Shown piece after piece: positions 1 through 45,657 of a stretch of DNA of 45,657 nt (position 1 is the first letter of the stretch; each line of letters opens with the position of its first letter). Where the stretch lies: contig CAIJPN010000200.1 of the NCBI GenBank assembly GCA_903822545.1, positions 1-45,657 on the forward strand, read 5' to 3'. The position numbers were made by a program, and so were the translations under genes. The DNA is from an uncultured Anaerolineae bacterium. Lineage in GTDB: Bacteria > Chloroflexota > Anaerolineae > Anaerolineales > Villigracilaceae. The notes under the pieces were generated by a model. It saw nothing but the letters and a program-made list of their open reading frames with translations, did no database searches and had not been told where the DNA came from.

Positions 1-281
1 TCATGCAGGGCAATGTCGATGGCGGCGCGCCCGGCTTTCGAGCCCGGTGGCAGTTTGGCCAGCACGGCATCAATATCAAAGATGTCGTCGCCCAGGTCAG
101 GGACGGTTTTGAGATAGGCGATGATTTTTTCCTGCGTTTCGTCGTAATAGGTCACCGCCGGGGCCTCGCCCACGCCCTCATCCAGGTGCACCAGCACGTT
201 ATAACGCTGGTCATCGGCGCCGTGGGCAATTCGGAAGGTAGTGCGCAGGTTCAGGGTGATCGGTTCAATGCTCAGTTTCAT
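1..281 (-). CDS. Dipeptide epimerase (enolase superfamily), N-terminal part
   Basis: Only the first 93 codons are present; the gene runs off the left edge. Reading leftward from the ATG at 281 gives MKLSIEPITLNL, then RTTFRIAHG, a VLVHLDEGVGEAP stretch and AGRAAIDIALH. This is the usual N-terminal cap pattern of muconate-lactonizing/Ala-Glu epimerase enzymes (the family of YcjG and YkfB), which epimerize L-Ala-D/L-Glu and related dipeptides in the cytoplasm using Mg2+. The catalytic lysines and metal ligands lie outside the window, so substrate specificity cannot be judged. It starts 12 nt after the hydrolase stop and is surely co-transcribed with it. A purine-rich GAGAAG stands about 8 nt before the ATG. 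Other enolase-superfamily enzymes are possible, but the N-terminus and the neighbouring NlpC/P60 peptidase favour a dipeptide epimerase. Confidence 0.8.
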   Translation of the reverse strand, partial: MKLSIEPITLNLRTTFRIAHGADDQRYNVLVHLDEGVGEAPAVTYYDETQEKIIAYLKTVPDLGDDIFDIDAVLAKLPPGSKAGRAAIDIALH

Positions 282-293
282 AGGGGTTTCTTC

Positions 294-1070
294 TCATTCT
301 CTTCCACGCCGGGCCATAAAGTCTTGCACCTTCTCCAGCCATTGCTCGGGGATATCGGTGTGAACGTTATGGCCAATGCCTTCGGGGATCCACAACTCGG
401 CGTTGGGGATGTTCTCGGCCATGTACTGCGCGTGACGGTCAAATGCATTCACCGCGTCCTGCGCACCCATGATGACCAGCGTCGGGCGCGTTACACGGCG
501 CAGTTCTGCCGGGGAATAATTTGGCTCAGAAATGATCTCCTTCATCGTCAGCCAGAGCAACTCCCTCCAGTACTCCTGCCCGTGCGTTGGGCCGTGCGCG
601 GCGATCATCTCGTTCACCGCTTCGGGATGCCTGGCCTGGTAATAATCGGGGTCGAGCACCTTGGGTTCCCGTTCCACCAGGTAACGTGTTACATAGGCGT
701 TGGCGGCCTGTGGGATACAGGTCTGCACCACTTCCGGGTGCTCCATCAGCGTCAGCAGGGCCACATTCCCGCCGTTCGAATGGCCGATAACGTGCATGCG
801 CGCATAGCCCATCGCGCGGATAAATGCCGCAGCGTCATCAGCCAGCTGCTTAAAACTGTATCCGCCCTGCGGGTTGGTGCTTTGGCCGTGTCCACGGCAG
901 TCGGGCACAAACACCTGGGCACACTGGGCCAGCGCCAGGGCGATTTTTTCACCCCAGTCGATTTTTCCGGTAATGGTCGAGCCGTGGATCAGCAAAATCG
1001 GGCACTTGTCCCGCTTTTCCCCATACACTTCATAAAAAATCTGCGCACCGTTGATCTCAACAAAAGCCAT
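294..1070 (-). CDS. Alpha/beta hydrolase
   Basis: A 258-residue single-domain alpha/beta hydrolase of normal family length. Visible are the oxyanion region LLIHGS (27-31), the nucleophile elbow GHSNGG with Ser98, the acid Asp205 in MGAQDAVN and His234 in GIGHNVH, so the catalytic triad is complete. There is no signal peptide; it should be cytoplasmic. The start is set by AGGAG at 1081..1077, six nt before the ATG. It is the first gene of a two-gene leftward operon with the dipeptide epimerase. The family covers esterases, epoxide hydrolases and proline iminopeptidase-like peptidases. The context with an epimerase and a divergent murein endopeptidase makes a peptide or amino-acyl substrate attractive, but the sequence does not decide it. 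Confidence 0.88.
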   Translation of the reverse strand: MAFVEINGAQIFYEVYGEKRDKCPILLIHGSTITGKIDWGEKIALALAQCAQVFVPDCRGHGQSTNPQGGYSFKQLADDAAAFIRAMGYARMHVIGHSNGGNVALLTLMEHPEVVQTCIPQAANAYVTRYLVEREPKVLDPDYYQARHPEAVNEMIAAHGPTHGQEYWRELLWLTMKEIISEPNYSPAELRRVTRPTLVIMGAQDAVNAFDRHAQYMAENIPNAELWIPEGIGHNVHTDIPEQWLEKVQDFMARRGRE

Positions 1071-1101
1071 AATCTACTCCTGTAATATAGGAACTGGCAG
1101 A

Positions 1102-1132
1102 ATTATATCCAACTGATGTAAAATTGCGTCAA
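1102..1132 (-). promoter_or_regulatory. Promoter of hydrolase-epimerase operon
   Basis: TTGACG at 1132..1127 and TATAAT at 1107..1102 on the minus strand, spacing 19, lie 31 nt upstream of the hydrolase ATG. On the plus strand a TAAAAT at 1119-1124 could serve the divergent NlpC/P60 gene. The two promoters would overlap, which would allow joint control of the divergent pair. Confidence 0.5.
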
Positions 1133-1145
1133 AGGAACCTGATCA

Positions 1146-2159
1146 ATGCGCCAAACCATTGAGACCCTGCTCGAAGCTTTAAAATCGTCTCACCACGATA
1201 CCCGCACCCATCTTTTTGATGTTCATATTGAAAAATTGGATGGAGATTCCCTCACCCTGACTGGCCGCGTGCTCGACCAGGCAGGCTTCGAGGCCCTGGG
1301 CGGGGCCCTGGCGGAACTTCCCGCCCTGGCTGTGGATACCGCTTCGATCCAGGTTTTGCGCCGTCCGGGCAACCGCCACCTGCGTGTTGGGACCAATTTA
1401 ACCGGCCTGTACGACACCCCGGGCTTTTCCAAGGCCCTCTCCAGCGAACTGGTTTTTGGCACCGAGTTGGAAATCCTGGCCGAAGAAGGCCGCTGGGTCT
1501 TCACCCGCCAGAACGATGGCTACCTGGGTTGGGCCTACCGCCCCTACCTGAGCGACCAGCCCCTGGCTGCCGCTACACACCTGGTCATTGTCCCATCTAT
1601 CGAGCTGCGCGATGCTCCTAACGATTATTCTTCGGCCATCCTGAGCCGGCTTCTCTCTGGGACGGGCGTTGCCGTGCTCGAAACGCGCGGCGCATGGGCA
1701 CACGTGGCCGCCAATCTTACCGGCTGGCTGCCAGTATCATCCCTGCGCGCCCTGGCCAACCTGCCCGCTACCGAGGCCGAGCGCCGCGAAACCATGGTGC
1801 ATGACGCCAAACGGATGATGGGTGTGCCTTACCTGTGGGGTGGCTGCACCGGTAACGGCATCGACTGTTCGGGTTTTGCGCGTTACGTGCATGCCCTGTC
1901 TGGCATTCCCATCCCGCGCGATGCCGATATGCAGCACAGCGCCGCCCGCCCGATCAAGGCTCCCGAAGACTGCCAGCCCGGCGATGTAGTTTTTTTTGCT
2001 GAGAATGCCTCCAGCCGGGGCATCACCCACGTGGGCATCAGCCTGGGAGGCTGGGATATGATCCACTCCTCGCGCGGACGTAATGGCGTCTATATCGATA
2101 ATATCCAGGAAAAACAAGGCCTGCGCGAGATTTTCGTCAGCGCGGGAACATTCTTCTAA
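1146..2159 (+). CDS. SH3b-SH3b-NlpC/P60 cysteine peptidase (YkfC-like)
   Basis: A 337-residue protein without signal peptide. Residues about 76-136 and 143-200 are two bacterial SH3-like domains (RVGTNLTGLYD, then VPSIELRDAP). Residues about 215-337 are an NlpC/P60 peptidase: YLWGG at 229-233, the nucleophile Cys241 in GIDCSGF, His295 in THVGI and a possible third polar residue, His307. The architecture matches gamma-D-glutamyl-L-diamino acid endopeptidases such as YkfC, which cut L-Ala-gamma-D-Glu from diaminopimelate in turned-over murein peptides. The product of that cut is the substrate of the epimerase encoded divergently. An AAGGAACC sequence 7-14 nt before the ATG supports the start. 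The exact substrate is inferred from family and neighbours. Confidence 0.88.
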   Translation: MRQTIETLLEALKSSHHDTRTHLFDVHIEKLDGDSLTLTGRVLDQAGFEALGGALAELPALAVDTASIQVLRRPGNRHLRVGTNLTGLYDTPGFSKALSSELVFGTELEILAEEGRWVFTRQNDGYLGWAYRPYLSDQPLAAATHLVIVPSIELRDAPNDYSSAILSRLLSGTGVAVLETRGAWAHVAANLTGWLPVSSLRALANLPATEAERRETMVHDAKRMMGVPYLWGGCTGNGIDCSGFARYVHALSGIPIPRDADMQHSAARPIKAPEDCQPGDVVFFAENASSRGITHVGISLGGWDMIHSSRGRNGVYIDNIQEKQGLREIFVSAGTFF

Positions 2160-2160
2160 C

Positions 2161-2191
2161 CAGTAGCGCGGGATAACATCCCGCGCTACTG
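2161..2191. repeat. Palindromic hairpin, copy 1
   Basis: A perfect 14-bp stem (2161-2174 with 2178-2191) around the loop AAC. The core GCGGGAT/ATCCCGC is the same as in the hairpin 18 nt further on. It lies between convergent genes and could act as a terminator, but its relation to the next hairpin suggests a dispersed palindromic repeat family. Confidence 0.7.
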
Positions 2192-2208
2192 ATTTTCCAG
2201 GCAATAAA

Positions 2209-2241
2209 AGGGCGGGATAGCATCCCGCCCTACTTTTTATT
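2209..2241. terminator. Bidirectional terminator / palindromic repeat copy 2
   Basis: A perfect 10-bp stem (AGGGCGGGAT at 2209-2218, ATCCCGCCCT at 2222-2231), loop AGC, followed on the plus strand by ACTTTTTATTTT. On the minus strand it is followed by the weaker TTTATTG. It sits between the convergent NlpC/P60 and lipoprotein genes and can end both transcripts. Confidence 0.65.
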
Positions 2242-4732
2242 TTGTGGCACCACTCATTCTTGGCAGCCAGTACCAGAGCAAGTCGGCGGCCAGTTTGCCG
2301 CGAATGGAGGATGATTTGTCCATCAGCGCGGCGGGTGGGTAGTAGCCCCGGCTCACAAAGCCGCTGATCCAGCTGCGGGCGTTGATGGCCTGGAACATGG
2401 CCTGGTACAAGTCAGATTGGGTGCGCAGGTCGAGAGTCACTGCTGGTAGGTCTGCGTAGGGGCGTGAGAGGGCGTTCCAATCCAGGCAGCCGCCTGCGCC
2501 ACTGGGCACACAGCCAGTCGCCGCCCCACTGGCGGAGGGGTAGTTGACCGCGATCACCACATTCCTGCCGATTTTGGCCAGGTAGGGCAGCAGGTCATTA
2601 TCCATGCGGCGGCCAGCTTCGGCAGACATGGCATCCACATTCGTGTTGCCACCGGGGGCCAGGGGTGCGCTCCAGAGTAAATAGACAGCGTTGAATTGGT
2701 CTATGAAGGCGGGAGCAGGCGGCAGGGCGGATTCGTAGGGAATGGCCCACAGCAGCTGCCCTTTGAAGCGTCCGCGCACATCCGCAATAATGCCGCGCCA
2801 GCGCGCATCCGCATCTGAAGGTACGTTGGATGGCGCACCGTTGACCAGCGTTCCGCCGGGCAGGGCTGGGAGCACAGTTTCGCCGCCCAAGATCAGGGCT
2901 TGCGCGCCAGATTGTGTTGCCAGGTCGGCGTGGTAGATGGCGAACGCGCGATAGCGTTCAAACCAGGTGTTCCACCATTCAGGGCTGCGCGCGGCGTTCA
3001 GCCAGAAATCGGGTGTGGATGGCCGCAGGCGTGGCACAGCGTAAACGGCCACATTCAGGGCGTAGGAGCGCGCATATTGCACAATTTGAACGTTGTCAGC
3101 CCATAGTGGGTCGCTGCCGGGGGTTGGGGCAAAAACCAGCAGGCCAGGGTTAGGCAGGCTGGCGCTCCAGGTGGGGCTGATGACCAGCATGTTGGCCCCC
3201 ACTCCCTGTACGTTTTGGGCTGCGAAGGGCATTTGGGCTTGCCAGTTGGGGTGATAACTGGGCTGGAATTCAATCCCTGACCAGAACCCGGCGGGCCGGG
3301 GGTTGACCGGAACTGTGACAATGGTGGAGCTTTCACCGTCTGGCCACCAGCTCCAGCCGCTGACGGTGTCTTTGATGTTCTGCGCGGTCAGCGAGGTGCT
3401 GACAGAGCGCCCGGCGTTGATGGTGGCGATGTCATCGGTGCTGCCGCATTGATCGTTGCGGCAGTAACGGTAGCTGAAGGCGTTGACCATATCGAGCGGG
3501 CCAAAGAGTTTGTAGACCCAGGTGTTGTTGCCCAACGGCCACATGGGGATGGGTTCTGTCCAGGCGTAGGGGTTGAACTGGATCGAAACCGTATCACCAG
3601 TTGGGGTGTTGGCCGGCACCTGCACCTCGAACAAGATCGGGGCCGATGGGCCGGATTGCCAGCTTGCAACCACATCGCTGATGACGGTATCCTGGGCAGG
3701 CACTACCAGCTGGCGCACCACAAATTTACCCTGTGAATCATGTTCGGCATTCCAGAAGCCATCACCCAGGGTGTATTTATAGCGGATATCGGCCCCGGCG
3801 GGCAATTTGAGCGTGATGCTCTGGCTGGTGGCATCGTTGCCAGCCAGGGTGGGCATTCGGCTGCTGACGGTGTTGATGCCGCCATTCAAATCTGCGAAAG
3901 TGTTGCCAAGCTGGAGCAGGTTCCCGGCCAGGCGCACGGGCGCACCTTTGACAGTATCGGCAGGCAGGCTGACTTTGAATGTCACCTGCACCATCGGCGC
4001 GGGTTGGAGCGTGATGGGGGCTCCGGTGGTCAGCCCCGGGGCGATGGCTGCGCCCTGCTGGAAGGGTTGGAAACTGCCATCCAGCGCAAAAGCGGTCAGG
4101 TTGTGTGTGCCAGGCGGCAGGCCGTTAAGCACGAATTGCCCGAGCGAGTCGGTCAGGGTGGAGAGTCCGCCTGCCGAAACCATGATGTTTGGAATGGGCT
4201 GGTTGTTTTGCTGGTTGCTGACCACCCCATTGATAGAACCGCTTGGCCCGCTGAATCCCTGGGTTCCCCAGGTGGTCAAAATGTCATCGATGCTGGCTGG
4301 CCCGGCGATGTAGGCCACCCGGTAGCGCACCGGCATTCCCTGCCCGGTATATTCCTGAATGGCGGCCCCAGCCTGGCGGATGTATCGATATTTCAGGATC
4401 GACCCAACCGGGATGGGTAGTTTGACGGTGTATTTTTGCGCATCAACGGGCTGCATCTGGTATGCCAGCGGGTTCAGCCCCAACCCTGTCACTTCATCGA
4501 GCAGCGCCAGGTAGAGCGATTCTCCAGGCGCAAGCGGGACAGGCAGCGCCAGGTTGATGTTGACTTCGGCCAGGGGCACCGGCGTGGCCGTAGCTGAACT
4601 ACCTCCGCCGTCAGGCGCCGGGGTGGGCATAAACTGGTTGATGTCGATTAGTGACCAGGTGCAAGACATTGTTACCAGCGCCAGCATCAGCGCGGCAAGC
4701 ACCTGGCGATAAAAATGGAATGAGTGTTTCAT
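2237..4732 (-). CDS. Surface lipoprotein with CBM-like modules and TIM-barrel glycosidase-like domain
   Basis: 831 residues. A signal peptide (hydrophobic 10-22) ends at Cys24 in VTMSC, an acceptable though imperfect lipobox; a Pro/Thr/Gly linker (36-54) follows. Residues about 55-157, 248-358 and 365-460 are three related beta-sandwich modules resembling starch-binding (CBM20-type) folds, with the repeated RYKYT or KYRYIR motif. Residues about 165-245 are a carboxypeptidase-regulatory-like domain (GVVSNQQNNQPIPNIMVSAGG, with TDSLGQF). The last 350 residues look like a TIM-barrel glycoside hydrolase; YHADLATQSGAQALILGGE recalls GH113-like barrels. An AGGAGG at 4745..4740 fixes the start. It is probably an outer-face polysaccharide-binding or -cleaving protein. 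The catalytic activity is unproven; the barrel could be only a binding domain. Confidence 0.75.
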   Translation of the reverse strand: MKHSFHFYRQVLAALMLALVTMSCTWSLIDINQFMPTPAPDGGGSSATATPVPLAEVNINLALPVPLAPGESLYLALLDEVTGLGLNPLAYQMQPVDAQKYTVKLPIPVGSILKYRYIRQAGAAIQEYTGQGMPVRYRVAYIAGPASIDDILTTWGTQGFSGPSGSINGVVSNQQNNQPIPNIMVSAGGLSTLTDSLGQFVLNGLPPGTHNLTAFALDGSFQPFQQGAAIAPGLTTGAPITLQPAPMVQVTFKVSLPADTVKGAPVRLAGNLLQLGNTFADLNGGINTVSSRMPTLAGNDATSQSITLKLPAGADIRYKYTLGDGFWNAEHDSQGKFVVRQLVVPAQDTVISDVVASWQSGPSAPILFEVQVPANTPTGDTVSIQFNPYAWTEPIPMWPLGNNTWVYKLFGPLDMVNAFSYRYCRNDQCGSTDDIATINAGRSVSTSLTAQNIKDTVSGWSWWPDGESSTIVTVPVNPRPAGFWSGIEFQPSYHPNWQAQMPFAAQNVQGVGANMLVISPTWSASLPNPGLLVFAPTPGSDPLWADNVQIVQYARSYALNVAVYAVPRLRPSTPDFWLNAARSPEWWNTWFERYRAFAIYHADLATQSGAQALILGGETVLPALPGGTLVNGAPSNVPSDADARWRGIIADVRGRFKGQLLWAIPYESALPPAPAFIDQFNAVYLLWSAPLAPGGNTNVDAMSAEAGRRMDNDLLPYLAKIGRNVVIAVNYPSASGAATGCVPSGAGGCLDWNALSRPYADLPAVTLDLRTQSDLYQAMFQAINARSWISGFVSRGYYPPAALMDKSSSIRGKLAADLLWYWLPRMSGATK

Positions 4733-4809
4733 AGTTTTTCCTCCTGTTATTGAGAAGGTAATTCTGGCAAATTGACCCTCGGCGTGGGTTGTCGAATAGA
4801 GTCTACACC

Positions 4810-4840
4810 ATTATAGAGTATTCCAATCTGGATTTGACAG
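4810..4840 (-). promoter_or_regulatory. Promoter of lipoprotein gene
   Basis: TATAAT at 4815..4810 with CTGTCA at 4840..4835 (spacing 19), about 78 nt upstream of the lipoprotein ATG. The stretch 4733-4944 otherwise holds only this promoter, the AGGAGG site and the tat operon terminator. Confidence 0.45.
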
Positions 4841-4891
4841 GCTCTCTGCGAATTTTGATCTTTTACCCGCCACCGGGCGTGGCTACCGAAC

Positions 4892-4922
4892 AAAAAAGCA
4901 ACCCTGGCTGGAAGGTTGCTTT
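4892..4922 (-). terminator. Terminator of fabG-asp23-nusB-tatA-tatC operon
   Basis: On the minus strand a 9-bp stem AAAGCAACC/GGTTGCTTT (4922-4914 with 4903-4895) with a 10-nt loop is followed by TTTTTTG. It lies 23 nt after the tatC stop. This is a textbook intrinsic terminator. Confidence 0.85.
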
Positions 4923-4944
4923 CTACGCGGCAGCTTTAGCCGGT

Positions 4945-5901
4945 TTAACCCGGGGGTTGCGTGTCTGCGGGTTTTTTCTCTCGTCCCAATTGTGCTACCC
5001 ATCCAAACAAGATGCTCAGGAAGTACAGCGCCACCATTGGGCCCATGACCAGCGCCATGTTGACCGGGTCCACTGTTGGGGTAATCGCCGCCGACAGCAC
5101 AGCGATGATAATCACAGCGATGCGCCAGTATTTGAGCAGCAGGCCTGGTTTGACCAGCCCAATGGCCGAAAGGGCAAAAATCACCAGGGGGAATTCGAAG
5201 GCCACTCCAATCCAAAACATGATGCCGGTGACAAAGCTGAAGTAAGAATCAGGCCGCAGCTTAACAGCAATTCCCAGGAAATCGAGCAAAAACGGCAGGG
5301 CGGTGGGCAGCATGGCAAAATAAGCGAAGGCCATGCCTCCTACGAAGAAAATAATCGCCAGCGGAATTGCCAGCAATCCAAACTGGCGGGTGCGTGGCAT
5401 CAGGCCCGATGCCAGGAAGAACCAGACCTCGAAGGCCAGCCAGGGTGAGGCCATCGCAACCCCAGAGAGCAGCGCCACCCGCATGAACACCGAGATGGAT
5501 TCGGTCACCTCGATGGCTTGCAGGTTTTGCAGCCCGCCCACTGGTTGGGCCAGGAAAGCCACAAATTGTTCGGTAAAAAGAAATGAAAACCCCACTGTGA
5601 TGGCGATTGCGACCAGTGAACGCAGAACATGGCCGCGAACCGCTTTCAGATGTTCCACGAGCGCATCGGGTTCATCGATTGCATCACTTAACGCATCGGC
5701 AATTGGCCGGTCAACGACTTCATCGGTCATGAAGTGATAAACAGCTTTTGGAAAATCAATCACAAAGCGGTAAATGCGGCTGTGACCGATTTTTTGTCCC
5801 ACCGGGCGTAAAAGCCATCCCAGGAAACGAAAAATCGGGCTGATCATGAACCAGATCAGCCTGATGGGAGCGAGCAGGATCTTGACGAGCGTTTTTTTCA
5901 T
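4945..5901 (-). CDS. tatC: Sec-independent protein translocase TatC, with N-terminal extension
   Basis: About 318 residues. The TatC core starts near residue 78 with LVEHLKAVRGHVLRSL and has six membrane segments, ending near LGWVAQLGREKK. Known family members receive twin-arginine signal peptides and, with TatA-type proteins, export folded proteins. The first 77 residues are unusual: an amphipathic, basic stretch (LLAPIRLIWFMISPIFRFLG) and an acidic helix precede the core, where ordinary TatC begins almost at once. The ATG at 5901 overlaps the tatA stop by one base (TGATG); a GTG one codon earlier is also possible, with GGGGAG just upstream. It is the last gene of its operon, followed by a strong terminator. 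Confidence 0.95.
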   Translation of the reverse strand: MKKTLVKILLAPIRLIWFMISPIFRFLGWLLRPVGQKIGHSRIYRFVIDFPKAVYHFMTDEVVDRPIADALSDAIDEPDALVEHLKAVRGHVLRSLVAIAITVGFSFLFTEQFVAFLAQPVGGLQNLQAIEVTESISVFMRVALLSGVAMASPWLAFEVWFFLASGLMPRTRQFGLLAIPLAIIFFVGGMAFAYFAMLPTALPFLLDFLGIAVKLRPDSYFSFVTGIMFWIGVAFEFPLVIFALSAIGLVKPGLLLKYWRIAVIIIAVLSAAITPTVDPVNMALVMGPMVALYFLSILFGWVAQLGREKKPADTQPPG

Positions 5902-6281
5902 CACTCCCCGGTTTTGGCATCCTTTTCTGGGGTATCAATGGTGATATTTTGGGAATATCCCTGGGCTTCTACATTCACTGGCGCTGCTCCTGGAGTAGCG
6001 CCCGGGGCTTTTTGTGCAGGCAGGTTGTAATTGCGTGGCGGGCTGATCCTGGGCTTCCCGCCCAACTCATTTTTCAGGTCTTCCAGGTTGGCTTCGCGCA
6101 TCATCTGGGTGGGCAGCTTTTGGATGTCTTGCATGGCTTTCCACATGGGTGAGTGGATAAAGCGGTTCATCCAGCGCCCAAGGGTTTTTCCGGTGGTGCG
6201 CATATCTGCGGGGTTGATGAGCACCAACACGAGCAGGACAATAAAAAGTAGTTCGGGGAGGCCAATGCCAAGGACTTCCAT
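5901..6281 (-). CDS. tatA: TatA/TatB-type translocase subunit
   Basis: 126 residues. The N-terminus IGLPELLFIVLLVLVLI is the single TatA/B membrane helix, and the following NPADM takes the place of the usual FGP hinge. An amphipathic helix follows (TGKTLGRWMNRFIHSPMW), then a Pro/Ala-rich tail. The length and charged tail do not decide between TatA and TatB; it is the only such gene here and lies directly upstream of tatC, overlapping it by one base. It acts in the cytoplasmic membrane as the pore-forming or docking partner of TatC. Confidence 0.9.
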   Translation of the reverse strand: MEVLGIGLPELLFIVLLVLVLINPADMRTTGKTLGRWMNRFIHSPMWKAMQDIQKLPTQMMREANLEDLKNELGGKPRISPPRNYNLPAQKAPGATPGAAPVNVEAQGYSQNITIDTPEKDAKTGE

Positions 6282-6296
6282 CAGGGTTCCAGTAAA

Positions 6297-6749
6297 TTAT
6301 GTCTTTTGAGTGAAAATACGGGTTAAAGCTTCTTCGTGGTCAGCCAGGCTGCCCAGCACACCGTTGATAAAGCGCGGGGCGTTGTCAGAGCCAAAGGTTT
6401 TTGCCAGTTCCACCGCCTCGTTAATGGCAACTTTGGTTGGTGTGACACAGGCCACGGCAAATTCCCAGCAAGCCATACGCAAAATATTGCGGTCTATGGC
6501 AGCCAACTGGTCGAAGGGCCATTCTGGCGCATATTCTGCAATCAGGGTATCCATTTTTTCGGCGATGGGGATAACGCCAGCGATAATTTGCCGGGCAAAC
6601 TCGGTCAGTTCCGGGCTGAGAGCGGGTTCATTCTCATCCTGGTAATCTTGCAGGCGTTGGGTAAAAACCTCGCCTGGAAGGTGTCCGGTCATATCTACTT
6701 CGTAAAGTACTTGCAGGGCGAGGGCACGCGCCCTGGTGCGGAGCTTCAT
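6297..6749 (-). CDS. nusB: Transcription antitermination factor NusB
   Basis: 150 residues, the normal NusB size. The all-helical family signature is complete: [14 protein letters not shown] at the N-terminus, [18 protein letters not shown] in the middle and [16 protein letters not shown] followed by RFINGVLG near the C-terminus. NusB binds boxA RNA with S10 (NusE) to keep polymerase elongating on rRNA operons. It starts 6 nt after the Asp23-like stop and ends 15 nt before tatA. The Asp23-nusB order is common in Gram-positive-type genomes. Confidence 0.97.
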
Positions 6750-6755
6750 AGAAAG

Positions 6756-7106
6756 TTATGCCTTGTCCTCTGCGTAATCAATATCTTCGATATGGATGTT
6801 GACATGACCTACTTCCATGCCTACCATTTCGGAGACGGCCCGCGCCACCTGCTGTTGGATGTTGCGGCTGGTGGCGCGCACGTTAACGTCGCTTTTTAGC
6901 ACAATATACAGATCGATGTAAACGGCATCATCTTCGACTGTCATCTGGATGCCATCATGGGCACCCCGACGGAACAGGCGGTCAAATCCGCCGGGGATTT
7001 GGGCCAGGCGGCTGACGCCCTCTACGCCGACAGCCGCCATTTTGGCGATCGTCAACAGCACATCGGGGGCGATAGTGGTCTTACCGGGGGTGGGTTTGTC
7101 GGTCAT
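6756..7106 (-). CDS. Asp23/Gls24 family envelope stress protein
   Basis: 116 residues matching the Asp23 (DUF322) pattern: TTIAPDVLLTIAKMAAVGVEGV at the start, DDAVYIDLYIVLKSDVNV in the middle and QQQVARAVSEMVGMEVGHVNIHIEDI at the end. Family members are linked to cell-envelope homeostasis and alkaline stress and often sit beside nusB, as here. AGGAG lies 6 nt before the ATG. There is no membrane anchor. The molecular role is not known in detail. Confidence 0.93.
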   Translation of the reverse strand: MTDKPTPGKTTIAPDVLLTIAKMAAVGVEGVSRLAQIPGGFDRLFRRGAHDGIQMTVEDDAVYIDLYIVLKSDVNVRATSRNIQQQVARAVSEMVGMEVGHVNIHIEDIDYAEDKA

Positions 7107-7118
7107 AGTGTTCTCCTG

Positions 7119-7877
7119 TTACATCATAGCCATGCCACCATCCACGCCCAGGGCCTGCCCGGTGATGTAGGCGGCCTGGTCAGATGCGAGGAAACAAGCG
7201 GCGAAGGCGATTTCTTCGGGTTTGCCCTTGCGGGCCAGTGGCACGAGCTTGAGCGCAGCTTCCAGTGTTTGGGGCGGCACCGCTCCCAAGATTTCGGTGT
7301 CTACAAAACCGGGCGCAATGGCGTTGACGGTGATGTTGCGGGCGGCAATCTCACGGGCCAGGGCTTTGGTAAAACCAATCTGCCCGGCTTTGGATGCAGA
7401 GTAGTTGGTTTGCCCGGGGTTGCCCATCTGCCCGGCCACCGAAGCGATGTTGATGATGCGCCCATAGCGTTTGCGCATCATGTGTTTCACGGCAGCTTTT
7501 GAGCAATGAAATGTGCTTTTCAGGTTGGTATCCAGCACAGCATCCCAGTCATCCTCAGACATCATCATAATGACTGTATCTTTGGTGATCCCGGCATTGT
7601 TAACCAGGATGTGCAGATCGCCGAAGGTTTCGATCGTGAATTTCACCAGCGCCTGGGCTGCCGCAGAGTTGGAGACATCTGCCTGGAACGAGGCAGCTTT
7701 CCCGCCTGCGGCTTTAATCTCCGCTACAACAGTTTCTGCCGCTTCAGGAGATTTATTGTAGTTGACGACCACTGCCGCTCCGCGTCGGGCCATTTCCAGC
7801 GCGATTGCGCGGCCAATTCCGCGCGACCCGCCGGTGACCAGCGCCACCCGATTTTCCAACGATAAAAATTCAGCCAT
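7119..7877 (-). CDS. fabG: 3-oxoacyl-[acyl-carrier-protein] reductase (SDR family)
   Basis: 252 residues of a classical short-chain dehydrogenase. The NADPH site TGGSRGIG is at 15-22, NNAG at 93-96, and the catalytic tetrad is Asn118, Ser146, Tyr159 and Lys163 (YSASK). The end GQALGVDGGM is typical of FabG. The known reaction is reduction of 3-oxoacyl-ACP in fatty acid elongation. AGGAG is 6 nt upstream of the ATG and a TATAAT 17 nt upstream. It is the first gene of the five-gene operon and no other fatty-acid gene is near, so a different ketoreductase substrate cannot be excluded. Confidence 0.88.
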   Translation of the reverse strand: MAEFLSLENRVALVTGGSRGIGRAIALEMARRGAAVVVNYNKSPEAAETVVAEIKAAGGKAASFQADVSNSAAAQALVKFTIETFGDLHILVNNAGITKDTVIMMMSEDDWDAVLDTNLKSTFHCSKAAVKHMMRKRYGRIINIASVAGQMGNPGQTNYSASKAGQIGFTKALAREIAARNITVNAIAPGFVDTEILGAVPPQTLEAALKLVPLARKGKPEEIAFAACFLASDQAAYITGQALGVDGGMAMM

Positions 7878-7894
7878 ACACTGCTCCTTTGGGA

Positions 7895-7900
7895 ATTATA
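7895..7900 (-). promoter_or_regulatory. -10 element of fabG operon
   Basis: TATAAT (7900..7895) in the context CAGGTATAAT, 17 nt before the fabG ATG, with AGGAG (7888..7884) between. The same 10-mer precedes the gene starting at 10242. No good -35 is visible. Confidence 0.5.
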
Positions 7901-7946
7901 CCTGAGTACGAAAGATAGAACACGCCAACGGGCAAAAAGGTCACGT

Positions 7947-8603
7947 TCAATTGGCGTATCTTTTCAACCTCAGTCCTAACGCCAGCCCGCAGAGCAGTGA
8001 AAAGCCGGCAATATAAGCCACGCAATCCATCCAAAAACGGATTGGGAACAGGCGAATGAGTGTATCAGAATAAAGGAAAATCCACGAATCACCGGTAAAG
8101 AACAGGCCGTGAAATAAGGTAAAGAATTGCCTGAAACTGATCGCCGCAAACAGGCCGATTCCAACCAGCAACCCGACCGTCAGCCAGCCCCCGCGCCGCC
8201 AGCCGTTGAGATAGTCAGCCAGCCACCCTCCGCGCCAGGCCCAGACTCCCAGCCCGATCAGCGCCACCAGGGCGAAATACCAGTTTCGCAGCAAACTCTG
8301 AACAACCAGTTTGACATCGTGCATGTGGCTAAGTTCGCGCTCGTTGTAGATGGGTGTTCCGTTATCGAATTCCAGGTTGCCTAAATAGGAAATTTCCGCG
8401 CCATTGGTTAGATACTCGATCGATGGTTTGGCCCAGCGCAGCCGGTCTTCCAGCGTGAACCCATACGGGTCATTGGGAAAGGCAGGCATACGATACTCAA
8501 TCTCAGGGAAAACAGGCGTGAGTAAAATCCGCACCGCCAGCATGATGATCGCAAATGGGGCCAGGAAGGTGACAAACCATGAAAAAACCGAAAAACTGCG
8601 CAT
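7947..8603 (-). CDS. DUF1461 (TIGR01906-type) integral membrane protein
   Basis: 218 residues starting from ATG 8603, which has GGAGAG upstream; a longer reading from 8714 would run into the preceding gene. Four membrane segments are visible (about 10-30, then 108-125, 141-158 and 189-208). The conserved family features YNERELSHMHDVK (about 86-98) and FHGLFFTG followed by LIRLFPIRFWMD are present. The family occurs in Firmicutes and Chloroflexota; a role in lipoprotein acyl remodelling has been shown for one DUF1461 protein (Lit), but the histidines used there should be checked by alignment. It follows the spermidine-synthase-like gene after an 88-nt gap with hairpins. Confidence 0.8.
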   Translation of the reverse strand: MRSFSVFSWFVTFLAPFAIIMLAVRILLTPVFPEIEYRMPAFPNDPYGFTLEDRLRWAKPSIEYLTNGAEISYLGNLEFDNGTPIYNERELSHMHDVKLVVQSLLRNWYFALVALIGLGVWAWRGGWLADYLNGWRRGGWLTVGLLVGIGLFAAISFRQFFTLFHGLFFTGDSWIFLYSDTLIRLFPIRFWMDCVAYIAGFSLLCGLALGLRLKRYAN

Positions 8604-8610
8604 AAGCACT

Positions 8611-8643
8611 CTCCGAAAGGAGTCAAAATCTCCAGATTTTGAC
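8611..8643 (-). promoter_or_regulatory. Tandem hairpins covering the DUF1461 ribosome site
   Basis: On the minus-strand message a perfect 10-bp stem with a 2-nt loop (8643-8622, GTCAAAATCT repeated inverted) is followed at once by CTCC-TTTC-GGAG, whose GGAG (8614..8611) is the ribosome site of the DUF1461 gene. The second stem would hide that site. There is no U-run, so it is not a standard terminator. Confidence 0.4.
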
Positions 8644-8691
8644 GGGTAACGAAATTTTTGGGATCCGAAAATTCTTCTTGCAGACTTCGGG

Positions 8692-10242
8692 TTATTGAAT
8701 ATCCTCCACTCCACCGCGCAGGATGAAACTTAAAATCATATCATTGGTTACCCATTCCACCGGGGCCAAGTCATCGGTGTAGATGCGCCCGGTGGTGGGG
8801 GTGGGCTGGAGCGAAACGAGGGTCACTTGCCCGGCAGCCAGTAGCAGCGGGTGGGTGGATGTATCGCCGAGCAGGTTGATCAGGTTGGCCGATAAATTTT
8901 CGGGGCGGGTGGGCTGGCGGGTGGCGTAGAGGATCGAGTTGAAGGTGTTGGGGATGTCCATCACGTAGATGGATGGGAAAATCGTTCCGATGGTGGCGGC
9001 CAGGTCGTCGATCAAGCGGCGGTCGCCGGGGGTGCGGCCAATGTTGATGGACAGGACGCCGTTTGTGTCCAGGTGTTCGTATATGATCTGGAAAAACTCA
9101 CGGGTGGTCAAATTGACCGGGATGTAGGGCGGTCTGTATGCGTCCACCACGATCAGCGAGTATTTTTCTGGGCTGTGCTGCAATCCCCAGCGCCCATCTG
9201 TGATGTGCACGTTGAGATTGGGCATGGTCATGCCGAAATACTGGCGGCCCACTTCCACAATTTTCTCGTCGATCTCGTAGCCATCGATGGGAACTGCGCC
9301 GTAGACCGCTGTGGCCTGGCGGGCGGTCGTCCCGGCGGCCAGCCCGATGATGGCGATGCGTTTCACATCGGATGTGGCGAAGGGTGGCGGGTTGAAGAGC
9401 GGCCCCACCAGGAACTGCTCCCACGGTCCGGCGTAAAACAACTCGGTCGGGTGATACTCCGAGTGGACGCCCTGCCCATCATTCAGGCGCAAGAAGTGGT
9501 AGCCGTTATTTTCGATGACTTCAATATAGTTGTAATCCGATTCAGTCTCGAAAATCTGTCCTGGGGTGTTTTTGACGTGGAAATTGCCGAAGCTGTAGGT
9601 GGCTGCCAGCAACAGGAGCATGATCGCCCCGCCTGCGGCTTTTTTGGCCCCAGCACTTAACCATAACCCGACCAGCGCCGTGGCTGTGACGATAGCGCCA
9701 ACCAGGACAATGCTGCGGCTGGCCCCGATGGTGGGGAACAGCAGCAGGTTGGGCAGGAACGCTCCCAGTACCGAGCCAATGGTGGAAATGGCTGAAAGCG
9801 TCCCGGCCACGTTCCCGGCGCGGGCAGGGTCATCCAGGCTCAGGCGGATGGCGAACGGTGAGACCATTGCCAGCAGTGTCACCGGCACGCTGAACAGCAC
9901 CAGCGTGGAGAGAAACGTCCCGGCCATGATGCCCAGGTTGAGCGTATCCGATGCGCTGGCGGCTGCCAGCAGCACCGGCTGGGCCACAAATGGGATCATT
10001 CCCAGCGTGAACCCACCCCAGGCCATGATGGTATACAGCGTCTGGTAGTGCGGCGAGCGGTCAGCCCAGCGCCCCCCAACGGCGTACCCGATGGCAAAAC
10101 AGATCAGGATTAGCCCAATGATTACCGCCCATACCAGGTTAATGCTGCTGAAACGCATTTGCAGCAGGCGTGAAGCTCCAAATTCAGCAGCCAGTGTGCC
10201 CATACCGGCCAGGAAAACAGTGAAGTAAAGATAACGGCGCAT
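8692..10242 (-). CDS. Membrane-fused spermidine-synthase-like methyltransferase-fold protein
   Basis: 516 residues from ATG 10242. The first 220 residues hold about seven hydrophobic segments (FTVFLAGMGTLAAEFGASRLL, VIIGLILICFAIGYAVGGRWADR and on), a pattern of spermidine-synthase-fused membrane proteins. Residues about 230-515 are a Rossmann SAM-type domain: IIGLAAGTT (299-306), YEID (322-325), DGR (349-351), and VVDAYRPPYIP (366-376), where true spermidine synthases have a DxTDP loop. The aminopropyl-transfer acceptor loop is therefore altered and polyamine synthesis is doubtful. An upstream TTG at 10278 is unlikely. A TATAAT lies only 7 nt before the ATG. Confidence 0.85.
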   Translation of the reverse strand: MRRYLYFTVFLAGMGTLAAEFGASRLLQMRFSSINLVWAVIIGLILICFAIGYAVGGRWADRSPHYQTLYTIMAWGGFTLGMIPFVAQPVLLAAASASDTLNLGIMAGTFLSTLVLFSVPVTLLAMVSPFAIRLSLDDPARAGNVAGTLSAISTIGSVLGAFLPNLLLFPTIGASRSIVLVGAIVTATALVGLWLSAGAKKAAGGAIMLLLLAATYSFGNFHVKNTPGQIFETESDYNYIEVIENNGYHFLRLNDGQGVHSEYHPTELFYAGPWEQFLVGPLFNPPPFATSDVKRIAIIGLAAGTTARQATAVYGAVPIDGYEIDEKIVEVGRQYFGMTMPNLNVHITDGRWGLQHSPEKYSLIVVDAYRPPYIPVNLTTREFFQIIYEHLDTNGVLSINIGRTPGDRRLIDDLAATIGTIFPSIYVMDIPNTFNSILYATRQPTRPENLSANLINLLGDTSTHPLLLAAGQVTLVSLQPTPTTGRIYTDDLAPVEWVTNDMILSFILRGGVEDIQ

Positions 10243-10249
10243 GGAGCGT

Positions 10250-10278
10250 ATTATACCTGCCAGCGCCACAGACTCCAA
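10250..10278 (-). promoter_or_regulatory. Promoter giving a probable leaderless message
   Basis: TTGGAG at 10278..10273 and TATAAT at 10255..10250 with 17-nt spacing. Transcription would start at about 10243-10242, on the ATG itself. No ribosome-binding site is present. Confidence 0.55.
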
Positions 10279-10443
10279 AATCTGCCAAAATGTGCATCTC
10301 TCACAAAAAATGCTTGCAATCTGGTAAACTTTCGTATATCAAGGTTATTTACGTTGAGAATGAAATGGAGGGGCAGGCTTGTAATGGTAGCAAAGAATTT
10401 TGCCTGTCTGCGATATCCGCCGCTGTATTTTGGAGAGTTACCC

Positions 10444-11271
10444 ATGTCGGAACGTAACAACAATGATCAAATCGTCCAAAAAACAATCCTGTGGGTGCTG
10501 GGTTTTGCCATATCTTTTGCCATATTTTTCGGTATGATTGGGGCTTTTTCCTCACCCGCGCCGACACTGGTTGTCACCAGTCTGCCGCCAACCGACATTC
10601 CATCAGCTGCCACAGCCACTGCCAGCCTGCCGCCCACAGAAGTTCCCACACTGGAGCCGACCGCTACACAAGAGTTAGTTTCTACCCCAACAGCGACATC
10701 CATTCCGCCCTGTGAGTGGACTCCTGTTTCTGATACAGTTGCCCTGCCTGAAGGCAAAGCCCCGGCCTGTTTTGACGATCTGCTGCGCTTTGGCATGTCT
10801 GAAAAAGACGGCAAGTTGCTTTTTTACAAAGATTCCCAGCGTTTGCCCGGTTACTACGGTTTAAGCAAACCCATGGGGGATACCGAAGATATCATCGCCA
10901 CCGTGTCGATCAACGATTTGCGCACGCTGCGCTTCCTGGTTGCCATCAGTCCATCGGGTGAGCCAAATGACTCGGCGCTGGCTGTGCGCATTCACTCTGA
11001 AGATGGGAAAAGTTTTGTGCTAAAAGTCCTGACCATCCGGCGCGGCGGGCACGAGAAGGAAATTTCGGTTACACCGGCCTATAAAAACTGGGGCAGCACC
11101 TTCAAAGTGGATTTCAAAATCTCCGGGTCGCGTGTCAAAATTTACGTCAACGATATTGTGCTCGGACAGACCGAAATTGACTTCCCCCAGCGTTATCTGT
11201 TTGTTGGCTTCCAGGCGATGCCCGCCATCGATACATCTACCAGCATGGACGTGGTTGTAGATGTGCCGTAA
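10444..11271 (+). CDS. Membrane-anchored protein with jelly-roll (LamG/concanavalin-like) domain
   Basis: 275 residues from ATG 10444, chosen because GGAGAG (10432-10437) is 6 nt upstream; the 30 codons before it have no such support. A single membrane helix (about 15-37, LWVLGFAISFAIFFGMIGAF) is followed by a Thr/Pro-rich spacer to residue 101, then a beta-rich domain containing DFKISGSRVKIYVNDIVLGQ and RYLFVGFQ. This resembles the beta-sandwich of LamG or DUF1080 lectin-like proteins. It would be anchored with the domain outside the cell and may bind sugar. No catalytic residues are evident and the specific family is not recognised. Confidence 0.7.
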   Translation: MSERNNNDQIVQKTILWVLGFAISFAIFFGMIGAFSSPAPTLVVTSLPPTDIPSAATATASLPPTEVPTLEPTATQELVSTPTATSIPPCEWTPVSDTVALPEGKAPACFDDLLRFGMSEKDGKLLFYKDSQRLPGYYGLSKPMGDTEDIIATVSINDLRTLRFLVAISPSGEPNDSALAVRIHSEDGKSFVLKVLTIRRGGHEKEISVTPAYKNWGSTFKVDFKISGSRVKIYVNDIVLGQTEIDFPQRYLFVGFQAMPAIDTSTSMDVVVDVP

Positions 11272-11352
11272 GGGCAAATGGCATTGTTTCCATTTTGACA
11301 ATGATGCTCCCAACTGATACCGCTACCCGATCCTGTTGCCGGGCTGAAACTT

Positions 11353-11736
11353 ATGGAAAAACCTGATTTCACTTCAATGGATGAATATATCGCCACTTTT
11401 CCCGCTGAAATCCAGGAAAAGCTGCAAGAAATGCGGGCAGCCATCCGCGCAGCTGCGCCGGATGCGGAGGAGAAGATCAGCTACCAGATGCCGACATTTG
11501 CGCTGAAAGGGAATCTGGTGCATTTTGCGGCATTCAAGCATCACATCGGGTTTTATCCCGCGCCGAGGGGAATCGAGGCTTTTAAGGATGAGTTAGCCAG
11601 GTATAAGGGTGCGAAAGGCTCGGTGCAATTCCCGCTCGATGAGCCGCTGCCGTTGGATTTGGTTGGCCGGATTGTGAAGTTCCGGGTGGCTGAAAATTTA
11701 GGGAAGGTGAAGAAGCAGCCAGGGCGGAAAGGGTAG
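11353..11736 (+). CDS. DUF1801 (YdhG-like) protein
   Basis: 127 residues beginning MEKPDFTSMDEYIATFP and containing EEKISYQMPTFALKG, VHFAAFKHHIGFYP and GSVQFPLDEPLP, the three conserved blocks of DUF1801. This is a small soluble fold related to frataxin/YjbR-type proteins; its function is unknown. The C-terminus is basic. No clear ribosome site precedes the ATG. It stands alone on the plus strand. Confidence 0.85.
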   Translation: MEKPDFTSMDEYIATFPAEIQEKLQEMRAAIRAAAPDAEEKISYQMPTFALKGNLVHFAAFKHHIGFYPAPRGIEAFKDELARYKGAKGSVQFPLDEPLPLDLVGRIVKFRVAENLGKVKKQPGRKG

Positions 11737-11834
11737 GGTACCCCAACTTGGGGTGTTTTGGGCTCTGAGGTGGCTGTATCTTTATTGGTGATGGATCATC
11801 AAAAGGTATAAAATTTCAATTTTGGAGAAGTGGT

Positions 11835-12146
11835 ATGGCAAAGGCTGAGATTTTTGCTGGGAATTGCGGTTTTTCTACCGAAGTGGAAACCAAAATGGAT
11901 GGGAAAGTCTGCAAAGTTCAAATTACGAGCGGGTGCGCGGCCATCCAGCGTATGGCCGCTGAGTTGACCGAGGTCAGCCCGTATGGCGAAATCTCTTTCA
12001 AACGCGCCATGCCCAAAACGCATGAAATGGGACATAAATATTGCACTCATGCGGCCTGCCCGGTGCCGGTGGGCATCATTAAGGCGATTGAGATTGAGGC
12101 TAAACTGGCCTTGCCAACGGATGTGACGATTAAATTATCAAAGTAA
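11835..12146 (+). CDS. Small cysteine-conserving protein (DUF6951-like)
   Basis: 103 residues with five cysteines (11, 26, 34, 70, 75) in the blocks NCGFSTEV, CKVQITSGCAAIQ and HKYCTHAACPVPVG. The pattern fits the small DUF6951 family seen in anaerobic bacteria and archaea; the assignment is from memory of the pattern. GGAGAAG at 11824-11830 supports the start. Cysteines in GCAA and HAACPVP positions could bind a metal or take part in sulfur or redox chemistry, but nothing here proves it. A strong terminator follows. Confidence 0.65.
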   Translation: MAKAEIFAGNCGFSTEVETKMDGKVCKVQITSGCAAIQRMAAELTEVSPYGEISFKRAMPKTHEMGHKYCTHAACPVPVGIIKAIEIEAKLALPTDVTIKLSK

Positions 12147-12160
12147 GCAGGTTGGTTTGC

Positions 12161-12200
12161 AAACAGGCTGGGTGAGGCGAAACTCATCTGGCCTGTTTTT
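12161..12200 (+). terminator. Intrinsic terminator after the DUF6951-like gene
   Basis: The outer stem AAACAGGC (12161-12168) pairs with GCCTGTTT (12191-12198), and an inner 7-pair stem (12170-12176 with 12183-12189, two G-U pairs) closes a 6-nt loop GCGAAA. The stem runs into TTTTTG. It separates two convergent genes. Confidence 0.8.
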
Positions 12201-12217
12201 GTTTGGGGGCCTGCCTG

Positions 12218-12601
12218 TCAGGGGCGCATCTGCCGGTAGAAGTAAATCCCTAGCAGCAGCCAGGACAGTACGATAATGGCCGCGGCGGTGTAACCGACGG
12301 GTTTGGCATCTTTCAGTTGTTCGGCGGCCCGCGCCCGGCTTGATTCCATGATTTCGGGCGGGATCAGCATCAGGGCCAGTTTTATCCCCAGCGGTAGCAG
12401 TACCAGGTCATCCAGGTAGCCCAAAATCGGGATAAAGTCGGGGATCAGGTCGATTGGGCTGAAGGCGTAGGCCACCACGCAGACCGCGACCAGCCTGGCG
12501 TACCAGGGTGTGCGCGCATCTTGGTATGCCAGGTAAAGCGCGTACACCTGGATTTTGAGCTGACGGGCTGCGGTTTTCCATGATTCGAGCAGTGTGGGCA
12601 T
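12218..12601 (-). CDS. DUF1232 (YkvA-like) membrane protein
   Basis: 127 residues. The family hallmark is clear: YAFSPIDLIPDFIPILGYLDDLVLLPLGI at about 44-73. Hydrophobic segments are at about 37-50, 62-82 and 104-121, the last being a C-terminal membrane helix. YkvA-type proteins are small membrane or membrane-associated proteins of unknown function. The start has a weak AAGG upstream. Its promoter region overlaps that of the divergent amidohydrolase-like gene. Confidence 0.85.
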   Translation of the reverse strand: MPTLLESWKTAARQLKIQVYALYLAYQDARTPWYARLVAVCVVAYAFSPIDLIPDFIPILGYLDDLVLLPLGIKLALMLIPPEIMESSRARAAEQLKDAKPVGYTAAAIIVLSWLLLGIYFYRQMRP

Positions 12602-12644
12602 GGGCTGGCCTTTGGGGGCATGGCAGGTTTGATGATTGCGCCTG

Positions 12645-12650
12645 TATAAT
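12645..12650 (+). promoter_or_regulatory. -10 element next to a probable leaderless start
   Basis: TATAAT at 12645-12650 with TGGCAG 18 nt upstream (12621-12626). Only 10 nt separate it from the ATG at 12661 and no ribosome site is present. Confidence 0.5.
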
Positions 12651-12660
12651 CAAGCTTACC

Positions 12661-13422
12661 ATGACCCAGGATATGATTGAGCGTTTGATGGAAATCGAGG
12701 CGGGCGTACGTTATTCACAGCCACCAGGGCCGGGCGAAAGCCCGTTTGTGGTTGTGCGCCGCAATTCGGCGGTGATTTTGTCTGCGCCGCACGGGGCGGT
12801 TACGTACCGGGGAAATGATAAGGAGGAGTGGCACGCTGAGGATGAATACACGGCCGGGATGGCGCTGCTGCTCTCGGAGTTGTGCGGGACATCCGCCGTG
12901 GCAACCACCCGTTTAACCAGCGATTCTGACCCGAATGAGCATGACGAGATGCGTTCCCCGTATAAACAGGCGCTGCGCAAGCTGGCAGCCGAAACCGGCG
13001 CGAGATGGGTGCTCGACCTGCACGGGGCCGGGCTGGACTATCCTGGCCTGGCCGAAACCCAGGCGGTTGACCTGGGTGTGGGGGCGCAGGTTAGATACCT
13101 GCCGCAGCCAGTGTATGATGAGTTTGTGCGCACGCTGGAACGCAATCTGTGGCCCGGCGCGGCAGACCGCCAGGGCCATAAGGGTTTTCCGGCTAAATAT
13201 CGGCATCGTATTGCCGCATTTGCGCACCTGGAGTTGGGTCTGGGGGCTGTGCAGGTCGAGATGAAGCCAACCGTGCGGATGCCGATCCGGCGGCTGGCGA
13301 GCGATAAAACTTTCCGGCCGCGTAACCCGGCTTTTGTCCCATCCCCGGCCAGGGTGCGGGATATGCTGCGGGCGCTGGCAGAGTTTATCGGTTTTTTGGA
13401 GGAATACCAGGGGGAAGGGTGA
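12661..13422 (+). CDS. N-formylglutamate amidohydrolase family protein
   Basis: 253 residues from ATG 12661 (a longer frame from 12580 would overlap the divergent gene). Conserved blocks are VILSAPHGAVTYR (about 39-51), with HAEDEYT soon after, then SDPNEHDEMRSPYKQAL, and VLDLHGAGLDYPG (about 119-131), then LGLGAVQVEMKP near 204. These resemble the zinc-binding amidohydrolases of the N-formylglutamate deformylase/succinylglutamate desuccinylase group: the SAPHGA histidine and DLHG histidine with the following Glu are likely zinc and catalytic residues. The biological substrate is open; no histidine-degradation gene is nearby. Confidence 0.75.
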   Translation: MTQDMIERLMEIEAGVRYSQPPGPGESPFVVVRRNSAVILSAPHGAVTYRGNDKEEWHAEDEYTAGMALLLSELCGTSAVATTRLTSDSDPNEHDEMRSPYKQALRKLAAETGARWVLDLHGAGLDYPGLAETQAVDLGVGAQVRYLPQPVYDEFVRTLERNLWPGAADRQGHKGFPAKYRHRIAAFAHLELGLGAVQVEMKPTVRMPIRRLASDKTFRPRNPAFVPSPARVRDMLRALAEFIGFLEEYQGEG

Positions 13423-13448
13423 AGTTGTCGCAGTTGGGAACTCGATCT

Positions 13449-13491
13449 AAATTTTACGGCGACCAGCCGCAGGGCGGTCGCCGTAAAATTT
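13449..13491. terminator. Large palindrome between convergent genes
   Basis: AAATTTTACGGCGACC (13449-13464) pairs perfectly over 16 bp with 13476-13491; three more pairs (13466-13468 with 13473-13475) form after one bulged base, leaving a GCAG tetraloop. It is A/T-rich at the base on both strands, so it can end both the amidohydrolase and the kinase operon transcripts. Confidence 0.7.
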
Positions 13492-13527
13492 TCCAGTGTA
13501 GTGGGTAGATGATGGGTAGTGTAAAAC

Positions 13528-16500
13528 TCAAGGTTTGACAACAAATTCCCATGTTCCAAAAGCAGGGAGGGTGACGAGAGACGAGACTACAGCAATTTCA
13601 AGTTTATACGCGCCAGATTTCATACGTTTGGTTTGCTCGGGAGTAAGGCTCAGTTTCCAGGCGCCGCTGCTATATATGACTGTGCCGCTGGTGAGAAGTT
13701 GGCGGGATGGGTCGAACACCAGGTATTTTACATTCTGGATATCTGCTGATGGGTAAGGCTGGCCTTTGAAGGTGATCTGCACCTGGAAATCGACCTGGCT
13801 GCCGATTTTGATGGATGCCGGCCCATTGAGGGTCACTTCTGGGATCATCGGCTCGGCGAAAACCATCCAGCGGTCGGCTTTGTCAGAAAAATTTGTGTTG
13901 CGCTTGAACGCCAGGCTGGATTCGGTGGTGTAAACCCGGTCGAGGTAGAAGGGGCCGGTGCCAACCCAAAAGTGGCCGTGCTGGTTGTACCATTTTTGCA
14001 GGTTGGCGTAACGATTTTTAGCGTCAGCGGCGGTGATGTATTTGCCGAGAGTGGTGGCGTAGGGAATGTAGCCCTGGGCGGCTGCGCTGGTCAGTTCTTT
14101 TTGCAGGATTGCCAGGCTGGGTCCGCTGATAAAGCTCATCCATTCGATTTTCAGGTCGGCGGCTTTATCGGTGGAAAAGGCCAGGTCTTTGGCGGTTTCG
14201 GCTTTGATACCGATGGCGATGTTGTGCCAGGGAGCCTGTCCATATCCATATTGCGGCCACCAGTCGGTCGCCATTAATTCAGCATCCAGGCTGTAAGCAT
14301 CTGAGTACGTTTCGATGATCAGTGGAGTGGTGGAGATAATGCGCACACCTTTGAAGACTGACATGAACGATTCAAGCGTGTAAGCTGATGATTCATCATA
14401 GATGGCAGATGCGGGTTTGGCGCGGTCAAAGGTCATGATCATGCCCATCACAAAATCTGCCACACTGAGCGGGCTGCCATCGTGCCATTCCTGGCGGGTG
14501 AACAGGTCGGCGGGATAGGTAACCACCCGTTTGGTCAGGGCGGTCAGGCCTTGCGGGTATTTTTGCCCGACGGTAATGAAAGTCTGTTTTTGGGCGTCCC
14601 AATCGACCCAGGCATCTTTGGGGACGGTAATGGATCCAGTTTTGCGCAGGGTCACCCAATCCAGGGTTTGGGTTACAGGTATAGTGTTTAAGACGGTAAT
14701 TTCAGCTTTTTCGATGCGCTGCGGCCAGGCCAGGCCAGTGTATGGGTCAGAAACTGTGCCGTAGTCTTCGGTGGCGCGCCGGGGCATGGTGTCATAGATC
14801 CAGTTGCTACCGGCTACCGGGTTCCATGGTTCGACCAGGATGCCGGGCTGGGCGATTTTGAGCGTACCACCGATCTGATCTGTGAATCGGGCAGTGAACG
14901 GCCATAGCTGTGTCCCAGAGATTCCGCCCGCCAGGTCATAGGCGATTGCGATGTTTGAGCGGAAGGGTGAAAAGGATATCTGGTCGATCAGCCACAGGCG
15001 GGAGGAGTCTTCCATGCTCAGTGTGAGGGCTTCGATAAAAAGCTGGTCGCGTTCAGCCAGGCTGTTGAACTGGTTGTTCCACAGCTTTTCAGCGACATCC
15101 TTGAAAGCACTGGAGGGTTTGTAAGCCTGCCAGAGTGGTGAACCGCCACCTAACGGGGTGTAGAAATAAGCAAAATTGGTGCCATCGTCGCGCGAGATGG
15201 CGGTTGTGATCCATCCGCCGGTGTAAAGGTGCCATTGGCCTGTTTGGGGGTCAGAGCGGTTCCATATGGGGGAAGCTTCGGAACGGGTTTTGTACTGCCG
15301 GTCAACCGTGAAACCAAGATCTTCCAACTGGTTGGCAACGTAATCTCCGATTATTTTGCGGTTATCCTCGGTGCGAATGAGGAAGATGATCTTCACTGGC
15401 GAACCGTTGTAGGTGAATTTGCCGTTCGAACCCACGCTTGCGCCCATTGTTTTCATCTCTGCGGTGATGATTTGTTTGGCCGCACCGGGATCGTACCCAT
15501 AATTCACTTCGAGGCTGCGGATGGTATCTACGTAGCGGACATAATCCACAAAAGCCGAGTTGACGGCGGTGTAACGGGGTTTTGCCAGGCCGCCATAGAT
15601 TTCCTGGGCAATATAATCACGGTCAATCAGCATGTTCATCGCCGCGCGGATTTTGGCGTTGCTGAATGGATTCAGTCGCCCATCGCTAAATTTAGGGCCA
15701 GATGGGTTGAAAGTCAGCTCGGTATATGAGCCAAGCGAGTTGGAGTAACCCAGGCTGGCATCCTGGCTGATGGTTTTGAATATGCCTGGATCGGCGACTG
15801 AGTAAGCATATACATCAATATCACCAGATTTAAGCTGCGCAGCTGCCTGGTCGGCCTGGTCGATGCTGCTGAAGTGGATTTCATCTACCCAGGCACCGTT
15901 CGGAGCCGGGAGCGATGTGGCCGTGGGGGGAGCGGCAGGTTCTACGGCAGCCTGGGTGGGTGTGGATTGCGTTTCCCCGGTGCTGGCAACGGCCTCGGTC
16001 AGGGTAACCGGTGTTCGGGTGGGGATTTCCTTTCCAATATTCGATAGTAAGAACACACCCGCAACACCTGCGGCCAGGAACCCGAACAGGGTCAGACCAA
16101 TGAAAACGACAATTAAACTGTTAGCGGATGGTTTTTTGGGGCCAGATGCTGTTTTTTGGGCAATTGGCGGAGCCACCGGGCGGGCAATGGACTGGGAAGG
16201 CGGAACCTGCCCGGGGCTGGATTCCGATTTGGGTTTTGGCGGCGGCATCGATTCTGGCAAGATGGTTTGGAATTCCTGCACGCGGGCTGGCTCGTGGTGG
16301 ATACTGGCAGGCAGGTCAACCGCAGTGCGGTCATCCCTCCGCGGCTGGATGACCGGCGCTGGCGCTACCGGTTCGCGGATAAGACGGGCCAGCGTGGATG
16401 CGAACTCTTCCATGCGCTCAAAGCGCTCTTCCGGCTTTTTGGCCAGGGCACGCAACAAGACCATTTCCACGCTGCTGGGCAGGTCAGGCACGAACTGTCG

Positions 16501-17208
16501 CGGGTTGGGCAGCGGCTCGCTGGCATGTTTGAACAGCACTGCCATAGGGGTATCGGCCACAAATGGCCTGCGCCCGGTGATCATTTCATAAAAAACCACG
16601 CCGAGCGCATAAATATCAGCGCGGTGATCGACTGTTTTAGAGATGACCTGCTCAGGGGCCATATATTCAGGCGTGCCAACTGTTGCGCTCGTTCCGGTCA
16701 GGTCAACGGTGGCTTCTTCGTCGATAATTTTGGCGATGCCGAAGTCAGTTAACATGGGCTCGCCATCTTCGGTGATCAGGATATTGGACGGTTTGACATC
16801 GCGGTGGATCATGTTCTGGCGGTGGGCATAATCCAGCGCGCGGGCAATGGGAATCAACAACTGGGCGGCATCCTGCCAGGGCATCGGCCTGCCGTTTAAC
16901 ACCTGTTTCAGCGTTCCTCCGGGCAGGTAGGGCATCACCAGGTACGGACTGCCTTCATATTCGCCATAATCGCTGACTTTGACGATATTCGGATGGGTTA
17001 ATTTTGCCAGGGCCTTGGCCTCGCGCTCAAAACGCTTCAGCGCCTTTTCCACCCCACTCTGTGGCAGGTTCTCAGTGCGGATCACCTTGACGGCCACATC
17101 ATTTTCCAGGCGGGTATCAAAAGCCTTGTAGACAACCGCCATGCCACCCTCACCCAACTGCCCGGTGATTTGATATCGTCCAAAAGTCTGTCCGATCATA
17201 TTGCTCAT
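13528..17208 (-). CDS. Ser/Thr protein kinase fused to SBP_bac_5 solute-binding domain
   Basis: 1226 residues from ATG 17208 (GAGAGGAG 5 nt upstream). Residues about 11-275 are a complete Hanks-type kinase: GEGGMAVVYK (19-28), Lys41, HRDVKPSN with Asp137, DFG at Asp155 and a GTPEYMAPE activation segment. A Pro-rich juxtamembrane stretch leads to a membrane helix at about 364-389. A Thr/Pro spacer follows, and from about 430 to the end lies a family-5 (peptide/oligopeptide-type) ABC solute-binding protein, seen in NPFSNAKIRAAMNMLIDRDYI, IFLIRTEDNRKIIGDYVANQL, YDLAGGISG and EWHDGSPLSVADFVM. The kinase would be inside and the binding domain outside, making it a candidate peptide or solute sensor. 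It is the last gene of a three-kinase operon, 11 nt after its neighbour, and ends before a large palindrome. Confidence 0.93.
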   Translation of the reverse strand: MSNMIGQTFGRYQITGQLGEGGMAVVYKAFDTRLENDVAVKVIRTENLPQSGVEKALKRFEREAKALAKLTHPNIVKVSDYGEYEGSPYLVMPYLPGGTLKQVLNGRPMPWQDAAQLLIPIARALDYAHRQNMIHRDVKPSNILITEDGEPMLTDFGIAKIIDEEATVDLTGTSATVGTPEYMAPEQVISKTVDHRADIYALGVVFYEMITGRRPFVADTPMAVLFKHASEPLPNPRQFVPDLPSSVEMVLLRALAKKPEERFERMEEFASTLARLIREPVAPAPVIQPRRDDRTAVDLPASIHHEPARVQEFQTILPESMPPPKPKSESSPGQVPPSQSIARPVAPPIAQKTASGPKKPSANSLIVVFIGLTLFGFLAAGVAGVFLLSNIGKEIPTRTPVTLTEAVASTGETQSTPTQAAVEPAAPPTATSLPAPNGAWVDEIHFSSIDQADQAAAQLKSGDIDVYAYSVADPGIFKTISQDASLGYSNSLGSYTELTFNPSGPKFSDGRLNPFSNAKIRAAMNMLIDRDYIAQEIYGGLAKPRYTAVNSAFVDYVRYVDTIRSLEVNYGYDPGAAKQIITAEMKTMGASVGSNGKFTYNGSPVKIIFLIRTEDNRKIIGDYVANQLEDLGFTVDRQYKTRSEASPIWNRSDPQTGQWHLYTGGWITTAISRDDGTNFAYFYTPLGGGSPLWQAYKPSSAFKDVAEKLWNNQFNSLAERDQLFIEALTLSMEDSSRLWLIDQISFSPFRSNIAIAYDLAGGISGTQLWPFTARFTDQIGGTLKIAQPGILVEPWNPVAGSNWIYDTMPRRATEDYGTVSDPYTGLAWPQRIEKAEITVLNTIPVTQTLDWVTLRKTGSITVPKDAWVDWDAQKQTFITVGQKYPQGLTALTKRVVTYPADLFTRQEWHDGSPLSVADFVMGMIMTFDRAKPASAIYDESSAYTLESFMSVFKGVRIISTTPLIIETYSDAYSLDAELMATDWWPQYGYGQAPWHNIAIGIKAETAKDLAFSTDKAADLKIEWMSFISGPSLAILQKELTSAAAQGYIPYATTLGKYITAADAKNRYANLQKWYNQHGHFWVGTGPFYLDRVYTTESSLAFKRNTNFSDKADRWMVFAEPMIPEVTLNGPASIKIGSQVDFQVQITFKGQPYPSADIQNVKYLVFDPSRQLLTSGTVIYSSGAWKLSLTPEQTKRMKSGAYKLEIAVVSSLVTLPAFGTWEFVVKP

Positions 17209-17219
17209 GGTCACTCCTC

Positions 17220-19193
17220 TCACGGCTGCCAGACAGGCGCACCGGCTTCTTGCTGATAATCGAGAAGGGTTTTCCAATTGGCATCACCGGGGTTGAAGAT
17301 GTCCATAATAAAGATACCAAATGGGCCTTTGATGCCGTTTGGGCTTTCCTGGAAAACGATCCGCCTGCTGTCAGGAGCCCAGGTGGCGTTTTTGCATTCA
17401 CGCCCACTGGTGATGGTGTGCGGATTACTGCCATCTGCATTCATCAACCAGAGCGCGTCTGTATCATCACAATAAACACCATACAATATCATACTCCCAT
17501 CGGGGGAGTAATACGAGATGCAACCGCGCGCCAATTCCTGCACAGCGCTGCCATCAGCGCGCATGGTGTAAATGAAATATTTGCCCGTGCGGTTTGATGA
17601 AAACGTAATCATCTGCCCATCTGGCGACCAGCTTGGGTGCCAATTATTCTGCCCCGAGCTCTTGGTCAACTGCTGTCGCCCACTGCCATCTACCCGGATT
17701 TTATAGATTTCCCGGCTGTCTTTCTCTCCATCGCAATTAGAGTGAAAAACCAGCCACCTTCCATCCGGCGACCATACCGGGCCAAAATCATCACATGAAT
17801 TGCTGGTGATGGTGCCTGTTTTGCGCGTTTTGATATCAAGAACTGCCAGCTCAAAATCGCCGCCCTCGTTGGTTTGGTAAACCAGTTGCGTACCGTCTGG
17901 TGACCAATTGGGATACATATCGTGAGCGCTGCTGGTGGTCAGGCGGGTGCTATCCAGCCCATTGATGCGAACCATATACAGATCGTAGTTGCCCTGTGCG
18001 TTAGTTTGGTAGGCAATCCAGCCGTCACTCGATTCGCTGGGAACAGGAATTTCTGTCGGCGGGGCGGTGGGGATGGAACGAGTGGCTGTTGGCCGGGCAG
18101 TTGGTGTTCCATCCGCCCTGAAAGTTGCCACCGGTTCGACAGTTGCGCCTGCCTGGGGGCTGATCCCCGCTGCTGGTGTTGAAAACAACTTCCAGGCCAG
18201 CGCCAGGCTAAGACCAACCGCGCAAAGCGCTACCAGGCTGAACCCACCCACAATCCAGGCCAGCGGCCATCCCTTGCGCGCCGGGGCAGCCAATGGCGGC
18301 GGGACGAGTGGCAGGCTATCTGCCACAGTTGCCTGGTCGAGCGGGGAAACCGTCACGGGGCCGCCAGCTTGCAGGTTTTCCAGCGCCAGTGCCAGGGCGG
18401 GCATATCAGGGTAGCGGTTGCTCGGGTCGTAGGCCAGCGACTTGATCAGGATGGTTTCCACTTTTCCCGGCAAATCAGGCACATATTGTGTTGGACGCGG
18501 CAGTGGTTCCCTGGCTTTTTTCAGGAGCACAGCCATGGGCGTGTTGGCTTCATAGGGGCGGCGGCCCGTGACCATTTCATAAAAAACCACGCCCAGCGAG
18601 TAAATATCAGAGCGTTCATCAGCGCTGCCCATGCCCTGCTCGGGGGCCATATATTCGGGCGTGCCGATGCCTACACCGGTGCCGGTCAGTTCGAGTGTTT
18701 CTTCATTCTCCAGTAGTTTGGCAATGCCAAAATCGGAGAGCAGCAATTGCCCGGTATCAGAAAGCAGGATATTGGCAGGTTTAACATCGCGGTGAATGAT
18801 TTTGTGCTGGTGGGCATAGGCCAGGGCGTTGGCAATCGGCAGCAGCAGCCTGACAGTTTCGCTCCAACCCAGTTTGCGGTTGCGGATGTGATTTTTGAGC
18901 GTGCCGCCAGGGATGTACTCCATGACAAGGTAGGGGATTTCATCTTGTTCGCCATAATCGAGCACGCGCACGATGTTGGGGTGGCTAAGCTGCGCCAGGG
19001 CTTTGGCTTCACGCTCGAAACGCTTTGAGAATTGCAGTGAATGTTCTTTGCCCGGCAGGATGATCTTAACGGCCACATCGCGCTCCAGGCGCAGATCGTG
19101 CGCGCGGTAGACCGCTGCCATTCCGCCTTCACCCAGTTGTTCGAGAATGTGATAACGCCCCAGGGTGCGCCCGATCAGGTTATAAAGTGCCAT
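17220..19193 (-). CDS. Ser/Thr protein kinase with extracellular TolB-type beta-propeller
   Basis: 657 residues. The kinase domain covers about 14-275 with GEGGMAAVYR (21-30), Lys43, HRDVKPAN with Asp136, DFG at Asp154 and GTPEYMAPE. A membrane helix is at about 311-336. After a Thr/Pro-rich spacer, 388-657 form a TolB/PD40 propeller: repeated (N/V/S/Y)(W/Y)SPDG motifs appear at least four times plus a degenerate WAPDS, with NADGS or RADGS turns between. The propeller would face outside and bind a ligand or partner. It starts 12 nt after the stop of the FGE-domain kinase and ends 11 nt before the SBP kinase. Confidence 0.94.
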   Translation of the reverse strand: MALYNLIGRTLGRYHILEQLGEGGMAAVYRAHDLRLERDVAVKIILPGKEHSLQFSKRFEREAKALAQLSHPNIVRVLDYGEQDEIPYLVMEYIPGGTLKNHIRNRKLGWSETVRLLLPIANALAYAHQHKIIHRDVKPANILLSDTGQLLLSDFGIAKLLENEETLELTGTGVGIGTPEYMAPEQGMGSADERSDIYSLGVVFYEMVTGRRPYEANTPMAVLLKKAREPLPRPTQYVPDLPGKVETILIKSLAYDPSNRYPDMPALALALENLQAGGPVTVSPLDQATVADSLPLVPPPLAAPARKGWPLAWIVGGFSLVALCAVGLSLALAWKLFSTPAAGISPQAGATVEPVATFRADGTPTARPTATRSIPTAPPTEIPVPSESSDGWIAYQTNAQGNYDLYMVRINGLDSTRLTTSSAHDMYPNWSPDGTQLVYQTNEGGDFELAVLDIKTRKTGTITSNSCDDFGPVWSPDGRWLVFHSNCDGEKDSREIYKIRVDGSGRQQLTKSSGQNNWHPSWSPDGQMITFSSNRTGKYFIYTMRADGSAVQELARGCISYYSPDGSMILYGVYCDDTDALWLMNADGSNPHTITSGRECKNATWAPDSRRIVFQESPNGIKGPFGIFIMDIFNPGDANWKTLLDYQQEAGAPVWQP

Positions 19194-19205
19194 AAAAACG
19201 TTCTC

Positions 19206-21026
19206 CTATGGCGCGTCGAGCGCGCAACGGAAACCAACCGTATCGACAGCTTCATCCGGTTTCAGGCTGGCGCGGGCGCTGGTGCGCAATCCATCTACCA
19301 GGCTCGACCAGGAGCCGCCGCGAATGCCTTTGCGAGTGCCAAAATCGGGGCCAAGCGGGTTTTCCAGTGGTGATTGTTTGTAATACTCAATGGCGTAGTT
19401 ATCGTTGACCCATTCCAGCGCGTTGCCGGCCATATCTAAAATACCGTATGGGCTGGCACCCTCGGGGTAGCTGCCCACGGCCTCGGTATCGCCATGTCTG
19501 AAAGCAGCGCGCCCAATGGCATCATCGCCATTGTTGCCCCAGGGGAACAGGCGCGCATCTTCGCCGCGCGCCGATTTCTCCCATTCGGCTTCGGATGGCA
19601 GGCGCGCCTTGGCCCATTTACAGTAATTGGCGGCATCTTGCCAGGTGACGTAAAGCACCGGGTAAGTGCTGAACTGGGTGTTGCCAAAATAGCTTTTGCG
19701 CTGGCGCGAGCGTGGCAATTCTGGGCGGCGGCAGGCTTTGGCATCCACACAGGCCTGGTACATCACGTTGGTCACCTCGGTCACATAGATATAAAAAGCT
19801 TTCAGGTAAACGCGGTGAATGGGTTTTTCTGCGCCCCAAAAATAGGGATCCGTTTTCTCATCGCTGCCCATGGTGAAATCGCCCTGCGGGATAAGGATCA
19901 TGCCTGCGCCATCTGCCGGGTTGATTTCGCGCACATAGACGGGGGCGCTGGTGGCGGTCGGTGCGCTGGTGGCGGTCGGTTTGGGGGTGGAGGTTGATTC
20001 GGGTGTAAAAGTCAGCGTGGGGGCGAAGGTGGCGCTGCTGGTGGGGGCGAGTGTGCTGCTCGGTGGGGAAAAGGCTGGGAAGCGCACATCTTTCAATAGG
20101 AAAAATCCGCCCAACATGCAGAGCAGTGCCAGGATGGTGGCTGCGCCAATCCCCAGGCAGGCTATTGGAAGTTTGGGGGCCGGGGCAGGCGGCCGGGCAG
20201 TTTCTTCGGGTGCCAGGCTGCGCAAGGCCTTAATAAATGCTTCCATACTCTGGTAGCGCTGGTTTGGGTCGCTGGCCAGCGCGTGCAGGATGGTGGCATC
20301 CACTTCGCGCGGCAGCCCGCGCACCAGCTGCGAAGGCGGGGTGAGCGGCTCGTTCATCTTTTTGAGCATGATGCTCATGGGTGTGTCGGCTACATAGGGG
20401 CGGTGGGCCGTGATCATTTCGTAGAAAACCATGCCCAGGGCGTAAATATCCACGCGGAAATCGGTGATTCCCAGCCCCTGTTCGGGGGCCATATAGGCCG
20501 GGGTGCCTACGCCCATGCCGGTTCCGGTCAGTTCGGTGGATGATTCATCATCCAGCATTTTGGCAATGCCGAAGTCAGAAAGCATGGGCTGACCGCGTTC
20601 ATCGAAAAGGATGTTGGCAGGTTTGATATCGCGGTGGATAATATCGCGGTGGTGCATATAGGCCAGCGCCTGCGCGATCGGAATAATCAATCGGGCCGCC
20701 TCACCCCAGGGGATGGGCTGGCGCATCCTGTCTTTGAGTGTGCCGCCAGGCAGGTATTCAAGTACGAGGTAGATAACCCCACCCTGTTTGCCGTAATCGA
20801 GTACGCGTATGATGTTGGGATGGTTGAGTCCCGCCATGGAGCGGGCTTCACGCTCGAAGCGTTTGAGGAACTTCTCAGAATGCTGGTGCTGCGGCAGGAT
20901 AACTTTGATGGCGACATCGCGCTGCAACTGCGTATCGCGCGCGCGGTAAACTGCTGCCATGCCACCCTCGCCAAGCAGTTCAACGAGCAGGTAGCGCCCA
21001 AGTGTTTGTCCGATCAGGTCAGGCAT
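19206..21026 (-). CDS. Ser/Thr protein kinase with extracellular formylglycine-enzyme-fold domain
   Basis: 606 residues. The kinase covers about 11-270: GEGGMAAVYR, Lys41, HRDIKPAN with Asp133, DFG at Asp151, GTPAYMAPE. A membrane helix is at about 287-311, then a Thr/Pro/Ala spacer with a short APTATS repeat. Residues about 365-606 are an FGE-sulfatase (SUMF1-type) domain: MILIPQGDFTMGSDE, EVTNVMYQACVDAKAC, RLPSEAEWEKSARG, LDMAGNALEWVND, RGGSW and VGFRC. Between RGGSW and VGFRC the paired catalytic cysteines of true formylglycine-generating enzymes are absent, so this is likely a binding or sensing domain. GAGGG is 5 nt before the ATG. It is the first gene of the three-kinase operon, divergent from an FHA protein. 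Confidence 0.94.
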   Translation of the reverse strand: MPDLIGQTLGRYLLVELLGEGGMAAVYRARDTQLQRDVAIKVILPQHQHSEKFLKRFEREARSMAGLNHPNIIRVLDYGKQGGVIYLVLEYLPGGTLKDRMRQPIPWGEAARLIIPIAQALAYMHHRDIIHRDIKPANILFDERGQPMLSDFGIAKMLDDESSTELTGTGMGVGTPAYMAPEQGLGITDFRVDIYALGMVFYEMITAHRPYVADTPMSIMLKKMNEPLTPPSQLVRGLPREVDATILHALASDPNQRYQSMEAFIKALRSLAPEETARPPAPAPKLPIACLGIGAATILALLCMLGGFFLLKDVRFPAFSPPSSTLAPTSSATFAPTLTFTPESTSTPKPTATSAPTATSAPVYVREINPADGAGMILIPQGDFTMGSDEKTDPYFWGAEKPIHRVYLKAFYIYVTEVTNVMYQACVDAKACRRPELPRSRQRKSYFGNTQFSTYPVLYVTWQDAANYCKWAKARLPSEAEWEKSARGEDARLFPWGNNGDDAIGRAAFRHGDTEAVGSYPEGASPYGILDMAGNALEWVNDNYAIEYYKQSPLENPLGPDFGTRKGIRGGSWSSLVDGLRTSARASLKPDEAVDTVGFRCALDAP

Positions 21027-21055
21027 CGCATCCCTCGCAAAACGGTATAATTTTC

Positions 21056-21085
21056 AGTATATAATATTTTTGAAACATCCGTCAA
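21056..21085 (-). promoter_or_regulatory. Promoter of the three-kinase operon
   Basis: TTGACG at 21085..21080 and TATACT at 21061..21056 with 18-nt spacing, about 30 nt before the first kinase ATG. Two TATAAT hexamers on the plus strand (21046-21051 and 21060-21065) lie in the same A/T-rich stretch and could serve the divergent FHA gene, but without a good -35. Confidence 0.6.
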
Positions 21086-21151
21086 ATGACAAATATCATG
21101 AAAGCCGTGCTTTAATTTTGGGATTTGTAAGTGGGTAACGCTGGAGTAATC

Positions 21152-21853
21152 ATGCACATACAGGCTTTTTCCTGTTTATTGGCAAATTCTTTACCACCCA
21201 TATCTTTTTTTGCCGTTTCGATGGATGTTTGGCTGGCTGCCGGGTCTGGATTTGTGCTGTTGGTCGGTATTTTCGGTTGGCTCACCCGTCGGAAACAAAA
21301 ACAGGAAAAAGATGCCGCGCGTGAGCGTCTCTGGCAGGAAACCGTTCACGGCGGCGAAAGCACCGTGCCAGATGTCACCATCAGCGATAATACACTGCCA
21401 ACGCCAGATACCAGCCAGGGCGTTTTTGGGGTGTTGACCGTGGTGACCAGCGATAATCCGCAAACCATCGGCCAGCGTTTTGAGATTACCAAACCAGTCA
21501 CACGCCTGGGGCGCAAAGCTGATAATGACATCGTCTTTCATAAAGACAGCCCGGTTTCGCGCCATCACGCCGTCATCGATGAGCGCGGTGGGAATTTGCT
21601 TTTTAGCGAAGTTATCACTCTTGAAGATGGCCAGCCCCGGCGGCCGGTTTATGGCACCTTTGTAAACGAAAAACCACTCGACAGTCCGGTTTTTCTTAAA
21701 AATGGTGACCTGTTGCGGCTGGGGAAGCGCGTGCGGCTGCGCGTGGATGGGCTAAAAGTGGTTGATGACTCAACGGCAGTGATCACTGAATCCACTTTTG
21801 TTGAAGATCAGACCACCAACCTTTCTGGGCATGTGCAAAAAGGAAAGATTTGA
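21152..21853 (+). CDS. Membrane-anchored FHA-domain protein
   Basis: 233 residues from ATG 21152, preferred over a GTG at 21131 because TGGAG lies 5 nt upstream. An N-terminal membrane helix (about 25-43, VWLAAGSGFVLLVGIFGWL) is followed by a basic, charged stretch. The FHA domain spans about 90-200: TRLGRKADNDIVF, SPVSRHHAVIDE, YGTFVNEKPL and LKNGDLLRLGKRVRL. FHA domains bind phosphothreonine peptides, the product of Hanks-type kinases, and three such kinases are encoded divergently from the same intergenic region. It is inside the cell by the positive-inside rule. The C-terminal tail is Thr-rich (TAVITESTFVEDQTTN) and could itself be a kinase target. Confidence 0.9.
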   Translation: MHIQAFSCLLANSLPPISFFAVSMDVWLAAGSGFVLLVGIFGWLTRRKQKQEKDAARERLWQETVHGGESTVPDVTISDNTLPTPDTSQGVFGVLTVVTSDNPQTIGQRFEITKPVTRLGRKADNDIVFHKDSPVSRHHAVIDERGGNLLFSEVITLEDGQPRRPVYGTFVNEKPLDSPVFLKNGDLLRLGKRVRLRVDGLKVVDDSTAVITESTFVEDQTTNLSGHVQKGKI

Positions 21854-21895
21854 GATCAACGAGAATTATCGGCTACGCAACCAAGCTTGGCCCGT

Positions 21896-22999
21896 TTAAC
21901 TGGCATGGTATAACTCCCTGATTTTTTCGCGCCAGGATGGGTTGGAGAGCAGGTCGGTGTTATCGCTGAACTGGTCGAGGCTGCCAATCAGTGGCAGGGC
22001 GGCGATGGCTTTGACCTGCGGGTCGGTGATTTGTGCCAGCAATGCCCCAGAAAACCCGTGAAAGCCGATCACCTGGAAGGGGCGCCCCCAGAACAGGCAG
22101 GTTTGTTCTGGCAGGGGGGCGGTCAGGCCGAGGGCGTTGTGTTTGCGGGCCAGGAACTCATAGGCAGGGATGAGATGTTTTTGGCGGGTGCGCCAGGTGC
22201 GGGCCGAAAGGGCATTTTTCAGCGTGGGGTAGAGCTGCGGGCCACAATCCAGCCGCTTGAAGGCGCTGCCAAACCATTTGGGGTAGGGCGTGTATTTTTT
22301 TTCCATCAAGAAGCACAGGTTCATCACATCACGCACCAGCCGTGAACCGAGCAGGGCTGAACCGACTTCGTCGCCAACCAGGCCAGCGCGGCCCATCAGG
22401 TGTTCTTCTTGGGCAAGGCGTGCCCAACCGGCAGCCAGCAGGTACAGCCACACATCGCGCGGGTACCAGGCGAAGCGCGCGCGCAGGTCAGCCAGGCCGA
22501 TGTCATCGTGGTAGATGGCGCCAGCCAGGAGGGTTTGTAGTCTTTGGGATGGGAAACTCAGCCAGTCAGCGGGAGAGGGTGTATCAGCCGGGTCAAAAGC
22601 CAGTTGTTCAGATATAAATTGCCGGGGCGATTGGATGGTCACGCGGTGGTTGATCGGGCCTGTATCAATTTCCCGCAGGTGCTGGACGCCGTTGTCGTTG
22701 GGATCCGGTTCCGAAAAGTGGGTGGAGTATCCACAAAAACGGTAGGGCAGGTTTTGGGCCAGCGTGGCGCGGATGGCAGCCGCCTGGGGTAAATCTTTTT
22801 CCTGCACGAAGAGCATCACGCGCGGCCCCCAGTGATGATCACGCGACATGGCGGTATCGAAACCGAGCACTTCCGAGCCTTCGCCGAGCAACGCGGCGCT
22901 GTGCGCCAGGTTGGGGAAGTGTTCCAGAAGCAGTGGGCGCACGGCCTGGCGGTAGAAATCACCGCACAGTTGTAAACCGGGGATGAATTTTGGTTTCAT
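21896..22999 (-). CDS. DUF4037 protein (nucleotidyltransferase-like N-terminus)
   Basis: 367 residues. The family signature is at the N-terminus: GLQLCGDFY, then LLGEGSEVLGFDTAMSRDHHWGPR (38-60). The GS...D...SRD arrangement (Gly41-Ser42, Asp48, Asp54) resembles nucleotidyltransferase-fold metal sites. Function is unknown. Its ATG overlaps the stop of the hybrid histidine kinase by four bases (ATGA at 22999..22996), so the two are translationally coupled. Confidence 0.85.
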   Translation of the reverse strand: MKPKFIPGLQLCGDFYRQAVRPLLLEHFPNLAHSAALLGEGSEVLGFDTAMSRDHHWGPRVMLFVQEKDLPQAAAIRATLAQNLPYRFCGYSTHFSEPDPNDNGVQHLREIDTGPINHRVTIQSPRQFISEQLAFDPADTPSPADWLSFPSQRLQTLLAGAIYHDDIGLADLRARFAWYPRDVWLYLLAAGWARLAQEEHLMGRAGLVGDEVGSALLGSRLVRDVMNLCFLMEKKYTPYPKWFGSAFKRLDCGPQLYPTLKNALSARTWRTRQKHLIPAYEFLARKHNALGLTAPLPEQTCLFWGRPFQVIGFHGFSGALLAQITDPQVKAIAALPLIGSLDQFSDNTDLLSNPSWREKIRELYHAS

Positions 23000-25900
23000 A
23001 AGTGTTTTTCGATGTGATTGGCCAGGTCTTGCAGGTGGATGGGTTTGCTCAGGTATTCATCTGCTCCGGCGGCCAGGCATCTTTCGCGGTCGCCGGGCAT
23101 GGCCAGGGCGGTGACGGCAATGACGGGCACGCTGGCCAGTTGATGGTTGGGGTGAGAGCGCAGGCGTTTGAGTGTTTCCAGACCGTCCATATCGGGCATC
23201 TGGATGTCGAGTAGCACGATGGCAGGCATGATCCCTGGTGCGCGATGGAGAAAATCTTGTCCGCTGCGGCAGGATATCACGTGAAAATTGCGGGTTTCGA
23301 GAAAATCACAAACGGTGATGATGTTGATTTCGTTGTCATCAACCACCATGACCGTGGGTTTGTAGGCCGAATTTGTGGCCGGCTGCTCGGTTTGAGCGCG
23401 CAATCCCAGTTTGTTTTGAACGCGTGACAGGGCTTCGCGCAGGTCTGGCAGGGTAAAAGGTTTGTTGATGCAGCCAAAAGCGCCCATTTCTGCTGCGCGG
23501 TGGCTATCGAGCACCAGCGAGGTTACGATGACGGGGATGTGACGGGTTTCCAGGTTGTTGCGCAATTGCGCCAGGGTGTCGATTTCCGGGCAATCGTTGG
23601 AATCGATGGCGAGTAAAATGAAATCTGGCTGGTACTGGAGGGCGGTTTCAATGGTTTTGTTGCTTCTCGCAACAGCAGACTGGATGTTGAGTTGTTTCAT
23701 GTAGTGGCTCAGCCGCTCTTCATCCACGTAATTGTCTTCCACAATCAGGGCGCGCTGGTTATGCGGTAGGGTTGTCGTGCTGGCGTTTTTTGTTTCAGGC
23801 GGGATGGTTGCCAGCACCACTGTGAAGCGGCTGCCCTGCCCGGGCGTGCTTTCTACCTGGATGCTGCCACCGTGCAGGTCTACCAGCCGCTGCACCAGCG
23901 CCAGCCCCAGCCCGGTGCCACCCTGTTGGCGGGTCAGGCTGCTATCCAATTGGACAAACGGCTGGAAGAGTTTTTTGAGATCTTCGGTGGAAATGCCGAT
24001 GCCGTGATCCCAAACTGTCAGGTGGATGAGCCGGGCTGCTTCATCGGTTGTTACTTCCAGCCCGAGTTTGCTTTTTTCGGGGCTGTATTTGACGGCGTTG
24101 CTAAGCAGGTTGACCAGAACCTGTTTCAGGCGGCGCATATCTCCATTTACATAAGCAGATTCTGGCTTCATCGAAAACTCAATCTGCTGCTGTTTCTTTT
24201 GGGCCATGCCTTGCACAAGCTGCAAACTGGCCTGGCAGGTATCACGTATCGAGCAGGGTTGAATTTGAAGGGCCAGTTTGCCCACGTTGATTTTGGAGAT
24301 GTCGAGGATGTCGTTGATCAGCTCCAGCAGGTGCCGGCCACTGTTTTCGATGTGAGAAAGGGCTTTGAGCTGGCGTGGGTTCAATTCTCCATAGGTGTTG
24401 AATTGCAGCGCTTCCGAAAGCCCCAGAATGCCGGTGAGCGGGGTGCGCAGTTCATGGCTCATGCTGGCCAGGAATTCATCTTTGATGCGCAAGGCGCGCT
24501 CCAGTTCCAGGTTGGCGCGGCGCAATACTTCTTCGGCCTGTTTGCGGGTGGAAATATCGCGGGTGATCACCAGGATTTGTTCGCTCTGTCCGAGTTTGAT
24601 CACGAAAATGCGGCTCTCCACATTGCGAACCATGTCGTCGCGGCATTTAATTGGATAATCTGCCGAAAAGAAATTTTCGCGGTTCTCGAGGGATTTTTTG
24701 AACCCCTCGCGGAAACTCTCTTTAATTTCTGGGGTTACCAGGCCGAGTTCTGTATCTGTTTTCCCAACCATTTCCTCGCCTGGGATTTTTGTCAGGTACT
24801 CATAGGCGCGGTTTACCCGCAAGAATTTGCCGCTGCGTTCCATCAGTGCGATGGCATCTGGCGCTTCCTCGAAGAGCAGTCGATTTTGCGCTTCGCTTTC
24901 ACCCAGGGCCATTTGGGCGTGTTTCTGTGCATCAATATTGACCGAATAGCCGATAATCTCAGATGGCTCGCCAGTATTGCCGTGAAGCAGGTTTAATCCC
25001 GAAGACATCCAAACATATTCGCCATCAGCCTTCCGGACGCGATTTTCCAGGGTGGCAAACCCGTTTTTTACCAGTTCCTGCAAGGCGTGCTCACTTGCTC
25101 CCAGATCGTTGGGGTGTATCTGACTCATCCACAGCCCTGGGTCTTCGATAAACTGCCAGGGTTCGTATCCCAAAATATTACGAACCGCTTCGCTGATGAA
25201 GGTCGGCTGCAACTGTTGACCCATGCGCGCGGTGAAAATCATGGCTGGTGTGTGGCTGAACATAAAGTTCAGGCGCGCTTCGGATGCGCGCAGGGCCTCT
25301 TCGATTTCTTTGCGCTCATTAATATCTTGCAGAATGCCAACCGACCCAATTGCCCGGCCCTGTTCATCCACCACCTGCACCGATGTGTCGGCCAGCCAGC
25401 GCTGCCGGCCATTTTTGCAACGGATCAGCAAATCACATCGCCAGACGATCTGGGGTTGGACCTGCCCGTTGCGCACCTGCTCGGCAGCCTCATTCAGGGT
25501 TAAATTGGACAATTCGCCGCGTGCGATGCCATCGATTGTGATGCTACTTAACAGGCCGGGGGTTAATTCTTCGGGGCGATAACCGGTAATGCGCTCGATG
25601 CCTTCGTCTATGAAGGTATAGCAGTCTGAGAGATAATCTCGGCTGTAGGGGATTGCATCAGCTGCGGCAATGGTTTTGCGATAACGCTGCTCACTTTCGC
25701 GAAGGGCACGCTCAGCTTGCTTGATTTCGGTTATATCCAGCATGGTGGCGCGGCTCATGACAAAGTTGCCCTGTTCATCATAGATCGCAGTCGAGTTAAC
25801 CAGTGCCGGGAAGGTGGAACCATCTTTGCGAATGAATTCCATTTCAATATCTTTCAGGCTGCTGGTTTGCTTGAAGTGGGCAAAATTGCTCGCAAAGGTG

Positions 25901-26934
25901 ATCCGGCTTTTGCGGGTGATAAAGTTGATCAGGGGCTGTCCAAGCATTTCCTCGCGGGTGTAGCCCAGCCAGGTCAATTCTGTTTGGTTCACCCTGGCAA
26001 TATTGCCATTGGCATCCAGCGAATGATAGCCGGTGGGCGCATTATCATACAAATCCTGCACTTCAGCCGTACGCTGCTGCACATGTTGTTCCAGTGAGCG
26101 GTTCAATTCGAGCAGGTTGTTCTGGGTGATCTTGAGTTCGGTAATGTCGGTGGCTGTGATCATGGCCATGGTGGCATTGCCACTGGCATCATGGACCGGT
26201 AAAACACTGGTTCGATACCAGTTGGCCCCGGTGGTGGTTTCGGTTGTCAGGCCCTGTTTGCTGGAGATGACTTGTCGTGTCCAGCCCAGGTAACGGTCGG
26301 CGATTGGTTTGGGCAGCAGTTCCTGCAGGCTTTTGCCTATCACCGCCGCAGCTGGTTTGGATTGGTAGCGGGCTGCTTTTTCGTTGGCGAATTGGCAATA
26401 GCCATTCCAATCCAGCACCGTGATCATGGCATCGGTGGCCTCCATCAGGGTGCGATACAGCTCCTCGTTGCGGCGCAGATCTGCATCTGCGCGTTTGTGC
26501 TCGCTGATATCGCGCACAATGGCCCACATACTTTCGGGTTGGCCGTGCTCATCGCGCACTAAGAAAGCATGCAGGTTGATCGGGAAGATGCTGCCATCTT
26601 TGCGGCGGTATTCCTTTTCATACAAATCTGAAAATCCACGCGCCATCACCTGGGTGCGGATGATTTCCATTTCGATGGCGTGCCATTTTTCGGGGGTCAG
26701 GTCCTGGTAAGTCAGTTTGTCCAGCTCTTCATCCGAATACCCCAACATTTTTCGGTAAGCTTCATTGCGGTCGAGCAATTTCCCATCCAGTGAAACACGC
26801 ACAAAACCATCGCTGGTGTTATCGTATAAGTACCGATAATAACCAATCTGTTTTTGGGATCGTTCTAATTCTGCGATGCGTTGGTTGGCGGCATCCAGCA
26901 TGATTTGTAGTTGGCTGGTGTTTTTTCTTGACAT
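22996..26934 (-). CDS. Hybrid histidine kinase, six PAS domains and two receiver domains
   Basis: 1312 residues from ATG 26934, with TGGAG 6 nt upstream; the longer frame to 27015 lacks support. After a coiled coil, six PAS/PAC units lie at about 32-148, 160-270, 293-407, 415-545, 552-672 and 684-797. HisKA follows with His827 in SHELRTP, then an ATPase domain with NLLSNAVKYSP, DHGIG and GGTGLGLALV. Receiver 1 (about 1060-1175) has lost the phosphoacceptor: FILLAIDSND has Ala1109 where Asp is expected. Receiver 2 (about 1193-1312) is canonical with VVDD, Asp1243 in LLDIQMPDMDG and SKPI. There is no membrane segment, so it is a cytoplasmic sensor. No separate output regulator is adjacent; DUF4037 is coupled downstream. 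Confidence 0.95.
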   Translation of the reverse strand: MSRKNTSQLQIMLDAANQRIAELERSQKQIGYYRYLYDNTSDGFVRVSLDGKLLDRNEAYRKMLGYSDEELDKLTYQDLTPEKWHAIEMEIIRTQVMARGFSDLYEKEYRRKDGSIFPINLHAFLVRDEHGQPESMWAIVRDISEHKRADADLRRNEELYRTLMEATDAMITVLDWNGYCQFANEKAARYQSKPAAAVIGKSLQELLPKPIADRYLGWTRQVISSKQGLTTETTTGANWYRTSVLPVHDASGNATMAMITATDITELKITQNNLLELNRSLEQHVQQRTAEVQDLYDNAPTGYHSLDANGNIARVNQTELTWLGYTREEMLGQPLINFITRKSRITFASNFAHFKQTSSLKDIEMEFIRKDGSTFPALVNSTAIYDEQGNFVMSRATMLDITEIKQAERALRESEQRYRKTIAAADAIPYSRDYLSDCYTFIDEGIERITGYRPEELTPGLLSSITIDGIARGELSNLTLNEAAEQVRNGQVQPQIVWRCDLLIRCKNGRQRWLADTSVQVVDEQGRAIGSVGILQDINERKEIEEALRASEARLNFMFSHTPAMIFTARMGQQLQPTFISEAVRNILGYEPWQFIEDPGLWMSQIHPNDLGASEHALQELVKNGFATLENRVRKADGEYVWMSSGLNLLHGNTGEPSEIIGYSVNIDAQKHAQMALGESEAQNRLLFEEAPDAIALMERSGKFLRVNRAYEYLTKIPGEEMVGKTDTELGLVTPEIKESFREGFKKSLENRENFFSADYPIKCRDDMVRNVESRIFVIKLGQSEQILVITRDISTRKQAEEVLRRANLELERALRIKDEFLASMSHELRTPLTGILGLSEALQFNTYGELNPRQLKALSHIENSGRHLLELINDILDISKINVGKLALQIQPCSIRDTCQASLQLVQGMAQKKQQQIEFSMKPESAYVNGDMRRLKQVLVNLLSNAVKYSPEKSKLGLEVTTDEAARLIHLTVWDHGIGISTEDLKKLFQPFVQLDSSLTRQQGGTGLGLALVQRLVDLHGGSIQVESTPGQGSRFTVVLATIPPETKNASTTTLPHNQRALIVEDNYVDEERLSHYMKQLNIQSAVARSNKTIETALQYQPDFILLAIDSNDCPEIDTLAQLRNNLETRHIPVIVTSLVLDSHRAAEMGAFGCINKPFTLPDLREALSRVQNKLGLRAQTEQPATNSAYKPTVMVVDDNEINIITVCDFLETRNFHVISCRSGQDFLHRAPGIMPAIVLLDIQMPDMDGLETLKRLRSHPNHQLASVPVIAVTALAMPGDRERCLAAGADEYLSKPIHLQDLANHIEKHL

Positions 26935-27024
26935 TAGATACTCCAGGCGCGGCTTTGGTGTGAGATGGAAATGCTCATGAGGATGCAACCTTGCATAAGG
27001 CCTGGGCAATCTCATACCCTTAAT

Positions 27025-27035
27025 ATAATAGCAAA
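27025..27035 (-). promoter_or_regulatory. Extended -10 promoter of the hybrid histidine kinase
   Basis: TTTGCTATTAT (27035..27025), an extended -10 (TGn before TATTAT), lies about 90 nt upstream of the ATG. A second copy of the motif, TTTGCTATAAA (27080..27070), is 45 nt further up. The intergenic stretch 26935-27188 holds these and no gene. Confidence 0.45.
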
Positions 27036-27188
27036 GAATTAATGCCAGGGTGGGGTTTTATACCTACTTTTTATAGCAAACCCATTAAAAATAAAGATTC
27101 TTTGGGGTTGAACCTGATGGTTTCGCATGAGAATTAGTATGGCGCATTTCCAATTGTGGGGTAGGCTGCCAATTTGCCCAATGGTGGC

Positions 27189-29045
27189 CTACTGCGATTT
27201 GCGCCGCAGTGCCAGCATCGTAATATCATCGAACTGTTTGGCACCTTCGGCAAAGTGCTCCACTTGTGCCCGGATCATTTTCAATACTGTCGAGAGATTC
27301 TGCGCACCTACCAGCATTGGGATGACCGCATGCTGGCTGAAATACTCCCCGCTGGGGTTGGTGGTATCGGTCAACCCGTCAGTGTAAGCGAAAAGCAAAT
27401 CACCCGGTTCCAGCCTGATTTCTTGCACGGTATATTCAGCGTTCAGGAGTGCGCCAACGGCCGGGCCGGTCAGCGCCAGGGTGCGTACCAGGCCGCTGTG
27501 ATTGATCAGCATTGGGGGCAGGTGTCCGCCGTTGATGTAAGTCAGCACGCCGGTATCCGCATCCAAAATCCCAAAGAAGATGGTGGCGAACATGCCGGTT
27601 TTGCTGTGAGTCTCGGCAATATAATCATTGGTCAGTGAGATGGCGTTCTTCAGGCGCGCGGCTGGGGCGGTCTCGCCTGCGCGTTCATGCTCGAAGAAGT
27701 CGATGCTGGAAACGGCGCGCAGCAGGCTGCGGAACAGCGTCATGAACAGGGCTGCGCCCAGGCCTTTATCGCATACATCGGCGATGACCAGGCCGATTTT
27801 GCCGTCTGGCAGTTCAAAAGCATCGTAAAAATCCCCGGCTACTTCGCGCGCCATTTTCAGCCGGGCAGCCAGTTCCCAGCCGGGCGGCTGCGGCAGCGTT
27901 TCGGGCAGGAAACTCTCCTGGATGTTGCGCCCGATCTCAAATTCGTGTTCCAACGCCTTGCGATAGAGTTCTTCCTGCTCCCACAGACGCGCATTTTCGA
28001 GCGCCACGCTCATTGATGCCGCGAAAGTTTGCAGCAGCCGTACATCCGACTCGATGAAAGCGTTTTCCTGGTCGACATTTTGCAGGCTTAAAATCCCGGT
28101 CACTTTCCCATTGACCAGCATCGGCACGCCCAGCCAGGATTTCGGTGTGATTGTCCCGGGCAGTGTGGGCTGGCCAAACTTTGCGGCCTGCTGGGCCACG
28201 TTGGAGTTGACCAGCAGCGGCTGCCCGGTCTGGATGATGCGGGCGCGAAACCCGCCGGGTGGGTGGCTGCCAGGTGAATAGACCCGTTCACCGCGCTCGA
28301 TGGCGTAGCGGTGCTCCACCGTGTTGGTTTGCGGGTCATACGGCGAAATCATCACAACCTGGGCGTTGAAAATATCGCGGATTTTGTCACCCACCAGGTC
28401 GAAAATATCCTGTACTTTCAGGCGTTCTGCCAGTCCTTGCTGGACGCTGTTGAGAATTTGCAATTCTTCGGAACGCTGGCGGGTTTCATCTAACAGGCGC
28501 GCGTTTTCAATCGCCAGGCTCATCGCCCCAGACAGGGTTTCTAAAAGGCGCGCATCAGCCTGGCTGAATGCATTTTCCTGGTCTATGCTGAACAGGTTGA
28601 TCGCCCCGTGGATTTTCCCTTCATGCCACAGCGGAACTGTCAGTGATGAAACAGGCAGTTCCCCTGCCGGGGGCTGGAACCCGGGATCAATCCGGCGCAA
28701 AAGCTCGGGCAGGTTCCCCAGGTTTGAAGTTTCGCCGTTTTCGATGAATCTTTGCCACAAAATTGAGATGGGAACAGGTCCGACATGCAATCGCTGGCCT
28801 TTTTCCAGCACATAATGGCGGATGATCAAGTTATAGCGCATATCAAACGTGACAATTTGAAGGCCCTGGGCATCAAAAACCTCGCGGATTTTATCCCCAA
28901 CCATATCGACAATCGCCTGGAAATCCAATTGGGATACAAACCCCATTTGTACGCGGTTAAGGATCGCCAGCTCGGCTTCGCGCTGGCGCAATGCTTGCCT
29001 TAATTGCGTGACTTCGTTGTTATCCTTATCCTTTTTTCCTGGCAT
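27189..29045 (-). CDS. GAF-GAF-SpoIIE/PP2C phosphatase
   Basis: 618 residues. A short coiled coil (10-32) precedes two GAF domains at about 38-185 and 205-355, both ending in MSLAIENARL or MSVALENARL. The PP2C-type phosphatase occupies about 370-615: REVAGDFYDAF (Asp405), IADVCDKGLGAALFM (Asp423, Asp426), YINGGHLPPML, FAYTDGLTDTTNPSGEYF and DDITMLAL. All metal-binding aspartates of the SpoIIE/RsbU group appear present. Such proteins dephosphorylate anti-sigma antagonists in partner-switching cascades, with GAF domains sensing small ligands. No anti-sigma kinase or antagonist is in the window. It could also counter the Ser/Thr kinases upstream, but that is only inference. Confidence 0.94.
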   Translation of the reverse strand: MPGKKDKDNNEVTQLRQALRQREAELAILNRVQMGFVSQLDFQAIVDMVGDKIREVFDAQGLQIVTFDMRYNLIIRHYVLEKGQRLHVGPVPISILWQRFIENGETSNLGNLPELLRRIDPGFQPPAGELPVSSLTVPLWHEGKIHGAINLFSIDQENAFSQADARLLETLSGAMSLAIENARLLDETRQRSEELQILNSVQQGLAERLKVQDIFDLVGDKIRDIFNAQVVMISPYDPQTNTVEHRYAIERGERVYSPGSHPPGGFRARIIQTGQPLLVNSNVAQQAAKFGQPTLPGTITPKSWLGVPMLVNGKVTGILSLQNVDQENAFIESDVRLLQTFAASMSVALENARLWEQEELYRKALEHEFEIGRNIQESFLPETLPQPPGWELAARLKMAREVAGDFYDAFELPDGKIGLVIADVCDKGLGAALFMTLFRSLLRAVSSIDFFEHERAGETAPAARLKNAISLTNDYIAETHSKTGMFATIFFGILDADTGVLTYINGGHLPPMLINHSGLVRTLALTGPAVGALLNAEYTVQEIRLEPGDLLFAYTDGLTDTTNPSGEYFSQHAVIPMLVGAQNLSTVLKMIRAQVEHFAEGAKQFDDITMLALRRKSQ

Positions 29046-29077
29046 AAGCGCACATCCTTGTAAAAGAAACGTTCCTC

Positions 29078-29105
29078 AAAATAGCAATTCCGCGAAGAAT
29101 ATCAA
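29078..29105 (-). promoter_or_regulatory. Promoter of the SpoIIE-type gene
   Basis: TTGATA at 29105..29100 and TATTTT at 29083..29078, spacing 16, with TGC before the -10 (extended -10). It is 33 nt upstream of the ATG. Confidence 0.5.
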
Positions 29106-29178
29106 CCCCCAAATATCTTTGAGATTGTTTTGCACAATGTTTGTATCATGGTTTTTCCCTGCAACCGTATGATCAGGC

Positions 29179-30429
29179 CTACAACTCCATCAGGTTGCCA
29201 ACCAGGTTTTCCAGCTTCGCGGCCAGCGACTCGCGGCTGAAATGTTCTTCCAGGGATCGGCGGCCAGCCAGCCCCATCTGCCGGGCAGCGGAGGGGTCGG
29301 CGGCCAGTTTCAGCGTGGCAGCAGCCAGGGCGCGGGCATCACCTGGGGCAGCGAAAATGCCACAACCCGCCGCATCCACCACCTCGCGGATCACGCCATC
29401 GATGGCAAGCACCACAGGACGGCCAGCAGCCATATAATCAAAAACCTTGTTCGGGTAAGTGGTTTTATACTCATCGATCGGCTTCAAAATCGCAATACAG
29501 GCATCCGCCCCGGCCAGCACCCCGGCCATCCCGCTCTTGGGCACCGGCGGCAGGAACAGCACATTCGCCAGCCCCATTTCGGCGGCCCTGGCCTGCAAAT
29601 TGGCCTTCTCCTTGCCATCACCCACCAGCACAAACACAATTTCGGGCTGGTCAGCCAGCAGGCGCGCCGCCTCCAGCACCACATCCAGGTCATTGGAAAT
29701 CCCGTGCGCCCCGGCATACAGCGCCACAAACTTATTTTGGATGGAAAAATCAGCCTTGAACTGGTCACCGTTATCAAGCGGATCAAACATCCCGGGGTCG
29801 GCCCCGTTTGGAATCAGCTCCACGCGCTTCGCGCCCCGCCCCCGCACATGACTCACGTACGCCGGGCTGTTAACCATCATCCAATCAGCGTGGCGGTACA
29901 AAAAGCGTTCCAGCCACAAAGAGAGTTTGATCAGCAGCGGGCTTTTCAACACCCCCACCGCGATAGCAAAATCCGGCCACAGATCGCGCACCTCGAACAG
30001 GAACTTCGCCCCTTTAAGTCGCGCCAGCGCCCAGGCCGTCACCCCCTGGAAAATCGGCGGCGACGTGCCCCAGACCACATCCACCTCCCGCACTTTTAAC
30101 CCGGCAAAAAAGGATGAAATCATGAACGAGAAAAACGCCATCAGCCGGTGGAAGAACGATTTGTGGTGGGCAGAGTAGACCGAGGGGCGAATTACCCTCA
30201 TGCCCTCCTTCACCCCCAGCCCATCTCCCGATGGGAGATGGGAACGCTCCCATCCCCCCTCGGGGGAGGGGCTGGGGGTGAGGGATGTTCCCGTCAGGTA
30301 ACTTACCGGGCTGGCAATCACTGTAACTTTGTGGCCCTTTGAGACGAGAAAACGCGCCAGCTCGTGGTGGCGCGTCCCGCCGGGTTCGTCAAGCGCGGCA
30401 AAAGCCTGGTGGATGAGCAAAATGTGCAT
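29179..30429 (-). CDS. Glycosyltransferase family 4 (WcaI-like) with in-frame repeat insert
   Basis: 416 residues. N-terminal Rossmann half: MHILLIHQAFAALDEPGGTRHHELA and VIASPVSYLTG (38-47). The C-terminal GT-B half shows VELIPNGAD, FVALYAGAHG, FVLVGDGKEK and TYPNKVFDYMAAGRPVV. Such retaining transferases add sugars to cell-surface polysaccharides at the cytoplasmic membrane face. Residues about 48-76 (beginning TSLTPSPSPEGG) are encoded by a GC-rich palindromic element and interrupt the segment between SYLTG and RVIRP; the reading frame stays open. The gene begins 6 nt after the heparinase-like stop with no clear ribosome site, so coupling is likely. Confidence 0.9.
   Translation of the reverse strand: MHILLIHQAFAALDEPGGTRHHELARFLVSKGHKVTVIASPVSYLTGTSLTPSPSPEGGWERSHLPSGDGLGVKEGMRVIRPSVYSAHHKSFFHRLMAFFSFMISSFFAGLKVREVDVVWGTSPPIFQGVTAWALARLKGAKFLFEVRDLWPDFAIAVGVLKSPLLIKLSLWLERFLYRHADWMMVNSPAYVSHVRGRGAKRVELIPNGADPGMFDPLDNGDQFKADFSIQNKFVALYAGAHGISNDLDVVLEAARLLADQPEIVFVLVGDGKEKANLQARAAEMGLANVLFLPPVPKSGMAGVLAGADACIAILKPIDEYKTTYPNKVFDYMAAGRPVVLAIDGVIREVVDAAGCGIFAAPGDARALAAATLKLAADPSAARQMGLAGRRSLEEHFSRESLAAKLENLVGNLMEL
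30206..30286. repeat. In-frame GC-rich palindromic element inside the GT4 gene
   Basis: Outer arms CACCCCCAGCC (30211-30221) and GGCTGGGGGTG (30270-30280) match perfectly; inside are a hairpin CATCTCCC-GAT-GGGAGATG (30222-30240) and a second CCCCC-TC-GGGGG (30255-30266). The fold is clover-like. The same CCCTCACCCC(C)A.CCCCTC core occurs in the element at 45331-45470. Confidence 0.8.
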
Positions 30430-30435
30430 AGGGGG

Positions 30436-32769
30436 CTAGTATAGCCTGAAATGCCAGATGTCGGAATCGATGCTTTTCAGCAATTTTTCGCCATCTTTGC
30501 CAAAAATCTCGTCCCAATCGAAGCTGTCTATTTTGTAGCGGTATTCTTCCAGCGCTTCAATTTTACCCTGGCGGATTTTTAGCGCGGTCTCAGCCAGGAT
30601 GGGCAGGATGAAAGCTGGTTCCATTGGGAAATTTTCGGGGCTGGCGGCGGATTGAATCAGGGTGGTGAATTGTTCCAGTTTTTGGGCCAGTGCTTCCAGC
30701 CGGGATGGGTCATCATTGGGGGTGGGGAGAATGAATTGGCTGGTAAATTCCACCGATTTGGATGATCTTACTTCCACTGCCAGTGATAAGGCCGGGAGTT
30801 TGACTCCGTAGGTGGGCGAAACCCAGCCCCGGGTAGGGCAATCTACCGAATTGCCCCACAAAACTTCCCCGGCGCGCACAAGGGTGGTGGTAGGAGGATT
30901 TGCAAAAATATCCAAATCGATTTTTAGGGTAATCCAGCCATGCGGGGAGTGTAATCCAATCTTCAGGCTTTGTTCGCTGCTCTCCAGCTTCCATTCCCAG
31001 TCTGGCAGCAGCCAGTGCAGGCGGATGGTACGGTCATTCCATGATGTGAATGAGATTCTGTCATGGATTGTCCATGTTTCGGTGCGGTCAACATTCACCT
31101 GGCGGTGGTGTCTAACCCCAAACTGGGGCTCGTAGGCGTTGTGGGATGCGGCGAGGCCCTGCCAGGTGTTCCAGCGGTCGGAAGATGCAAAATTGTAGTG
31201 CGATTTTACGTTACGCCAATCCAGGTAGAGAAATCGCCCGGCGCGAGTGAACTGGTCGGCGCCGTCGATGGTGATGGTGTTGTGGTGGGCGGCGTGGGTC
31301 AGGGCGTTGTCCCAGGGCGGTGGGGCATTGTAGTGATAAGTTCCAGCATCCTGGGCGATGTTCAGGCCGCGCCACCACAGGTCGAGATGCAGCAAATCGG
31401 CATGGCCGGGGCGGGATGTGAATTTTGTGGAGCGCAGGTAAGCCCAGGATTGCCCGCCGGGCGAAGCAATGGCCGATGTGGCCGGGATGTTGCGCATGTA
31501 AACCAGGCGGCGGCCTTCTGACAGGATTGCGGTAAATTTGAGCCGGTAATCTGGTTCATTTTCGGGGCGCAGCGTGCCAAACCAGTGCGCCATTTCATCC
31601 CAGGGGCCGGTTTCAAAGGGACGGTTGGCCGAGAATGTCATCCAGGCGGCTTGCAGCACCGGGCGGTAATCATCATACGGGCAATTTGCCAGTGGGAAGA
31701 TGTATGCGCCATCGTTGGGGCCGAAATTGGCGGCGCGCCCGCTGATGGGGTCAGTGAGCGCCATCAGCCATTTGGTGGCAGCATCCAGCCGTTCGTGAGC
31801 CTGTGGGGTGATGTGTGAGGGCCGATCTTTGCCATATTTAACTTCGGTCATGCCGCCCTCACGGCGTGCCAGGGCGTAGACCCACAGTGCGGTTTGCAGC
31901 ATCAGGCGGTGGTAGTTGCTGGAGTGCTGGATGTATTCGCCATTTTTGTCGATTTGATGTTCAAAACACCAGTCCAGCCATTTTTTTCCCAGTTTGCGCC
32001 AGTTGGCGGCATCTGGGTGGTCGGGCAGGGCTGACGCAGCCGTATACAGCGCGGCAGATTCGGTTAGCAGGTGGTTGTTGTTCTGCGAACGCGCGTAGAG
32101 CAGGGTGGGCGGGATGCGTTCTGCGTGGGCGGCGATCGATTGGGTTAAACGGGAAACAAGCCCAGGGGTGGAATGTCTTGATGAAGCGAAAACCTGACCA
32201 GCCCAGGTGAAGGCCATTAAACGGAGTCCAACTTCTTGTCCCGACATCCAGTTTGGCCCCAAAAAGGGCGGGTTGGCGGCTGAGAATTCGTCAAAATAGC
32301 GCCAGAAGGCGGCCGCATATTTTTCGTCGCCGGTGATGTGGTAGGCGCGTCCCAAGGTGAAGGCCCAGCCAAAGCGGGCGGGTTCCCAGGTGAGTTTTAT
32401 GTCTGAGGTCGAAGGTTGAAGGGCTGGCCGGGTTTCGTAATTTGTCCAGTGATGAAGGGGCGGAGGGGGTGTGATCTGGATTTCGAGCGGGTTGCCGCCG
32501 AACTGGCGGAAGCGGCCGCTGACGATTTCATCGGCCTCGGCGGTGAGTTGTTTCAGGCCATCGGGCTGGAGCACGGCGAGAAGTGTTTCGCGGGTTGGAA
32601 GTTCGAAAAGAAAGATGAAAGATGTAAGCTGGGCTTCTTTTTTCTTTTTTCTTTCTTCTTCGAAACGAAAATAGCCTGTTTTTAGCCCCATTTTATATAG
32701 CGCATTTAGCTCGATCTCGGTTGGGTTGAGCTGGCGCAGGGCTTTGATGGTATTGATGATGTTGGGCAT
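30436..32769 (-). CDS. Heparinase II/III-like polysaccharide lyase family protein
   Basis: 777 residues from ATG 32769, which lies 2 nt after the NUDIX stop. An N-terminal helical toroid holds RFGWAFTLGRAYHITGDEKY, GQEVGLRLMAFTWA, SQNNNHLLTESAALY and QHSSNYHRLMLQTALW, in the order usual for heparinase II/III and alginate lyases. The C-terminal beta-sandwich (from about 400) includes HADLLHLDLWWRGLNIAQDAGTY and HNTITIDGADQ. Asn/His in NNNHLLTE and Tyr in SNYHR are the likely catalytic area. No signal peptide is seen, so it is not an obvious secreted lyase. It may tailor polysaccharide with the GT4 encoded next. Residues about 34-58 come from an odd A-rich palindromic segment. Confidence 0.85.
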   Translation of the reverse strand: MPNIINTIKALRQLNPTEIELNALYKMGLKTGYFRFEEERKKKKEAQLTSFIFLFELPTRETLLAVLQPDGLKQLTAEADEIVSGRFRQFGGNPLEIQITPPPPLHHWTNYETRPALQPSTSDIKLTWEPARFGWAFTLGRAYHITGDEKYAAAFWRYFDEFSAANPPFLGPNWMSGQEVGLRLMAFTWAGQVFASSRHSTPGLVSRLTQSIAAHAERIPPTLLYARSQNNNHLLTESAALYTAASALPDHPDAANWRKLGKKWLDWCFEHQIDKNGEYIQHSSNYHRLMLQTALWVYALARREGGMTEVKYGKDRPSHITPQAHERLDAATKWLMALTDPISGRAANFGPNDGAYIFPLANCPYDDYRPVLQAAWMTFSANRPFETGPWDEMAHWFGTLRPENEPDYRLKFTAILSEGRRLVYMRNIPATSAIASPGGQSWAYLRSTKFTSRPGHADLLHLDLWWRGLNIAQDAGTYHYNAPPPWDNALTHAAHHNTITIDGADQFTRAGRFLYLDWRNVKSHYNFASSDRWNTWQGLAASHNAYEPQFGVRHHRQVNVDRTETWTIHDRISFTSWNDRTIRLHWLLPDWEWKLESSEQSLKIGLHSPHGWITLKIDLDIFANPPTTTLVRAGEVLWGNSVDCPTRGWVSPTYGVKLPALSLAVEVRSSKSVEFTSQFILPTPNDDPSRLEALAQKLEQFTTLIQSAASPENFPMEPAFILPILAETALKIRQGKIEALEEYRYKIDSFDWDEIFGKDGEKLLKSIDSDIWHFRLY
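32601..32665. repeat. In-frame A-rich inverted repeat in the heparinase-like gene
   Basis: GTTCGAAAAGAAAGA (32601-32615) faces CTTTCTTCTTCGAAAC (32651-32666), an imperfect terminal inverted repeat around a homopurine/homopyrimidine centre. It encodes EEERKKKKEAQ and FIFLFE in a place where the protein otherwise looks like an ordinary linker. Confidence 0.5.
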
Positions 32770-32771
32770 GG

Positions 32772-33308
32772 TTACTCGATGCGTTGAAGCTGGCGCAGTG
32801 CAAAAAACAGGGCAGCCAGGTGCATGGCCTGGAGAAATTCGCCGCGCCCGGCCATGCGGATGACTTGATCGAGTGGGATGGGGTGGACTTCCATGCGCTC
32901 GATATCTTCGGTGGATTGTTCGCCGCATTTTTCAACGCCAGTGGCGACGAATATGTGCATGCGGTTTGTGTGGTTGTCGGGGTTGGGCGAGATGGGTGGC
33001 ATCTGGAAAAAATCCCCGCCCCCGTAGCCGGTTTCTTCCATCAGTTCGCGGCGGGCGGCTGCGAGCGGGGTTTCGCCAGGGTCGATTACGCCGCCGGGGA
33101 TTTCCCAGATGATTGTGCCCACGCCGTGCCGGTACAGGCGGACGAGGATGACTTCATTTTGGGCGGTGATGGCGAAAACACAAGCCCAGTCGTTGAATTC
33201 AAGGATGATGGGTTCGATGACCTGGCCGTCTGGCAGTTCGCAGGTGTCGATCCGTGCTTTGGGGTGGATGCGGCGGGTGGTGAGTGTTTTCAGGGTTTTG
33301 ATTGTCAT
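32772..33308 (-). CDS. NUDIX hydrolase, ADP-ribose pyrophosphatase type
   Basis: 178 residues with a complete Nudix box: Gly73, then Glu79 (GVIDPGE), then RELMEETGY at 87-95. The preceding VFAITAQNEVILVRLYRHGVG and WEIPGG and the following SPNPDNHTNRMHIFVA are typical of ADP-sugar pyrophosphatases. The reaction would be hydrolysis of ADP-ribose or a related nucleotide sugar. It is translationally close to the heparinase-like gene (2 nt) and 81 nt after the small helical protein. Confidence 0.92.
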   Translation of the reverse strand: MTIKTLKTLTTRRIHPKARIDTCELPDGQVIEPIILEFNDWACVFAITAQNEVILVRLYRHGVGTIIWEIPGGVIDPGETPLAAARRELMEETGYGGGDFFQMPPISPNPDNHTNRMHIFVATGVEKCGEQSTEDIERMEVHPIPLDQVIRMAGRGEFLQAMHLAALFFALRQLQRIE

Positions 33309-33354
33309 GTGAACGGGGGTCCAAAGTCTCCAGGTATTGGAAGCGAGATGCGCA

Positions 33355-33380
33355 ATTCGAACATCGGGAAGCGTTCGAAT
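33355..33380. repeat. Inverted repeat ATTCGAAC/GTTCGAAT
   Basis: A perfect 8-bp inverted repeat with a 10-nt spacer (33355-33362, 33373-33380), in the gap before the NUDIX gene. No U-run follows, so it is either an operator-like or a remnant site; nothing else is seen in 33309-33389. Confidence 0.4.
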
Positions 33381-33389
33381 CCAAGGGGG

Positions 33390-33701
33390 TTATGAGCCAA
33401 AATCGCCCAGGGAGCCGAGCAGGTCGCCGATGCCTTCCAGTAGGGGCTGGATGATTTCACTGGTATCGATGTCAATATTGTCGGGGATGGCGTTTTTGAG
33501 GCTTTCGGCCAGGCCGGAGAGCTGTTCGCTGATTTTATCAAAGTCGGGGGCGGGGCCGTTGAGCAGCTGGGCAATACCATCGATGATCTGAACGATGTCG
33601 TATCCATCCAGCCCAGGGGTAGATTGGGCTTGCTGGGCTTGTTCGCGCAGTTGTTGGGCTTTTTGTCGCAGGTCGGGGGTCAGGGGTGTGAGATCGGGCA
33701 T
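33390..33701 (-). CDS. Small helical protein of unknown function
   Basis: 103 residues, not recognised. A Gln/Arg-rich N-terminal helix (LRQKAQQLREQAQQAQ) is followed by amphipathic helices (YDIVQIIDGIAQLLN, ISEQLSGLAESLKNAI, IIQPLLEGIGDLLGSLGDF). It is acidic, has no cysteine and no membrane segment. An AGGAGATACCC stretch stands immediately before the ATG. It lies between the ASCH and NUDIX genes in the same direction and is probably co-transcribed. Confidence 0.7.
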   Translation of the reverse strand: MPDLTPLTPDLRQKAQQLREQAQQAQSTPGLDGYDIVQIIDGIAQLLNGPAPDFDKISEQLSGLAESLKNAIPDNIDIDTSEIIQPLLEGIGDLLGSLGDFGS

Positions 33702-33719
33702 GGGTATCTCCTGGATGGG

Positions 33720-34184
33720 TTACGGGTAGATTTTTTTGAATCGTTCACAAACCAGCGGCATGTCTTTGGTGAAAGTCTTGTTGATTTTTGCCAGGCTGCG
33801 TGTGAAGAAGCGCTGGTGGGATTCGCGCCAGTATGCCAGGGAGCGGTCGCCTTCACCTTCATCGAACGCGAATTGGGCATCGACCTGGTTGTAGGGTCTG
33901 ATAGTGACTTCGACCGTTTCAACGATGCACAGCGGGTTCCTGTGCCCGTCGATGACGATGGTGATGAAGCCAACCTCCGGCCAGGGCTGGCCTTCGGCCT
34001 GCCACTCCCAGACAGCGGAACAGGTGGCGGTTTTGATGCCCCGCGCAATCAAGGCGCCCAGTTCGTCGGCCATCTCCGGGCTGTCGCCCCAGCCTTCGGC
34101 GAGGTAGGGGCGGTTGTGGCAGGGAGAATCAGCGGGCAGGCTGGCGAGGAAAGCCTGCCTGTAGGGTTCGATTTTGGTGCTCAT
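33720..34184 (-). CDS. ASCH domain protein
   Basis: 154 residues from ATG 34184; an alternative start at 34205 would overlap the R2lox gene. The ASCH pattern is clear: GDSPEMADELGALIARGIKTATCSAVWEW (about 33-62), PLCIVETVEVTIRPYNQVDAQFA and DEGEGDRSLAYWRESHQRFF. ASCH domains have a PUA-like fold and are thought to bind RNA; some (YqfB) hydrolyse N4-acetylcytidine. The start is one base away from the R2lox stop. Confidence 0.88.
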   Translation of the reverse strand: MSTKIEPYRQAFLASLPADSPCHNRPYLAEGWGDSPEMADELGALIARGIKTATCSAVWEWQAEGQPWPEVGFITIVIDGHRNPLCIVETVEVTIRPYNQVDAQFAFDEGEGDRSLAYWRESHQRFFTRSLAKINKTFTKDMPLVCERFKKIYP

Positions 34185-34185
34185 T

Positions 34186-35085
34186 TCAGGCGTCGCCGCT
34201 CTCAATCACAGATTTGGTGACGCGGTTGATTTCATCCAGCGATGCGCCCCGGGCTTTTTCGAGCCGTTCGGTGCGTTTGGAGAACTGGTCCATGGCGTAG
34301 TTGATGAAATCTTCTTCGACCAGCCCGAAGGGGGGAACTTCGTAGGCGGCGAAGGCATCGCCAATTACGCCGATGGCGCTGGGGAGCAGGGAGTTCATCT
34401 GGAGTTGGAGTTCGTCCCACAGGTCGGGATGTTCGGCTACCAGGCGCGAGAGCAGGTAGATGCCATAGGCGATGTGGCGCGATTCATCCTGTTTGAGCAG
34501 GGAAATGCCTTTGCGCAGGCCGGGCATCAGGTTGTTGCGCTCGAGCATGGTGAAAAAGGCATGGTAGCCGGTTTCGGCCAGGACGCCCTCCACCACCATG
34601 TTGTAGGTCACGGAGGCGCGCACCTGGGCGGCGGGGGATGAATCATCTTTTAACGAGAGCAGGGCATCGGGTAGGGCTTCGTAGAAGATGTGGTGGTAGT
34701 TATCGGCATGGTAACGGGATAAGTCCACGGGGGCGCCAGCCACTTCATCCAAAAATCGGCGGAAAAAATCGGTGTGTTTGGCTTCCTCGAACAGGAAGGT
34801 GGTCAGGTACATTTCTTCTTCGATGCGGCCCTCGGCGGCGATGACGCTGATGAGCGGAAGCAGGTCAAGGGTCACGGCTTCCTCGCCGGAGACGAACATC
34901 CCCAGCAGCCGCCAGATCAGGTCGTGCTCCTCGGTGCTCATGCCGGCCCAATCGGCCCTGTCTTTGGTCAGGTCGATTTCAGACGGGTTCCAGATGCCGA
35001 GTTTTTTGGCGCGCTCATACAGGCGCATGGGCGGCAGGTCGCGGTTCAGGCCACGGGTGGTGGTGGCGAAGGATGTGTGGGGCAT
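34186..35085 (-). CDS. R2-like ligand-binding oxidase (R2lox)
   Basis: 299 residues of the ribonucleotide-reductase-R2-like ferritin fold. Metal ligands fit the family: Glu68 in GEEAV, Glu101 and His104 in FEEAKH, Glu166 in VVEG, Glu201 and His204 in QDESRH. Val71 and Tyr161 occupy the positions that form the known Val-Tyr ether crosslink in R2lox with a Mn/Fe cofactor. It is not the radical-generating R2: the surroundings lack any nrdA-type gene. GGAG is 6 nt before the ATG. The ligand in characterised members is a fatty acid, the physiological reaction unknown. It heads a leftward run with ASCH, a small protein and NUDIX. Confidence 0.93.
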   Translation of the reverse strand: MPHTSFATTTRGLNRDLPPMRLYERAKKLGIWNPSEIDLTKDRADWAGMSTEEHDLIWRLLGMFVSGEEAVTLDLLPLISVIAAEGRIEEEMYLTTFLFEEAKHTDFFRRFLDEVAGAPVDLSRYHADNYHHIFYEALPDALLSLKDDSSPAAQVRASVTYNMVVEGVLAETGYHAFFTMLERNNLMPGLRKGISLLKQDESRHIAYGIYLLSRLVAEHPDLWDELQLQMNSLLPSAIGVIGDAFAAYEVPPFGLVEEDFINYAMDQFSKRTERLEKARGASLDEINRVTKSVIESGDA

Positions 35086-35220
35086 GGGGACTCCAATATT
35101 TCTAAACGGTGAATGGTAAGTTTCTCAATCGGGTTAATTTTTAGGAAAGCCCTGTTCTCCCTTGTAAGTTTGGTGGGTTTTCCTTATGATGTGAGATGCT
35201 GTAAATGGATAAATCTGTAC

Positions 35221-35234
35221 TGTAATATTTTACA
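35221..35234. promoter_or_regulatory. Palindrome TGTAA-N4-TTACA
   Basis: TGTAATATTTTACA (35221-35234) is a perfect TGTAA/TTACA inverted repeat in the 182-nt divergent region between R2lox and the membrane protein gene, 34 nt before the latter's ATG. It resembles a dimeric repressor operator; no regulator is identified. Confidence 0.35.
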
Positions 35235-35267
35235 ATCCCCAACGGTATTTTGACGAAGGAAAAAACG

Positions 35268-35831
35268 ATGAAAAATTTTTCTGACTGGCTGCATCGCTTT
35301 TCCACAGGCCAGATGGCTCTCATTGCGCTGGCTGTGTTTATACTTTTCATGGCTTTTGTGATGCCCGGCCAGGCGGCCCAGGCCAACAAAATTGGCGCAC
35401 AGGCCGGTTCGCCCGATATGTCGTTCTTTTATTCAGCCAATGATCTGTATCGCATGGCCGAGGCGTATGGCCCGCAGGGGCGGCAGGCTTACATTCGGGC
35501 GCGTTTTACGTTTGATGTGATCTGGCCGCTGGTATACGCCTTTTTCCTGGTGACAAGCGTCAGCTGGTTGTTTCGCAAAGCTTTTGGGCCAGCCAGCCCC
35601 TGGCAGGTTGCCAACCTTGTGCCGGTGCTGGGCGCAGGCTTTGATTATCTCGAAAACATCGCCACCTCGCTGGTGATGGCGCGCTACCCGGCAACAACCC
35701 CGCTGGTGGATATGCTTGCCAGCCTGTTGACCATCATCAAATGGACGCTGGTCAATGGCAGTTTTGTGCTGCTCCTGTTAGGGGCCGCGCTGGCGCTGTG
35801 GAACGGGCTGAAAAATCGCCAGGCGCGATAA
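35268..35831 (+). CDS. Conserved 4-TM membrane protein of unknown function
   Basis: 187 residues from ATG 35268 (AAGGA upstream; the extra six codons before it lack support). Membrane segments are at about 18-35, 85-105, 120-140 and 155-178. The segment AYIRARFTFDVIWPLVYAFFLV and the later LVPVLGAGFDYLENIATS look like conserved family blocks, but I recognise no named family. It is 31 nt upstream of the nitroreductase gene on the same strand. Confidence 0.8.
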   Translation: MKNFSDWLHRFSTGQMALIALAVFILFMAFVMPGQAAQANKIGAQAGSPDMSFFYSANDLYRMAEAYGPQGRQAYIRARFTFDVIWPLVYAFFLVTSVSWLFRKAFGPASPWQVANLVPVLGAGFDYLENIATSLVMARYPATTPLVDMLASLLTIIKWTLVNGSFVLLLLGAALALWNGLKNRQAR

Positions 35832-35862
35832 TTTTTACTACTACACAAGAGAAATATCCACC

Positions 35863-36732
35863 ATGCTCACGTTTAACTCCCCCGCCCAAGATATTATCCG
35901 CCAGCGATTTTCCTGCCGCACCTACAACGAAGCGCCTATCGCCGCTGAGAAACAGGCTGCACTGGCAGATTTTATAGCCCAACTGCCGCCCGGCCCGTTT
36001 GGATCGCGCCCGCGCTACAGCTTGGTTGCCGCCACCCACGCAGATCGCTCCAGCCTGCGCGGACTTGGAACCTATGGCTTTATCAACGGTGCCACCGGTT
36101 TCATAATCGGCGCGCTGGCTGAGAGCGAAAAAGGGCTGGAAGATTACGGCTACCTGATGGAAGCCATCATCCTGTTTGCTACCAGCCAAAACCTGGGCAC
36201 TTGCTGGCTGGGTGGTACATTTACCAAAAGCAGCTTTGCTGCGCGCCTGAACTTGCGCGATGATGAAACCATCCCAGCGGTGACTGCGATCGGCGAATTT
36301 ATTAACCCGGATCAGAAGCGCCAGGGCATTATCAGCCGCATTGCCAATGCCAGGCGGCGGTTGCCCTGGAACGAATTATTCTTTTCTGATACTTTTTCCG
36401 TGCCACTTGTGCGTGAGCGTTCTGGGGATTTTCATCTGCCGCTTGCCATGGTGCAGATTGCCCCATCAGCCTCCAACAAACAGCCCTGGCGCATTGTCCA
36501 GGCGCGGGGGGGCTGGCATTTTTTCATGCAGCGCACCCCTGGCTACCGCGAAGACCCGCTCAAACGCTTTCTCGGCCTGTGTGATCTCCAACGCCTGGAT
36601 ATGGGTATCGCCATGTGCCACTTTGAACTGACTGCCCATGAACTTGGCCTGCCCGGCGGCTGGAAAATGGTTGAAACCGGCCTCGAACTGCCGGGGAATC
36701 TGACAGAATACGTTGCCAGTTGGGTGGAATGA
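35863..36732 (+). CDS. Nitroreductase, TM1586-type
   Basis: 289 residues. The start SPAQDIIRQRFSCRTYNEAPI is a nitroreductase FMN-binding beginning; YGYLMEAIILFATSQNLGTCWLGG (about 96-119) and later PSASNKQPWRI and DMGIAMCHFELTAHELG repeat the nitroreductase motifs in a second half. This two-half layout belongs to the TM1586 family. It is an FMN-dependent NAD(P)H oxidoreductase of unknown physiological substrate. It converges on the phosphodiesterase gene with a 19-nt gap and no terminator. Confidence 0.85.
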   Translation: MLTFNSPAQDIIRQRFSCRTYNEAPIAAEKQAALADFIAQLPPGPFGSRPRYSLVAATHADRSSLRGLGTYGFINGATGFIIGALAESEKGLEDYGYLMEAIILFATSQNLGTCWLGGTFTKSSFAARLNLRDDETIPAVTAIGEFINPDQKRQGIISRIANARRRLPWNELFFSDTFSVPLVRERSGDFHLPLAMVQIAPSASNKQPWRIVQARGGWHFFMQRTPGYREDPLKRFLGLCDLQRLDMGIAMCHFELTAHELGLPGGWKMVETGLELPGNLTEYVASWVE

Positions 36733-36751
36733 CCCGGTATTGAGACGGTTG

Positions 36752-37543
36752 CTACTGCGCGAACAGGTTGCGCCCGGCCCACGCTGATGGTGCCTCCAGG
36801 CCCAAAAGGGCGGCCACGCTGGGGGCAATATCCAACAGGCTGACGGGGCCTGCAATTTCCCCGGGATTAATGCCGCTGCCCGCCGCGATGAACGGGACCA
36901 GCATATCGGCATCCTCCGCGCTGCCGTGATTGGTTTCGTGCCCGCCATGATCGGCTACCACGATCATGCGGCTTTCGGGCAGGGCGCGTTTCAGGTTGGC
37001 AATGCAGCCATCGGCGTTTTCGAGCGTGGACAGGTATTCAGGCGACATCCAGCCGTGGCGATGCCCGGCAGTATCAGTGCAGCCCAGGTAGACGAAGGCA
37101 AAATCAACCGGGTGGCTGGCAAGCATCGAAACGGCCAGGCGCGTCAGGATGGAGTCGCCTTCTCCCAGGGGCAGGTCAAAAGACTCAGCGTTGTTGAGGC
37201 AGATGGAGATGTCGAGCGAGCCCGGGCGCGAGACATCCCGCAGCTGCTCCCAGTTGTAAAACGAGGCTGTTTTTCGCCCGGTTTCATGCAGCGCATCGAA
37301 AAGCCCCGGCGCGTTCCAGTTTTGTGAGTTGAAAAGATTCCAGCAGGTTTCGTGGGTTTGGGGCGGCACACCAAGGAAGATGGATGTGATGCACGGCAGG
37401 GTAATAGACGGGGTGACGCTGCGGGCGCGCAGGCTGTATGCACCCGCGCGCAGCATGGCTTGCATGGTGGGCGCATTGGCCTGCAAGAGCGCATCCGGGC
37501 GCATGCCATCGACAAGACACAATAAAATGGGTGGGTTGGACAT
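36752..37543 (-). CDS. Alkaline-phosphatase-superfamily phosphodiesterase
   Basis: 263 residues from ATG 37543 (AAGGA 7 nt upstream). LCLVDGMRPDAL carries the first metal Asp, the catalytic Thr lies in TPSITLPCITS, DTAGHRHGW and VVADHGGHE bring the remaining metal His and Asp. This is the Type I phosphodiesterase/nucleotide pyrophosphatase pattern, without signal peptide, so it is cytoplasmic. It is 51 nt after the kinase-nucleotidyltransferase gene and likely its operon partner. Substrate is unknown; a nucleotide sugar or phosphosugar fits the context. Confidence 0.88.
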   Translation of the reverse strand: MSNPPILLCLVDGMRPDALLQANAPTMQAMLRAGAYSLRARSVTPSITLPCITSIFLGVPPQTHETCWNLFNSQNWNAPGLFDALHETGRKTASFYNWEQLRDVSRPGSLDISICLNNAESFDLPLGEGDSILTRLAVSMLASHPVDFAFVYLGCTDTAGHRHGWMSPEYLSTLENADGCIANLKRALPESRMIVVADHGGHETNHGSAEDADMLVPFIAAGSGINPGEIAGPVSLLDIAPSVAALLGLEAPSAWAGRNLFAQ

Positions 37544-37594
37544 GGTTTGATCCTTTTGTGAAAACATCCCTTGTAGCGGAATGTTTTGTTGTTC

Positions 37595-38737
37595 TTACTC
37601 GTGTTCGCGCCGCGCCAGTACCCGCGCCGCGCCCGCGATGGGCTTATCGGACACCAGGATCAAATATCCGCCGCCGCCCGCGCCGGAGAGCTTCCAGCCG
37701 AGCGCCTGGTGCCGGTATTCCTCGATCAGCGCGGCGACCCGCTCATTCATCATGTGCGGGAACATGGCCACCTGGGCCTCGAAACCCTCGCGCATGGTGC
37801 GCCCAAAAGCGGCAACATCCTGCTCCAGGATGGCCTGCCAGTGCCCATCGGCGGCATCGGCCAGGGCTTTGGCGCGCTCGCGGTCGATGACTGTGCCTGA
37901 GAGCACATCATAATCTGCGTAGCGTGGGCCGAGCGGAACCAGGTAGAGCGCATTTTCCACAAAGCGCAGCAGCGACTCATCCAGGCGCTGTTCGATGCGC
38001 TTCGGCCAGTACTCGCCCGCATACCAGGCATAGGCCAGCCCGGGGAAAACCAGCCCGATTGAATCCTGTGAGCCTGAAATTACCTTCGTGCCGGGCGGGT
38101 TATCGTAACAGAACAAGATTTTCGCCAGCTTTTCATAATTTCCCGGTGGGATTTTAACGCCCCACAACTCGCGCATGTGCCTCCGTGTAGATGATGCCAT
38201 GCCGCTGCGCTCATTAAACTCGATGGTCGGCTCCAGCGAAATCGTCACCACCGGGCCGGGGAAAAACTTTGAGACAAAGGGCTGATCGAGCCAGCCCCCG
38301 GCCAGGTCGATGCGATAGGGCAGGTAATCGCGTCCGCGCAAGGCCGTCGTCGAGCGCTCTGCCAGCCCATCGGATGGTTTGCGCTCCAAAATCACGTATT
38401 CGATGCCCAGTTCGCGGCACAGGTCGCGCTTTTCGGGGGTATTGCCATCAGCGTTGACCACGAAATAATCCGGGTGCATCTCGCGCAGTTCGGCTTCAAA
38501 ATCCATCACGCCTGAGCCGCGCGAAATAAAAGCATCCTTCACCCACGCAACCGCCTTAACCATAAACATCCGCTCGCGTTCATCGTTGACCGTCTCGCGC
38601 CCTTTCAGGTCAAAAATCGTCTTATCTGAGCCGAGCGCCACGTACAAATCGCCATACCCTGCCGCCTGCCGGAAAAACTCCACATGCCCGCTGTGCAGCA
38701 TATCAAAACACCCGCTCACAAAAACCTTCTTCGCCAA
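37595..38737 (-). CDS. Fused HxGH nucleotidyltransferase and GHMP-type sugar kinase
   Basis: 380 residues. Residues 1-135 are a cytidylyltransferase-fold domain: SGCFDMLHSGHVEFF with His15 and His18, and the RSTTALR motif at 128-134. Residues about 137-380 look like a GHMP kinase: PYRIDLAGGWLDQP (140-153), SGSQDSIGLV (221-230) as the possible phosphate loop, and SGAGGGGYL (351-359). The start codon is TTG with a strong GGAGG 5 nt upstream; no ATG fits. The pair suggests phosphorylation followed by nucleotidyl transfer to a free sugar. It is flanked by an alpha-L-fucosidase and a phosphodiesterase on the same strand. Fucose or a related sugar is a reasonable guess, but heptose or another sugar is possible. 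Confidence 0.85.
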   Translation of the reverse strand: MAKKVFVSGCFDMLHSGHVEFFRQAAGYGDLYVALGSDKTIFDLKGRETVNDERERMFMVKAVAWVKDAFISRGSGVMDFEAELREMHPDYFVVNADGNTPEKRDLCRELGIEYVILERKPSDGLAERSTTALRGRDYLPYRIDLAGGWLDQPFVSKFFPGPVVTISLEPTIEFNERSGMASSTRRHMRELWGVKIPPGNYEKLAKILFCYDNPPGTKVISGSQDSIGLVFPGLAYAWYAGEYWPKRIEQRLDESLLRFVENALYLVPLGPRYADYDVLSGTVIDRERAKALADAADGHWQAILEQDVAAFGRTMREGFEAQVAMFPHMMNERVAALIEEYRHQALGWKLSGAGGGGYLILVSDKPIAGAARVLARREHE

Positions 38738-38794
38738 AGCAACCTCCGAGATAAAAATACTTACCGCAAGGATTTAGACCAATCCTGCACACCT

Positions 38795-40210
38795 TCAGGA
38801 AAATTGGATCTTGATCACCGGGATGGCATTTTCCTGACCATCCAGCACAAGCTGAACAACCGGTCTGTTCCCATCGGATGAACCGCCCTGTAGCCGTTCT
38901 CCCGTTTCGAGCAGCGTGAAACTGCCCCCGGCGGCCTCCTCCGGCAACGGCAGGATCCCGTTTTCGGGCAGTTTTGTGATGATGATATAGAGCGCCCCAT
39001 CCCTGGCCGTATACCGCACCTGTGCATCTCCGGCGTCTGGATCAGTGAATCGCATCCACGGGCGCGTGCCGTAAATGGCCTCGCCGTTCACTTCCAGCCA
39101 GGCACCCAGCCCCTTTAGCGCATCCACCTGTGCCGGGTGGATCGATCCGTCCGGGCGCGGGCCAACGTTCAGGAGCAGGTTCCCGTTCTTGCTGACGATA
39201 TCTGCCAGCATCCGGATCAAATCCCCGGCTTTCTGGTAATCCTCCGCATCCTCGAACTGGTTGTAGCCAAATGAATTGCCAATCCCCCGGCAGGTTTCCC
39301 ACTTATGCTCGGTGATGTGATCGAGCGTGGCATACTCTGGCGTAACAAAATCGCAGTGGACGGGTTTGGGCGTTTCGCCTTTGGGCATGCGCTCCATCAT
39401 TTTTGTCAGGATGTAGCGCCCCAACCGGTTGAAAAAGAATTTGGGCAGCTGCATCCAGCGGTCATTAACCACGCCATCGGGCTTGTTGTTGTAAAAATGC
39501 GCCCACAACTTGGGCAGGTCATAGCCGGGCGGGTAGCCGATGTCGCTCCACAAAATCCACGGGTCGTAGCGTTCGATCAGTTCCAGCCAGTGTTTTTCGA
39601 CATAATCAACGTAAGCGCGGCTGGTGGGGCTGCTGGCAATCAACCCGGCCAGCGTGGTGATGGGGTTTTTGGTAAAGCTCCAATCCAGCAGGCTGGAGTA
39701 GTAAAACCCCATTTTCATCTGGCGCGCGCTGACGGCCTGGCTCAACTCACCCGCGATATCGCGCGTCGCCTGCCAGTTGGGGATGTGTGGGTTGGTGTGG
39801 CGGCTGTTCCACATCAGGAAACCGTCGTGATGCTTGGTCACCAGCACCACATAACGCGCCCCGGCCCGGGAAAACAGTTCAGCCCAAGCATCGGGATTCC
39901 ATTTTTGGGTTTGCTCGTTAAATCGGGCCGCGAACTGCTCGTAGCGGAAATCTGGCCCGTAGGTTTTGGCATGATACTGGTTCACCGGGCTGCCGGGGAT
40001 GCGCAGGCTGTTCTGGTACCACTCGGCGTAGGTCGATTCGCCAAAACCCAATTCGCCTTTGAGCATTTTCTCGGCAAAATCCTTGCCATGTGGGGCAAAA
40101 GCCGGGACGCTGTATAGCCCCCAGTGAATAAAAATGCCAAACTTGGCATCGTGATACCAGTCTGGCAGTGGGTGGGTTTTGACCGATTCGAGGGTGGGCT
40201 GGTAGCTCAT
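38795..40210 (-). CDS. Alpha-L-fucosidase (GH29)
   Basis: 471 residues from ATG 40210 (AGGAG upstream). GH29 features: PLPDWYHDAKFGIFIHWGLYSVPA (14-37), TKHHDGFLMWNS (125-136) and the nucleophile Asp223 in WSDIGYP, then the C-terminal LLLNVGPRPDGSI and a small beta domain. The enzyme removes terminal L-fucose with retention. It has no signal peptide, so its substrate must be an imported oligosaccharide. Kinase-nucleotidyltransferase and phosphodiesterase genes follow after 57 nt. Confidence 0.95.
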   Translation of the reverse strand: MSYQPTLESVKTHPLPDWYHDAKFGIFIHWGLYSVPAFAPHGKDFAEKMLKGELGFGESTYAEWYQNSLRIPGSPVNQYHAKTYGPDFRYEQFAARFNEQTQKWNPDAWAELFSRAGARYVVLVTKHHDGFLMWNSRHTNPHIPNWQATRDIAGELSQAVSARQMKMGFYYSSLLDWSFTKNPITTLAGLIASSPTSRAYVDYVEKHWLELIERYDPWILWSDIGYPPGYDLPKLWAHFYNNKPDGVVNDRWMQLPKFFFNRLGRYILTKMMERMPKGETPKPVHCDFVTPEYATLDHITEHKWETCRGIGNSFGYNQFEDAEDYQKAGDLIRMLADIVSKNGNLLLNVGPRPDGSIHPAQVDALKGLGAWLEVNGEAIYGTRPWMRFTDPDAGDAQVRYTARDGALYIIITKLPENGILPLPEEAAGGSFTLLETGERLQGGSSDGNRPVVQLVLDGQENAIPVIKIQFS

Positions 40211-40229
40211 GGGCGGTTCTCCTGCTGGG

Positions 40230-40240
40230 ATTATAGCAAA
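40230..40240 (-). promoter_or_regulatory. Extended -10 promoter of the fucosidase operon
   Basis: TTTGCTATAAT (40240..40230) gives TGC before TATAAT, an extended -10, 19 nt before the fucosidase ATG with AGGAG in between. No convincing -35 is needed. The rest of 40211-40389 holds a C-rich/G-rich imperfect hairpin near 40300-40335 and no gene. Confidence 0.55.
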
Positions 40241-40389
40241 GAAGAACATCAACAAGGCCCTTACTGCGTGGACTTTTCTGTGTTATTGGCGCATGAGCCC
40301 CACCCCCCATTTTTTGGCTTGAAAACGGGGGATGGTGGATAACTGAAACGGGCATTGGTTGGGTGAGGAACGATTTCAAAAAAATCGTG

Positions 40390-41673
40390 TTACCCGTACC
40401 CCAGCTTCTTGACCAGGTATTCCATGTAGCGCGATTTCACCTGTTCGGTCGCCATCACCTGTTTGACCGGCGGCAGGCGCAGCACAATGCCCAACACGGC
40501 CGCCAGCGCGCGATGATTCCACAGTACCCGATTATCAAACAGCAAGTTCTGGAAACTCCCGCGCTCGATGGACATCATCACCGAGCGGTGGATCGAGTTT
40601 AGCGGGGTGATCACGCGCTGGGGGCGTGATCGCAGGCTCAGTCCATCATGCGCGCAGGTGCGCACGCATACGCCGCAGCCCAGGCAAATATCTTCATCCA
40701 CTTTGGCTTTTTTCATCTTCGGGTGGTGTGGATCATTGCTCGAAACCAGCGTCATGGCCTCCACCGGGCAGGCGCTGACGCATTTGCCGCAGCCATTGCA
40801 CTCACTTTCATTCACCACCGGCAGGAAGTTGGAGGTTTGTACCGGGTTGAGCATCCCAAACTTGCGGGCGGCGATCATGGCCTCGCAGCAGCACCCGCAG
40901 CAGTTGCAGATAAAGTTGACACCCTGCCGGGCATTCTCGCCAAACTGCACCAGGTTGCGTTCATAGGCTTGCTGGAGCAAGTCCAGCCCCTCGCTGACAT
41001 CCACCGGGCGGGCATACCCATGGCGGGTCAGCGACTGGGCCGAGCTGTTGAAGGTCATGCAGATGTCCATCGGGGCATCACAGTTGCGGCCAACGTGCAG
41101 CATCTTGTGGCGGCAATAACATACGCCAATGCCGCGATGCGTGGCTGTGCGGATAACCTCGCTGGCGCGGTCATAATCCAGCACATGCAGGGTATTTTCA
41201 GCCGAGAGCACCGGCTCATGGACAAAGACGCGCCCCAGTTGGGTTTCGCCTGTGCCAAACAACTCGCGGATGAAGTCTTCTTCCACATTCAAGTACTGAT
41301 AGAACAACTCTCCCAGCACTTTTTGGTCAATGTCACCGCGCAAGCGCATCATCGAAAATTCAAAAAATCCGGCCATGGGCGGTGGCAGGGTGTAGGTAGT
41401 CTTCCCATCGATTTCAACATCTACCAGGATGGCGCGGCTGGCGAGTTCATCCAACATTTTTTGTGTTTCTACCAGCGACATTTTCCATACCTGGCTGGCG
41501 GTTTCAACATTAAAAGGTCTGATCGGCAGCAGTGCCACCAGTTGGGCCTCTCGCTCGCTGAACAGGATTTTCAGGATTTTATAAAGCGTTTCCGAGGGCG
41601 GCGCGCCCTGCGGAAAACGATTCAAGCGTTCAACCAGTTCAGTGTATCCGGATTTTAGGGTAGTGTGGGCCAT
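40390..41673 (-). CDS. Cysteine-rich iron-sulfur protein with two 4Fe-4S ferredoxin motifs
   Basis: 427 residues. The N-terminal 100 residues look like a winged-helix domain. Then come Cys185, Cys187, Cys198 and Cys205 (GVCYCRHKM, GRNCDAPMDICMTF), a dense CNCCGCCC cluster (256-263), and two ferredoxin motifs: CNGCGKCVSACP (292-303) and CLGCGVCVRTCA (330-341). The family is known from anaerobic Chloroflexota and sulfate reducers but has no established function; it probably mediates electron transfer or senses redox state. GGAGG lies 6 nt before the ATG. It has no membrane segment and no obvious partner enzyme; a nitroreductase follows upstream on the same strand. Confidence 0.88.
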   Translation of the reverse strand: MAHTTLKSGYTELVERLNRFPQGAPPSETLYKILKILFSEREAQLVALLPIRPFNVETASQVWKMSLVETQKMLDELASRAILVDVEIDGKTTYTLPPPMAGFFEFSMMRLRGDIDQKVLGELFYQYLNVEEDFIRELFGTGETQLGRVFVHEPVLSAENTLHVLDYDRASEVIRTATHRGIGVCYCRHKMLHVGRNCDAPMDICMTFNSSAQSLTRHGYARPVDVSEGLDLLQQAYERNLVQFGENARQGVNFICNCCGCCCEAMIAARKFGMLNPVQTSNFLPVVNESECNGCGKCVSACPVEAMTLVSSNDPHHPKMKKAKVDEDICLGCGVCVRTCAHDGLSLRSRPQRVITPLNSIHRSVMMSIERGSFQNLLFDNRVLWNHRALAAVLGIVLRLPPVKQVMATEQVKSRYMEYLVKKLGYG

Positions 41674-41833
41674 GGGGTATCCTCCGTAAAATCATTTTTA
41701 TCAGTGTAGATTAAGCGGGGTTGTTACAAAAGTGAAGAATGTCATCCCAATTGGCTTTGTATGTCACCGGCTTGGCCTGGCACAGAATGGAAATATCGTC
41801 ACACCTGCTCAGCGCGATGGCGCGCCAGGGGTG

Positions 41834-42346
41834 TTACCAGTGCTCATACCGCACCAATTCTTCCACCGTTTTGCGGATTTTCGGCCCCGGCTGGTCTGCC
41901 GGGTAGCCCAACGGCGTAAAGATGACTGGTTCAGCTTCGGTGGGCAGGCGCAGCACACGGCGTGCAGCCTCCACGTTAAAAGCGGCGATCCAGCAGGTGC
42001 CCAGCCCCAGGTTGGTTGCAGCCAGGATCAGGTGATCAGCCACAATCGCCGCGTCGATCAGGCGGGCGTTGAATCGGTCACTTTCGCGCACCCAGGCCTG
42101 GGATGAAATCGCACAAACAGCGATCACCAGCGGGGCCTGCACAAACCACGGACGCCGGTAAATTTGCCCGATTTCCGCTTCTCGTCCAGCCGTGTGCATC
42201 ACCACCAGTTGAAAAGGTTGCCGGTTGGCGGCAGTCGGCGCCAGCTGCGCGGCTGCCAGCACGGCCTGCAATTTATCAGCTTCCACCGGGTCTGGCCGAT
42301 AGGCCCTGACGCTATAACGCGCCGCGATCAATTCAGAAAACTCCAT
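41834..42346 (-). CDS. Nitroreductase family protein
   Basis: 170 residues from ATG 42346, with AAAGGAG 8 nt upstream; an upstream frame to 42427 overlaps the divergent gene. FSELIAARYSVRAYRPDPVE is the FMN-binding start, AQLAPTAANRQPF gives the classic SxxNxQPW-like loop, and LILAATNLGLGTCWIAAF and FTPLGYPAD complete the pattern. It is an FMN-dependent NAD(P)H oxidoreductase. It lies 160 nt upstream of the iron-sulfur protein on the same strand, possibly as a separate unit. Confidence 0.92.
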   Translation of the reverse strand: MEFSELIAARYSVRAYRPDPVEADKLQAVLAAAQLAPTAANRQPFQLVVMHTAGREAEIGQIYRRPWFVQAPLVIAVCAISSQAWVRESDRFNARLIDAAIVADHLILAATNLGLGTCWIAAFNVEAARRVLRLPTEAEPVIFTPLGYPADQPGPKIRKTVEELVRYEHW

Positions 42347-42475
42347 TGCGCACACTCCTTTTTTGTCATTACTCACCAGCGCGAAAAAACCTGTAACCGT
42401 TGACCTGCTTGCTGCGTGTGCAGGCATTCGAGCTTAGACTCAATTCTACCTGTTTTAACCTGCCTGAAATACAGC

Positions 42476-42481
42476 TATAAT
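42476..42481 (+). promoter_or_regulatory. -10 element of the GNAT-MATE pair
   Basis: TATAAT at 42476-42481, 9 nt before the ATG at 42491, with no ribosome site. A TTTAAC at 42454-42459 is at 16-nt spacing. The transcript would begin within a few bases of the start codon. Confidence 0.5.
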
Positions 42482-42490
42482 GACCAGCCT

Positions 42491-43024
42491 ATGGACACTC
42501 TTCAAACCGACCGGCTGCTCCTGCGCCCATTAGATATCGCGGACGCGCCCTTTATCCTGAACCTGCTCAACCAGCCATCCTTCCTGCACAACATTGGCGA
42601 CCGGGGAGTTCACTCACTTCTCGAAGCCGAGGGATACATCCAGGCCGGCCCTCTCAAAAGCTATGAACGCTTTGGCTTTGGGCTGATGTTGGTCACGCTG
42701 AAAAATTCCCGAATACCCCTCGGCATTTGCGGCCTGATCAAGCGCGACACGCTGGAAAATATCGATATTGGCTTTGCCTTCCTGCCCGAATTCTGGTCAA
42801 AAGGCTATGCTACTGAAGCTGCCTCGGCAATTTTGGCTGATGGCAAAAACCGGCTTAACCTGGGGCGCATTGTCGCCATTGTCCTGCCTGGCAACGCCCC
42901 TTCCATCCGGGTTTTGGAGCGCATCGGCCTGAAGTTTGAGCACAGTCTGCGCCTGCCAGGCGATGCCGTCGAACTCAGCCTATATGCCAACCAACCTGCC
43001 ACCACCCTGGAGGAGATGGAATGA
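42491..43024 (+). CDS. GNAT N-acetyltransferase, RimJ/RimL type
   Basis: 177 residues from ATG 42491. LQTDRLLLRPLDIADAPFILNLLN is the N-terminal RimJ/RimL pattern, and IDIGFAFLPEFWSKGYATEAASAIL gives the acetyl-CoA binding segment; VLPGNAPSIRVLERIGL is the usual end. It transfers an acetyl group from acetyl-CoA to an amine. Its stop overlaps the MATE ATG (ATGA at 43021-43024), so they are coupled. Both are common in resistance to small toxic compounds, but the substrate is unknown. Confidence 0.93.
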   Translation: MDTLQTDRLLLRPLDIADAPFILNLLNQPSFLHNIGDRGVHSLLEAEGYIQAGPLKSYERFGFGLMLVTLKNSRIPLGICGLIKRDTLENIDIGFAFLPEFWSKGYATEAASAILADGKNRLNLGRIVAIVLPGNAPSIRVLERIGLKFEHSLRLPGDAVELSLYANQPATTLEEME

Positions 43025-44412
43025 GCCTTTTCCGGCGCATCTGCCATTTTTACGACGATCCTGAATACTTCAACCTGCTGTTAAAGATTGCCATCCCCAT
43101 CACCCTGCAAAACCTGCTCATGTCCTCGCTGAACATGGCTTCCAGCGTAATGATTGGGCAGTTGGGTGAACTGCCGGTAGCCGCCATCGGCCTGGCTGGA
43201 CAGCTTTTCTTCCTGCTCAATCTGGTACTTTTTGGCATCATGAGCGGCGCCGCCATGTTCACCGCCCAACTGTGGGGCAAAGGCGATGTTGAAAATGTGC
43301 GCCGTGTGCTTGGTTTTGCCGTCAAGATGGGGCTGGCCGGCTCGCTTATCTTTTGGGCCATTGCCGTCTTTGCGCCAGAGTTTGCCCTCGGCATCTACAC
43401 CACAGACCAGGCTGTCATCCAGCTTGGCAGCCAATACCTGCGCATTTTCGGCTGGACATATCCCTTCTTCGCGGTTGCCTTTGCTTACGCCATGGTCATG
43501 CGCACCACCGGCAATGTGCGCCTGCCACTGGCGGTCAGCGTTTCATCGCTGGTGATCAACACCGTACTGGCCTACCTGCTGATCTTTGGCTCATTTGGTT
43601 TCCCCAAAATGGGGATTGTTGGAGCAGCCTGGGCCGGATTTTTCGCCCGCGCCCTGGAATGTATCCTGCTCCTGGCATTCACCTACCAGAATCCATCCAA
43701 CCCGGCGGCTGCCACCCTAAAACAACTGGCTGAATTCGACCCGCAATTCCTGGGAAAAGTCTTCAAACCTGTGCTGCCGGTCATGATCAATGAAATCTTA
43801 TGGTCATTTGGCATCACCACCTACAGCATCATCTACGCCCGCCTGGGGACTGCCGCGCTGGCTGCCATCAACATCGTCCAGCCGATTGACCAGCTCGCCT
43901 TTGTCGCCTTTATCGGCATCGGCAACGCCACCGCCATCATGGTCGGCAACAAGATCGGCAAGGGAGAGTTTGACCAGGCTTATCGTTATGCCGGGCGTTC
44001 ACTCAGCCTCCAGGTGTTAGGCGCACTGCTGACCGGGCTGCTGGTTTACCTGTTTGCCGGAATATTTTTCAGCCTGTACAAAGTTTCAGCTGACGTAGTG
44101 GCCGATGCCCACCAGATATTGATCATCATGGCCCTGGCAATGTGGGTGCGCGCCTCCAACATGACCATCATCGTTGGCATCTTGCGCGCAGGCGGCGACA
44201 CACGCTTTTCCCTGGTGCTGGATGGCATCGTCATCTGGATTGTCGGCGTTCCAATGGCTGCGTTAGGCGCATTTGTGCTTGGTTTCCCCGTTTATTTTGT
44301 GTACGCCATGGCCCTGACCGAAGAAGTCACAAAACTCATCTTTGGCCTGTGGCGCTACTTCTCTAAAAAATGGATGAACGACCTGACCGGCCTGGTGGAA
44401 ACTACCCAATAG
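43021..44412 (+). CDS. MATE family efflux transporter
   Basis: 463 residues with twelve hydrophobic segments in two similar halves. The first half shows LLKIAIPITLQNLLMSSLNMASSVMIGQLGELPVAAIGLAGQ, the second MINEILWSFGITTYSIIYARLG. These are the MatE Pfam hallmarks; family members export drugs or metabolites with Na+ or H+. The start overlaps the GNAT stop by four bases. A typical length for the family. Confidence 0.95.
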   Translation: MSLFRRICHFYDDPEYFNLLLKIAIPITLQNLLMSSLNMASSVMIGQLGELPVAAIGLAGQLFFLLNLVLFGIMSGAAMFTAQLWGKGDVENVRRVLGFAVKMGLAGSLIFWAIAVFAPEFALGIYTTDQAVIQLGSQYLRIFGWTYPFFAVAFAYAMVMRTTGNVRLPLAVSVSSLVINTVLAYLLIFGSFGFPKMGIVGAAWAGFFARALECILLLAFTYQNPSNPAAATLKQLAEFDPQFLGKVFKPVLPVMINEILWSFGITTYSIIYARLGTAALAAINIVQPIDQLAFVAFIGIGNATAIMVGNKIGKGEFDQAYRYAGRSLSLQVLGALLTGLLVYLFAGIFFSLYKVSADVVADAHQILIIMALAMWVRASNMTIIVGILRAGGDTRFSLVLDGIVIWIVGVPMAALGAFVLGFPVYFVYAMALTEEVTKLIFGLWRYFSKKWMNDLTGLVETTQ

Positions 44413-44459
44413 CTTTTGCCGGGGCCGGTCGGTTGCCTGGTGCGCTTTACCAAACCGCG

Positions 44460-45657
44460 CTATTTTGGCTGGATTTTGCTCATGGCATACTCTGCCAGCG
44501 CGGCAATGGTCAGGCTGGGATTAACGCCAGGGTTGGCGGGCATAATCGAGCCATCGATCACGTACAGGCCGGGATAATTGTGAATCTGGAAGTTTTCATC
44601 CACCAGCCCCCCGCTTGCATCCGCGCCTATGGGTGCGCCACCCAGGATGTGGGCAGTGGTCGGCAGCCCCAACAGGTTCTCGCCAATCGAGCCGAGCGCA
44701 ATGCCATTGCTGCGACGCGCAAACTCGCGGGTGAACTCGTGTGAGCCAGGCACAATCGCGCCAATCTCGTAGCCGGGTTCCTTCTCGGCCACCATCCCAC
44801 GCCGGAAGAGCGTGTAAGCCGAGCGGCCCGAGCGCAGCCGCATGCGGTTGTCGGCGTGCTGCATCACCAGGATGATGGTGGTATTGTGCGCCCAACCCGG
44901 CAGCGCCAGCGCCCTGGCAAAATCCAGTGGATGCGTGATCGACCAGCCCACGAAACGCAGCAACCGCTGCCAGATGGGCACATCGGCGTCGACCAGCGGG
45001 GCGGCCAGGTAGCGCATCAGCGACGAACCATCGGGGTAGCGCACCGGCTCGATGCGCGTGATGGCATCTGCGTTGAAAATGGACGAAATCGAGACGCCTT
45101 CTGAGTAATTAATATCACTTTTGCGCGCCAGCGAGCCCAAAAGCGCCTCCGAGTTGGTGCGGACGACATCTCCCAGCCGCGGGGAAAGCCGCGGAAGGGA
45201 TTTTTTCTCATCCCGCAGCTTCAGCAGCAGTTTGATGGAACCCATCACCCCACCCGAGAAAATAACATTCCTCGCCCTGACGCTGGTTCGCCGTTTGTTA
45301 GCGCTGGTCGAAGGCTGGTAAGTTACTTCGAACTCCCTCGCCCCTTGCCCCTCTCCCGCCGGACGGGGAGAGTGATTTTCTTGTAACCCCTCTCCCGCCG
45401 GACGGGGGGGGTGATTTTCTTGTAGCCCCTCTCCCGCCGGGAGAGGGGTTGGGGTGAGGGGCTTCACATCCACCACCTCCACTTCCGCCAAAACCTTCGC
45501 CCCCAGCTTTTCGGCAAAATACAGGTAATTTTTGGGCAGCGTATTCTTGGCATTGTAGCGGCAGCCGACCATGCACCCGCCGCACTGTTTGCAGCCCGCC
45601 CGCTCGGGCCCTTCGCCGCCAAAAAACGGGTCGGGGACGGTTTTGCCCGGCTCGCCA
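44460..45657 (-). CDS. GMC oxidoreductase, C-terminal part, with in-frame repeat insert
   Basis: The gene enters from the right edge: the frame is open to base 45657 and the FAD-binding N-terminus is outside. The visible part starts with GKTVPDPFFGG, a cysteine-rich CKQCGGCMVGCRYNAKNTL (ending near residue 39 of the visible part), then NYLYFAEKLGAKV, VIFSGGVMGSIKLLL, PRLSPRLGDVVRTNSEAL and ends LPTTAHILGGAPIGADA, YVIDGSIMPANPGVNPSLTIAALAE. This is the cholesterol-oxidase-like GMC pattern. Between VEVVDVKP and FEVTYQ some 40 residues, including two copies of LQENHxPRPAGEG, are encoded by a GC-rich repeat and keep the frame. Whether the enzyme is active with it is unknown. Confidence 0.9.
   Translation of the reverse strand, partial: GEPGKTVPDPFFGGEGPERAGCKQCGGCMVGCRYNAKNTLPKNYLYFAEKLGAKVLAEVEVVDVKPLTPTPLPAGEGLQENHPPRPAGEGLQENHSPRPAGEGQGAREFEVTYQPSTSANKRRTSVRARNVIFSGGVMGSIKLLLKLRDEKKSLPRLSPRLGDVVRTNSEALLGSLARKSDINYSEGVSISSIFNADAITRIEPVRYPDGSSLMRYLAAPLVDADVPIWQRLLRFVGWSITHPLDFARALALPGWAHNTTIILVMQHADNRMRLRSGRSAYTLFRRGMVAEKEPGYEIGAIVPGSHEFTREFARRSNGIALGSIGENLLGLPTTAHILGGAPIGADASGGLVDENFQIHNYPGLYVIDGSIMPANPGVNPSLTIAALAEYAMSKIQPK
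45331..45470. repeat. In-frame GC-rich repeat with tandem 39-nt unit in the GMC gene
   Basis: Units of 39 nt begin at 45348, 45387 and 45426, each opening with CCCCTCTCCCGCC and the first two containing TGATTTTCTTGTA. Imperfect outer arms (CCCTC.CCCC near 45334, GGGGTGAGGGG near 45452-45462) frame them. 39 nt is 13 codons, so copy number can change without a frameshift. Confidence 0.85.

Follow-up and report, generated by a model that had tools for sequence, protein, structure and literature searches.

The locus described here, in which three Ser/Thr kinases with different outer modules (KinA, KinB, and KinC) face an FHA protein with a membrane helix, is best read as a reduced form of a modular kinase/FHA system of Anaerolineae with multiple sensors, a reading to which we assign a probability of about 0.5. 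Related bacteria carry larger, more complete versions of this kinase/FHA set. The window, i.e., the whole stretch of DNA that was analyzed, comprises 45,657 nucleotides from an uncultured Anaerolineae bacterium.

Organization of the Locus

Open reading frames, start sites, Pfam matches, and motifs all agree with the original observation of three complete kinases in a single leftward operon, with gaps read from the sequence of 11 nt (KinC/KinB) and 12 nt (KinB/KinA) (Table 1). The inverted repeat at the operon end folds into a very stable hairpin (-33.3 kcal/mol, z -6.4). The FHA protein divergent from KinA was also recovered, its membrane helix being recognized by hydropathy. The ATG at 21152, with GGAG five bases upstream, is preferred as the start of its gene over the less good GTG at 21131, and the intergenic stretch is therefore 125 nt long. 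This gap harbors, one per strand, two of the three top-scoring promoter-like sites among 15 in 10.9 kb; these are consensus matches only, and 6.5 such sites are expected in shuffled sequence.

Table 1. Features of the kinase/FHA locus, with positions in the window
Feature	Position	Strand	Basis
Inverted repeat, near-perfect; probable two-way terminator, operon end	about 13449..13492	.	folding
KinC: Ser/Thr kinase + TM + family-5 (oligopeptide-type) SBP, 1226 aa	13528..17208	-	ORF, Pfam, hydropathy
KinC outer SBP_bac_5 module	13531..15948	-	Pfam, tree
KinC membrane helix, aa 360-392	16033..16131	-	hydropathy
KinC kinase domain	16417..17175	-	PF00069 match
KinB: Ser/Thr kinase + TM + TolB/PD40 beta-propeller, 657 aa	17220..19193	-	ORF, Pfam
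KinB outer TolB-type propeller	17223..18023	-	Pfam PD40
KinB membrane helix, aa 310-338	18180..18266	-	hydropathy
KinB kinase domain	18411..19154	-	profile match
KinA: Ser/Thr kinase + TM + FGE-sulfatase fold, 606 aa	19206..21026	-	ORF, Pfam
KinA outer FGE-fold module	19221..19907	-	alignment to FGE structures
KinA membrane helix, aa 285-314	20085..20174	-	hydropathy
KinA kinase domain	20238..20987	-	profile match
Shared divergent intergenic region, promoter-like sites on both strands	21027..21151 (125 nt)	.	sequence, consensus matches
TM-FHA protein, 233 aa, shortened orthologue of VWA-Big_7-TM-FHA proteins	21152..21853	+	ORF, Pfam, orthologue search
Membrane helix of FHA protein, about aa 20-44	21209..21283	+	hydropathy
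FHA domain; GR and SRHH kept, NG changed to YG	21500..21724	+	Pfam, alignment

The three kinases match Pkinase with 175-179 bits and display the glycine loop, VAxK, HRDxKxxN, DFG, and APE motifs of Hanks-type kinases. Each has exactly one strong hydropathy helix, beyond which Pfam and hydropathy place the expected FGE fold, TolB propeller, or peptide-type SBP. The claim that the proteins share nearly the same inner architecture holds for the kinase domains but not for the cytoplasmic linkers, which extend 9, 34, and 85 aa past the aligned domain.

Kinship of the Kinases and Exchange of Their Outer Modules

A tree with the other kinases of the genome confirmed that the three kinase domains are close relatives, with pairwise identities of 56.5-59.5% among themselves vs. 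at most 49% with 19 other kinases of this genome. A branch supported at 99/100 separates the window kinases and 62 kinases of relatives from all of these 19, a grouping favored by the fact that the relatives' kinases had been picked by resemblance to KinA, KinB, or the FHA gene. As the tree is unrooted and its midpoint lies within the part containing the window kinases, that part is called a group rather than a clade. The genome has 24 kinase matches above the Pfam cut-off, 21 of them besides those of the window; C146:28133 and C29:33680 failed the length/score filter, three further matches below the cut-off were also left out, and one relative's row, a cut copy of another, was removed.

A recent local triplication is rejected, as the approximately unbiased (AU) test excluded a single clade of the three (p=0.0038); KinC is 76% identical to a kinase from another genus. 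KinA and KinB are sisters in the best tree, with weak support (78/29), and may have arisen as a local pair. A kinase-domain clade uniting KinB with three full-length TolB-kinases of relatives (G096, G101, and G112) is absent from the best tree but not rejected (p=0.075). The TolB parts of these proteins are 60-61% identical to that of KinB and their kinase parts 59-61%, similar values with which simple orthology is compatible.

When the outer domain is mapped as a label on the kinase tree, 11 changes are needed for 40 labeled kinases with five states, the minimum being four. Judged from this tree, outer modules are exchanged repeatedly among the kinases. Thus, the proposal that the system was built by duplication and domain swapping stands as regards module exchange and the closeness of the kinase domains within the genome, and fails as regards recent local triplication.

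The SBP module of KinC is sister to the SBP of an Opp transporter of the same genome (contig C13; support 92/99), with 63% identity over 800 columns. The C13 gene is flanked by genes for two BPD_transp_1 permeases, one of them carrying OppC_N, as well as for two oligo_HPY-containing ABC ATPases. The outer module of KinC is thus akin in sequence to the OppA-type SBPs of Opp operons, and given its sister position it was probably captured from a peptide importer of its own genome.

The FGE module of KinA has no cysteine in the segment aligned with the active-site segment of FGE structures, which holds the catalytic cysteines of FGE. In the FGE tree, kinase-fused and other modules are mixed (16 changes vs. 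about 17 in shuffles), and a single fusion event is therefore not shown. The "no kinase" label of that tree denotes the lack of a kinase match in the same frame, and one such row, from G056, has an internal stop; rows under 170 aa were excluded, and nine of the 24 other FGE matches of this genome entered. FGE-fold proteins can be targets of diversity-generating retroelements. A genome-wide search with the last 245 bases of KinA revealed no template-like copy; the best match elsewhere covers 30 bases, no other aligned stretch exceeds 34, and this candidate was rejected.

The FHA Protein and Its Relatives

Pfam detects the FHA domain in the divergent gene. The GR and SxxH motifs are present in all nine aligned sequences including that of the window, and NG, which belongs to the FHA motifs listed in PMC1262709, is replaced by YG or FG in all nine. 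In a profile search, the top six of 21 matches were GarA, Rv1827, or Mb1858, the last of which we take to be GarA. GarA and OdhI also rank first and second in a fold comparison with the predicted model, whose overall confidence is no more than moderate (pLDDT 72, pTM 0.51).

Among 150 near genomes, FHA orthologues were found in nine, the present one included, the eight others scoring at least 105 bits and the next match 43 bits. With MAG_12 these eight give nine relatives' loci, and the sample contains no second genome of the same genus. The full module is also rare in a draw across the class, where four of 396 genomes had it. All nine close orthologues are VWA-Big_7-TM-FHA proteins, with VWA detected by Pfam in seven and by phmmer in G112 and G101. 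Each is followed by a codirectional PP2C gene no more than 36 nt away (Pfam match in all nine), and each has a kinase match at most 1312 nt away, seven of these containing a kinase domain that is complete or nearly so. Six of the nine kinases belong to the group of the tree, those of G096 and G061 are fragments only, and that of MAG_12 was not entered. The suggested test of conservation therefore gave a divided answer: the orthologue lies by a kinase at every locus, but it occurs in only 9/150 genomes, kinase order varies, and four of the nine relatives, two of which have a kinase fragment only, show the divergent arrangement.

It is rather improbable that these genes are neighbors only, the kinases having clustered by duplication or recombination and the FHA gene belonging to another pathway. 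FHA and kinase genes are common in this genome; other FHA genes of the genome also lie near kinases, and proximity alone is thus weak evidence. Furthermore, 14 of 20 loci picked by similarity to KinA had no match to the FHA queries, some of them on short contigs and four outside the kinase group, and neither did L194 and L195. The kinase match at all nine orthologue loci argues against mere adjacency, as do four loci of the kinase group (L075, L086, L196, and L197) where Pfam domains reveal an FHA-ABC transporter encoded close to the kinases.

Of the three features of the VWA-Big_7-TM-FHA, PP2C, and kinase module as defined here, the window has only the group kinase beside the FHA gene. Neither Pfam nor the relatives' proteins used as queries in the window revealed a VWA-Big_7 part of the FHA protein, and no PP2C gene was found with such queries in the window, three PP2C_2 matches being located elsewhere in the genome. 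The comparison thus goes beyond the earlier description of the locus: the FHA protein is a VWA-FHA receptor in shortened form, the partner PP2C is lacking here, and in some relatives the set is linked to type VII secretion.

The nine FHA proteins carry 18 acidic threonine motifs in their linkers and tails vs. 0.7 expected (0/1000 shuffles as high), the motif being derived from these same sequences and the count missing one motif, as the G096 linker was uncounted. The strict form lies beside the FHA domain in seven of the eight relatives examined (MAG_12 being outside the sample); it is absent in G077 and from the linker and tail of the window protein. In the juxtamembrane linkers of 56 group kinases, the strict motif was found six times vs. 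0.66 expected (0/1000) and a looser one eight times vs. 3.4 (17/1000). This test covered 56 of 65 group kinases and nine of the 19 other kinases of the genome, with a helix within 200 aa, and as only 0.05 motifs are expected in those nine they offer no control. In the activation loop, taken from the HRD motif and located in all but nine of the group and two of the others, the motif is present in 17/56 group kinases, including KinC, vs. 0/27 others. The linkers of KinA, KinB, and KinC lack it, and KinC alone of the three has it in the loop. As the window and four genomes, three of which share a genus, account for all 17 loop motifs, kinship may explain them.

The losses in the window could also mean that the locus is a decaying remnant of a complete VWA-FHA/PP2C/kinase locus, the FHA protein no longer being a reader and the kinases being separate receptors with unlinked targets. 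We regard this as unlikely, although the VWA part, the PP2C neighbor, and the strict Thr motifs are gone and the GC3 of the FHA gene is 52.6%, below the 61-73% of the seven neighboring frames compared. In G096 and G061, partial kinase pieces face the FHA gene and point the same way, but that of G061 is cut by the contig end and only G096 thus shows decay. The 39% identity of the window protein to that of G034, the lowest of eight, is close to the 40-42% of three complete orthologues; the 233-aa frame of the window protein is unbroken and preceded by a good ribosome site, and GR and SRHH are retained.

EccC-like ATPase and WXG100 genes lie beside group kinases in G096, G101, G112, and G061, and contig C29 of the present genome carries EccC-like, WXG100, YukD-FHA, and FHA genes. 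Published type VII variants, T7SSc-T7SSj, include kinases, PPM phosphatases, and FHA and vWA components (Garrett et al., 2024, PMC11217815). Nevertheless, it is very doubtful that the module as such controls type VII-like secretion, the window copy acting on the C29 locus in trans: no EccC/EssC ATPase or WXG100 gene was found in the window with the relatives' proteins as queries, G017, G077, and MAG_12 have the module with no EccC or WXG100 match in 19-38 kb, and C29 encodes a degenerate kinase and FHA proteins of its own.

Proposed Mechanism and Relation to Known Systems

In the modular multi-sensor reading, several related membrane kinases with interchangeable outer sensors would act on one common membrane FHA protein, a wiring that we infer. 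Each outer module, whether peptide-type SBP, TolB propeller, or non-catalytic FGE fold, would answer its own ligand or partner and favor pairing of the kinases, which would then autophosphorylate at juxtamembrane and activation-loop sites and also act on threonines on either side of the FHA domain. The FHA protein probably reads these phosphate marks. As in GarA and OdhI, its domain would bind phosphothreonines, located either on the kinase (in trans) or on the protein's own linker or tail (in cis), and binding would alter what the membrane protein recruits. In the complete versions, the neighboring PP2C would reset the state and the VWA domain would serve as the FHA protein's own outside contact; as both are gone here, reset would have to come from a PP2C encoded elsewhere in the genome. 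The output is in some genomes probably the adjacent type VII-like secretion machinery. "Phospho-relay," the term initially proposed, is wrong for such a scheme, as there is no sign of phosphoryl groups being passed along a chain.

A close parallel is the GlnH-GlnX-PknG-OdhI/GarA system of Actinobacteria, in which an outside SBP controls an inside Ser/Thr kinase that acts on an FHA switch (PMC9769921, PMC5448819). The present set likewise joins SBP, kinase, and FHA domain, the last being nearest GarA/OdhI by sequence and fold. In contrast, KinC has its family-5 SBP, helix, and kinase in one chain, the FHA protein is membrane-bound, and the relatives' Thr motifs, degenerate in the window, lie both before and after the FHA domain. 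Kinase-SBP and kinase-ANF receptors have been known in Streptomyces and Nostoc since 2005, the SBP being of Glu/Gln type in the account of PMC1262709; KinC differs from those described there in its family-5 SBP, near that of its own importer, and in its operon with two other sensor kinases.

As in T7SSc-T7SSj, kinase, PP2C-type phosphatase, FHA, and vWA occur near EccC/WXG100 in G096, G101, and G112. Unlike in those systems, vWA and FHA are fused in one membrane protein in the relatives, the kinases occur as arrays whose outer domains can be exchanged, and secretion genes are lacking in the window copy. The account of Garrett et al. covers Bacillota and Actinomycetota, and "Chloroflexota" and "Chloroflexi" are absent from its text (PMC11217815); a smaller number of WXG100 sequences was found in Chloroflexota (PMC10765036). 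Sets of kinase, PP2C, and standalone vWA genes have been described in other conflict systems (PMC7159879), whereas nothing relevant was found in PMC3482391. The open-licence literature on Chloroflexi/Chloroflexota/Anaerolineae, type VII secretion, and kinase/FHA yielded no description of the module, and in the literature searched no type VII-like machine linked to such a module is described for this phylum, which is weak evidence of novelty.

The FHA-ABC transporter Rv1747 pairs with PknF. Structure 6cah (Rv1747) was among the FHA profile-search matches, and the same kinase group has FHA-ABC transporter genes nearby in G014, G033, G083, and G091; G096 and G101 have matches to the same transporter protein. 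Unlike these, the window has no such gene.

More broadly, and tentatively, Anaerolineae may practice a plug-in form of surface sensing, in which one kinase group, in arrays of 1-10 per locus and with receptors swapped by recombination, including capture of importer SBPs, feeds one membrane FHA switch that is reset by one PP2C and in some lineages controls type VII-like secretion, the window being a stripped three-input version. Related cytoplasmic kinases here bear unrelated receptors, one of which can be traced to an importer encoded in the same genome, and the ligand of KinC is thus predictable from that importer. If the FHA protein reads all three kinases, the locus would be a compact natural example of many-to-one signaling through phosphothreonine, and the VWA-FHA, PP2C, and kinase array of the relatives provides a defined module for asking how type VII-like loci of Chloroflexota are controlled.

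The kinase operon and its kinship

KinA, KinB and KinC are complete, leftward genes spaced by 11 and 12 nt, and each encodes an N-terminal Hanks-type kinase domain with intact catalytic motifs, joined by a single membrane helix to a large outer part. Gene structure and domains bear out what was first read from this stretch, namely three complete kinases with three different outer modules and an FHA gene across from them. A stem of about -33 kcal/mol lies at the end of the operon, between it and a convergent gene. The window further encodes a hybrid histidine kinase with multiple PAS domains and two receiver stretches (22996-27015), which lies just past the FHA gene and a DUF4037 gene.

Features of the kinase locus and the type VII-like locus of the same genome
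Feature	Position	Direction	Remarks
KinA, kinase-TM-FGE-sulfatase fold (FGE)	19206-21026	leftward	complete gene
KinB, kinase-TM-TolB/PD40 propeller	17220-19193	leftward	complete gene
KinC, kinase-TM-family-5 solute-binding protein (SBP)	13528-17208	leftward	complete gene
TM-FHA protein	ATG 21152	opposite to kinases	233 aa; 125 nt from operon
Own type VII-like locus	G000:C29 (L072:1766-13001)		separate from window

Above the Pfam cut-off there are 24 Pkinase matches in the source genome, including the window's three. The kinase-domain tree (94 rows: 3 window, 19 other own and 72 relatives' kinases) is split by a 99/100 branch into 29 rows, among them all 19 other own kinases, and 65 rows, consisting of the window's three and 62 from relatives. 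Because the root was not inferred and the relatives were chosen by likeness to the window genes, the 65-row side is simply called the group. As expected of one kinase type, the window's three are closer to each other (56.5-59.5% identity) than to the other own kinases in the tree (at most 49.1%). For six group kinases, mostly with an FGE outer part (L076, L077, L087, L088, L090, L092), the script found no HRD triplet where it was sought, and these may be atypical kinases.

Exchange and origin of the outer modules

The outer domain was mapped as a label with five states on the 40 group kinases in which one is recognised. It changes 11 times on the tree, as against a floor of 4 and a mean of 18.7 in 200 shuffles, which never gave fewer than 15. 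Inheritance therefore accounts for part of the pattern, and swapping of outer parts is frequent. Of the duplication and domain swapping originally predicted, the swapping is upheld by these changes, but a recent triplication is not: a tree constrained to unite KinA, KinB and KinC is 80 log units worse (AU p=0.0038). In the best tree KinA and KinB are sisters, without useful support, and KinC shares 76% identity with a kinase of G101, a genome of another genus, that carries a Peripla_BP_6 outer domain in place of the SBP.

The three modules have different histories. With at most eight candidates scored per genome, full-length relatives of KinB with its propeller (54-55%, 729-735 bits) were found only in G096, G101 and G112, the next match, of 387 bits, spanning the kinase and linker part. 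In the FGE tree the module of KinA falls together (98/88) with a single kinase-fused FGE, from G101, and with FGE modules of G029 and G056, both of these in frames without a kinase match. It lacks the cysteine segment found in true FGE enzymes and is therefore probably a binding fold. The G029 module belongs to a zinc-ribbon protein (L093:5394-6620), a non-kinase carrier of the outer module of KinA, and in G112 a 395-aa kinase followed by a separate, overlapping FGE-fold frame (L188:16246-18212) has the look of a sensor kinase that is split or frameshifted.

The SBP region of KinC is matched in 70 of 150 genomes, counting its own and G047. Except in G047, where the gene is truncated by the end of the contig, all other matches listed sit in frames no longer than 990 aa, which could not accommodate both a kinase and an SBP. 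Among 22 SBPs, the sister of KinC's is encoded in the same genome (C13; 63% across 800 columns; support 92/99, narrowly below the tool's star level), beside permeases and ATPases of oligopeptide-transporter type, two of each. The simplest reading is that an importer's binding protein was captured by a kinase.

The FHA gene and its relatives

In the orthologue search of 150 genomes, the source genome and eight others scored at least 105 bits, and the next 43 bits; MAG_12, from the GTDB collection, is a ninth relative. In all nine relatives the FHA protein (637-677 aa) comprises VWA, Big_7, a membrane helix and FHA, with a PP2C gene on the same strand within 36 nt and the nearest kinase match within 1312 nt. 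Six of these kinases belong to the group, that of MAG_12 is not in the tree, and those of G096 and G061 are fragments only. The predicted conservation of order and of a divergent FHA gene holds in part: a kinase match is nearby in 9/9 relatives, but the kinase order is not kept, orientation is divergent in only four (G101, G061, G096 and, across two intervening genes, G034) and not in the other five, and the FHA orthologue is rare. Of 396 genomes drawn across the class, four reached E 1e-18 or better with the C-terminal profile, every one in the same family, so the VWA-FHA module is rare and patchy. A GTDB scan added one weak match, on a Planctomycetaceae contig that gave no match for VWA, PP2C or kinase.

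The window protein aligns with these relatives from the helix onward only, about 400 outer-part residues being missing, and searches of the window for VWA, PP2C, EccC and WXG100 found none; it holds a reduced version of the set.

Several arrangements vary around this theme. In G096 (L127:11354-14558) apparently no more than fragments, around a WXG100-type gene, are left of the kinase that faces the VWA-FHA gene, and in G034, placed in the same family as the source genome, a HEPN and nucleotidyltransferase gene pair lies between kinase and VWA-FHA gene (L080:2615-3623). Elsewhere in the source genome, a 636-aa FHA protein with no Pfam match in its large front part precedes a PP2C, with no kinase match nearby (C178, L132:5953-8702), and a kinase, a PP2C, a DnaJ-VWA protein and a small FHA-matching protein stand in one row (C68, L069:5029-9826).

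Type VII-like loci and a putative phosphothreonine switch

In Bacillota and Actinomycetota, type VII variants are described as including kinase, phosphatase, FHA and vWA parts (PMC11217815), and a smaller number of WXG100 sequences is reported from Chloroflexota (PMC10765036). Besides their kinases (8, 10 and 5, respectively, in the stretches read), the arrays of G096, G101 and G112 encode an EccC-like ATPase, WXG100 proteins and YukD-FHA; an FHA-ABC transporter was matched in G096 and G101, and a CHAP-WXG protein in G112. In G061, EccC and WXG100 adjoin two group kinases, with the VWA-FHA gene on a different contig. Three of these four genomes belong to one genus; in G017, of that genus, G077 and MAG_12, 19-38 kb read gave no EccC/WXG100 match. 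The source genome's own locus encodes a 1510-aa EccC-like ATPase, two WXG100 proteins, YukD-FHA, a degenerate kinase and an FHA protein with a VWA match by phmmer and none by Pfam. An LRR-Roc-COR protein lies within the G112 array (L128:14559-17342) and has a homologue in that of G101.

The closest solved structure to the FHA C-terminal profile is GarA, and GarA and OdhI are the top fold matches of the AlphaFold model, whose overall confidence is moderate. Phosphothreonine of GarA binds its own FHA domain, and a 2005 paper in the reference list of the same source states in its title that PknB recruits GarA by way of its activation loop (PMC5448819). The FHA protein may work as a similar switch that binds phosphothreonine. 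In the window protein GR and SRHH are kept and YG replaces NG, the relatives having YG or FG. Acidic Thr motifs (DRTMD form) flank the FHA domain in relatives (18 vs 0.7 expected by shuffling); since the motif was derived from these FHA sequences themselves, the kinases are the fairer test. Juxtamembrane linkers of 56 group kinases hold 6 such motifs vs 0.66 expected (looser motif, 8 vs 3.4), with none in those of KinA, KinB and KinC. The motif occurs in 17 of 56 activation loops of the group, including that of KinC, vs 0 of 27 others, uncorrected for kinship; besides G061, the sources of the other 16 are three genomes that share a genus. The window FHA protein has no strict Thr motif, and its tail still has Thr beside acidic residues.

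The idea of one system draws real support from the relatives, but the window copy is reduced, and the wiring of its kinases to the FHA protein is a proposal. The parts are of known kinds; their combination and the traceable capture of a sensor are, as far as our searches show, new.
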